Shown piece after piece: positions 1 through 36,525 of a DNA stretch of 36,525 bases (positions are counted from its first letter, which is position 1; every line of letters starts with the position of its first letter). The notes under the pieces are model-generated. The model made no database searches and was not told the origin of the DNA. It saw only the letters and a program-made list of their open reading frames with translations. A program made the position numbers and the translations under genes. Source of the DNA: Dysgonamonadaceae bacterium (GTDB taxonomy: Bacteria; Bacteroidota; Bacteroidia; Bacteroidales; Azobacteroidaceae); contig JAIRVZ010000050.1 of the NCBI GenBank assembly GCA_031253625.1, positions 1-36,525 of the forward strand, written 5' to 3'.

Positions 1-351
1 GTTTGAGATGATTTGTGCTTCTCCTGCAATTACTTCCACGTGTGCTTCCTGCATTTTTGTACGGACGCCTGCGTTGAGTTTCCGGATAACTTTATTTTTC
101 CGTTGGATGATTTTCGATAAATCAAAACTGGGATTATCGCAGTCAATGCCATATTTACCGGCATCTTTGATGGTTTGCAATACTTTAGCTGAATAAAGCA
201 GCGTCTTTGTCGGAACACATCCTTCATTCAGACAAACTCCGCCCAGCGCGTTTTTTTCGAATAGTATGGTTTTTAATCCGTTTTTTCCGGCAAGTTCGGC
301 AGCGGTGTATCCGGCGGGACCTCCTCCGATAATGACAACATCGTAATTCAT
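1..351 (-). CDS. lpdA: Dihydrolipoyl dehydrogenase, N-terminal part (cut by window edge)
   Basis: This is the first 117 codons of a flavoprotein disulfide reductase; the rest lies left of the window. The enzyme reoxidises dihydrolipoamide in 2-oxoacid dehydrogenase complexes or the glycine cleavage system, using FAD and NAD+ in the cytoplasm. Visible are the N-terminal FAD Rossmann motif VVIIGGGPAGYTAA at residues 5-18 and the redox-active disulfide motif GGVCLNEGCVPTK near residue 40 with its CxxxxC spacing, which is diagnostic of the lipoamide dehydrogenase/glutathione reductase family. The spacing and the VPTK sequence favour lipoamide dehydrogenase. The ATG at 349-351 follows a good -7 element on the same strand. 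It is divergent from nadB. The sub-function (which 2-oxoacid complex) cannot be told. Confidence 0.9.
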   Translation of the reverse strand, partial: MNYDVVIIGGGPAGYTAAELAGKNGLKTILFEKNALGGVCLNEGCVPTKTLLYSAKVLQTIKDAGKYGIDCDNPSFDLSKIIQRKNKVIRKLNAGVRTKMQEAHVEVIAGEAQIISN

Positions 352-375
352 AATTATTATGCTTATTTTATGGCT

Positions 376-407
376 CAAAGATATAAAAGTTTGTCTGATT
401 TCGTAAA
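376..407 (-). promoter_or_regulatory. Probable promoter of lpdA
   Basis: On the minus strand the -7 element TATCTTTG (376-383) matches the Bacteroidota consensus TAnnTTTG. A TTTA, one base off the -33 TTTG, lies 20 nt upstream (404-407). It would start transcription about 20 nt ahead of the lpdA ATG. Confidence 0.55.
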
Positions 408-424
408 TAAAGATCATTATTCAT

Positions 425-432
425 TAACTTTG
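425..432 (+). promoter_or_regulatory. -7 promoter element for nadB
   Basis: TAACTTTG matches TAnnTTTG perfectly. No clear TTTG is seen at the -33 spacing. The element sits about 27 nt before the nadB ATG and is back to back with the lpdA promoter. Confidence 0.45.
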
Positions 433-458
433 CACTCTATCATTGTCTCAATTGAATT

Positions 459-2030
459 ATGATACATAAATTTGATTTTCTCGTAATTGGTTCCGGCATT
501 GCAGGAATGAGTTTTGCCCTTAAAGTGGCCGATAAAGGTCGTGTTGCCATTATTTGCAAAACAACATTGGAAGATGCCAATACATTTTATGCCCAGGGGG
601 GGATTGCTTCGGTTACTGCGCCGATAGATGATTTTGAAAAGCATATCAAAGATACTTTGATTGCAGGCGACAACTGTAGCGATAAAGCGGTTGTTGAAAA
701 AGTTGTGAAAGAGGCACCTGCTCAAATAACTGAATTAATCAAGTGGGGTGTCGATTTTGACAAAGACGATAAAGGTAATTTCGATTTACACCGGGAAGGG
801 GGACATTCCGAGTTTCGCATATTGCACCATAAAGATGCTACCGGTGCTGAAATACAGAAAAGTCTGATTAACAGGATTAAAAATCATCCGAATATTGAGG
901 TGTTTGAGCATCATTTTGCTATAGAAATATTAACGCAACATCATTTGGGTGTGAAAATAACCCGGCAGATAGATAATATTGAATGTTATGGTGCTTATGT
1001 TTTAAATGAACGAACGAATATGATTCGTACTTTTTTAGCAAAAGTTACCATGATTGCGACCGGTGGTATAGGTAGTATTTATCAGACAACTACTAATCCT
1101 TTAGTTGCTACCGGTGATGGTATCGCTATGGTTTATCGAGCCAAGGGATATGTAAAAGACATGGAATTTGTACAGTTTCATCCTACGGCTTTATATAATC
1201 CGAAAGAGCGTCCGTCGTTTTTGATTACTGAGGCGATGCGTGGTTACGGAGCAGTATTGAGAACTAAATCGGGAACAGAGTTTATGCAGAAATACGATGA
1301 GCGGAAATCTCTTGCTCCACGCGATATTGTAGCCCGTGCAATCGATACGGAAATGAAAAATCGAGGGGATGATTTTGTTTACTTGGATGTTACTCATAAA
1401 GATGCGGAAGAAACCAAAAAGAATTTCCCCAATATATATGAAAAATGTCTGAACGACGGGATTGATATTACGAAAGATTATATACCCGTTGCGCCTGCTG
1501 CTCATTACTTGTGTGGAGGAATTGTTGTCGATTTGGACGGGCAATCAACCATTCGTCGTTTGTATGCAGCCGGAGAATGTTCGTGTACAGGTCTTCATGG
1601 GGCTAACCGGTTGGCTTCCAATTCTTTGATAGAAGCGGTGGTTTATGCCGATGCCGCAGCCAAACATGCGATTGCTCATATCGACAAATATCATTTTAGA
1701 GAAGATATCCCGATTTGGAATGATGCGGGGACTTCACTTCCGGAAGAAATGGTGTTGATTACGCAAAGTGTCAAGGAAGTTGGTACCATCATGTCGAGTT
1801 ATGTAGGTATTGTTCGTTCTAATCTTCGTTTGAAACGGGCGTTAGACCGTTTGGAAATTTTATACCGTGAAACGGAAAATCTTTTCATTCGTTCGGTAGT
1901 ATCGCGTGATATTTGCGAATTGCGTAATATAATTAATGTTAGCTATTTAGTGATAAAACAAGCCATGGCGAGGAAAGAAAGCCGCGGCTTGCATTATACA
2001 ATAGATTATCCTAATAAAAACCAATTATAA
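459..2030 (+). CDS. nadB: L-aspartate oxidase
   Basis: NadB oxidises L-aspartate to iminoaspartate with FAD, which is the first step of de novo NAD synthesis; iminoaspartate then goes to quinolinate synthase NadA. The 523-residue length is normal. The dinucleotide-binding motif GSGIAGMS is at residues 11-18. The succinate dehydrogenase/fumarate reductase flavoprotein signatures follow: FYAQGGIA near residue 44, HREGGHSEFRILH near 110, and the C-terminal AAGECSCTGLHGANRLASNS, where the family places substrate and FAD contacts. The EGGHS and GANRLASNSL arrangement favours NadB over SdhA/FrdA. nadE follows after 25 nt, so the first and last enzymes of the NAD pathway look co-transcribed; nadA and nadC are not in the window. 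Confidence 0.96.
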   Translation: MIHKFDFLVIGSGIAGMSFALKVADKGRVAIICKTTLEDANTFYAQGGIASVTAPIDDFEKHIKDTLIAGDNCSDKAVVEKVVKEAPAQITELIKWGVDFDKDDKGNFDLHREGGHSEFRILHHKDATGAEIQKSLINRIKNHPNIEVFEHHFAIEILTQHHLGVKITRQIDNIECYGAYVLNERTNMIRTFLAKVTMIATGGIGSIYQTTTNPLVATGDGIAMVYRAKGYVKDMEFVQFHPTALYNPKERPSFLITEAMRGYGAVLRTKSGTEFMQKYDERKSLAPRDIVARAIDTEMKNRGDDFVYLDVTHKDAEETKKNFPNIYEKCLNDGIDITKDYIPVAPAAHYLCGGIVVDLDGQSTIRRLYAAGECSCTGLHGANRLASNSLIEAVVYADAAAKHAIAHIDKYHFREDIPIWNDAGTSLPEEMVLITQSVKEVGTIMSSYVGIVRSNLRLKRALDRLEILYRETENLFIRSVVSRDICELRNIINVSYLVIKQAMARKESRGLHYTIDYPNKNQL

Positions 2031-2055
2031 TGAAGGTGTATTTTTTGAAACACAT

Positions 2056-3981
2056 ATGGAAAATTTTGGATTTATAAGAGTTGCCGCAGCAATTCCCGAG
2101 TTGAAAGTAGCCGACTGTTCTTTCAACAGGGAGAAAATGGAACGCCTGATACAAAAGGCGATTGAACAGGAAGTGCAGATTGTTTGTTTTCCTGAATTAT
2201 CTGTTACCGGTTATACCTGTGGAGATTTGTTTTTCCAACAATTACTATTGGAGCAAGCAGAATCAGAAATAGCCTGTTTGATAGAAACATTCGCTAACAG
2301 CAACATTATATTTATTGTTGGTGCTCCGGTTTCCGTAAACGGAAAATTGTTTAATTCTGCCCTTGTCTGTCAAGCTGGAAAAATTTTAGGAATCGTACCT
2401 AAAACTTATCTTCCGAACCACAACGAGTTTTCTGAAAAAAGATGGTTTGTTTCTGCCAAAGATTGCAAGGAAACAACAATCAAATATTCCGGACAAGAAG
2501 TTCCTTTCGGAGCAAATATTTTATTCGGAGATACATCGGCTGTTTTTGCCGTAGAAATATGTGAGGATTTATGGGTAACCTCTCCTCCAAGTTCGGAGCA
2601 TGCAGTGAATGGTGCACAAATTATCTTTAATCTTTCTGCAAATAATGAGTTGGCAGGTAAAAACGATTATTGGAAATCTTTGATTCAACAACAATCAGCT
2701 CGTTGCATTGCCGGTTATGTATATGCTTCTGCAGGATATGGAGAATCTACGACAGACGTTGTTTTCACAGGAAATGGCTTTATTTACGAAAACGGATATT
2801 TATTATCTTCTTCCAAAAGATTTACCTTTGAAGAACAATTGATTATAAGCGAAATTGATGTCGACAGACTGCGTTCTGACCGACAAAAAAATGCGCTGTT
2901 CGTTCCTGAAACAGCTAATAGTTACCGGAAAGTTAATGTCGAATTTTCACCGATAATCTATCAATCTACACTTACACGAGTTATAATCCCGAAACCGTTT
3001 CTTCTGGCTGAAACTGTATATAAAGGACGCTGTGAAGAAATTTTTTCCATTCAGATTGGAGGACTTGCAAAACGTTTGTTACACACGAAAGTAAATACCG
3101 CAGTTATAGGTGTTTCCGGAGGATTGGATTCTACGCTTGCACTTTTGGTTACAGTTAAAACATTCGACAAGCTAAAAATGCCGAGAAAAAATATTATCGG
3201 AATCACCATGCCCGGATTCGGTACCACCGGCAGAACCTACAATAATGCCCTGTCGTTGATGCAATCTTTAGGTATTACGATAAGGGAAATCAGTATTGTT
3301 GTAGCCTGCAAACAACATTTTGAAGACATCGGTCATGATATATCGGTTCACGATGCCACTTTCGAAAACACCCAAGCCCGCGAGCGTACACAAATCTTAA
3401 TGGATATAGCCAACCAAACAAATGGGTTGGTTGTCGGAACCGGAAATTTATCCGAATTAGCATTGGGGTGGGCAACTTACAATGGCGACCATATATCGAT
3501 GTATGGAGTGAATTCAGGAGTTCCCAAAACATTGGTCCGTCATTTGGTGAAATGGGCGGCAGAAACACAAGTCGATGAGCAATCGGCCGCGATTCTTTTG
3601 GATATTATTGACACTCCTGTTAGTCCGGAGTTACTTCCTGCCGACAGTAATGGCGATATTTCTCAAAAAACGGAAGATATTGTCGGTCCTTACGAACTGC
3701 ACGATTTCTTTTTATATTATGCTGTACGTTTCGGATTTTCTCCGCGAAAAATACTCTTTTTAGCTCAAAATGCTTTCAAAGACTCGTATACGGATGAAAT
3801 TATCCTGAAATGGATGGAGGTTTTCTTCCGTCGCTTTTTCAGTCAACAATTCAAACGCTCTTGTATGCCCGATGGACCAAAAATCGGTTCGGTCAATTTA
3901 TCTCCTCGCGGCAATTGGAAGATGCCGAGTGATGCAAGCAGCGCGCTTTGGCTAAAAGAAATTGAAAATATTAACCCCTAA
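2056..3981 (+). CDS. nadE: Glutamine-dependent NAD+ synthetase
   Basis: This two-domain enzyme amidates nicotinic acid adenine dinucleotide to NAD+ using ATP and glutamine. The N-terminal nitrilase-type glutaminase domain shows the catalytic triad Glu47 (FPELSVTGY), Lys116 (VPKTYLPN) and Cys169 (VEICEDLW). The C-terminal synthetase domain has the PP-loop SGGLDST at 354-360 and the downstream GTGNLSELALGW motif. At 641 residues it is the long glutamine-using type, not the ammonia-only type. The gene follows nadB closely. Its stop codon lies inside a C-rich repeat-like sequence (3975-3999) that is shared in type with a sequence inside the dehydrogenase gene at 22563. Confidence 0.96.
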   Translation: MENFGFIRVAAAIPELKVADCSFNREKMERLIQKAIEQEVQIVCFPELSVTGYTCGDLFFQQLLLEQAESEIACLIETFANSNIIFIVGAPVSVNGKLFNSALVCQAGKILGIVPKTYLPNHNEFSEKRWFVSAKDCKETTIKYSGQEVPFGANILFGDTSAVFAVEICEDLWVTSPPSSEHAVNGAQIIFNLSANNELAGKNDYWKSLIQQQSARCIAGYVYASAGYGESTTDVVFTGNGFIYENGYLLSSSKRFTFEEQLIISEIDVDRLRSDRQKNALFVPETANSYRKVNVEFSPIIYQSTLTRVIIPKPFLLAETVYKGRCEEIFSIQIGGLAKRLLHTKVNTAVIGVSGGLDSTLALLVTVKTFDKLKMPRKNIIGITMPGFGTTGRTYNNALSLMQSLGITIREISIVVACKQHFEDIGHDISVHDATFENTQARERTQILMDIANQTNGLVVGTGNLSELALGWATYNGDHISMYGVNSGVPKTLVRHLVKWAAETQVDEQSAAILLDIIDTPVSPELLPADSNGDISQKTEDIVGPYELHDFFLYYAVRFGFSPRKILFLAQNAFKDSYTDEIILKWMEVFFRRFFSQQFKRSCMPDGPKIGSVNLSPRGNWKMPSDASSALWLKEIENINP

Positions 3982-3999
3982 ATCCCCTAAAGAGGACTT
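3975..3999 (+). repeat. C-rich palindromic repeat overlapping the nadE stop
   Basis: Two CCCCTAAA-type units followed by a purine-rich AAGAGGACTT form an imperfect hairpin. The nadE TAA is its first TAA. The layout (C run, T, C run, AAAG, G run) matches the G-rich element at 22563-22601 read on the opposite strand. I recognise it as a type common between genes in Bacteroidota genomes. Confidence 0.5.
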
Positions 4000-4034
4000 G
4001 GATTGTAAAATACCCTAATAACAATTAAATCATC

Positions 4035-4757
4035 ATGAGCAACGAACAGAAAAAACCATGGTATGCTAAGCTTGGCGCTTGGTTGCCCAATCTCTCTTAC
4101 ATTGGCGTCTTAATAACTTTATTCATTATCATGATACAGGTTTTTTATGCGAGACGTTCCATGGTCGAGACGAGCGAATGGGAAAAAGCAAAAATGACTA
4201 TTGAAAACATTGAACGGTTTAAAAATAATTTAACTAAAACCAAAATATACAAAGCCGGAATATTGACGTTGGGAGATGGAGATAAACCTGATTACTCAAC
4301 TAAGGAAGGACAAGAGTATGCCGACACGTTATATGTGGTTTATCAATCACTTTTTTCCAACCAACAAGAAATGCTTAATGATCTCATTGAAACATTAGAT
4401 ATTATGAATACTTTTGCTTACCCGATAATTATGGGGTATGCAAGTGAAATAGGGTCATTTCAAAGTGCCATAAGAGAATATTATTGGTTAAGTAATTTTA
4501 TAATGCCTTATGCTTATGAGAATATACCTATCGGACATCATGCCAAACTTTTGTACAGACTATGGAGAGTTAGAGGTGAACAATTCTTTATAGATAGACA
4601 TGGTGTTGAATTTCTAGAACGCAACAAATACTTACTATTTTCTCCGGGAGATGAAATTACAGAAGAAACATTAAGACAATACGAGAAAAAATTAAATAAA
4701 GAATTGAAAAAAAGACAAAAAGAAATAGAGGTTTTCAGAAAAAACAGTTTGAAATAA
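4035..4757 (+). CDS. Membrane-anchored protein of unknown function
   Basis: I do not recognise this 240-residue protein with certainty. Residues about 18-40 form one strongly hydrophobic segment (YIGVLITLFIIMIQVFYA) followed by ARR, so the bulk probably faces the cytoplasm. The rest is helical, with aromatic-rich segments around residues 115-185 and a highly charged C-terminal tail (KKLNKELKKRQKEIEVFRK) likely to form a coiled coil. The overall plan, one N-terminal membrane helix and then a helical cytoplasmic domain, resembles the DUF4760-like group, but I cannot confirm that. It sits between nadE and folP with gaps of 53 and 18 nt, so it may be transcribed with them without sharing a role. 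It looks like an accessory gene inside a conserved block. Confidence 0.75.
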   Translation: MSNEQKKPWYAKLGAWLPNLSYIGVLITLFIIMIQVFYARRSMVETSEWEKAKMTIENIERFKNNLTKTKIYKAGILTLGDGDKPDYSTKEGQEYADTLYVVYQSLFSNQQEMLNDLIETLDIMNTFAYPIIMGYASEIGSFQSAIREYYWLSNFIMPYAYENIPIGHHAKLLYRLWRVRGEQFFIDRHGVEFLERNKYLLFSPGDEITEETLRQYEKKLNKELKKRQKEIEVFRKNSLK

Positions 4758-4775
4758 ATCAACAAAAATTCCGGA

Positions 4776-5612
4776 ATGCTTAAAGCAATCAATATAAAAG
4801 GCTCTCTAATGGATTTCTCCACACCAAAAGTGATGGGAATCCTGAATATTACACCCGATTCGTTTTTTGAAGGTAGCCGGAAACAAACAGAAGAAGAAAT
4901 CCGTAAACGAATAACACAAATAATCGAAGAGGGCGCAGATATAATCGACATCGGAGGATATTCTTCCCGCCCGAATGCCGCATTTGTGAGTGAAGAAGAA
5001 GAGATGCAGCGTTTGGATTATGCTTTGTCCATATTATTTGAAATGTACCCGGATGCTGTTGTTTCGGTAGATACTTTTCGTTCGGAAGTTGCTCGAAAAT
5101 GTGTCGAAAAATATGGAGTTGCCATAATCAATGATATTTCTGCCGGAAATCTTGATGATAAAATGTTTGATGTAGTGGCCGGATTAAAAGTTCCTTATAT
5201 TATCATGCACATGCAGGGAACACCTCAAACCATGATGCAATACACAACATATAATAACCTGATACAAGATATTTTTTTGTATTTTTCAGAAAAAATAAAT
5301 CAACTGCACCGAATGGGCGTTAATGATATTATTATCGATCCCGGTTTTGGTTTTAGCAAGACAACTAATCAAAACTATCAATTAATGAATAGTTTGGAAA
5401 TTTTTTGTACTTTTGAACTCCCGATTTTAGTCGGGATTTCACGAAAAAGAATGATTCGGAATATTCTCAATTGTTCTCCGGAAGAAAGTCTTAACGGAAC
5501 AACGGTTTTGAATACCTTGGCTTTGACAAAAAAAGCAAACATTCTTCGTGTACACGACGTAAAAGAAGCAGTTGAGGCAGTAAAACTATATATAGCAAGC
5601 GTTAATAATTAA
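4776..5612 (+). CDS. folP: Dihydropteroate synthase
   Basis: FolP joins p-aminobenzoate to 6-hydroxymethyl-dihydropterin diphosphate to make dihydropteroate, the sulfonamide-sensitive step of folate synthesis. The 278-residue TIM-barrel protein shows the family signatures in order: MGILNITPDSF near residue 20, DIGGYSSRP near 62, SVDTFR near 97, IINDISAG near 120, and IIDPGFGFSK near 185. The start at 4776 keeps the segment MLKAINIKGSLMDFS; the start at Met12 (4809) would still keep the barrel. cdaA follows after 3 nt, a pairing I know from other Bacteroidales, so the two are almost certainly co-transcribed. Confidence 0.95.
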   Translation: MLKAINIKGSLMDFSTPKVMGILNITPDSFFEGSRKQTEEEIRKRITQIIEEGADIIDIGGYSSRPNAAFVSEEEEMQRLDYALSILFEMYPDAVVSVDTFRSEVARKCVEKYGVAIINDISAGNLDDKMFDVVAGLKVPYIIMHMQGTPQTMMQYTTYNNLIQDIFLYFSEKINQLHRMGVNDIIIDPGFGFSKTTNQNYQLMNSLEIFCTFELPILVGISRKRMIRNILNCSPEESLNGTTVLNTLALTKKANILRVHDVKEAVEAVKLYIASVNN

Positions 5613-5615
5613 AAT

Positions 5616-6380
5616 ATGTATTTACATTTCGGAATAGAAGACGCCATAGATGTTCTCTTAGTAGCATTTTTCCTGTATAAAACTTACCGGTTGATGAAAG
5701 ATTCGGGAACGATTGCTATTTTCGTGGGTGTTTTGTCTTTTATTGCCGCATGGATTTTGGTTTCCCAAGTATTTGAAATGAGACTGATGGGTGCCATCAT
5801 GGATAAATTCATCAGTGTCGGATTTTTAGTATTGGTTATATTGTTTCAGGATGAAATCAGGCGGTTTCTTTTGATTTTGGGTTCTAACAAGGGATGGAAA
5901 TTCTTGACTAAACTTTTTAGTCCCAAGCCGAATCAAATTCAGGAAGACCTTTCTTATATTATGCCTATCGTGTTGGCATCCATGAATATGGCGAAATCTA
6001 AAACCGGGGCATTGATTGTCCTGCAACAAAAAGTGAACTTGGGACTTTATATCGAAACCGGTGAAATGCTGAATGCCGCATTAAGTTCCCGTCTCCTTGA
6101 AAATATATTCTTTAAAAATAGCCCGTTACATGACGGAGCAACTATTATTGCCGATAAAAAAATCAAAGCGGCAGCTTGTATATTGCCTGTTTCCCAACGA
6201 ACCGATATTCCGAAAGAATTGGGATTAAGGCATCGTTCGGCATTAGGAATCTCTCAAGAAACCGATGCTAAAGTGATTGTTGTTTCCGAAGAAACCGGAA
6301 AAATTTCACTGGCTTATAAATCCAAGTTACATATAGATTTAACCGGAGAAGAATTACAAAAATTATTGATTGCGCCCTGA
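5616..6380 (+). CDS. cdaA: Diadenylate cyclase (CdaA type)
   Basis: This makes the second messenger cyclic di-AMP from two ATP at the inner face of the cytoplasmic membrane. The 254-residue protein starts with hydrophobic segments (roughly residues 8-25, 30-52 and 60-80) and then has a DisA_N catalytic domain. The two hallmark motifs are present: DGA at 173-175 in SPLHDGATI, and RHRSA at 205-209. This N-terminal membrane plus DAC layout is CdaA/DacA and not DisA. In Bacteroidota c-di-AMP is linked to osmotic and envelope control. The stop codon TGA lies in the first hairpin of a repeat cluster (6374-6456). Confidence 0.94.
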   Translation: MYLHFGIEDAIDVLLVAFFLYKTYRLMKDSGTIAIFVGVLSFIAAWILVSQVFEMRLMGAIMDKFISVGFLVLVILFQDEIRRFLLILGSNKGWKFLTKLFSPKPNQIQEDLSYIMPIVLASMNMAKSKTGALIVLQQKVNLGLYIETGEMLNAALSSRLLENIFFKNSPLHDGATIIADKKIKAAACILPVSQRTDIPKELGLRHRSALGISQETDAKVIVVSEETGKISLAYKSKLHIDLTGEELQKLLIAP

Positions 6381-6456
6381 AAGGGCTTAGAGGTGGGTGG
6401 TGCATTCAAGTCCGCAGGGCGTTGCCCTACGCTATTGATGTAAGGCTTTCAGCCTT
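6374..6456. repeat. Cluster of three REP-like mini-hairpins between convergent genes
   Basis: Three short perfect hairpins lie in a row: GCCCT-GAA-AGGGC (6374-6386), AGGGC-GTT-GCCCT (6416-6428) and AAGGCT-TTC-AGCCTT (6442-6456). The first contains the cdaA stop and the third contains the nitroreductase stop, so the whole cdaA/nitroreductase junction is repeat sequence. The pattern is like the REP-type elements found in many Bacteroidota genomes. It may also act as a two-way terminator or mRNA stabiliser. Confidence 0.65.
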
Positions 6457-7192
6457 TATGAAACCCTTGCCTTTTCAATGTCTCCAATAGAACTTTCGAA
6501 AAATGCTCATTATCAGCTTTTTTATACCTTACATCTGTAAAAACCTGCGCTAAAGTTTCTTTGTGATTTTCTTTAATAAACTGATGATTTTCAGGCAACG
6601 ACTCTTTATTTGAATAATACGAGTCAATATCTTGAGGCTTGTAATCATTGTAAGTTTCGTGATGTACAAAAGATTCTATAGGCAAACGGTCGGGTTGAGG
6701 CGGAATTACTTCGGGATAGCCTAAAGTGATGGTAGTTACGGGAATCACAAATTTAGGCAATGCCAAAATATCGATGATTTTGTCGGGATTATAAGTCGTT
6801 GTTCCTAAATAACAAATGCCCAGACCTTTTTCTTCTGCAGCAACACAAAATGTTTGAGCGAAAAACAGCGCATCCATAGCAGCATTAAAAAATGATACGA
6901 AATTATCATATCCGGGAACGGCATTTCGCAATATGCACCATTTATTGAATCTGTTAAAATCAGCACAGATTGTTAACACAACGGGAGCCTGAGTTGCCAT
7001 CGGTTGATTGAAGTGAGCAGGAGCGAGCGTTGCTTTCATCGACTCGTCGCGAGTAACGATAACGCTATAAAGTTGCATGTTTCCGGTAGTGGATGTTCGG
7101 GCTGCAATTTCCAATAATTCATTCAACAACTTATCACTTACAGGTTTATCCGAGTATTTCCTGATAGTTCTTCTATTCTTTAATGACTTCAT
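6449..7192 (-). CDS. Nitroreductase family protein (FMN-dependent NAD(P)H oxidoreductase)
   Basis: This is a 247-residue member of the nitroreductase fold family, cytoplasmic FMN enzymes that reduce nitroaromatics, quinones or flavins with NAD(P)H. The N-terminal NRRTIRKYSDKPV is the usual FMN-phosphate-binding start. The central AAEEKGLGICYLGT and TITLGYPE segments are also typical, and the C-terminal extension of about 60 residues resembles NfsA/FRP-type members. I chose the ATG at 7192, not the TTG at 7216, because AGGGAAA lies just ahead of it and the -7 element at 7214-7221 overlaps the TTG. The C-terminal residues (GFHKG) and the stop come from the repeat cluster. The physiological substrate is unknown. 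Confidence 0.88.
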   Translation of the reverse strand: MKSLKNRRTIRKYSDKPVSDKLLNELLEIAARTSTTGNMQLYSVIVTRDESMKATLAPAHFNQPMATQAPVVLTICADFNRFNKWCILRNAVPGYDNFVSFFNAAMDALFFAQTFCVAAEEKGLGICYLGTTTYNPDKIIDILALPKFVIPVTTITLGYPEVIPPQPDRLPIESFVHHETYNDYKPQDIDSYYSNKESLPENHQFIKENHKETLAQVFTDVRYKKADNEHFSKVLLETLKRQGFHKG

Positions 7193-7213
7193 AGTTTCCC
7201 TTTTTATAGATTG

Positions 7214-7221
7214 CAAATGTA
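7214..7221 (-). promoter_or_regulatory. -7 promoter element of the nitroreductase gene
   Basis: TACATTTG on the minus strand fits TAnnTTTG exactly; no clear -33 TTTG is seen. It lies about 22 nt upstream of the ATG at 7192 and argues against a start further upstream. Confidence 0.45.
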
Positions 7222-7290
7222 AGCATATTAATTGGTGAAATCTTAGTTTTATCTATAAATTCTGATCATACCGATCTTAAAATCTTACAG

Positions 7291-7322
7291 AGGCGTCTCA
7301 CAAATAGTGAGGCGCCTTTTTT
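7291..7322 (+). terminator. Rho-independent terminator on the plus strand with no gene before it
   Basis: An 11-bp stem (AGGCGTCTCAC with GTGAGGCGCCT, one G-U pair) and a 5-nt loop are followed by six T. It is oriented rightward, yet the gene on its left is transcribed leftward and nrdJ starts 212 nt later. It therefore ends an unidentified rightward transcript, attenuates a longer nrdJ leader, or blocks read-through. Confidence 0.8.
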
Positions 7323-7368
7323 ACTATATTTCAAAATAAAAAAGCGATTTATTTTATCAAATTTCATT

Positions 7369-7446
7369 TTGGAAAACTTTTTTGTTAATTGAAATTTTTA
7401 AATATCTGATTTTGAGTGAATTAATTTTTAAATTGGAAAACTTTTT
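7369..7446 (+). repeat. Pair of 14-bp direct repeats upstream of nrdJ
   Basis: TTGGAAAACTTTTT occurs at 7369-7382 and again, identical, at 7433-7446, with starts 64 nt apart. The surroundings (7323-7475) are very AT-rich and hold no gene. The second copy ends 29 nt before the nrdJ -33 element, so the pair may be operator sites, but in such AT-rich sequence chance cannot be excluded. Confidence 0.5.
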
Positions 7447-7475
7447 AAAAAAATAAGATAAAAATTAGCATAATT

Positions 7476-7507
7476 TTTGGTTTTTTTAAAAGTAATTCGT
7501 AACATTG
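7476..7507 (+). promoter_or_regulatory. Promoter of nrdJ
   Basis: TTTG (7476-7479), a 20-nt spacer, then TAACATTG (7500-7507), one base off TAnnTTTG. The stretch CGTAACATTGCAC is identical to the one in the tRNA-Ser promoter at 20470-20501, which has the same spacing. Transcription would begin near 7513. Confidence 0.7.
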
Positions 7508-7533
7508 CACTCTCATTTCTGTTATGAGGGGAC

Positions 7534-10113
7534 GTGTCATGTAATAATAAAAAACTATATAAATTTTTTGCCGTGGATAAAAAAACATTCTCATTCGATG
7601 AAGCCTATCAAGCATCCCTTGATTATTTTATGGGCGATGAATTGGCTGCTAAGGTGTGGGTTAACAAATATGCCTTGAAAGATGCACTTGGTAACATTTA
7701 CGAAAAGTCACCCGATGATATGCACAAGCGTTTGGCTAAAGAGGTTGCAAGAGTTGAAGCGAAGTATACCAATCCATTATCCGAAAAAGAACTGTACGAT
7801 TTATTCGATAAATTCAAATATATAGTCCCCCAGGGAAGTCCAATGACCGGAATTGGAAACAATTTTCAAGTTGCCTCCCTTTCTAATTGTTTTGTAATCG
7901 GTATTGATGGTAGCGCTGATTCTTATGGCGCTATCATCAGAATCGATGAAGAGCAGGTGCAATTGATGAAGCGCCGAGGTGGAGTAGGGCATGATTTATC
8001 TCACATTCGTCCTAAAGGTTCTCCGGTGAAAAATTCGGCGTTGACTTCCACCGGTTTGGTGCCTTTTATGGAACGCTATTCCAATTCTACGCGCGAAGTA
8101 GCACAAGATGGTCGTCGTGGAGCTTTGATGTTAAGTGTGTCGATTAAACATCCCGATTCGGAATCGTTTATTGATGCCAAAATGACGGAAGGCAAGGTTA
8201 CCGGAGCCAATGTTTCGGTAAAAATAGACGACGATTTTATGAAAGCTGCAATTGCAGGAAAGCCTTATCTTCAACAATATCCTGTCGATTCAAAAAATCC
8301 TTCGTTTGAGCATGGAACTGATGCTCAGGCTTTGTGGAAAAAAATTGTACACAATGCGTGGCGTTCTGCCGAACCCGGAATCTTATTTTGGGATACAATT
8401 ATTAAAGAATCAGTCCCTGATTGTTATGCCGATTTAGGATTTAAAACCGTTTCTACAAACCCGTGCGGAGAAATTCCTCTCTGTCCTTACGACAGTTGTC
8501 GTTTGTTGGCGATCAATTTGTATTCGTATGTTGTTAATCCATTCAAGAAGAATGTTTATTTCGATTTCGAATTGTTTAAAAAGCATGTAGCTTTGGCTCA
8601 ACGCATCATGGATGATATTATTGATCTTGAGGCTGAGAAAATCGACGAGATTTTAGGGAAAATAGGCCATGATCCGGAAATGGAAGAAGTGAAATATGCA
8701 GAAAAAATTCTTTGGGAAAAAATCAGACAAAAAACATTGCAGGGACGCCGCACCGGTGTCGGAATTACCGGAGAAGGCGATATGATAGCTGCTATGGGAT
8801 TGCGTTATGGTTCTGAAGAAGCGATTGATTTTGCCGAAAAAGTGCAAAAAACATTGGCTTTAAGTGCGTATGCGTCTTCAGTTCAGATGGCTAAAGAACG
8901 TGGTGCTTTTGAAATATACGATAGCAAAAGAGAAGAAAAAAATCCTTTCATTAACCGTTTGAAAAAAGAAGATCCTGAATTTTACGAAAATATGGTAAAA
9001 TATGGTCGTCGCAACATCGCTTGTTTGACCATTGCTCCTACCGGCACAACCAGTTTGATGACACAAACAACTTCGGGAATCGAACCTGTTTTCTTACCTG
9101 TATACAAACGTCGCCGGAAAGTAAATCCGAACGATTTGTCGGTAAAAGTTGATTTTGTAGATGCTACAGGTGACGCATTTGAAGAATATATCGTATTCCA
9201 CCATAAATTTGTTACTTGGATGGAGGCCAATGGCTATCCTACAACGAAAAAATATTCTTCGGAAGAAATTGACGAATTGGTTGCCAAATCTCCTTATTAT
9301 AAGGCGACTTCCAATGATGTGGATTGGATTCAGAAGGTTAAAATGCAAGGTCGTATGCAAAAATGGGTGGATCATTCCATCAGTGTTACGATTAATTTGC
9401 CCAACGATGTAGATGAAGAACTGGTTAATAAATTGTACGTGGAGGCTTGGAAATCAGGATGTAAAGGTTGTACCGTTTATCGCGACGGATCGCGTAGTGG
9501 CGTATTAGTGGCAGCAGACGACAATAAAAAGGATAAGGATTGCGATTGTATTCAAGTTCACGAAATACTCCCGAAACGTCCGAGAGAATTGGAAGCTGAT
9601 ATTGTTAAATTCCAAAATAATAAGGATAAATGGATTGCCTTTATAGGGAAAGTCAATGGTCGCCCTTACGAAATCTTTACCGGTATCAACGACGAAGACG
9701 AGGGTATATTTCTTCCAAAGAATGTTTCTTCCGGCACAATCATCAAAAATACGGATAATAGCGGAAACAAGCGCTATGACTTCCAATACACTAACAAAAG
9801 AGGCTACAAGACAACCATTGAAGGATTGTCGGATAAATTCAATCCTGAATTTTGGAATTACGCGAAATTGATTTCCGGAGTATTGAGATACGGAATGCCT
9901 ATCGAACAGGTTATCAAACTGGTACAAGGTCTGGAATTGAACAATGAATCAATCAATACTTGGAAAAACGGTGTCGAACGTGCTCTGAAAAAATATGTTA
10001 CCGACGGAACCGAAGTAAAAGGCCAAAAATGTCCCAACTGCGGAAAAGAATCGCTTGTTTTCCAAGAAGGCTGCTTAAGATGTACCGAATGTGGTAATTC
10101 TAAATGCGGTTAA
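7534..10113 (+). CDS. nrdJ: Adenosylcobalamin-dependent (class II) ribonucleotide reductase
   Basis: This reduces ribonucleotides to deoxyribonucleotides with a coenzyme B12 radical, independent of oxygen. The catalytic triad pattern is visible as Asn309, Cys311 and Glu313 in STNPCGEIPL. The partner redox cysteine is Cys119 (SLSNCFVIG), and the loop IAPTGTTSLM follows near residue 500. The C-terminus carries CPNCG and CTECGNSKCG, cysteine pairs that deliver electrons to the active site or bind zinc. The 859-residue length fits this subtype. No ATG is available: GTG at 7534 lies 2 nt past a GAGGGGA, and GTG at 7573 (13 codons later, VDKKTFSF) also fits family starts. I keep the first with reserve. 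No cobalamin riboswitch is seen. Confidence 0.94.
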   Translation: MSCNNKKLYKFFAVDKKTFSFDEAYQASLDYFMGDELAAKVWVNKYALKDALGNIYEKSPDDMHKRLAKEVARVEAKYTNPLSEKELYDLFDKFKYIVPQGSPMTGIGNNFQVASLSNCFVIGIDGSADSYGAIIRIDEEQVQLMKRRGGVGHDLSHIRPKGSPVKNSALTSTGLVPFMERYSNSTREVAQDGRRGALMLSVSIKHPDSESFIDAKMTEGKVTGANVSVKIDDDFMKAAIAGKPYLQQYPVDSKNPSFEHGTDAQALWKKIVHNAWRSAEPGILFWDTIIKESVPDCYADLGFKTVSTNPCGEIPLCPYDSCRLLAINLYSYVVNPFKKNVYFDFELFKKHVALAQRIMDDIIDLEAEKIDEILGKIGHDPEMEEVKYAEKILWEKIRQKTLQGRRTGVGITGEGDMIAAMGLRYGSEEAIDFAEKVQKTLALSAYASSVQMAKERGAFEIYDSKREEKNPFINRLKKEDPEFYENMVKYGRRNIACLTIAPTGTTSLMTQTTSGIEPVFLPVYKRRRKVNPNDLSVKVDFVDATGDAFEEYIVFHHKFVTWMEANGYPTTKKYSSEEIDELVAKSPYYKATSNDVDWIQKVKMQGRMQKWVDHSISVTINLPNDVDEELVNKLYVEAWKSGCKGCTVYRDGSRSGVLVAADDNKKDKDCDCIQVHEILPKRPRELEADIVKFQNNKDKWIAFIGKVNGRPYEIFTGINDEDEGIFLPKNVSSGTIIKNTDNSGNKRYDFQYTNKRGYKTTIEGLSDKFNPEFWNYAKLISGVLRYGMPIEQVIKLVQGLELNNESINTWKNGVERALKKYVTDGTEVKGQKCPNCGKESLVFQEGCLRCTECGNSKCG

Positions 10114-10119
10114 TTCGGC

Positions 10120-11223
10120 ATGGCTCTATACCCCAAACTAATCATTGATGCCCTACAAAATGTCCGGTATCCCGGAACCGGAAAAAGCATTGTGGAAATG
10201 GGAATGGTCAGTGAAGACATTCGCATTGTCGGCAATAAGGTGTCTTTTTCCGTTTCGTTTGAAAAACCCAACGATCCATTTGTCAAATCGGTGGTAAAGG
10301 CTGCCGAAACCGCTATCCTCACTTATATTGGAGAAGACGTTGAGATAAAAGGAAATATTGAAGTTATTACTAAGCAAGTGGTTCGTCCGGAACCTGAAAA
10401 GTTATTGCCACAAGTAAAAAATATCATTGCAGTATCTTCCGGAAAAGGCGGTGTTGGAAAAAGTACTGTTTCGGCCAATTTAGCTGTTGCTTTAGCTCAA
10501 TTAGGTTATAAGGTTGGTTTGTTGGATGCCGATATTTACGGCCCGTCTATTCCGAAAATGTTTAATTTAGAAGCGGCTCGTCCTGTATTGGAGAATATAG
10601 ACGGCCGTGATTTGATTATTCCGGAAGAAAATTATGGCGTAAAAGTCCTTTCTATCGGATTTTTTGTTGATAAAGACAGCGCACTGGTTTGGCGTGGAAA
10701 TATGGCCAGCAATGCGCTGAAACAACTGATTGCCGATGCCAACTGGGGAGAACTGGATTATTTCCTGATTGATTTACCGCCCGGAACAAGTGATATTCAT
10801 CTGACGATGGTTCAGACACTTGCCGTCACCGGAGCTGTGGTGGTAAGCACTCCGCAAGAAGTGGCTTTGGCCGATGCCCGCAAAGGAATTAATATGTTTA
10901 CCGGAGAAAAAGTAAATATTCCGGTACTTGGTTTGGTCGAAAATATGGCGTGGTTCACTCCTGCCGAACTTCCTGAAAACAAATATTATATCTTTGGAAA
11001 AGAAGGCTGCAAGCGATTAGCCGAAGAAATGAATGTCCCTCTGCTGGGACAAATTCCTATCGTACAAAGCATTCGTGAAGGTGGAGACGATGGTAAACCT
11101 GTTGCTCTCAACGAAGATTCAATAACCGGTCGGGCATTCATTGATTTAGCCGAAAAATTAATTGAGCAAGTTAACTCCCGCAACAAACATTTAGGAGCAA
11201 CGAAACGGGTTCAAGTGAAGTAA
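10120..11223 (+). CDS. apbC: Mrp/ApbC-type Fe-S cluster carrier ATPase
   Basis: This P-loop ATPase of the Mrp/NBP35 family carries or inserts iron-sulfur clusters in the cytoplasm. Residues 1-90 form a MIP18/DUF59 domain. The deviant Walker A motif GKGGVGKST is at 108-116 within AVSSGKGGVGKSTVSANLA, followed by DADIYGPSIPKMF and the DLPPGTSD Walker B/switch region. Length (367) is normal. The CxxC pair that binds the bridging cluster in many homologues is absent: after ENMAWFTPAELPENK there is only one cysteine (KEGCKRLAEE), the only one in the protein. It starts 6 nt after nrdJ, so it is translationally close to it, although class II reductase itself needs no Fe-S cluster. Confidence 0.92.
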   Translation: MALYPKLIIDALQNVRYPGTGKSIVEMGMVSEDIRIVGNKVSFSVSFEKPNDPFVKSVVKAAETAILTYIGEDVEIKGNIEVITKQVVRPEPEKLLPQVKNIIAVSSGKGGVGKSTVSANLAVALAQLGYKVGLLDADIYGPSIPKMFNLEAARPVLENIDGRDLIIPEENYGVKVLSIGFFVDKDSALVWRGNMASNALKQLIADANWGELDYFLIDLPPGTSDIHLTMVQTLAVTGAVVVSTPQEVALADARKGINMFTGEKVNIPVLGLVENMAWFTPAELPENKYYIFGKEGCKRLAEEMNVPLLGQIPIVQSIREGGDDGKPVALNEDSITGRAFIDLAEKLIEQVNSRNKHLGATKRVQVK

Positions 11224-11224
11224 A

Positions 11225-11327
11225 TAAAAAAGGGTAAGCTAACTATATCGCACCGCTACAACCGACTACCCTTGCTGCGATCAAGCCCTGGGGGATTTGA
11301 AGGGAGCTGGCCGTATAGGACTTACCC
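11225..11327 (-). ncRNA. ffs: Signal recognition particle RNA, small bacterial type, with terminator
   Basis: Read on the minus strand, an RNA of about 96 nt starts GGGTAAGTCC and ends CTTACCC, and these ends pair. A run of six T follows at once (11226-11231). The apical part reads CCCCCAGGGCTTGATCGC then AGCAAGGGTA, and later GCGGTGCGATATAGTTAGC. These align with the CAGG...AGCA symmetric loop and the GGGATGTAGCTGG strand of 4.5S RNA. Ffh binds here to target membrane proteins co-translationally. The apical loop is not GNRA (see findings). A perfect promoter lies just upstream. It was identified from the conserved core, not by a covariance search. Confidence 0.88.
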
Positions 11328-11332
11328 GGGCG

Positions 11333-11363
11333 CAAAAGTACTATAATTTCACGAAATTGCAAA
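11333..11363 (-). promoter_or_regulatory. Consensus promoter of the SRP RNA
   Basis: On the minus strand: TTTG (11360-11363), exactly 19 nt, then TACTTTTG (11333-11340), a full match to TTTG-N19-TAnnTTTG. It places the start near 11327, the first G of the RNA's terminal stem. Confidence 0.88.
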
Positions 11364-11411
11364 TCTTCTTTCCAAAAAAGACGGCAAATCATTGATTCTT
11401 AGATGAATATT

Positions 11412-12206
11412 TTAAACAGCTACTTCTCCCTTTATATGCGGATGCGGGTTGTAGTCTTCCAATACAAAATCTTCGTATTGAAAATCAAAAATGCTTTTGA
11501 CTTCAGGATTTATTCTTATTGTTGGAAGTGGACGAAGCTCTCTGCTTAATTGCAGGCGTACTTGTTCCAAGTGGTTGGTGTAAATATGCGCATCTCCGAA
11601 AGTGTGTACGAAATCACCGGCTTGCAATCCGGTTACCTGTGCCATCATTTGTAACAGTAAAGCATAAGATGCGACGTTAAAAGGCACTCCGAGGAAAATA
11701 TCCGCGCTGCGCTGATAAAGCTGTAGACTCAATTTTCCATCGGCTACATAAAATTGGAAAAAAGCATGACAGGGAGGAAGTTTCATGTTCTTCAAATCAC
11801 CTACGTTCCAAGCATTGACAATAATTCGACGAGAATCGGGATTGTTTTTGATTGTTTCGACAACTTCCGTAATTTGGTCGATATGGCCGCCTGTATAGTC
11901 CGGCCAAGAGCGCCATTGATAACCGTAGATATGACCTAAATCACCGGTTTCATCTGCCCACTCATTCCAAATACGTACTCCGTTTTCGTTAAGGTATTTG
12001 ATATTGGTGTCGCCTTTTAAGAACCAAAGTAATTCGTAAATAATTGATTTCAGGTGCAATTTTTTGGTTGTAAGCATCGGAAAACCTTCTCCTAAGTTGA
12101 ATCGCATCTGATGTCCGAAAATACTGAGGGTTCCGGTACCTGTTCTGTCTTCTTTCTTTACGCCTTCAGTAAGAACTCTATCAAGTAAATTTAAATATTG
12201 TTTCAT
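11412..12206 (-). CDS. thyA: Thymidylate synthase (ThyA)
   Basis: ThyA methylates dUMP to dTMP using methylene-tetrahydrofolate, giving dihydrofolate. The protein is 264 residues, the same as the E. coli enzyme, with no insertions. The nucleophile is Cys146 in [12 protein letters not shown]. The phosphate-binding pair Arg126-Arg127 is in [10 protein letters not shown], the dUMP-binding [13 protein letters not shown] follows, and the C-terminus is KGEVAV. The gene precedes the SRP RNA on the same strand with no terminator visible between. Dihydrofolate reductase, often next door, is not in the window. Confidence 0.97.
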
Positions 12207-12215
12207 TATTTTATA

Positions 12216-12267
12216 TTTTGAGCCACGAATTTACACGTTTTATTTTGTGTGAATTCGTGGCTCAAAA
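12216..12267. repeat. Long near-perfect inverted repeat
   Basis: Arms 12216-12236 and 12247-12267 are 21 nt each and complementary except for one G-T pair, with a 10-nt loop (GTTTTATTTT). The arms contain TTTTGAGCCACGAATT and its complement. It fills most of the gap between thyA and the VWA gene, both minus strand. It lacks a T tail beyond either arm, so it is more likely a mobile-type palindromic repeat than an ordinary terminator. Confidence 0.75.
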
Positions 12268-12299
12268 TTAGACAAAAGAATTGGGAAAATAAAATCAAA

Positions 12300-13844
12300 C
12301 TATTTCGCCATTTGATTGACTGCCTCTGCCAATCGGATAAATTCTGTGCGATAGCCATATTCGTCGTTATCAATACCTTCTTTGGCAAGATTGATTACTT
12401 TTGAATAAGTGGCGTCTCCTTTGAATTCAGAATCCCTTAACAGTTGTCCGAACATAGCTACCGACATGGCAAATTTGAAATCTTTAGAAATAACTTGATC
12501 GTTATCTGTGATTGAAGAAATAGGAACTTCTAATTTTTTACTCTCATTTTCTCCCGGTTTCTTGTAACGCAACTTGACTGTCAACATTTCGGAAGAATAG
12601 TTTTCAGCGTTTGCTTTTTCTTTTTGATATTTCAAATCGTCGATTTTCCCTTTGTATGGATTTTCTACTCCCACAGGAATTATTTCATAAAGAGCGGTTA
12701 CCGTATGACCGGACCCGAGTTCTCCGGCATCTTTTTGGTCGTCGTTGAAATCTTCATTGTTTAACAAGCGGGTTTCGTATCCGATTAAGCGATAATAATT
12801 TACATGGGTGGGATTGAATTCGATTTGTAGTTTTACATCGTTTGCAACGGTGTGCATTGTGCTTCCGAATTCTTGTACCAATACTCTATTGGCTTCTTGA
12901 ATATTGTCGATATAAGCATGATTTCCATTCCCTTTTTGAGAAAGTGTTTGCAGCTTATTATCTTTATAATTTCCCATTCCATAACCCAAAATCGTAAGAT
13001 ATACGCCTGTTTCCCTTTTTGTTTCTATCAGTTTTTCCAATTCGGAAATAGAGGAAACGCCTACATTAAAATCTCCGTCGGTGCATAAAATAATTCGGTT
13101 ATTTCCTTTGGGAATAAAATTCTTTTCGGCAACTTTATAGGCTAATTGTATTCCCGCTCCACCGGCAGTCGAGCCGCCTGAACTCAAATTATCAATGGCC
13201 TCGAGGATTTTCTGGCGGTCTTTCCCTTTTGTGGAAGGCAATACTTCGCCTGCCGCGCCTGCATATACAACAATGGCAACTTTGTCTTTATCTCTTAAAT
13301 TATTTACTAAAAGTTTGAGAGAAGATTTTACTAAGTCTAAACGAGTCGGCCCATACATGGAACCGGAAACGTCAATCAGGAATACAAAATTAGAATATGG
13401 TAAGTTTTCTGTAGGGATTTCTTTGGCTTTAATGCCTATTTTGACGATTTTATGTTTGTCTTGCCATGGACAAGGCGCAACTTCTGTCGTGATATTTACC
13501 GGATGTTCTCCTGTCGGTGAAGGATAATCATAACTGAAATAATTAATCAGTTCTTCTGTTCGTATCGCATCTTTAGCAGGTATTTTTCCTTGATTGATAA
13601 TACGTCTCATATTTCCATAAGAGGCAACGTCTACATCCAATGAAAATGTTGATAGCGGATTTGTTTGAGCAGACAAGAACCGGTTTTCGTCGAAAGTTGG
13701 GTATTCTTCGCTGTTTTCTTCATCAAAAACAGCGATGCTCATACATGCTGCATCATAGCTTTTATAACGAGCATTGCCACAGGAACTTAAAAATGCAAAT
13801 GTGCCGATTGCTAAGAAACTTAAAAGGAAATTAATGTTTTTCAT
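12300..13844 (-). CDS. YfbK-type von Willebrand factor A lipoprotein
   Basis: A 514-residue envelope protein. The N-terminus is a lipoprotein signal (FLLSFLAIGTFAFLSSC, lipid-modified Cys22). Residues about 60-150 match the domain that precedes VWA in YfbK proteins (FSLDVDVASYGNMRR). The VWA domain then has the metal-site motif DVSGSM at 158-163, plus TDGDFNVG and SSGGSTAGG later. The C-terminal third (GYETRLLNNEDFNDDQKDAG onward) is the DUF3520-type end. Such proteins bind partners through a Mg2+-dependent site; the true ligand is unknown. It is one of two VWA proteins in a minus-strand cluster with TonB. The ATG at 13844 follows a good -7 element. Confidence 0.9.
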   Translation of the reverse strand: MKNINFLLSFLAIGTFAFLSSCGNARYKSYDAACMSIAVFDEENSEEYPTFDENRFLSAQTNPLSTFSLDVDVASYGNMRRIINQGKIPAKDAIRTEELINYFSYDYPSPTGEHPVNITTEVAPCPWQDKHKIVKIGIKAKEIPTENLPYSNFVFLIDVSGSMYGPTRLDLVKSSLKLLVNNLRDKDKVAIVVYAGAAGEVLPSTKGKDRQKILEAIDNLSSGGSTAGGAGIQLAYKVAEKNFIPKGNNRIILCTDGDFNVGVSSISELEKLIETKRETGVYLTILGYGMGNYKDNKLQTLSQKGNGNHAYIDNIQEANRVLVQEFGSTMHTVANDVKLQIEFNPTHVNYYRLIGYETRLLNNEDFNDDQKDAGELGSGHTVTALYEIIPVGVENPYKGKIDDLKYQKEKANAENYSSEMLTVKLRYKKPGENESKKLEVPISSITDNDQVISKDFKFAMSVAMFGQLLRDSEFKGDATYSKVINLAKEGIDNDEYGYRTEFIRLAEAVNQMAK

Positions 13845-13869
13845 ATCATAAAATGTTTAATTGATGTTT

Positions 13870-13900
13870 CAAAGATATATCATTTTTTATTTTTCACACA
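13870..13900 (-). promoter_or_regulatory. Promoter of the YfbK-type VWA gene
   Basis: Minus strand: TGTG (13897-13900, one base off TTTG), a 19-nt spacer, then TATCTTTG (13870-13877), a full match to the -7 consensus. This gives the VWA gene its own start point, separate from tonB upstream. Confidence 0.6.
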
Positions 13901-13960
13901 GAGTAACACGGAGTTTTTATATGAGACTCCGTGAACAATTACTCCGTGAAACTCCGTGTT
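13901..13960. repeat. Palindromic repeat made of ACTCCGTG units
   Basis: CACGGAGT at 13907-13914 is followed by three ACTCCGTG copies at 13926, 13941 and 13951. The outer arms AACACGGAGTTT (13905-13916) and AAACTCCGTGTT (13949-13960) are perfectly complementary over 12 bp. It fills the tonB-VWA gap. It is a type of intergenic repeat I know from Bacteroidota genomes and not a CRISPR. Confidence 0.65.
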
Positions 13961-13998
13961 TTAAATATTCAGACATTGAACTTTTTGAGTGAAATTAA

Positions 13999-14802
13999 TT
14001 ATTGCAGCTTAAATCTAACCGGAATTGTGTAATAAACCGGCACCGGAGTACCGTTTTGTTTTCCGGGAATCCATTTAGGCATTGATTTTACTACTCGAAC
14101 CGCTTCTTTATCGCAGCTTGGGTCAAGAGAGCGAAGTATGGTTACATCTGTGATATCCCCTTTTTTGTCAACAACAAAGCGAAGTACAACGTTTCCTTGA
14201 ATCCCTTGCTCTTGAGCGATCACAGGATATTTGATATTTCTGCTTAAATAACTCATCAGTTCTTTCTCCCCTCCCGGAAAGGTTGGCATTTCTTCAACAC
14301 GAATGAACGGAGTTTCTGTTATTTTGGGATCGACAATCACTGTAGGAGTAAAGTCGGTTCCACCGGTAACGCCTTCTCTATTAATAGTTGAAATTCCTAC
14401 ATTCGGATTTGACAACTCGATTTGAGTTAGCATTTGTTCTGTTTCTGCAACTTGATCGTCAGGTCTGATAACAGGAGGCGTGAATTTTACGAGCGGTGCC
14501 GGATTGACGATGGGTTCAGGTTGCTTAACATCAATGATTTTGTTTTCTGGAATGTCAACAGTAATTAATTTTATTCTTCCAGTATCATCAGGGTTAACAA
14601 CCTCTGTTTCTGCAGGAAACAGTTTGCTCATCACTGTTGGAAATACAGAAAATGCTACACACAAAAATATCACGATAGCTAAAGACGCTAAGTGTCTTTT
14701 TGATGATGTTTTACGGATTTTATATGCTCCGTATTCTTGGTTTTTATTGGCAAATACCAAATCAAGCCATTCTTTTGAAGTTAAATCAATTGTTCGTGCC
14801 AT
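13999..14802 (-). CDS. tonB: TonB-family energy transducer
   Basis: TonB passes proton-motive-force energy from the inner membrane to outer-membrane transporters. The 267-residue protein begins with the cytoplasmic segment common in Bacteroidota TonB (LTSKEWLDLVFANKNQEYG). One membrane helix follows at about 38-58, then a proline-rich periplasmic linker. The C-terminal TonB domain (169-267) shows EMPTFPGGEKELMSYL, NIKYP, GNVVLRFVVDKKGDI and SMPKWIPGKQNG. That domain is about 70 % identical to the C-terminus of the upstream VIT-VWA lipoprotein. ExbB and ExbD are not in the window. It lies 112 nt after the VIT-VWA gene, with a 16-bp perfect hairpin and one copy of a 44-bp repeat in or at that gap. 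Confidence 0.93.
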   Translation of the reverse strand: MARTIDLTSKEWLDLVFANKNQEYGAYKIRKTSSKRHLASLAIVIFLCVAFSVFPTVMSKLFPAETEVVNPDDTGRIKLITVDIPENKIIDVKQPEPIVNPAPLVKFTPPVIRPDDQVAETEQMLTQIELSNPNVGISTINREGVTGGTDFTPTVIVDPKITETPFIRVEEMPTFPGGEKELMSYLSRNIKYPVIAQEQGIQGNVVLRFVVDKKGDITDVTILRSLDPSCDKEAVRVVKSMPKWIPGKQNGTPVPVYYTIPVRFKLQ

Positions 14803-14842
14803 GACTTTAAAGATTTAAATTGTTAATAAATTTGTTTTGAAT

Positions 14843-14891
14843 CCGATAACTCTTTTATCGTTTTTCATACTGCAAATAAAAGAGTTATCGG
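14843..14891. repeat. Perfect 16-bp inverted repeat upstream of tonB
   Basis: CCGATAACTCTTTTAT (14843-14858) and its exact complement (14876-14891) are separated by 17 nt. On the transcribed minus strand no T run follows, so it is not a classical terminator. It lies between the VIT-VWA gene and tonB and could slow transcription, stabilise mRNA ends or bind a regulator. Confidence 0.75.
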
Positions 14892-14895
14892 GAAG

Positions 14896-14939
14896 AAACT
14901 ATGTTTCCGAAATGCTACTTAGTGTTATCAAGTGTTATC
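14896..14939 (-). repeat. 44-bp direct repeat, copy A
   Basis: It matches copy B (17351-17394) at 40 of 44 positions in the same orientation. Both contain GCTACTTAGTGTTAT and an internal AGTGTTAT tandem. Copy A overlaps the last codons and stop of the VIT-VWA gene and lies about 95 nt upstream of tonB. Confidence 0.8.
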
Positions 14940-17299
14940 GGGATATTTTCAATTAGTTTGAATCTAACCGGCAATGTAAAATAAGCCGCTACAGGGTTGC
15001 CGTTTTGTCTGCCAGGAATCCATCTTGGCATCGACTTAAGCACCCTTATAGCTTCTGCATCGCAACTTGGTTCAAGAGAACGCAATACAGTTATATCCGT
15101 TACATCTCCGTTTTTATCAATTATAAACCGTAAAACAACAGTTCCTTGAATGCCGGCTTCTATTGCCGCTATTGGATATTTCAGGTTTTCGGCTAAATAT
15201 TTCATTACCTCTTTTTCTCCTCCGGAGTACATCGGCATTGATTCTACATGTGTAAATGCCATTTCAGCCGGTGCAGGCGCAGCAGCTAAGACAGGAGAAC
15301 AGTCGGCAATAACAGCACAGCTTTCAGTTCTACCTTCCATATTTGTCGTAATTGCCGTAGGTGTATATTTGACCGTAGCTTTTAATTCGGGTTGATGATA
15401 TTCTCCTCCTTGTAAATCATTGTCTATGGCAAGGAAAGAAGTATAAGCTGTTAACAAATTATATTTCAATCCTAATCGAGTAACTTCCTGTTTGCTTTTT
15501 TCTGATATTCCTTCATGCCCTCCCCAACCATCTGAACCGGAAACAAAACAGAATGCATAATCGCTCAAGAATTTGATTTTATTTCTTGCCCAGAGATAAC
15601 GCAATGCTTCGTTTTTCGAATGAACGATTTCTTTAGTCGGAATACTTCTTTGAAAATATCCTTGTGCCGTTTTTCCGGAAAGTGTGATGGTGCCTTTCGG
15701 ATTTCCCTTGTATTTCCCAAAAACAACTATCGGCCGTTCTGTAAACATATTGGGTATTTTTTGAGGATAAGTGTCATATACTTCCATTCCGCCCCAATTG
15801 ATGGAAATATCACTTAATAAAGGTTGTGAAATTGTTTTAATCAGATGTTCCCCAACTTTTTCGGCTTCGGTTTTATTTTCTATAATAAATGCTTCGGAAG
15901 CTCCGGCATAAGCCATTCCTTCTATCAGATAACGATTAACGGACGAACCTATTCCCAAAGGAATAAAATTCGCTTTATCCACATTATCGGCAATCAGTTG
16001 GAAGGCTTTCGACTCGATGGTAACATACCCGTCGGTAGCTATAATAAAAGTGCGTGCATAGTCTTCCAGTTCCGGGTCTTTATACGAAAAAGCTTTTTTG
16101 AGTGCGGGATAAAGCTCCGTGCCTCCGCTGCCATACTGGTTACTAATAAGTCGTGTGGCTTTGTCGATATTCTCTTGAGTGGCAGGCAACGAACGGTCAG
16201 ACATCATCGCATTGTTGCTTTCAAACAATAATACATTGAAACGGTCGGCCGGTTTCAGGGAAGAAATCAGTTTTCGCAGAATGGTTTTGCTTATTTCTAA
16301 CGGAAAGCCCGACATGGAACCGGAAACGTCTACAATAAAAATATATTCTCTCGGCATGATTGCCGTTTCTGCCGCTTTCTTAGGCGGTTGCATCATCATT
16401 AAGAAAAACTTTTCGTTACCGTGATTGTATAATGTCAGTCCACTTTCGACGGTTCCGCCTTGTAATCCGTATTTCAAAATAAAATCTGCTCCGGTTTCGG
16501 TTCCTTTGGGGTCATTTAGGGTTATTTTCATCAATTTATCTGATATTCTTGACATTTTTATTTGATGCGATGCCGCAACATTTTGAACCGGAACAGGACT
16601 TTCAATCGTAACATCGACATCAAATGCCGGTTTTTCCATAAAAAATGTTTGAATTATGGATCGCGTTGCAAGTTCTTCTTCCTGATTAGAATACCTCGGT
16701 CCTACGGCGGTGGGATAAACGAATTCGTATTCGCGATCTCTGTATTCCAACAATTCGGTATAAAACATATTGACTTTGATGGTATCTCCGGGACGGATAT
16801 TGGCTACTTCCATTTTAAAAACATTCGGACGGTCTTGCTCCAACAGCGTAGCTCGTTTGCCTTCTTTCCTCGCTTCTTCAAATTCAGTGCGGGCTTTTTC
16901 CCGTTCTTTCACCTGTGCATGGATAACGCGCTTGCCTATGGTCATGTCTAATCCATAAACCGCTGCCCTTGTCGAACCGGGAAAAATATAAATAGCATCG
17001 TAGATTCTTTGGCCGGTGTTTACATACACTTGTTCGATCGTTACGTTAGCAATCGAACCGGCAATTTTCACATCGGCTTTTGTTGATTGGAGAGATAAAG
17101 CAGTCCGTGAAGGATGATTGCTTTTGACAAAGAAATAAGGAGAACATGATTTTGTTCCATCGCCGGGGATTACATGATGCAAATCTTCTTGAGGCTCATA
17201 TTCATACTCTATCGTTTGAGCCGCACTTGTGTTTGTGTTTTGTCCACAAGAGTATGTAGCGAAAATCAACAGCATACTCAAAAAAATACCTTTCTTCAT
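14915..17299 (-). CDS. Lipoprotein with VIT, VWA and TonB C-terminal domains
   Basis: A 794-residue predicted lipoprotein (FLSMLLIFATYSC, Cys18). Residues about 53-185 form a VIT domain (TALSLQSTKADVKIAG, EQDRPNVFKMEVANIRPGD). A VWA domain follows from about 316, with the metal-site motif DVSGSM at 324-329, GSGGTELYPAL and ATDGYV. After a linker, residues 683-785 are a complete TonB C-terminal domain (SMPMYSGGEKEV, NLKYP, GTVVLRFIIDKNGD, SMPRWIPGRQNG). VIT-VWA proteins resemble inter-alpha-trypsin inhibitor heavy chains. Adding a TonB domain to a lipid-anchored protein without a transmembrane helix is unusual, because it cannot couple to ExbBD in the normal way. It may bind TonB boxes or peptidoglycan, or sense TonB partners. 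Function unproven. Confidence 0.9.
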   Translation of the reverse strand: MKKGIFLSMLLIFATYSCGQNTNTSAAQTIEYEYEPQEDLHHVIPGDGTKSCSPYFFVKSNHPSRTALSLQSTKADVKIAGSIANVTIEQVYVNTGQRIYDAIYIFPGSTRAAVYGLDMTIGKRVIHAQVKEREKARTEFEEARKEGKRATLLEQDRPNVFKMEVANIRPGDTIKVNMFYTELLEYRDREYEFVYPTAVGPRYSNQEEELATRSIIQTFFMEKPAFDVDVTIESPVPVQNVAASHQIKMSRISDKLMKITLNDPKGTETGADFILKYGLQGGTVESGLTLYNHGNEKFFLMMMQPPKKAAETAIMPREYIFIVDVSGSMSGFPLEISKTILRKLISSLKPADRFNVLLFESNNAMMSDRSLPATQENIDKATRLISNQYGSGGTELYPALKKAFSYKDPELEDYARTFIIATDGYVTIESKAFQLIADNVDKANFIPLGIGSSVNRYLIEGMAYAGASEAFIIENKTEAEKVGEHLIKTISQPLLSDISINWGGMEVYDTYPQKIPNMFTERPIVVFGKYKGNPKGTITLSGKTAQGYFQRSIPTKEIVHSKNEALRYLWARNKIKFLSDYAFCFVSGSDGWGGHEGISEKSKQEVTRLGLKYNLLTAYTSFLAIDNDLQGGEYHQPELKATVKYTPTAITTNMEGRTESCAVIADCSPVLAAAPAPAEMAFTHVESMPMYSGGEKEVMKYLAENLKYPIAAIEAGIQGTVVLRFIIDKNGDVTDITVLRSLEPSCDAEAIRVLKSMPRWIPGRQNGNPVAAYFTLPVRFKLIENIPITLDNTK

Positions 17300-17350
17300 A
17301 ATGCTAAAAGAATTAAAAATTATTCTGCAAATGAAGAAGATATTAATCGA

Positions 17351-17394
17351 AAACTATGTTTCCAAAACGCTACTTAGTGTTATTTAGTGTTATC
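17351..17394 (-). repeat. 44-bp direct repeat, copy B
   Basis: Partner of 14896-14939. It lies about 52 nt upstream of the VIT-VWA start. In the same frame as copy A it also reads Asp-Asn-Thr-Lys-stop, as if it were the relic of another gene end. A shared CTGCAAAT lies 18-21 nt away on the side of the downstream gene in both copies. Confidence 0.8.
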
Positions 17395-17395
17395 A

Positions 17396-17447
17396 CCAGC
17401 CACATAACCGCTACGCGGTATTATCCTTGGTGGTGCGTCAGTCTACA
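17396..17447. repeat. REP-like palindromes at the end of the DUF1460 gene
   Basis: ACCGCTACGCGGT (17405-17417) is a perfect short palindrome-type hairpin. CGTCAGTCTACAGACG (17436-17451) is a second hairpin-forming segment. They cover the gap after the DUF1460 stop and its last codons, which encode the tail LTHHQG. The type resembles repeats seen across Bacteroidota genomes. Confidence 0.5.
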
Positions 17448-18284
17448 GACGATGATTCCTTTATTGCTTTTGATGCTTTTGCAATAATCAGCAATGGAGA
17501 TAGGATTGATGATTACTTTTTTTGCGGTAGTAGAGGCATGTATAAATGTTAATATGCCGTTTTTGCGGTAAACAATTCCGAGATGTGAAACATCTAAACC
17601 TTGAATAGATGTAACAAAACAGATGATGTCGCCTGATTTAATCTGTTTTTCGTAATCTTTTATTTTTTCTTTAGGTATAAAATAATAAGTGCGACTGTTA
17701 ATGGAGTCTTCGATTTGTCGCATTTTTTCGACAGCTTCAGGATGTTTGGATAGGTAATCGTATTTTTGAGCATTGACAGACATAAAATTAATGTGTGTTG
17801 GCAGAACGATGCCACCCAAGAGTTGGGTTTTATCTTCTAAGATTCCCATTTTTTGGTTGTTGGTAATCCAGTCGGAAATATAATGTAAACGGGAAGTGTA
17901 ACCGTCAATTATTCCGTTTCGGTATCTGATTGCTTGCAATTCCTTTTTATAAGTGTCGAAATTTGCATCTTTCAAGTGAATAGTCCGGCTCAATGCCATG
18001 CAGTTTTCAACAAATGTCATGCAATCGAATGTTTGTAAATTAACAACAAGCTGTTCTTCTTCGTTAGTTTCTAAGGTTGATGCATTGTAAGGAGTGTCTA
18101 AAAAAAACATAGCAGTTTGAACTAACAGAGAGTTCAAACTGCTATTTGCTAAATGATTATTCTTTTTTAAATAGGAATCGAAAATTTGCCTGTCTTTACA
18201 TTCGTCGGAAACTATATGTGCTTGCGCCCAAATGGAGCAAGAAAATAATGTGCCGAGAAATAAAGTGTATATTTTCTGATTCAT
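17421..18284 (-). CDS. DUF1460 family peptidoglycan amidase-like protein
   Basis: A 287-residue secreted protein with a clear signal peptide (IYTLFLGTLFSCSIWAQA). The DUF1460 family has an NlpC/P60-like papain fold and is annotated as N-acetylmuramoyl-L-alanine amidase-like. The catalytic cysteine is expected in LQTFDCMTFVENCMAL and the histidine in DVSHLGIVYR, with the downstream FIHAST conserved. It probably trims peptidoglycan or cell-wall peptides in the periplasm. The gene starts 20 nt after the PspC/GIN gene and is likely in its operon. A perfect -7 box (TATCTTTG, 18290-18297) lies so close to the ATG that a transcript from it would be almost leaderless. The last residues come from a repeat. 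Confidence 0.88.
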   Translation of the reverse strand: MNQKIYTLFLGTLFSCSIWAQAHIVSDECKDRQIFDSYLKKNNHLANSSLNSLLVQTAMFFLDTPYNASTLETNEEEQLVVNLQTFDCMTFVENCMALSRTIHLKDANFDTYKKELQAIRYRNGIIDGYTSRLHYISDWITNNQKMGILEDKTQLLGGIVLPTHINFMSVNAQKYDYLSKHPEAVEKMRQIEDSINSRTYYFIPKEKIKDYEKQIKSGDIICFVTSIQGLDVSHLGIVYRKNGILTFIHASTTAKKVIINPISIADYCKSIKSNKGIIVCRLTHHQG

Positions 18285-18304
18285 AATTGCAAAGATAATA
18301 ATTT

Positions 18305-19990
18305 TTATTCTTTTCCGACTCTTCCTACGCCATTCATAGATGCTTGCCTGACTTGAGGTTCGTTTTTATAGGTGATTTTTCCAACACCATCTAATGAGGC
18401 ATCTAAGAAAACGATAGGATTACTTCTGATAGAACCGACACCTTCTAATTGAGCGGTTAATGAGTCGACTTCCAAATTGAAAGAATCTATTTTCCCGGCT
18501 CCCTCAAGTCTGATGAAGGCTTTTTCTGCTTTTCCTCCAAGTGTGGCTTTTCCCACTCCTTCCAAATTGCAGGTCAGGTTTTGAACGAATAAACTATCTG
18601 CCTGGAAACTTCCGATACCTTCTACTTTAATATTGAAATTATCGGTTGTTAATTTATTGTCAATGAATACTTTATTTGCACCGCTCATTCTGATTCCGGT
18701 AATTTCCGGAGCCGTAATGGTAATAATCAGCTTACTCCTTTGGAAATTGATGTGATCTTTTATTCCGAGTCTCAATTCATCATTTTTCAAATTCCAATTA
18801 ATTTTGTCGATAATATTGTCATCGCCATTAATTAAAATTTGCGGAGTGTCTCCCTTGCGAACTCTTACTGTTGCAACTAAATTATCGTCGATTTTCAATT
18901 GAGAAAATGCCGGTAAATCTTCTACGCGATCGGCTATAATTCCTGAACCGCTTACAATATTATTATCACAGAAGATATTCCATTTGTTATGATATTGAGA
19001 AGATAATTCATTATGTATTATAATCCTGCCTGAGAATATAAGTACAATTAAAGCTATGATCCAAACAATAAATGCGCTCCATCTAAAAGTTTTGCTCAAT
19101 GGTTTTACCTTTTTGTTTGATGAAAACAGCGCATATATAATTGAAAACAGAGGAATTCCTATTACCAAAGTTAACGCAATGAGACTTGCAATCGGATGTA
19201 TTGTTGTTATTCCGTTCCAATCAAAACCTAAAAAATCAAGAGAGGAGAATAAAACGCTGCTGAAACCGAAAATCAAAGATATCAATACGATAAAAACAAT
19301 ACACAGAGCAAAAAGCAACGGTATCCCGATAAGGCATCCAAAACATCCTAATCCAAACTTAAAGAATGAAGATAAGTATCCGCCGTTATTGCTGCTTGCT
19401 GCTGTGGTTCCAGAAACCGTTTTACCAATATTTTCAAGCGTAACAGCCTCTCCTCGCATTTCAAGTTTTTGACTTGCAGTGATCGCCGCCGGCATGAAAA
19501 TCCAAAGTGCCAGATAAGTCAGTAACATAAAAGGTATAGGAAGAAGGATCAGTATGAAAAAAATAATGCGAACTGGTAGCGGATCCCAGCCAAAATAAGC
19601 CGCGATTCCGGAGCAAACTCCTCCCAATATTTTTTCATCAATATTCCTGTAAAACCTTTTTTTAGGTTTTCCCTGATTGATTGTGGCTTTGTTTGAGTTT
19701 GAATTTGAATTCTCGGATTTGAAATCTTCATCTCCAAAATCTTCAGGTTTACCCATTCGCTCGATAACGATTTCAACTTGTTCGATAGAAATTACGTTGT
19801 AGCCTAAGCGGATTCTTTCCTGAAAAAGTTCTTCGATACGGGCTTCGAAGTCGCGAATGATTTCTGCCGAATCTTGTTCGTTTCTAAAGTATGATTTCAA
19901 ATTTTGAAGATAATTTTCCAATAACTCGTAAGCGTCTTCATCTATATTGAAAACTCTTCCATTTAAATTGATGTTCAATGTTTTTTTCAT
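18305..19990 (-). CDS. PspC-domain membrane protein with C-terminal GIN/adhesin-like repeats
   Basis: A 561-residue protein. Residues 1-90 form a charged helical cytoplasmic domain (IRDFEARIEELFQERI). A PspC domain spans about 111-170 (YRNIDEKILGGVCSGIAAYF with its membrane helices), and further membrane segments lie around 215-315. The C-terminal part from about 350 is a beta-helix of the DUF2807/head-GIN type (VEDLPAFSQLKIDD, then repeated GVGK and GAGK turns), predicted extracytoplasmic. PspC/GIN proteins paired with a PadR gene are a known Bacteroidota arrangement, thought to sense envelope state. The upstream padR gene ends 11 nt before this start, so the pair is an operon. The ligand is unknown. 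Confidence 0.9.
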   Translation of the reverse strand: MKKTLNINLNGRVFNIDEDAYELLENYLQNLKSYFRNEQDSAEIIRDFEARIEELFQERIRLGYNVISIEQVEIVIERMGKPEDFGDEDFKSENSNSNSNKATINQGKPKKRFYRNIDEKILGGVCSGIAAYFGWDPLPVRIIFFILILLPIPFMLLTYLALWIFMPAAITASQKLEMRGEAVTLENIGKTVSGTTAASSNNGGYLSSFFKFGLGCFGCLIGIPLLFALCIVFIVLISLIFGFSSVLFSSLDFLGFDWNGITTIHPIASLIALTLVIGIPLFSIIYALFSSNKKVKPLSKTFRWSAFIVWIIALIVLIFSGRIIIHNELSSQYHNKWNIFCDNNIVSGSGIIADRVEDLPAFSQLKIDDNLVATVRVRKGDTPQILINGDDNIIDKINWNLKNDELRLGIKDHINFQRSKLIITITAPEITGIRMSGANKVFIDNKLTTDNFNIKVEGIGSFQADSLFVQNLTCNLEGVGKATLGGKAEKAFIRLEGAGKIDSFNLEVDSLTAQLEGVGSIRSNPIVFLDASLDGVGKITYKNEPQVRQASMNGVGRVGKE

Positions 19991-20001
19991 GACCGTACAG
20001 T

Positions 20002-20337
20002 TTATTTGTTATTTATACCTTTTAAATGATTAATTGTGTTGTTTATATCCGCCCACGCAATTTCAAGTTCGGATAAAAAGAGAGTACCTTCTTCGGTTAG
20101 AGCATAATATTTTCGTGGAGGACCTTGGGTCGACTCTATCCATTCGTATTTAAGCAGACCTGAATTTTTTAGTCTTGTCAATAACGGATAAAGTGTGCCC
20201 TCTACAACAATCAATTGGGCTTCTTGCAACTCCTGTATAATATTGGTTGCGTAAGCCGGTTCTTTTTGGAGAATTAAGAGTATGCAATATTCCAATACTC
20301 CTTTTCTCATTTGAGATTTTACATTGTCTTCTTTCAT
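20002..20337 (-). CDS. PadR-family transcriptional regulator
   Basis: A 111-residue winged-helix repressor. The segment MRKGVLEYCILLILQ, then AYATNIIQELQEAQLIVVEGTLYPLLTRLKNSGLLKYEW, and GPPRKYYALTEEG are the standard PadR helices and wing. The C-terminal helix is for dimerisation. I use the ATG at 20337; the TTG at 20364 overlaps the -7 element. Members of this family usually repress their own operon and the adjacent membrane or efflux gene, here the PspC/GIN gene 11 nt downstream. The inducer is unknown. Confidence 0.92.
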   Translation of the reverse strand: MKEDNVKSQMRKGVLEYCILLILQKEPAYATNIIQELQEAQLIVVEGTLYPLLTRLKNSGLLKYEWIESTQGPPRKYYALTEEGTLFLSELEIAWADINNTINHLKGINNK

Positions 20338-20361
20338 TGTAGTAATCTTAATATGACAATG

Positions 20362-20369
20362 CAAAGATA
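20362..20369 (-). promoter_or_regulatory. -7 promoter element of the padR operon
   Basis: Minus strand TATCTTTG, a full match to TAnnTTTG. The -33 region is poor (ATTG at a 21-nt spacing). It lies 25 nt before the padR ATG, consistent with autoregulation close to the start. Confidence 0.5.
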
Positions 20370-20469
20370 TATGTTTATTTTAATACTATGCAATACAAGA
20401 TACTGTATTTAAATTATTTTAACATAATAAACAATTATTATGTGCTTTTTAGTAAATTTTCCATCATTA

Positions 20470-20501
20470 TTTGTTTCGTTCATGAATTTGTCGTAACATT
20501 G
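20470..20501 (+). promoter_or_regulatory. Promoter of tRNA-Ser
   Basis: TTTG (20470-20473), 20-nt spacer, TAACATTG (20494-20501). The core CGTAACATTGCAC is the same as at nrdJ. It places the start about 15-18 nt before the mature tRNA. Confidence 0.7.
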
Positions 20502-20524
20502 CACCCGTTTTGAAGGAAAGAGAA

Positions 20525-20612
20525 GGAGAGGTGCTCGAGTGGTTGAAGAGGCACGCCTGGAAAGCGTGTATTCCTCTAAAGGGAATCAGGGGTTCGAATC
20601 CCCTTCTCTCCG
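20525..20612 (+). tRNA. tRNA-Ser (anticodon GGA)
   Basis: An 88-nt tRNA with a long variable arm, as expected for serine. The acceptor GGAGAGG pairs with TCTCTCC (last pair G-U), with discriminator G. The anticodon stem CACGC/GCGTG encloses loop CTGGAAA with anticodon GGA, reading UCC and UCU. The variable arm is TATTCCTCTAAAGGGAATC, and the T arm is AGGGG-TTCGAAT-CCCCT. CCA is not encoded. Confidence 0.96.
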
Positions 20613-20775
20613 CTTAAAAAATGCAGGTTTGAAAAATTATTATGGAAATTTGCAATTTTTTTGAATAAAATTTGAACAAAAATTGAGATTAGTTGTTATT
20701 AAAATAGGAAGAAAATTTAACTAAAAAGGTATTTTCTTTGTTTTTGACGACTTATTGTTAAAAAAAAGTATTTTT
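20613..20775. other. AT-rich gap upstream of ompA, no gene seen
   Basis: This stretch holds no gene, RNA or terminator that I can support. The one structure is a 17-nt sequence GTATTTTCTTTGTTTTT at 20729-20745, repeated with one mismatch at 20768-20784; the second copy contains the ompA -33 TTTG. It could be a tandem promoter or an UP-like element. Confidence 0.5.
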
Positions 20776-20808
20776 TTTGTTTTTTTTCTCAAAATATTCA
20801 TATATTTG
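20776..20808 (+). promoter_or_regulatory. Promoter of the OmpA-family gene
   Basis: TTTG (20776-20779), 21-nt spacer and TATATTTG (20801-20808), a full -7 match. It gives a leader of about 75 nt, AT-rich, without a Shine-Dalgarno sequence; strong A/T-rich leaders of this type occur at highly expressed Bacteroidota genes. Confidence 0.7.
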
Positions 20809-20889
20809 CGCAAGATTTGTGTGATAAGTACACTTGGGATAGATAAATTAAGATAGTTAAATTATAAACATTAATTAATTTTTTTGAAT

Positions 20890-22023
20890 ATGAAAATCAA
20901 GATTTCTTTAGTTAGTTTGTTGTTGGCTTTTGCAATGGTTACGTTTGCACAAGAAGGGCCTAGAACTAGTAGTGATGTAGCAGGTATTAAGACTTCATTT
21001 AAGTCAAATAATACATGGGATAACTGGTTTATCCAGTTAGGTGGCGGTGCTCAAACCGTATTAGATGATCCAGGAAAATCTCTTTTTAATCAATTTGGCA
21101 ATATTGATTTAGATAAGGTTGCTTTTCCGGCTCTTAATCTTTCTATTGGTAGATGGTGGGCTCCGTATTGGGGATTCCGTATTAAAGGACAAGACATGGG
21201 AATTCTCGAGAAAGAACTCTTTGACGGGTTAGAAGGTATTCCGAGTACTAATATGTATGAGAAAATCAATATTCATGTAGACGCTATGTGGAACATGTCT
21301 CAGTATTTTGGAAAATACAGAGCTAATCGAGTTTTTAACTTTATTCCTTATGCTGGTCTCGGTTGGGTTGACAGTAAAAATTTTGATAACGGCCGTATGT
21401 CTATCAATTTTGGTTTATTGTTTGAATTCCGTTTGAGTAATCACTTTGGTCTTCATCTTGACTTGGCAGGAGCAAAAATTCCTCAAAATGTTCTCGCTGC
21501 AACTGCCGGTTTCACATTCAACTTGGGTAAAACTTATTTCGAAGTGGTTGAGCCGATGGATCATGCTTTAGTTAACGATTTGAACAGCAAGATCAATGCT
21601 CTTCGCAATGAAAACGCTGAGTTGTCAAAACGTCCGATTAAATGTGAAACATGTGTTACATGTCCTACTGTAGATAAACCAGATGATGTAAACAGTTCAC
21701 TTGTTGCATTTGAAAACATCGTTCTTTTCCGCATAAGCAGTGCAGTTATCGATGCAAATCAACGCATACAAATCTTCAATACTGCTGAATTTCTTAAAAA
21801 TACTAATGAGAAAGTTGTAGTAATTGGTTTTGCCGACAGACAAACAGGTTCTGCTGCTTATAACCTCAGACTTTCAGAAAGACGCGCTAGAGCTGTTGCT
21901 CAAGAATTGATTTCAAGATATGGTATTTCTTCTGATAGAATTATCGTTGAGTGGAGAGGTGATAAAGAACAACCATTCAAAGAAAATGATTGGAATCGCG
22001 TAGTTATCATGAGAGCGAAATAA
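20890..22023 (+). CDS. OmpA-family outer-membrane protein
   Basis: A 377-residue outer-membrane protein that links the membrane to peptidoglycan. A signal peptide (MKIKISLVSLLLAFAMVTFA) ends near residue 20. Residues about 40-220 form an eight-strand-type barrel with repeated aromatic strands (GRWWAPYWGFRIKG, LGLGW-like turns). A short coiled linker and a CxxCxxC cluster (Cys252, 255, 258) follow. The C-terminal OmpA domain runs from about 272 to the end (VVVIGFADRQTG, LSERRARAVAQELI), with the peptidoglycan-binding Asp and Arg positions in place. The true start is the ATG at 20890; the TTG two codons earlier is unlikely. A single gene with its own promoter and terminator. Confidence 0.93.
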   Translation: MKIKISLVSLLLAFAMVTFAQEGPRTSSDVAGIKTSFKSNNTWDNWFIQLGGGAQTVLDDPGKSLFNQFGNIDLDKVAFPALNLSIGRWWAPYWGFRIKGQDMGILEKELFDGLEGIPSTNMYEKINIHVDAMWNMSQYFGKYRANRVFNFIPYAGLGWVDSKNFDNGRMSINFGLLFEFRLSNHFGLHLDLAGAKIPQNVLAATAGFTFNLGKTYFEVVEPMDHALVNDLNSKINALRNENAELSKRPIKCETCVTCPTVDKPDDVNSSLVAFENIVLFRISSAVIDANQRIQIFNTAEFLKNTNEKVVVIGFADRQTGSAAYNLRLSERRARAVAQELISRYGISSDRIIVEWRGDKEQPFKENDWNRVVIMRAK

Positions 22024-22045
22024 TTTTTTAGTAATACAATACAGA

Positions 22046-22080
22046 AAAAGAGACGGTTGATAAGACCGCCTCTTTTTTTT
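22046..22080 (+). terminator. Rho-independent terminator of the OmpA-family gene
   Basis: GAG-A-CGGT pairs with ACCG-C-CTC across loop TGATAAG (one A-C mismatch), flanked by AAAA and a run of T. It starts 23 nt after the ompA stop. Confidence 0.85.
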
Positions 22081-22095
22081 TCTCATTTATTTAAT

Positions 22096-22362
22096 ATGGG
22101 ACGAATTATAATACCGGAATTTACTAAAGAGCAACGTAAAGAATTGTCGTGGAACATGAAAACCGGAAACTGTTCTCGTTTCAGAACCCGTTGTCATTCC
22201 GTATTGCTGAAATCGGATGGTAAAACTTGTAAAGAAATAAGAGATATTACAGGTTTATCTAATGTATTGATAACATTTTGGGTAAAAAGGTATCAAACAA
22301 TGGGTATTAATGGTTTGAGAACGCTTTATGGGGAGAACCGTAATAAACCAAAGTCAAAATAA
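22096..22362 (+). pseudogene. IS630-type transposase, N-terminal HTH fragment
   Basis: An 88-codon reading frame. FTKEQRKELSWNMKTGN, FRTRCHSVLLKSDGKTCKEI and WVKRYQTMGINGLRTLYG match the N-terminal helix-turn-helix of IS630-family transposases. The frame stops right after the HTH (NKPKSK), and the DDE catalytic domain is missing, since the exopolysaccharide locus begins 11 nt later. It is either a relic of an insertion sequence or a stand-alone DNA-binding protein derived from one. The ATG at 22096 is the likely start; an upstream TTG lies in the terminator. Confidence 0.7.
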
Positions 22363-22373
22363 AGTGATGATGT

Positions 22374-23633
22374 ATGAAAATTGAAAATATTAAAATTGCT
22401 GTAGTAGGCTTAGGCTATGTAGGATTACCTTTAGCTCGTTTATTTGCTACAAAATATCCGGTAATAGGTTTTGATGTAAATCAATCCAAGGTAAAAGAAT
22501 TGATGAGTGGACACGATTACACTCGAGAAGTGTCGGATAAAATACTCCAATCGGTTTTACTTTCCTATCCCCCTTTGGAGGGGGCAGGGGGAGGTTTATA
22601 TTGCACATGCAATCTCGACGACATCCGTGATTGCAACTTCTACATTATCACCGTTCCTACACCTGTTGATAAAAATAATCGTCCCGATTTAACTCCATTA
22701 AAAAAAGCCACCGAAATTGTTGGTAAAGTTATGTCTAAAGGAGATATTGTTGTCTATGAATCAACCGTATATCCGGGAGCAACGGAAGAAGATTGTCTTC
22801 CTATCATTGAAAAAATATCAGGGTTAAAATTTAATATAGATTTCTTTGCCGGTTATTCTCCTGAACGGATTAATCCCGGGGACAAAGAGCATACAGTAGA
22901 AAAAATTAAAAAAGTAACTTCAGGTTCAACTCCGGAAATTGCTCGACTTATTGATGCTATTTACGGGTCTGTTATTGAGGCCGGAACGCATTTGGCACCA
23001 ACAATTAAAGTTGCAGAAGCCTCTAAGGTTATTGAGAATTGTCAGCGGGATATTAATATCGCTTTTGTTAATGAGTTGAAGAAAATATTCGATAAAATGG
23101 ATATTGATACCAATGCTGTTCTTGAAGCTGCAGGAACCAAATGGAATTTTTTGCACTTCAGTCCGGGTTTGGTTGGTGGTCATTGCATTGGTGTTGACCC
23201 TTATTATTTGGCTCAAAAAGCGCAGGAATATGGTTACCATCCCGAAATAATTTTAGCAGGACGCCGATTGAACGACAGTATGGGCGAATATGCTGCATTA
23301 CAAGTGATAAAGCAAATGATAAAAAAAGACATTTGCATAAAAGATTCTAAGGTACTTATTTTGGGTATTACATTTAAAGAAAACTGTACGGATATACGCA
23401 ACACAAAGGTAATAGACATTATAAATACATTAAAGGAATATGATGTTGATGTAACAGTTTATGACCCGTGGGCGAATCCTGAAGAGGTAAAACAAGAATA
23501 TGGTTTAGATATTTTAAGACAAATGCCTGAAGGCAATTTTGATGCAATTGTATTAGCAGTAGCACACAAAGAATTTAAAAATATTACATTGCCGGGTACT
23601 GAAGTCGTTTATTATGTGAGAAAAATACTTTAA
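22374..23633 (+). CDS. Nucleotide-sugar 6-dehydrogenase (WbpO/TviB type)
   Basis: Oxidises C6 of a UDP-sugar to the uronic acid with 2 NAD+, supplying precursors for the polysaccharide. The NAD motif GLGYVG is at 12-17, the catalytic cysteine is Cys271 in LVGGHCIGVDPYY, and YSPERINPGDKEHTVEK near 161 places it closer to the UDP-GlcNAc/UDP-GalNAc dehydrogenases (WbpO, TviB) than to UDP-glucose dehydrogenase. Length 419. Residues 64-76 (SYPPLEGAGGGLY) are encoded by an in-frame G-rich repeat (22563-22601) and look foreign to the family; the sequence is otherwise continuous. First gene of the polysaccharide locus. The substrate is inferred from family only. Confidence 0.9.
   Translation: MKIENIKIAVVGLGYVGLPLARLFATKYPVIGFDVNQSKVKELMSGHDYTREVSDKILQSVLLSYPPLEGAGGGLYCTCNLDDIRDCNFYIITVPTPVDKNNRPDLTPLKKATEIVGKVMSKGDIVVYESTVYPGATEEDCLPIIEKISGLKFNIDFFAGYSPERINPGDKEHTVEKIKKVTSGSTPEIARLIDAIYGSVIEAGTHLAPTIKVAEASKVIENCQRDINIAFVNELKKIFDKMDIDTNAVLEAAGTKWNFLHFSPGLVGGHCIGVDPYYLAQKAQEYGYHPEIILAGRRLNDSMGEYAALQVIKQMIKKDICIKDSKVLILGITFKENCTDIRNTKVIDIINTLKEYDVDVTVYDPWANPEEVKQEYGLDILRQMPEGNFDAIVLAVAHKEFKNITLPGTEVVYYVRKIL
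22563..22601 (+). repeat. G-rich repeat embedded in frame in the dehydrogenase gene
   Basis: CCCCCTTTGGAGGGGG followed by CAGGGGGAGG can form a strong GC hairpin. Its complement has the same layout as the repeat at the nadE stop. It adds 13 residues without shifting the frame. Confidence 0.6.
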
Positions 23634-23649
23634 AAACAAAAAATAGTAC

Positions 23650-23657
23650 TATCTTTG
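23650..23657 (+). promoter_or_regulatory. -7 element of an internal promoter before wza
   Basis: TATCTTTG, a perfect TAnnTTTG, 26 nt ahead of the wza ATG, in the 50-nt gap after the dehydrogenase gene. No good -33 TTTG is seen. Confidence 0.45.
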
Positions 23658-23683
23658 CAACTCATTATTTTAAAAATAAACTT

Positions 23684-24466
23684 ATGGGGGCTAATTTTTA
23701 TAAAAAGCTAAATCGTCTTTTCTTTTTTTCGTTTGTTCTTCTGTTCTTTGTTTCATGTGGATCTCGTAGAAATGTTATTTATTTTCAGGGATCTCAGTCT
23801 CAACATGACTTTTCAAAAGAATTTTCGGAGCATGAAGTTCGTATAGTCAATAACGACAATTTATTGATTATGGTTTCTTCTAAAAACCCTCAAGCAGCGG
23901 AAGTATTTAATGTTATTAGATTTGATCGTGCAGCGTATGCCCAAACTCTTCAGTGGCAAGGTTTTTTGGTTGATCAAAACGGAAATATAAATTTCCCGTT
24001 AATAGGGGAAATTCGCTTGGGTGGTTTGACGAAGGCTGAGGCGATTGCTCTCTTGCAAGAAAAAATATCGACTTACATCAACGACCCTGTTGTTAATATT
24101 CGCTTTATGAACTATAAAGTTTCGGTGATAGGTGAGGTAAATAGGCCGGGAAGTTATACTGTTGACGATGAAAAAATAACTATTGTTCAGTCCTTGGCTC
24201 TTGCTGGTGATATGACTATTTACGGGAATCGACGTAATATAATAGTCAGTCGTGAAATTGATGGACGGCAAAAGTTTTTTAAGGTTGATATTACTACACC
24301 TGATATTTTTAATTCTCCGGTTTATTATTTGCAACAAAATGATATTGTGTATGTAGAGCCGAATAAGGCAAGAGTCAGAAGTTCTACCAACTACATTCAA
24401 AACGCCTCGCTTGGTATTTCTCTTGTTTCCATGGCGTTAACAATTGCCTTATTTTTAAAAAAATAA
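23684..24466 (+). CDS. wza: Polysaccharide export outer-membrane lipoprotein (Wza type)
   Basis: Forms the outer-membrane or periplasmic channel through which the polymer leaves. 260 residues: lipoprotein signal (FSFVLLFFVSC, Cys25), Poly_export domain about 45-135 (VDQNGNINFPLIGEIRLGG), one SLBB domain about 140-200 (YKVSVIGEVNRPGSYTVDD), and a C-terminal hydrophobic helix (ISLVSMALTIALFL) like the amphipathic Wza helix. It precedes wzc by 12 nt, the usual order. Shorter than E. coli Wza, as is usual in Bacteroidota. Confidence 0.93.
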   Translation: MGANFYKKLNRLFFFSFVLLFFVSCGSRRNVIYFQGSQSQHDFSKEFSEHEVRIVNNDNLLIMVSSKNPQAAEVFNVIRFDRAAYAQTLQWQGFLVDQNGNINFPLIGEIRLGGLTKAEAIALLQEKISTYINDPVVNIRFMNYKVSVIGEVNRPGSYTVDDEKITIVQSLALAGDMTIYGNRRNIIVSREIDGRQKFFKVDITTPDIFNSPVYYLQQNDIVYVEPNKARVRSSTNYIQNASLGISLVSMALTIALFLKK

Positions 24467-24478
24467 ATTTACAGTTTA

Positions 24479-26758
24479 ATGATTATGCAGGATTCGAATA
24501 GTTTAATTCACTCAAATAATGAGCAGGAAGTTGAAGTTTCTTTAGTGGAAATTATTTTCCGTTATGTAAAACATTGGAAATATTTTGTGCTTTCTGTTGT
24601 ACTATGTGTATTACTGGCTTTTATATACCTACAGTATACTACGAGTTTGTACAGGGTTACTTCTTCTGTAGTTATAAGAGATGACAAAAAAGGTTCTCAA
24701 GGATTAGATCTTATGGCATTCAGCGACATAGGCATCATTGCATCGAATGCAAATCTTGAAAATGAAATTGAAATATTAAGATCTAGAACTTTGATGAGAA
24801 GTGTAGCTGACAGTTTGAATCTTAATGTGGTTTATTACAAAGACGGATTTTTCAGAAAGAGAGAAATTTATAGACAAACGCCTGTTTTGGTAAATGTGAC
24901 GGATTTTCAAAGAACCGGCACTTTGATTGTTGACCAAAACGAGGATGGTAGCATTATTGTTACCGCTAATGATACTGCATTCACAAAAAAAGTATTTTTT
25001 GGTGAAACTTTTGAATCTCCATGGGGGTTACTTACGGTGAGTAAAAATGAAACAGGAGTAGAGAGTTTTCCTGTAATTGTTTCTATTCGACATCCGGATA
25101 ACTTACCTATGGTAACGATAACTCCTTCTTCCAAAACATCCAGTGTGGTAACATTGTCGATTCTGTTGGCCAACGTTGCGAAAGGAAAGGATATAATCAA
25201 TACTTTGATTGATCTTTACAACCAACAGGTGATTGAAGATAAAAATTTTGTTGCTCGTCAAACAATTCGTTTTATCGATGACCGCTTAGACCGTATTACT
25301 AAAGAATTAGGAGTTGCAGAAAGAGACGTGGAGGCTTATAAGAGGGAACGGAATATAACAGATTTAGGCATAGAGGGTAATTTGTTGCTTTCTGCTAATA
25401 CTGAGTATGGTAAAAAGATATCAGAAACAGATATGCAAATCAATATTTTACGCACGATAAAAGATTTTATTTCACAGAACTCTGATGCTGTAGTACCGAC
25501 TAATGTTGGTATTACCGATCTAACGATTGTCCGTTTAATCACTACCTATAATGAATTGTTGTTGAATAAAAAACGGGAAACTGCGGAGATGAGACCTGAG
25601 AATCCTGTTTTGTTGGAGTATGAAGAACGAGTCGCCTCTTTGAGGGAAAATTTAATGAAAGGAATTAGAATTGAAGAATCAAAATTAAAATCGACTCGTG
25701 CCGAATTAGTAAAACAAGAAAATCTATATTCCAGTAAAATTCGTGGTTTATCCACTCAAGAAAGAGAATCTCGAGAATTATATCGTCAAAAAGAAGTAAA
25801 AGAAACCTTGTTTATTTATTTGTTGCAAAAACGGGAAGAAACGAGTTTGTCGTTGGCTTTGGCTACTCCCAATGCAAAAGTAATAGATAAGGCTTATACA
25901 AGTGGATTTCCTGTCAGTCCTAATCGGAAAATGATTATGTTGGCAGCCTTTTTATTGGGAATAATTATTCCTGTTTGTATTATTTATTTGTTTGATTTAT
26001 TTAGAGTCAAATTAGGGAGCAAAGAAGAACTAGTCTCTGTTGTTAAGGCACCGTTTTTAGGTGAAATTTCAACTGCTGACAGTGATGACCCTTTCCCTGT
26101 GAAAAAATTGAAGTCTGGTGTTGCCGAGAAATTCAGGATTGTAGCCGCTAATTTAAGTTTCTTGCTGGGAGAAGAAAATAACAAGGTTATATTGGTATTA
26201 TCGACAGTTTCAGGAGAAGGAAAAAGTTTCTTTTCGAGAAATTTGGCTTTGAGTTTGGCTACTTCAGGGAACAAGACCTTGCTGATTGATGCAGATATTC
26301 GTAAATCAAAATTGGCAGGGTTAGTTGAATTTAACTCGGATAAAGGATTGGCTCAATACTTGGCAAACCCTGATATTAAAATAGATGATATTATTGAAAA
26401 ATCAGGCGATTGGAATAAGAATCTGCATATTATTCCTACAAGAATATTTCCTCCTAATCCGGCAGAATTGTTAGCCTCAAAAAGGTTGGATGATTTGTTT
26501 GCTAAAGTAATTAAAGAATATGATTATATTATTGTAGATACTCCTCCAGTAGGTTTGGTTGCTGATGTTTTCAGATTGAATCAATTTGCCAATGCCTCTA
26601 TATATGTAACACGGGTGGGATATACACATAAGGAGACTCTAAAAGAAATCAGAGATCTTTATGAGAATAAGAAACTGTATAATATGTCGTGTGTTATAAA
26701 TGGAGTTCCCAAATCTAAAAGATACGGGTATTCTGATTATTACTTGGAAGAGAAATAG
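24479..26758 (+). CDS. wzc: Wzc-type chain-length regulator and tyrosine kinase
   Basis: An inner-membrane protein that controls polymer length and export. 759 residues: membrane helix near 35-55, periplasmic Wzz domain and coiled coils (about 60-490, with ERDVEAYKRERNIT), and a second helix near 485-505. The C-terminal BY-kinase domain has Walker A (STVSGEGKS, about 573-581), Walker A' (LLIDADIRKSKL) and Walker B (VDTPPVG, about 686). The tyrosine cluster for autophosphorylation is the extreme C-terminus, with four Tyr in YGYSDYYLEEK. Phosphorylation cycling of this tail is known to control Wzc assembly. Confidence 0.94.
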   Translation: MIMQDSNSLIHSNNEQEVEVSLVEIIFRYVKHWKYFVLSVVLCVLLAFIYLQYTTSLYRVTSSVVIRDDKKGSQGLDLMAFSDIGIIASNANLENEIEILRSRTLMRSVADSLNLNVVYYKDGFFRKREIYRQTPVLVNVTDFQRTGTLIVDQNEDGSIIVTANDTAFTKKVFFGETFESPWGLLTVSKNETGVESFPVIVSIRHPDNLPMVTITPSSKTSSVVTLSILLANVAKGKDIINTLIDLYNQQVIEDKNFVARQTIRFIDDRLDRITKELGVAERDVEAYKRERNITDLGIEGNLLLSANTEYGKKISETDMQINILRTIKDFISQNSDAVVPTNVGITDLTIVRLITTYNELLLNKKRETAEMRPENPVLLEYEERVASLRENLMKGIRIEESKLKSTRAELVKQENLYSSKIRGLSTQERESRELYRQKEVKETLFIYLLQKREETSLSLALATPNAKVIDKAYTSGFPVSPNRKMIMLAAFLLGIIIPVCIIYLFDLFRVKLGSKEELVSVVKAPFLGEISTADSDDPFPVKKLKSGVAEKFRIVAANLSFLLGEENNKVILVLSTVSGEGKSFFSRNLALSLATSGNKTLLIDADIRKSKLAGLVEFNSDKGLAQYLANPDIKIDDIIEKSGDWNKNLHIIPTRIFPPNPAELLASKRLDDLFAKVIKEYDYIIVDTPPVGLVADVFRLNQFANASIYVTRVGYTHKETLKEIRDLYENKKLYNMSCVINGVPKSKRYGYSDYYLEEK

Positions 26759-26765
26759 TATAGCA

Positions 26766-27938
26766 ATGTTGGACGTTTATTATTCGTTTTTTGGGAATAA
26801 AGACAATGTCAAGAAGATATTTTCACCTTATCGGGTTTGTCCGCTGGGAGCACATGTAGATCATCAACATGGTTTGGTTTCGGGTTTTGCTATTGATAAA
26901 GGTGTCGAATTATTATTTGCCCCATCGGAAGATAGCATAATTGAAATGAAGAGCCTCACTTTTCAAGGGGAAATTGTTTTTGATTTAAATATTCCTGTAG
27001 TTTGTAAAAAGAACGATTGGGGAGATTATATACGAGGTGCTGTTTATGCTCTAAAAAAACGATTCCATCTGAAATATGGAATTAAGGGTTTGATTAAAGG
27101 AAGTCTGCCGGTTGGAGGATTGTCTTCTTCGGCTGCTGTGCTGGTAGCGTATGTTTTGGCCTTATCTGATGCTAATGATATTAGTCTAACGCCAATGGAG
27201 ATTATTCGGATTACTTCTGAGGCTGAAAGGGAATATGTTGGATTGAATAATGGAATATTAGATCAGGCATGTGTGGTATTGAGCGAAAAAGATAATTTGT
27301 TGTATTTAGATACAGATACAAATGATTATCAGCTACTTCCCAAAGCAAATGATATGTCGGAATTTGAAGTTGGTATTATTTTTTCTGGATTGACGCGAAG
27401 TCTTATTTCCAGCGACTATAATTTACGAGTGAGTGAATGTAAAGTTGCAGCATGGAATATGTTAGCAGCCCAAAAGCAAACACTTAGAACGTTAGATAAG
27501 ACGTTCTTACGCGATGTTCCAGAGTCTTATTTTCATGAAACGAAGGGCGATTTTCCTAAAAGATTTCGTAAAAGAGCAGAGCATTTTTATTCGGAGTGTG
27601 GAAGAGTAAAACAAGGAGTTAATGCTTGGCAGAAAGGAGATATTCATGCTTTTGGTCGATTAATATTTGATAGCTGTGATAGTTCTATCAATAAATATGA
27701 GTGTGGAAGTCCCGAATTAATTGCGATTTATAACATTATGCGTGAAACCGATGGAATCTATGGAGGTCGATTTAGCGGAGCCGGATTTAAAGGTGCTTGT
27801 ATCTGTTTACTTGATCCGACAAAAAAAGATGCTATTCAACAATCGGTTACTGCAAAATATTTAGAGCAATTTCCTCAATATGGAGGAAGTTTTGAGTTCC
27901 ATTTCTGTAAAACAGATTCAGGGGCAAGGTTTGTATAA
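26766..27938 (+). CDS. GHMP kinase, galacturonokinase-like
   Basis: Predicted to phosphorylate C1 of galacturonate (or a related sugar) with ATP. 390 residues from the ATG at 26766, 7 nt after wzc; a reading frame open upstream overlaps wzc and is not used. Motifs: the sugar-binding SPYRVCPLGAHVDHQHG (about 20-36), the ATP loop GGLSSSAAV (near 117), EYVGLNNGILDQ, YNLRVSEC, RAEHFYSE and YGGRFSGAGFKGAC. This set, especially CPLGAHxDHQ in place of the GEHTDY of galactokinase, is the pattern I know from plant galacturonokinase. The substrate is inferred. The next two genes can use the product. Confidence 0.85.
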   Translation: MLDVYYSFFGNKDNVKKIFSPYRVCPLGAHVDHQHGLVSGFAIDKGVELLFAPSEDSIIEMKSLTFQGEIVFDLNIPVVCKKNDWGDYIRGAVYALKKRFHLKYGIKGLIKGSLPVGGLSSSAAVLVAYVLALSDANDISLTPMEIIRITSEAEREYVGLNNGILDQACVVLSEKDNLLYLDTDTNDYQLLPKANDMSEFEVGIIFSGLTRSLISSDYNLRVSECKVAAWNMLAAQKQTLRTLDKTFLRDVPESYFHETKGDFPKRFRKRAEHFYSECGRVKQGVNAWQKGDIHAFGRLIFDSCDSSINKYECGSPELIAIYNIMRETDGIYGGRFSGAGFKGACICLLDPTKKDAIQQSVTAKYLEQFPQYGGSFEFHFCKTDSGARFV

Positions 27939-27944
27939 TTTATT

Positions 27945-28685
27945 ATGAAAAATATCGTATTAGCGGCAGGATATGCGACCCGATTATATCCGGTAACGGA
28001 AAATTTCCCCAAACCACTGTTGGAAATTGGTGGAGTTTCTATCTTAGACCGTTTGATTGAGGATGTGGATGTCATTGATGAGATAGATGAGCACATTATT
28101 ATCAGCAACCATAAGTTTTTGTCTCATTTTGAAAAATGGGCAGCAACAAGTCAATATACCAAAAAAATTACCATTATTGACGATGGCTCGATAGAGAACG
28201 AAAATCGGTTGGGTGCAGTTAAAGATTTATTATTGGCGATTGAGCGAGAACAACTCTACGATGATGATTTGTTAGTAATTGCTGCCGACAATATATTGAC
28301 TTTTTCTTTTCGTGGTTTTGTAGACTATTTCAAAGAAAAACAGACTTCGCTGATTATGACACATTATGAGCCGGAAATAGCTGCACTTCAACGTACAGGC
28401 GTAATTACTATTGACAAGGACAATAAGGTGTTGGAAATGCAAGAAAAACCTCGTGAACCGAAATCTCATTATGCAGTACCACCGTTCTATATCTATAAGG
28501 AAAACGATATAAAGTACATTCAGGAATGTGTGACAGAAGGTTGTAATACTGATGCTCCGGGAAGTTTGGTAAACTATATGTTATCAAAAACTGTTTTTCA
28601 TGCTTGGGACATGACAGGAAAACGTTATGATATAGGAACGCTTGACACTTATTATCAGTTAAGAGACAAACAGAATTTTGAATAA
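27945..28685 (+). CDS. Sugar-1-phosphate nucleotidyltransferase
   Basis: Converts a sugar 1-phosphate plus NTP to the NDP-sugar. 246 residues with a variant of the signature loop, [25 protein letters not shown] split over residues 5-29 (GYATRL where GxGTRL is usual). The catalytic-metal VIAADNIL near residue 107 and the EKPREP and [14 protein letters not shown] segments fit the RmlA/GalU/HddC superfamily. It lies 6 nt after the GHMP kinase and probably activates its product, giving UDP-galacturonate. Nucleotide and sugar are not certain. Confidence 0.87.
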
Positions 28686-29700
28686 TAGAATAAAAATATT
28701 AGTTACAGGCACAGCTGGTTTTATTGGGTTCCATTTAGTCAAGCGATTGCTTGCTGAAGGATATGAGGTGATTGGGTTAGATAATATCAACGACTATTAC
28801 GATGTCCATTTGAAGTATGTTCGCTTGAAAGAAACTGGAATTGCAGAAGGTGAAATCGAATATGGAAAATTGGTGCAGAGTACTACTTTTGAAAGATATC
28901 GTTTTGTAAAAGCCAATTTAGAAGATAGAGAATTTCTTGAAAAGTTATTTGCAGCCGAGAAATTTGATGTAGTTGTAAATTTGGCAGCACAAGCAGGAGT
29001 AAGATATTCAATTGAAAATCCACATGCTTATGTTGATAGTAATCTAATTGGTTTTATGAATATTTTGGAATGTTGTCGACATAATAAGATCAAGCATTTA
29101 GTTTATGCAAGTTCGAGTAGTGTGTATGGTAATAGCGATAAAGTGCCATTTTCTGAATACGACCGAGTGGATTATCCAATTAGTTTATATGCTGCCACAA
29201 AAAAGGCAAACGAACTGATGGCGCATACATATAGTCATTTGTACCAATTGCCAACAACAGGCTTGCGATTTTTTACTGTTTATGGTCCTTATGGTCGTCC
29301 AGATATGGCTCCAATTTTGTTTGCCAAGGCAATAACCGAAGGTAAACCGATAAAAGTATTTAACAATGGAGATTTAAGTCGAGATTTTACTTATATTGAT
29401 GATATTATTGAAGGTGTTGTGCGTGTAATGAATCATATTCCAAATGAAAACAAACAGCAACCTTATTATCAATTATTTAATATAGGACATTCGCAACCGG
29501 TTCAATTAATGGATTTTATTCATACGATGGAGGATGCGATAGGGAAAAAAGCTATTTTGGAAATGTATCCGATGCAACAAGGCGATGTAAAAACTACTTA
29601 TGCCGACACAAGCGATCTTGATAGTGCTGTGGGCTACAAACAAACAACCGATTTAAAAGAAGGCTTGGGTAAGTTTGCAGCGTGGTATAAGAAGTATTAA
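28678..29700 (+). CDS. UDP-glucuronate 4-epimerase-like protein
   Basis: An extended short-chain dehydrogenase (340 residues) interconverting UDP-GlcA and UDP-GalA. It shows the NAD motif [12 protein letters not shown], the DNINDYYD segment typical of this subgroup, the SSSSVYG serine and the YAATKKANE catalytic Tyr-Lys. The only start compatible with the N-terminus is TTG at 28678, overlapping the preceding stop by 8 nt, so translation is likely coupled. With the kinase and nucleotidyltransferase it gives two routes to UDP-GalA. UDP-GlcNAcA epimerisation cannot be excluded. Confidence 0.87.
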
Positions 29701-29720
29701 AATACAGAGATAAAAGAAAA

Positions 29721-30635
29721 ATGACACAAAGTATATATAAAAGATTATCTCAGACTCAGTTTAATGTTAGAATAAGTATAGCGGGAAAAAATATCTTTGA
29801 TATAACAAAATTTAATGTGGTAAAAGAAATTTATTCCTGTAAAAACTTTTTCAGTCGTCATCCAATCGTTATAATTGCTGACCCTTTTTTGTTTGCTCAT
29901 AATAATGAATTATATCTGTTTTATGAAGAACAGATTGATTTATATGGCAAGGGCGTTATTAAGATGATTAAAACTTCTGATTTGGAACATTGGAGCAAAC
30001 CGGAAGTTGTTTTGGAGGAAGCATTTCATCTATCCTATCCGAATGTTTTTACCATAGGAACGGAGATTTTTATGATGCCGGAAACCGGTTATGATAATTC
30101 GATAAAGCTGTACAAACCCAATGTCGATTTAACAGCATGGAAACCTTACAAAACATTATTAACAAGGAAACAATTTAAAGATAGTTCTATTATTTATTAT
30201 GAAAGTAAATATTATCTGTTTACAACTGATTATACGGAAAAAGCAAATATATTGAGATTGTATTACAGTAGTAGCATTGACGAGGAATGGATAGAACATC
30301 CAAAATCTCCGATAGCTACCGATTCAAACACTGGACGTTGTGCAGGTTCTTTGTTTTTTTATCAAGATAAACTGTACAGACCTTGCCAGCGGTGCAAACC
30401 TCAATACGGAGCAGGCGCAGACATATATCAGGTAGATACATTAACTACAGTTGATTATAGTGAAAGAAAAATTGTAAATATCATTCCAAACTCCGATAAA
30501 TTTTATCGTCAAGGAGGACACCATTTTAATCTATGTGAGTTTAATGGTAAACTCATTGTAGCTACCGATGGAATTGAAAATAGATTGAATTTCTTTGAAA
30601 TCATTAGACGAATAAAAGACAAGTTTTTTACTTAA
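29721..30635 (+). CDS. GINT1 N-terminal-like beta-propeller protein
   Basis: A 304-residue protein without signal peptide or membrane helix. IADPFLFAHNNELYLFYEE, EAFHLSYPNVF, IFMMPETG, LYYSSS and QGGHHFNL are the conserved blocks of the GH43-like propeller domain at the N-terminus of plant glucosamine inositolphosphorylceramide transferase 1. Bacterial stand-alone forms occur in polysaccharide loci. The position after sugar-nucleotide genes suggests a role in transferring or recognising a sugar. Whether it is a transferase, hydrolase or scaffold is not known; I see no transferase domain. Confidence 0.8.
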   Translation: MTQSIYKRLSQTQFNVRISIAGKNIFDITKFNVVKEIYSCKNFFSRHPIVIIADPFLFAHNNELYLFYEEQIDLYGKGVIKMIKTSDLEHWSKPEVVLEEAFHLSYPNVFTIGTEIFMMPETGYDNSIKLYKPNVDLTAWKPYKTLLTRKQFKDSSIIYYESKYYLFTTDYTEKANILRLYYSSSIDEEWIEHPKSPIATDSNTGRCAGSLFFYQDKLYRPCQRCKPQYGAGADIYQVDTLTTVDYSERKIVNIIPNSDKFYRQGGHHFNLCEFNGKLIVATDGIENRLNFFEIIRRIKDKFFT

Positions 30636-30649
30636 AAAAGCATCCTTAA

Positions 30650-31276
30650 ATGAAGTGGAACTCAAAAATAAAACAATACGGAACATTTAAAAGCATTTCT
30701 ATTGTTCTTTCAAAATTATTTAAAACACAAATAATGAAATTTCATTATTTGAAGTTAAATATAGATTATTCAGTTGCATTAAAACACATTGAACATATTG
30801 ATTTGGATGTTAAAGAGCTGACATACAATGATTTTTTATTAGGTGATAAAACTGTATTTTGTGGTAAAAAACTTGAATTGATTAAAAAACGATGTAATGA
30901 CCTTTCGTACAAAGTTTATGGTATTGTTGAAAACAACAAATTGCTTTATTCTACTTGGATATCTTTGGATAAATTAAGTTTACCCATTGTAGGGTCAAAA
31001 TACACATTGCTTCCGGAGGAAGGTTTATTGGAAGATTCTTACTGTCATCCATCTGTAAGAGGAAGAGGTTTGCATAGTCAAATGAACTTTTTTCGCTTGG
31101 CAAAATTATATGAATTAGGAAAAACTAAATGTGTTGCAATTGTTTTAGACGGAAATATGCCTGCATACAAAGTTCAAATGAAATCAGGATTTAATAACTT
31201 AGGTTATTTTTATTTAGGTACGCTTTTAGGAATTTCAGTATGTACATTAAGAAAAGAAAAATATGATAATCAATAG
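30650..31276 (+). CDS. GNAT-family N-acyltransferase
   Basis: A 208-residue member of the GNAT fold. The acetyl-CoA pyrophosphate loop is VRGRGLHSQM (about 134-143), and the C-terminal NMPAYKVQMKSGFNNLGYF matches the typical neighbour of the CoA site. The N-terminal 60 residues are atypical. Within this locus it probably acylates an amino sugar of the repeat unit; the substrate is unknown. It begins 14 nt after the propeller gene. Low GC. Confidence 0.8.
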   Translation: MKWNSKIKQYGTFKSISIVLSKLFKTQIMKFHYLKLNIDYSVALKHIEHIDLDVKELTYNDFLLGDKTVFCGKKLELIKKRCNDLSYKVYGIVENNKLLYSTWISLDKLSLPIVGSKYTLLPEEGLLEDSYCHPSVRGRGLHSQMNFFRLAKLYELGKTKCVAIVLDGNMPAYKVQMKSGFNNLGYFYLGTLLGISVCTLRKEKYDNQ

Positions 31277-31325
31277 GTCAAAGAAAGTTTTGACAGTAAT
31301 TCCTATTAATTTAATAAAGTAACAT

Positions 31326-32123
31326 ATGATTTATTATCTGAAGAATCGTTTTTTACATACAGCAGAGATATGGTATAATAGCGCAGAAAGACCTATCAAT
31401 AAAGTTGATAGATTGTGCTATCAATATGTTGAAAAAAAGAGTAAAAAAATGTTTTTTTTGAGAGAATTGTTTACAATTCTCCTTGATCTTTCTAAAAGCG
31501 AAAATGAATTGTTTTCTGAGATAAAAAAAAATACTAAGTATGAAATAAACAGAGCGAAGAACAAAGACAATGTTATTTGTGGTAATTTGTTAGAAATTGG
31601 TTATGTAGACAATAGTTCGATTGATAAATTTGTCGATTTTTATAATGATTTTGCACAATCAAAAAAACGTGGAAAGATTAATGTTAGCGACTTGCAACAA
31701 TTTATTAACATGAAGAATTTTTGTATTCGTTATGTTCAAAAAGATGATGAAATAATTGCAATGCACTCTTATGTAGTTTCGGATAATATTGCAAGGCTTT
31801 TTCATTCATGTTCCTTATTTAGAAAAAACGATGATTCGGAGTATAGAAGCATGGTAGGAAGGGCGAATCGACTTCTGCACTGGGATGATATTTTATATTT
31901 TAAGAATGGAGGATTATCTACATACGACCTTGGAGGTTGGTGTGGAGATCAAACAAATGCAGAACAATTGTTGATAAATCAATTTAAAGAGTCTTTCGGA
32001 GGTAAAAAGAAAAAAGAATATTCATATATTATTCCTGTTTCTTTTTTGGGATTAATTTCTGTTATTAATATTGTTTTAAGACAATTAATTCAAAAAAAAC
32101 AAAAAAGCAATGCATCGAATTAA
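31326..32123 (+). CDS. FemAB/GNAT-like transferase
   Basis: A 265-residue acyl-CoA N-acyltransferase-fold protein. FSEIKKNTKYEINRAKN (about 64-80) and YDLGGWCGDQTNAEQ with FKESFGG near residue 210-222 are typical of FemAB-like proteins found in polysaccharide loci. A hydrophobic stretch (IIPVSFLGLISVINIVL) lies near the C-terminus. FemAB proteins transfer amino acids or acyl groups; here probably to the polysaccharide unit. The donor and acceptor are unknown. Confidence 0.72.
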   Translation: MIYYLKNRFLHTAEIWYNSAERPINKVDRLCYQYVEKKSKKMFFLRELFTILLDLSKSENELFSEIKKNTKYEINRAKNKDNVICGNLLEIGYVDNSSIDKFVDFYNDFAQSKKRGKINVSDLQQFINMKNFCIRYVQKDDEIIAMHSYVVSDNIARLFHSCSLFRKNDDSEYRSMVGRANRLLHWDDILYFKNGGLSTYDLGGWCGDQTNAEQLLINQFKESFGGKKKKEYSYIIPVSFLGLISVINIVLRQLIQKKQKSNASN

Positions 32124-32165
32124 ATTGATGACTAATCTAAAAAACGTTTTTTATTCAGAATTATC

Positions 32166-33611
32166 ATGAACAAAGCCGTAAAAGGAGTATTTTGGAGTGG
32201 AATTGAGCGATTTTCAACACAAATAGTTCAATTTATTATATCTGTGATATTAGCCCGTTTGTTACTTCCTGCTGATTTTGGAATCGTTGCAATTACATTG
32301 ATTATAATGAATGTGTTGCAGGTAATAAATGAAACAGGTTTTGGCGCAGCATTGATGCAAAAATTAGACCGCGACGAGCTTGATTTTTCAACTGTTTTTG
32401 TATTTAATATCTTTCTGAGTTTAGTTCTTTATGGTCTGCTGTATTTGTCAGCACCTTTTATTGCTGCTTTTTTCGAGCAACCGATATTGACTGATTTAAC
32501 AAGAATACTCGGACTAAATTTGATAATCAGTTCTTTTATTGTTGTTCAGAGGGCGAGGTTGTTTATTAAAGTTGACTTCAAAACTCAAGCAAAAGCAGCT
32601 TTCATTGCAATAGTAATTTCCGGCGGTGTTGGCATATATTGTGCTTATGTTGGTATGGGAGTGATGGCTTTGATAATTCAATCACTGTTAAACAATGGAA
32701 TAAATACATTATTATTATGGATATTTGTTAAATGGCAACCAAAATTACAGTTTTCATACAGCCGTTTTACAGGACTTTTTAAGTATGCATATAAATTAGT
32801 TTTGGCACAATTGATTAATCGTGTTTTTCAAGAAATGTATTCGTTAGTAATAGGCAAGGTGTATTCGCCGGCTCAATTAGGTTATTTTAATCGCGCAAAA
32901 AGTTTTGAACAGTTGTCTGCTAACAATATATATACTATTGTGGGGCGAGTGTCAACTCCTTTGCTGTGCGAAGTACAAAAAGATAATGACAAAATGGGGC
33001 AGGTGTTATTAAAATTTATTCAAAATACGGCTTTTATTGTATATCCACTTTTATTTGGTATGTTTGTGTTAGCAGAACCGTTAATCAGAGTGCTTCTGAC
33101 CGATAAATGGTTACCTGCCGTATGGATACTTAAAGTGCTTTGTCCTATTGGTTTGTTTTATGTGATAAGCACATTTAATAGGAATGTATTTAATGCAACA
33201 GGCAGAACTGATTGGGCTTTAGAAAGCGAGATAATAAAAAAATGTATCTTTGTGGCAATATTAGCGATTGCAATTTATTTTGGATTTAAGGCTTTGGTGT
33301 ATTCTCAAATTTTAATAGCTATAATTGAGTTTTTTATAGATACTTTTTATACAAAGAAACAAATAGGTTTAACACTATTAAAGCAAATAAAATCTGTCGT
33401 TGCGATATTTTTAGCTGCTCTTTCAATGGCTTTTTTTGTTTGGTTTGTTACATTGTTTTTGGTAAACGACATTTATAAATTAATTATAGGCTCTATTATT
33501 GGAATTTTTGTGTACAGTATCGTCTGTTATATGTGTAATGTATCAAGTTTTCGAGAAAAATTTCAGTTAATAATCGCAAAAATCAATCATGGTAAAAAGA
33601 ATAATTATTAA
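32166..33611 (+). CDS. wzx: Lipopolysaccharide/oligosaccharide flippase (Wzx, MOP superfamily)
   Basis: Moves the lipid-linked repeat unit across the inner membrane. 481 residues, about 12-14 hydrophobic segments. The N-terminus [26 protein letters not shown] and the [10 protein letters not shown] segment are typical of WzxC-type flippases, as is the [25 protein letters not shown] region. Its 3' end overlaps the next gene by 23 nt. Confidence 0.92.
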
Positions 33612-34224
33612 AATCCTTGGATACTTATTAAGTAAGTTTCAAAAGATATTGTATTCATACAAGAATACCGCTATACTTAAAAGATTGGGCGCTGGGGGAA
33701 AGGATGTTGCAATACAATATCCATTTAATATAAATGATGCAAAAAATCTTTTTTTAGAAGATGGAGTAAATATTGGACCGGGAGCAACAATATTTGCAAC
33801 AAGAGCTAAAATTTATATAGGTAAAAATACTTTTTCCGGTCCTAATTTGACGATGATAAGTGGAGATCACCCATATTTACCTGGAGAATATATGCTTAAA
33901 TTACGGAAATATATTTTGTGTAAAACTATTGATATAACAGTATATGATAAAGACATTATAATAGAGCAAGATGTTTGGATTGGCGCAAATGTTCTTATCT
34001 TAAAAGGAGTTAAGATAGGGCGTGGAGCTATAATAGCCGGTGGTTCAGTAGTTACAAAAGATGTTCCCGCATATTCTATTACAGGAGGAGTTCCTGCAAA
34101 AGTGATTAAATTTAAATGGGATATTTCACAAATAATAAAACACGAAAACTTTCTTTTTGAAGAAGAGAGTCAAAGAATGACAGAAGATGATATTACTAAA
34201 ATGTTTAATATGTATTTGAAATGA
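33589..34224 (+). CDS. Hexapeptide-repeat acyltransferase (LbH fold)
   Basis: A 211-residue left-handed beta-helix acyltransferase of the CatB/WbbJ type. The repeats ([45 protein letters not shown]) and the signature [12 protein letters not shown] are clear; His in SGDHPY is the likely catalytic residue. It probably O-acetylates a sugar. It starts inside the wzx gene and ends overlapping the polymerase gene (ATGA), so the three are translationally coupled. Confidence 0.9.
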
Positions 34225-35297
34225 GTTTATACTGGACACTTTTTATACTAATACTGATTATACAGTTTTTTCCTGTTCGCAAAAACACAGAGCGAACGGC
34301 GAAGGTTAAATTAGTGTTGTCTTTGATATTACTCTTTATATTTGGTGCTATCAGAGTTGATTTCGGGCGCGATTATCCGGCATACGAAAATATTTTTAAT
34401 GAAGTGAAACACTATTCTTTTTTGTCTGAGTATTATGACGCTCATAGCGAAATAGGATACTTATTACTTAACAAAATATTGCCTTCTTATCGTTTCCTTA
34501 TCGTACTTCTTACAGCTTTTACATGTATTACTTACTATTACTTGTTTAAAAACTACATACCTCGTAAATATTATTGGGTTGGCTTTTTATTAATGGCTAT
34601 TTTTGGTCAAATGATGGTATTCTTTCAATTTAGTGGCTTGCGAAATGCCATTACAATAAATATTATGGCGTTATCAATTCCGTTTATTATAAAAAGAAAA
34701 ATATTCCTGTTTTCTCTACTGGTATTGTTGGCTTATTTCTTTCATACCAGCGCTGTTTTTTTTATGCCTTTAGCTTATTTTATAGCTACTCCAACTAAAT
34801 TTCGGAAGAAAGAATTGATTTCTTGGAGCGTTATTTTTTTATTTTTGTTATTATTCTCTTACTCAGCTTTGATTGATTTCCTAGCTTCTTTTATTGAGAA
34901 TTATTTTGGGAGATATAACTCTTATATTGATACTGTAAACGAAGCAACTCACAAATCTACTTTTATCTTGTTTGGGTTTGTTTTTGTGATGTTTATTATG
35001 ACTTTAATTATATTGTATAAAGAAAATTTACCTCCTGCCGATAATGTGATAATGAAATTGTCCATGTTATTTTTATTGGCTTTCTTATTAGGAGCATTGA
35101 ACTTTAGAATGAGTCAGTATTTTGCGCCTTATTTTTTGATTTCAGCAACTATTGTATTGAATCGTGTTCAACACCCTTTATTGAAATTTGGATATATAAG
35201 TGCTGTAATAGTCTATATGTTATATGCTTTTTTTGTTGTATATATGGGTATACCTGAGTTTCCATATAAGGAAATCCATACTATTTTTGATTATTAA
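34221..35297 (+). CDS. wzy: EpsG-family polysaccharide polymerase (Wzy type)
   Basis: A 358-residue polytopic protein with about ten hydrophobic segments. [15 protein letters not shown] near residue 46 and the [16 protein letters not shown] and FHTSAVFF segments are hallmarks of the EpsG/Wzy family, which joins repeat units on the periplasmic side. Its ATG overlaps the preceding TGA. Family sequence is variable; the assignment rests on topology plus these blocks and the locus. Confidence 0.88.
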
Positions 35298-35299
35298 AT

Positions 35300-36463
35300 A
35301 TGAAACAGATTCTTATAGTAGTTGCCAGTTTTAGACACGGAGGAATAAGCAAAAGTCTCGAAAATCTGTTGTCATTGATAGATGCAGAAAAATATCGTAT
35401 AGATGTGTTTGCGATGGACCATTATGGTCCATACAAGACGATGCTTATAAATTGTACCATTTTAAAAAAGAACAAATGGTTAGAATCTTTGAGTGCTCGC
35501 TATAGCGATACCAAAGGTGTTGCAAGAATGAGAAGTTTTTTTATTAAGATACTGCGCAATTTATGTAGCTACATCCGATTTGATATTACAGATTTTATAT
35601 TTAAATTTGCAATGAAGCGTATATCTAAAGACAAAAAGTATGATACAGTTATTGCCTATAGTGAAGGAGCTCCTACCCGATTTGTGTCATTTTTTAATGT
35701 TCATAATAAAATTGCATGGATACATTGCGAATATTCTAATTATCTGAAAATAATCAATAATGTTGACGAAACAAAAACCTATGACAAATATAAATCCATA
35801 ATATGTGTATCGGATTATACTAAAAAAGATTTTTGCAGAATAATGCCTTCTATGTATTCACGCACTTATTCTATTCACAATGTTTTGAATACGTCTCTTA
35901 TTTTTGAATTATCTAAAGAAAAAATTATAGATGAGCACTTTGTAAAAAAGAACTTTACAATTATATCAATAGGGCGTAACGACTGGGTTAAGCGCGTTTA
36001 TATCATTCCACAGATAGCAAGAGCCTTGAAAGATAAAGGATGTGAATTTAAATGGTACTTGATTGGTCCGCAAGGATTAACTGACGACCATAAAAAGTTA
36101 GAATCAAATATTATTCACTATGAAGTTAGTGATTGTTTTTGTTGGCTTGACACCAAGGATAATCCTTACCCTTATCTTGCACAAAGTGATTTATTGGTTA
36201 ATGTGTCTATTTCGGAAGCATGCCCGTTTGTAATCAATGAAGCGAAAGTGTTGCACATACCTGTAGTATGTACTGATTTTGATTCTGCTATAGAGTTCAT
36301 AGAAGATGGTATTAATGGATTTATTGCTCCGATAGAACAAATTACAGACAAAATATATATTTTGATTAAAAATAAAGAGGAATACAACCGAATCAAGGAA
36401 AATATTTATAGTTTTATATACGATAATGAAAAAATGCTAAAAGATATATATGCATTATTATAA
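35300..36463 (+). CDS. Glycosyltransferase family 4 type
   Basis: A 387-residue GT-B glycosyltransferase adding a sugar in the repeat unit at the cytoplasmic membrane face. HGGISKSLENLL is the N-terminal acceptor loop, IISIGRNDWVKRV starts the donor domain, and SEACPFVINEA carries the EX7E motif of GT4 enzymes, followed by GFIAP. It begins 2 nt after the polymerase stop. Donor and linkage cannot be predicted. Confidence 0.92.
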   Translation: MKQILIVVASFRHGGISKSLENLLSLIDAEKYRIDVFAMDHYGPYKTMLINCTILKKNKWLESLSARYSDTKGVARMRSFFIKILRNLCSYIRFDITDFIFKFAMKRISKDKKYDTVIAYSEGAPTRFVSFFNVHNKIAWIHCEYSNYLKIINNVDETKTYDKYKSIICVSDYTKKDFCRIMPSMYSRTYSIHNVLNTSLIFELSKEKIIDEHFVKKNFTIISIGRNDWVKRVYIIPQIARALKDKGCEFKWYLIGPQGLTDDHKKLESNIIHYEVSDCFCWLDTKDNPYPYLAQSDLLVNVSISEACPFVINEAKVLHIPVVCTDFDSAIEFIEDGINGFIAPIEQITDKIYILIKNKEEYNRIKENIYSFIYDNEKMLKDIYALL

Positions 36464-36494
36464 ATATCTGCATTAACAAAAAACAATAATAGTT

Positions 36495-36525
36495 ATGTTG
36501 AAAATTTTATACAACTTTATCTACA
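36495..36525 (+). CDS. Start of a further gene, cut by window edge
   Basis: An ATG at 36495 opens MLKILYNFIY and stays open to the end of the window. This is 31 nt after the glycosyltransferase stop and fits the N-terminal strand of another glycosyltransferase, but ten codons are too few to identify it. Confidence 0.4.
   Translation, partial: MLKILYNFIY

What the first reader, a model, noticed from the sequence alone, without database searches (positions are those of the whole stretch)
14915..17299. VIT-VWA-TonB_C fusion in one lipoprotein
Seen: lipobox Cys18, VIT domain about 53-185, VWA with DVSGSM at 324-329, and a full TonB C-terminal domain at 683-785. A TonB domain normally sits after a membrane helix coupled to ExbBD; this protein appears to be lipid-anchored and has none. 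I infer a decoy, adaptor or sensor of TonB-dependent transporters, or a peptidoglycan-binding use of the fold.
Basis: partly seen in the sequence, partly recalled or inferred. Interest (0 to 1): 0.7.

Follow-up and report, generated by a model that had tools for sequence, protein, structure and literature searches.

The report
VIT-VWA envelope protein with captured TonB domain
A bacterial envelope protein related to the human inter-alpha-trypsin heavy chain ends in a copy of the cell's own TonB receptor-docking domain; relatives swap this end for a whole receptor, a barrel or a wall-binding domain and often sit next to a sigma/anti-sigma switch, so it is probably the periplasmic part of an undescribed envelope signalling module.

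Summary
In detail: one uninterrupted 794-aa minus-strand ORF carries VIT (70-180), VWA with a complete MIDAS (320-477) and a true TonB_C domain (705-782), all well above Pfam cut-offs. AlphaFold2 gives an ITIH1-like core, a ~47-residue flexible linker and a TonB fold closest to receptor-bound TonB.

The fusion is not unique. This VIT-VWA family spans several phyla, and 52 of 72 C-terminal tails match TonB_C (Bacteroidota type or AgmX/PglI type). Other relatives end in LysM domains, a small beta-barrel, or a complete SusC-type TonB-dependent receptor. The window's core nests inside the receptor-fused clade, while its TonB_C is closest to its own genome's TonBs, one of which (13999-14802) lies next door. 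A duplicated 44-nt leader suggests local capture of that domain.

New here: the family is often encoded beside an ECF sigma/anti-sigma pair (32 of 84 loci, about 3 expected). In all 12 such TonB_C-type loci the anti-sigma also ends in TonB_C. The window's genome lacks that anti-sigma and no sigma gene lies near, so its copy is an orphan.

Best reading: a periplasmic docking partner of TonB-dependent, ECF-linked envelope signalling. A peptidoglycan anchor is the main rival. No function is shown.

The parts
14915..17299 (-). VIT-VWA-TonB_C protein P0001, 794 aa
   Evidence: open frame; Pfam
17246..17248 (-). Cys18 of a lipobox-like signal (FATYSC)
   Evidence: pattern match only; not conserved in relatives
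16760..17092 (-). VIT domain, residues 70-180
   Evidence: PF08487 1.6e-33; 1.1e-34 in genome search
15869..16342 (-). VWA domain, residues 320-477, with MIDAS DVSGSM (324-329), T394, D423
   Evidence: PF00092/PF13768; invariant residues
15269..15409 (-). flexible linker, residues 631-677
   Evidence: pLDDT under 50
14954..15187 (-). TonB_C domain, residues 705-782
   Evidence: PF03544 74.7 bits; TonB fold; nearest to the genome's own TonBs
13999..14802 (-). adjacent full TonB (P0002, 267 aa): N-terminal membrane helix, Pro-rich linker, TonB_C 189-266
   Evidence: 58% identical to the P0001 tail over 132 aa
17351..17394 (-). 44-nt leader repeat upstream of the VIT-VWA gene
   Evidence: 91% identical to the second copy; only two copies in the genome
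14896..14939 (-). 44-nt leader repeat upstream of the TonB gene; overlaps the VIT-VWA stop codon
14843..14891 (-). 17-pair hairpin between the VIT-VWA stop and the TonB start
   Evidence: -24.5 kcal/mol for the 111-nt stretch, z -4.8
12300..13844 (-). YfbK-type VWA protein (P0003), likely lipoprotein, third gene of the cluster
   Evidence: PF12450, VWA, PF12034; relatives carry CarboxypepD_reg and TonB-box-like segments

Best explanation
P0001 is an exported, probably periplasm-facing member of a VIT-VWA family whose C-terminus is an exchangeable envelope-attachment module. In the TonB_C form the ITIH-like VIT-VWA head (with an intact metal site) is tethered by a flexible linker to a TonB_C domain that docks, without energy input, on TonB boxes of outer-membrane receptors. 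It places the VWA head beside receptors that TonB also engages. In relatives this unit is the periplasmic partner of an ECF sigma/anti-sigma switch whose anti-sigma bears the same TonB_C domain, so sigma release would depend on receptor occupancy. The window's copy took its TonB_C from the genome's own TonB and has no linked sigma pair, keeping only an adjacent TonB. Shown: domains, predicted folds, module swapping, tree positions, gene association. Inferred: TonB-box docking, signalling, periplasmic orientation.
For: 1) True TonB_C by sequence and fold. 2) Receptor link: eight named loci (L063-L069, L072) plus L046 (same Dysgonomonas gene as L067) carry the same core between a CarboxypepD_reg domain and the plug/barrel of a SusC-type receptor, which puts it in the periplasm. 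The window's core nests in that clade at SH-aLRT 98. 3) The window's TonB_C is 67% and 65% identical to its genome's exbB-linked TonB and neighbouring TonB, against at most 53% to other fusions, and groups with them at 95/92. 4) ECF sigma within 4 kb in 32 of 84 loci against about 3.4 expected. All 12 TonB_C-type loci with ECF have an anti-sigma with C-terminal TonB_C. Such an anti-sigma occurs in 11 of 12 genomes with this protein, but was confirmed in only 5 of 395 sampled Bacteroidota genomes. 5) A separate TonB adjoins the gene in L091 (truncated), L106, L120, L123, L131 and the window. 6) TonB_C-to-TonB-box contact is the documented role of the domain, by strand pairing with beta-3 (PMC3602595).
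Against: No interaction was or could be tested. The window has no ECF or anti-sigma gene nearby and its genome lacks the anti-sigma type. Many AgmX-type members have a diverged TonB_C, and two relatives have LysM instead, so TonB-box docking cannot be essential to the whole family. The lipid anchor is weakly supported. Anti-sigma-TonB_C proteins also exist in genomes without a close VIT-VWA relative (5 found).
Confidence: 0.45

Rival explanations
1. Wall-anchor reading: the TonB_C domain is a peptidoglycan attachment module that fixes the VIT-VWA head in the envelope, unrelated to receptors.
For: In the same family the C-terminus is replaced by LysM domains in L084 and L135, by apparent small beta-barrels in L147-L150, and the core is a full-length relative of TIGR03788, a family named as sortase targets. 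All are ways to attach a protein to the envelope. AgmX-type tails have a diverged TonB_C.
Against: The window's TonB_C is a recent copy of a transport TonB, not a LysM-like domain. Receptor fusions and the adjoining TonB genes point to receptors. L135 also keeps a TonB-box-like stretch LQEVVVTAIG.
Confidence: 0.3
2. Decoy: P0001 competes with TonB for TonB boxes and lowers uptake through some receptors.
For: Its TonB_C is up to 67% identical to the exbB-linked TonB and has no membrane helix for coupling to ExbBD.
Against: A pure decoy would not need a conserved 570-residue VIT-VWA core with an intact MIDAS, nor explain the sigma/anti-sigma association.
Confidence: 0.1
3. It is an unusual energy-transducing TonB.
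For: Full TonB_C domain; TonB gene next door.
Against: No N-terminal cytoplasmic/membrane part of the Bacteroidota TonB type; the exbB-linked TonB is elsewhere (C59).
Confidence: 0.03
4. The fusion is an assembly chimera of a VIT-VWA gene and a TonB gene.
For: The genome is in 135 contigs, no same-genus genome was available, and the closest relative (L062) lacks TonB_C.
Against: Uninterrupted frame, the same architecture in many independent genomes, similar GC in core and tail (0.408, 0.411).
Confidence: 0.05

Closest known systems
TIGR03788 marine proteobacterial sortase target protein
   Same: The VIT-VWA core aligns over nearly the whole model (393 bits, residues 72-654).
   Different: Below the family cut-off (551.65 bits); ends in TonB_C, not a sorting signal.
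VIT-VWA proteins ending in an AgmX/PglI tail (NCBIfam NF033768)
   Same: Same core and same order, C-terminal TonB_C-like domain; 52 of 72 tails match this model.
   Different: In the window the domain is of the Bacteroidota TonB type and derives from the genome's own TonB; AgmX tails are diverged.
FecI-FecR-FecA type TonB-dependent trans-envelope signalling
   Same: ECF sigma, anti-sigma and an outer-membrane receptor in one locus; the receptor-fused VIT-VWA clade has FecR and ECF genes.
   Different: In TonB_C-type loci the anti-sigma has a zinc-finger motif and ends in TonB_C, and the partner is a VIT-VWA protein, not a receptor with a signalling domain.
GltG/GltJ of Myxococcus gliding motility
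   Same: TonB_C domains used outside nutrient transport, proposed to contact TonB-box outer-membrane proteins (PMC5349195).
   Different: GltG/GltJ have a membrane helix and couple to a TolQR-type motor; P0001 has no such helix.
Inter-alpha-trypsin inhibitor heavy chain 1 (6fpy)
   Same: Fold of the VIT-VWA core over about 600 residues.
   Different: Only 18% identity; no TonB_C; secreted animal protein.

Membership tests
TonB energy transducer | C-terminal TonB_C domain | tested here: met
   PF03544 74.7 bits; TonB fold
TonB energy transducer | N-terminal inner-membrane helix that couples to ExbB/ExbD | tested here: not met
   only a signal sequence, then a soluble VIT-VWA core
TonB energy transducer | function with ExbB/ExbD | not testable with these tools
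   the exbB-linked TonB of the genome lies on contig C59
TIGR03788 marine sortase target | score above the family cut-off | tested here: not met
   393.1 against 551.65 bits
TIGR03788 marine sortase target | C-terminal sorting signal | tested here: not met
   the C-terminus is TonB_C followed by 12 residues, IENIPITLDNTK
VIT-VWA (ITIH-like) proteins | VIT followed by VWA with a complete MIDAS | tested here: met
ECF sigma/anti-sigma linked VIT-VWA module (described here) | sigma and anti-sigma genes next to the VIT-VWA gene | tested here: not met
   met in 32 of 84 family loci but not in the window; anti-sigma type absent from the genome
ECF sigma/anti-sigma linked VIT-VWA module (described here) | TonB gene adjoining the VIT-VWA-TonB_C gene (recurrent, not universal) | tested here: met
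   P0002 adjoins in the window; also L091 (truncated), L106, L120, L123, L131
Bacterial lipoprotein | lipobox cysteine | tested here: inconclusive
   Cys18 fits a PROSITE-like pattern; not conserved; no LipoP/SignalP available

The most novel reading that the evidence does not exclude
A class of trans-envelope signalling in which an anti-sigma factor, a TonB and a VIT-VWA protein each carry a TonB_C domain and compete for, or jointly sense, the same receptor TonB boxes, so that receptor engagement is read out by an ECF sigma factor without a receptor signalling domain. The receptor-fused VIT-VWA proteins would be the one-chain version of the same system.
Probability: 0.25. Interest if true: 0.78.

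Novelty: new variant of a known kind. Interest (0 to 1): 0.52.

Why it matters
TonB_C is treated as the business end of energy transducers. Here it appears as a portable docking module, captured from the cell's own TonB and exchanged in one protein family with a whole receptor, a barrel or a wall-binding domain. The association with anti-sigma factors that bear the same domain suggests that Bacteroidota may sense receptor engagement in a way not described in the papers I could search. It gives the large, functionally obscure set of bacterial VIT-VWA proteins a testable role, and Bacteroides and Dysgonomonas strains carry the receptor-fused form, so the question is open to genetics.

Tried and rejected
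Unique fusion: rejected, 52 of 72 tails match TonB_C. Single origin of all fusions with the window included: not favoured; the window's TonB_C groups with its genome's TonBs and none of 200 bootstrap trees makes the fusion domains one clade. The short domain (104 columns) leaves many forks unresolved; no AU test was run. Lipoprotein as a conserved family trait: rejected. Anti-sigma-TonB_C being exclusive to VIT-VWA genomes: rejected, five others found. Mobile element as source of the 44-nt repeats: no support, only two copies in the genome. A repeat-based capture model fits better but is inference. Full-text searches for VIT/VWA with TonB, AgmX/PglI, and ECF with vault protein inter-alpha-trypsin found no paper on this protein family; the ECF classification paper I tried by DOI is not held. 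One hand-made residue comparison was out of register by one; the BLASTP alignment in the same call (58% over 132 aa) is used instead. The Foldseek search with the full-length model shows only the core among the 50 listed matches, so the TonB_C domain was folded and searched alone.

Full report
WHAT IS THERE. The ORF at 14915-17299 lies on the minus strand and encodes 794 aa without interruption. Pfam finds VIT at 70-180, VWA at 320-477 and TonB_C at 705-782, all above their curated cut-offs. The MIDAS residues D324, S326, S328, T394 and D423 are invariant in 46 aligned proteins. An AlphaFold2 model (pLDDT 77) shows a compact core that matches inter-alpha-inhibitor heavy chain 1 over about 600 residues (6fpy, E 5.6e-36), a disordered linker (631-677) and a small C-terminal domain. 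Folded alone with an alignment (pLDDT 90.7), that domain is a TonB C-terminal domain; the best match is TonB bound to the receptor FoxA (6i97_D, rmsd 1.5, 32% identity).

EXPORT AND ANCHOR. Cys18 in FATYSC|GQ fits a PROSITE-like lipobox pattern, but only 7 of 90 proteins examined match it, several at implausible positions, and most relatives have an ordinary signal peptide. The lipid anchor is therefore possible in this protein but is not a family trait. No LipoP or SignalP was available.

THE FAMILY IS BROAD AND ITS C-TERMINUS IS EXCHANGEABLE. A search of named genomes with the VIT-VWA core returned the 80 best loci of 527 confirmed relatives, from Bacteroidota, Thermodesulfobacteriota, Nitrospirota, Myxococcota and other phyla. 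Scanning 72 C-terminal tails, 52 match Pfam TonB_C and 52 match the AgmX/PglI model. A profile comparison of the Bacteroidota and AgmX-type tails gives 96% probability of homology. Two Microscillaceae proteins (L084, L135) end in LysM domains and one protein (L133) in ankyrin repeats. Four from a Bacteroidota-wide sample (L147-L150) end in what look like small outer-membrane beta-barrels; Pfam recognises this for L148 only. Seven Bacteroides/Dysgonomonas proteins plus one Bacteroidales protein (L063-L069, L072) continue into a complete SusC-type TonB-dependent receptor. For L046, the same gene as L067, this was verified domain by domain: CarboxypepD_reg, VIT, VWA, plug and SusC/RagA. In that order the VIT-VWA part must face the periplasm, given the known topology of such receptors. 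The core is also a full-length relative of TIGR03788, the marine proteobacterial sortase target, though below its cut-off. In a sample of 395 Bacteroidota species, 30 had a match at 1e-40 and nine, the window included, a strong near full-length one. The family is thus widespread but patchy.

WHERE THE WINDOW'S TONB_C CAME FROM. On the core tree the window and a Candidatus Symbiothrix protein without TonB_C (L062) sit inside the receptor-fused clade (SH-aLRT 98 and 98; quick tree). On the domain tree the window's TonB_C groups with three TonB_C domains of its own genome, including the adjacent TonB P0002 and the TonB next to exbB (bootstrap 95, SH-aLRT 92; 65% and 67% identity, against at most 53% to other fusions). 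A 44-nt leader, 91% identical and present only twice in the genome, lies upstream of both the VIT-VWA gene and P0002. The two TonB_C coding stretches (271 nt, 71% identical) follow in the same order. The second leader overlaps the VIT-VWA stop codon. The simplest history, inferred and not shown, is a tandem duplication of leader plus tonB followed by replacement of the front of one copy by VIT-VWA. Gene conversion among the genome's TonB_C domains is an alternative.

GENE NEIGHBOURHOOD. In the window the next genes downstream are the full TonB P0002 and a YfbK-type VWA protein. YfbK relatives elsewhere in Bacteroidales carry CarboxypepD_reg domains and, in some, TonB-box-like or plug-like segments read by eye, so both VWA proteins belong to families that associate with receptor parts. 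Across the family an ECF sigma gene lies within 4 kb in 32 of 84 loci, against about 3.4 expected from a density of 4.8 sigma-70 region 2 genes per Mb in the window's relatives. Even at 15 per Mb about 10 would be expected. The background comes from Bacteroidota and the loci are related, so the p-values are only indicative. All 12 TonB_C-type loci with an ECF gene have an anti-sigma that itself ends in TonB_C; the set shares a zinc-finger-like H-x3-C-x2-C motif. In genomes bearing the TonB_C-type protein, 11 of 12 have such an anti-sigma, usually linked. Among 395 sampled Bacteroidota genomes 36 gave a match to its N-terminal part, and 5 of the 30 loci fetched carry TonB_C. Counting the unchecked remainder generously as 8 in all gives a Fisher p of 8e-16 before any correction for kinship. 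A separate TonB gene adjoins in L091 (frame truncated), L106, L120, L123 and L131. The receptor-fused clade has ECF and FecR genes instead. The window's genome lacks this anti-sigma and no ECF gene lies near the window's gene, so here the protein is an orphan of the module.

MECHANISM. The C-terminus looks like an envelope-attachment module. For the window's version the most likely target is the TonB box of outer-membrane receptors, because the domain is a close copy of transport TonBs, because the sister clade is physically fused to a receptor, and because TonB_C-to-TonB-box strand pairing is the established interaction (PMC3602595). The VIT-VWA head would then be held beside receptors, and in relatives with the sigma pair the anti-sigma TonB_C would read the same interface. 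The docking and signalling steps are inferred. The main rival is a wall anchor, supported by the LysM variants and by the relationship to sortase targets.

NOVELTY. The parts are all known domain families, and databases already hold models (TonB family, AgmX/PglI) that match many relatives. I found no paper describing the module, but only an open-access library was searched and most subscription journals are missing. I file it as a new variant of a known kind: a probable trans-envelope docking/signalling protein.

Noticed in passing
14896-14939 and 17351-17394: A 44-nt direct repeat, found only twice in the whole genome, lies upstream of both TonB_C-bearing genes; it may be a shared leader or promoter.
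   Followed up: yes
14843-14891: A 17-pair hairpin (z -4.8) between the VIT-VWA stop and the TonB start, without a clear T-run; terminator, processing site or regulatory element.
   Followed up: partly
L046 5411-10279 (minus); L063-L069, L072: VIT-VWA inserted between the CarboxypepD_reg domain and the plug of a SusC-type TonB-dependent receptor, with ECF and FecR genes nearby.
   Followed up: yes
L091 4172-5440, L106 4197-5462, L070 5095-6204, L128 5201-6139 (all minus): Anti-sigma factors that end in a TonB_C domain.
   Followed up: partly
L214, L219, L221, L225, L228: Anti-sigma-TonB_C proteins beside ECF genes in genomes without a close VIT-VWA relative; partner unknown.
   Followed up: no
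L135 6890-9379: Microscilla VIT-VWA-LysM protein with a TonB-box-like stretch LQEVVVTAIGKR before the LysM domains.
   Followed up: no
L062 4334-6511: Candidatus Symbiothrix VIT-VWA protein, closest to the window's, without TonB_C and with no obvious signal peptide; two nearby genes look by eye like a MotA/MotB-type pair.
   Followed up: partly
L007 637-1764 (G000 contig C82): A protein of about 375 aa with three TonB_C domains in tandem.
   Followed up: no
L004 (G000 contig C19): A protein whose N-terminus looks like a BlaR1/M56 membrane protein and that ends in TonB_C; the domain groups with the genome's TonBs.
   Followed up: no
18305-19990 and 20002-20364: PspC/LiaI-like membrane protein with a DUF2807 domain next to a PadR regulator.
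   Followed up: no
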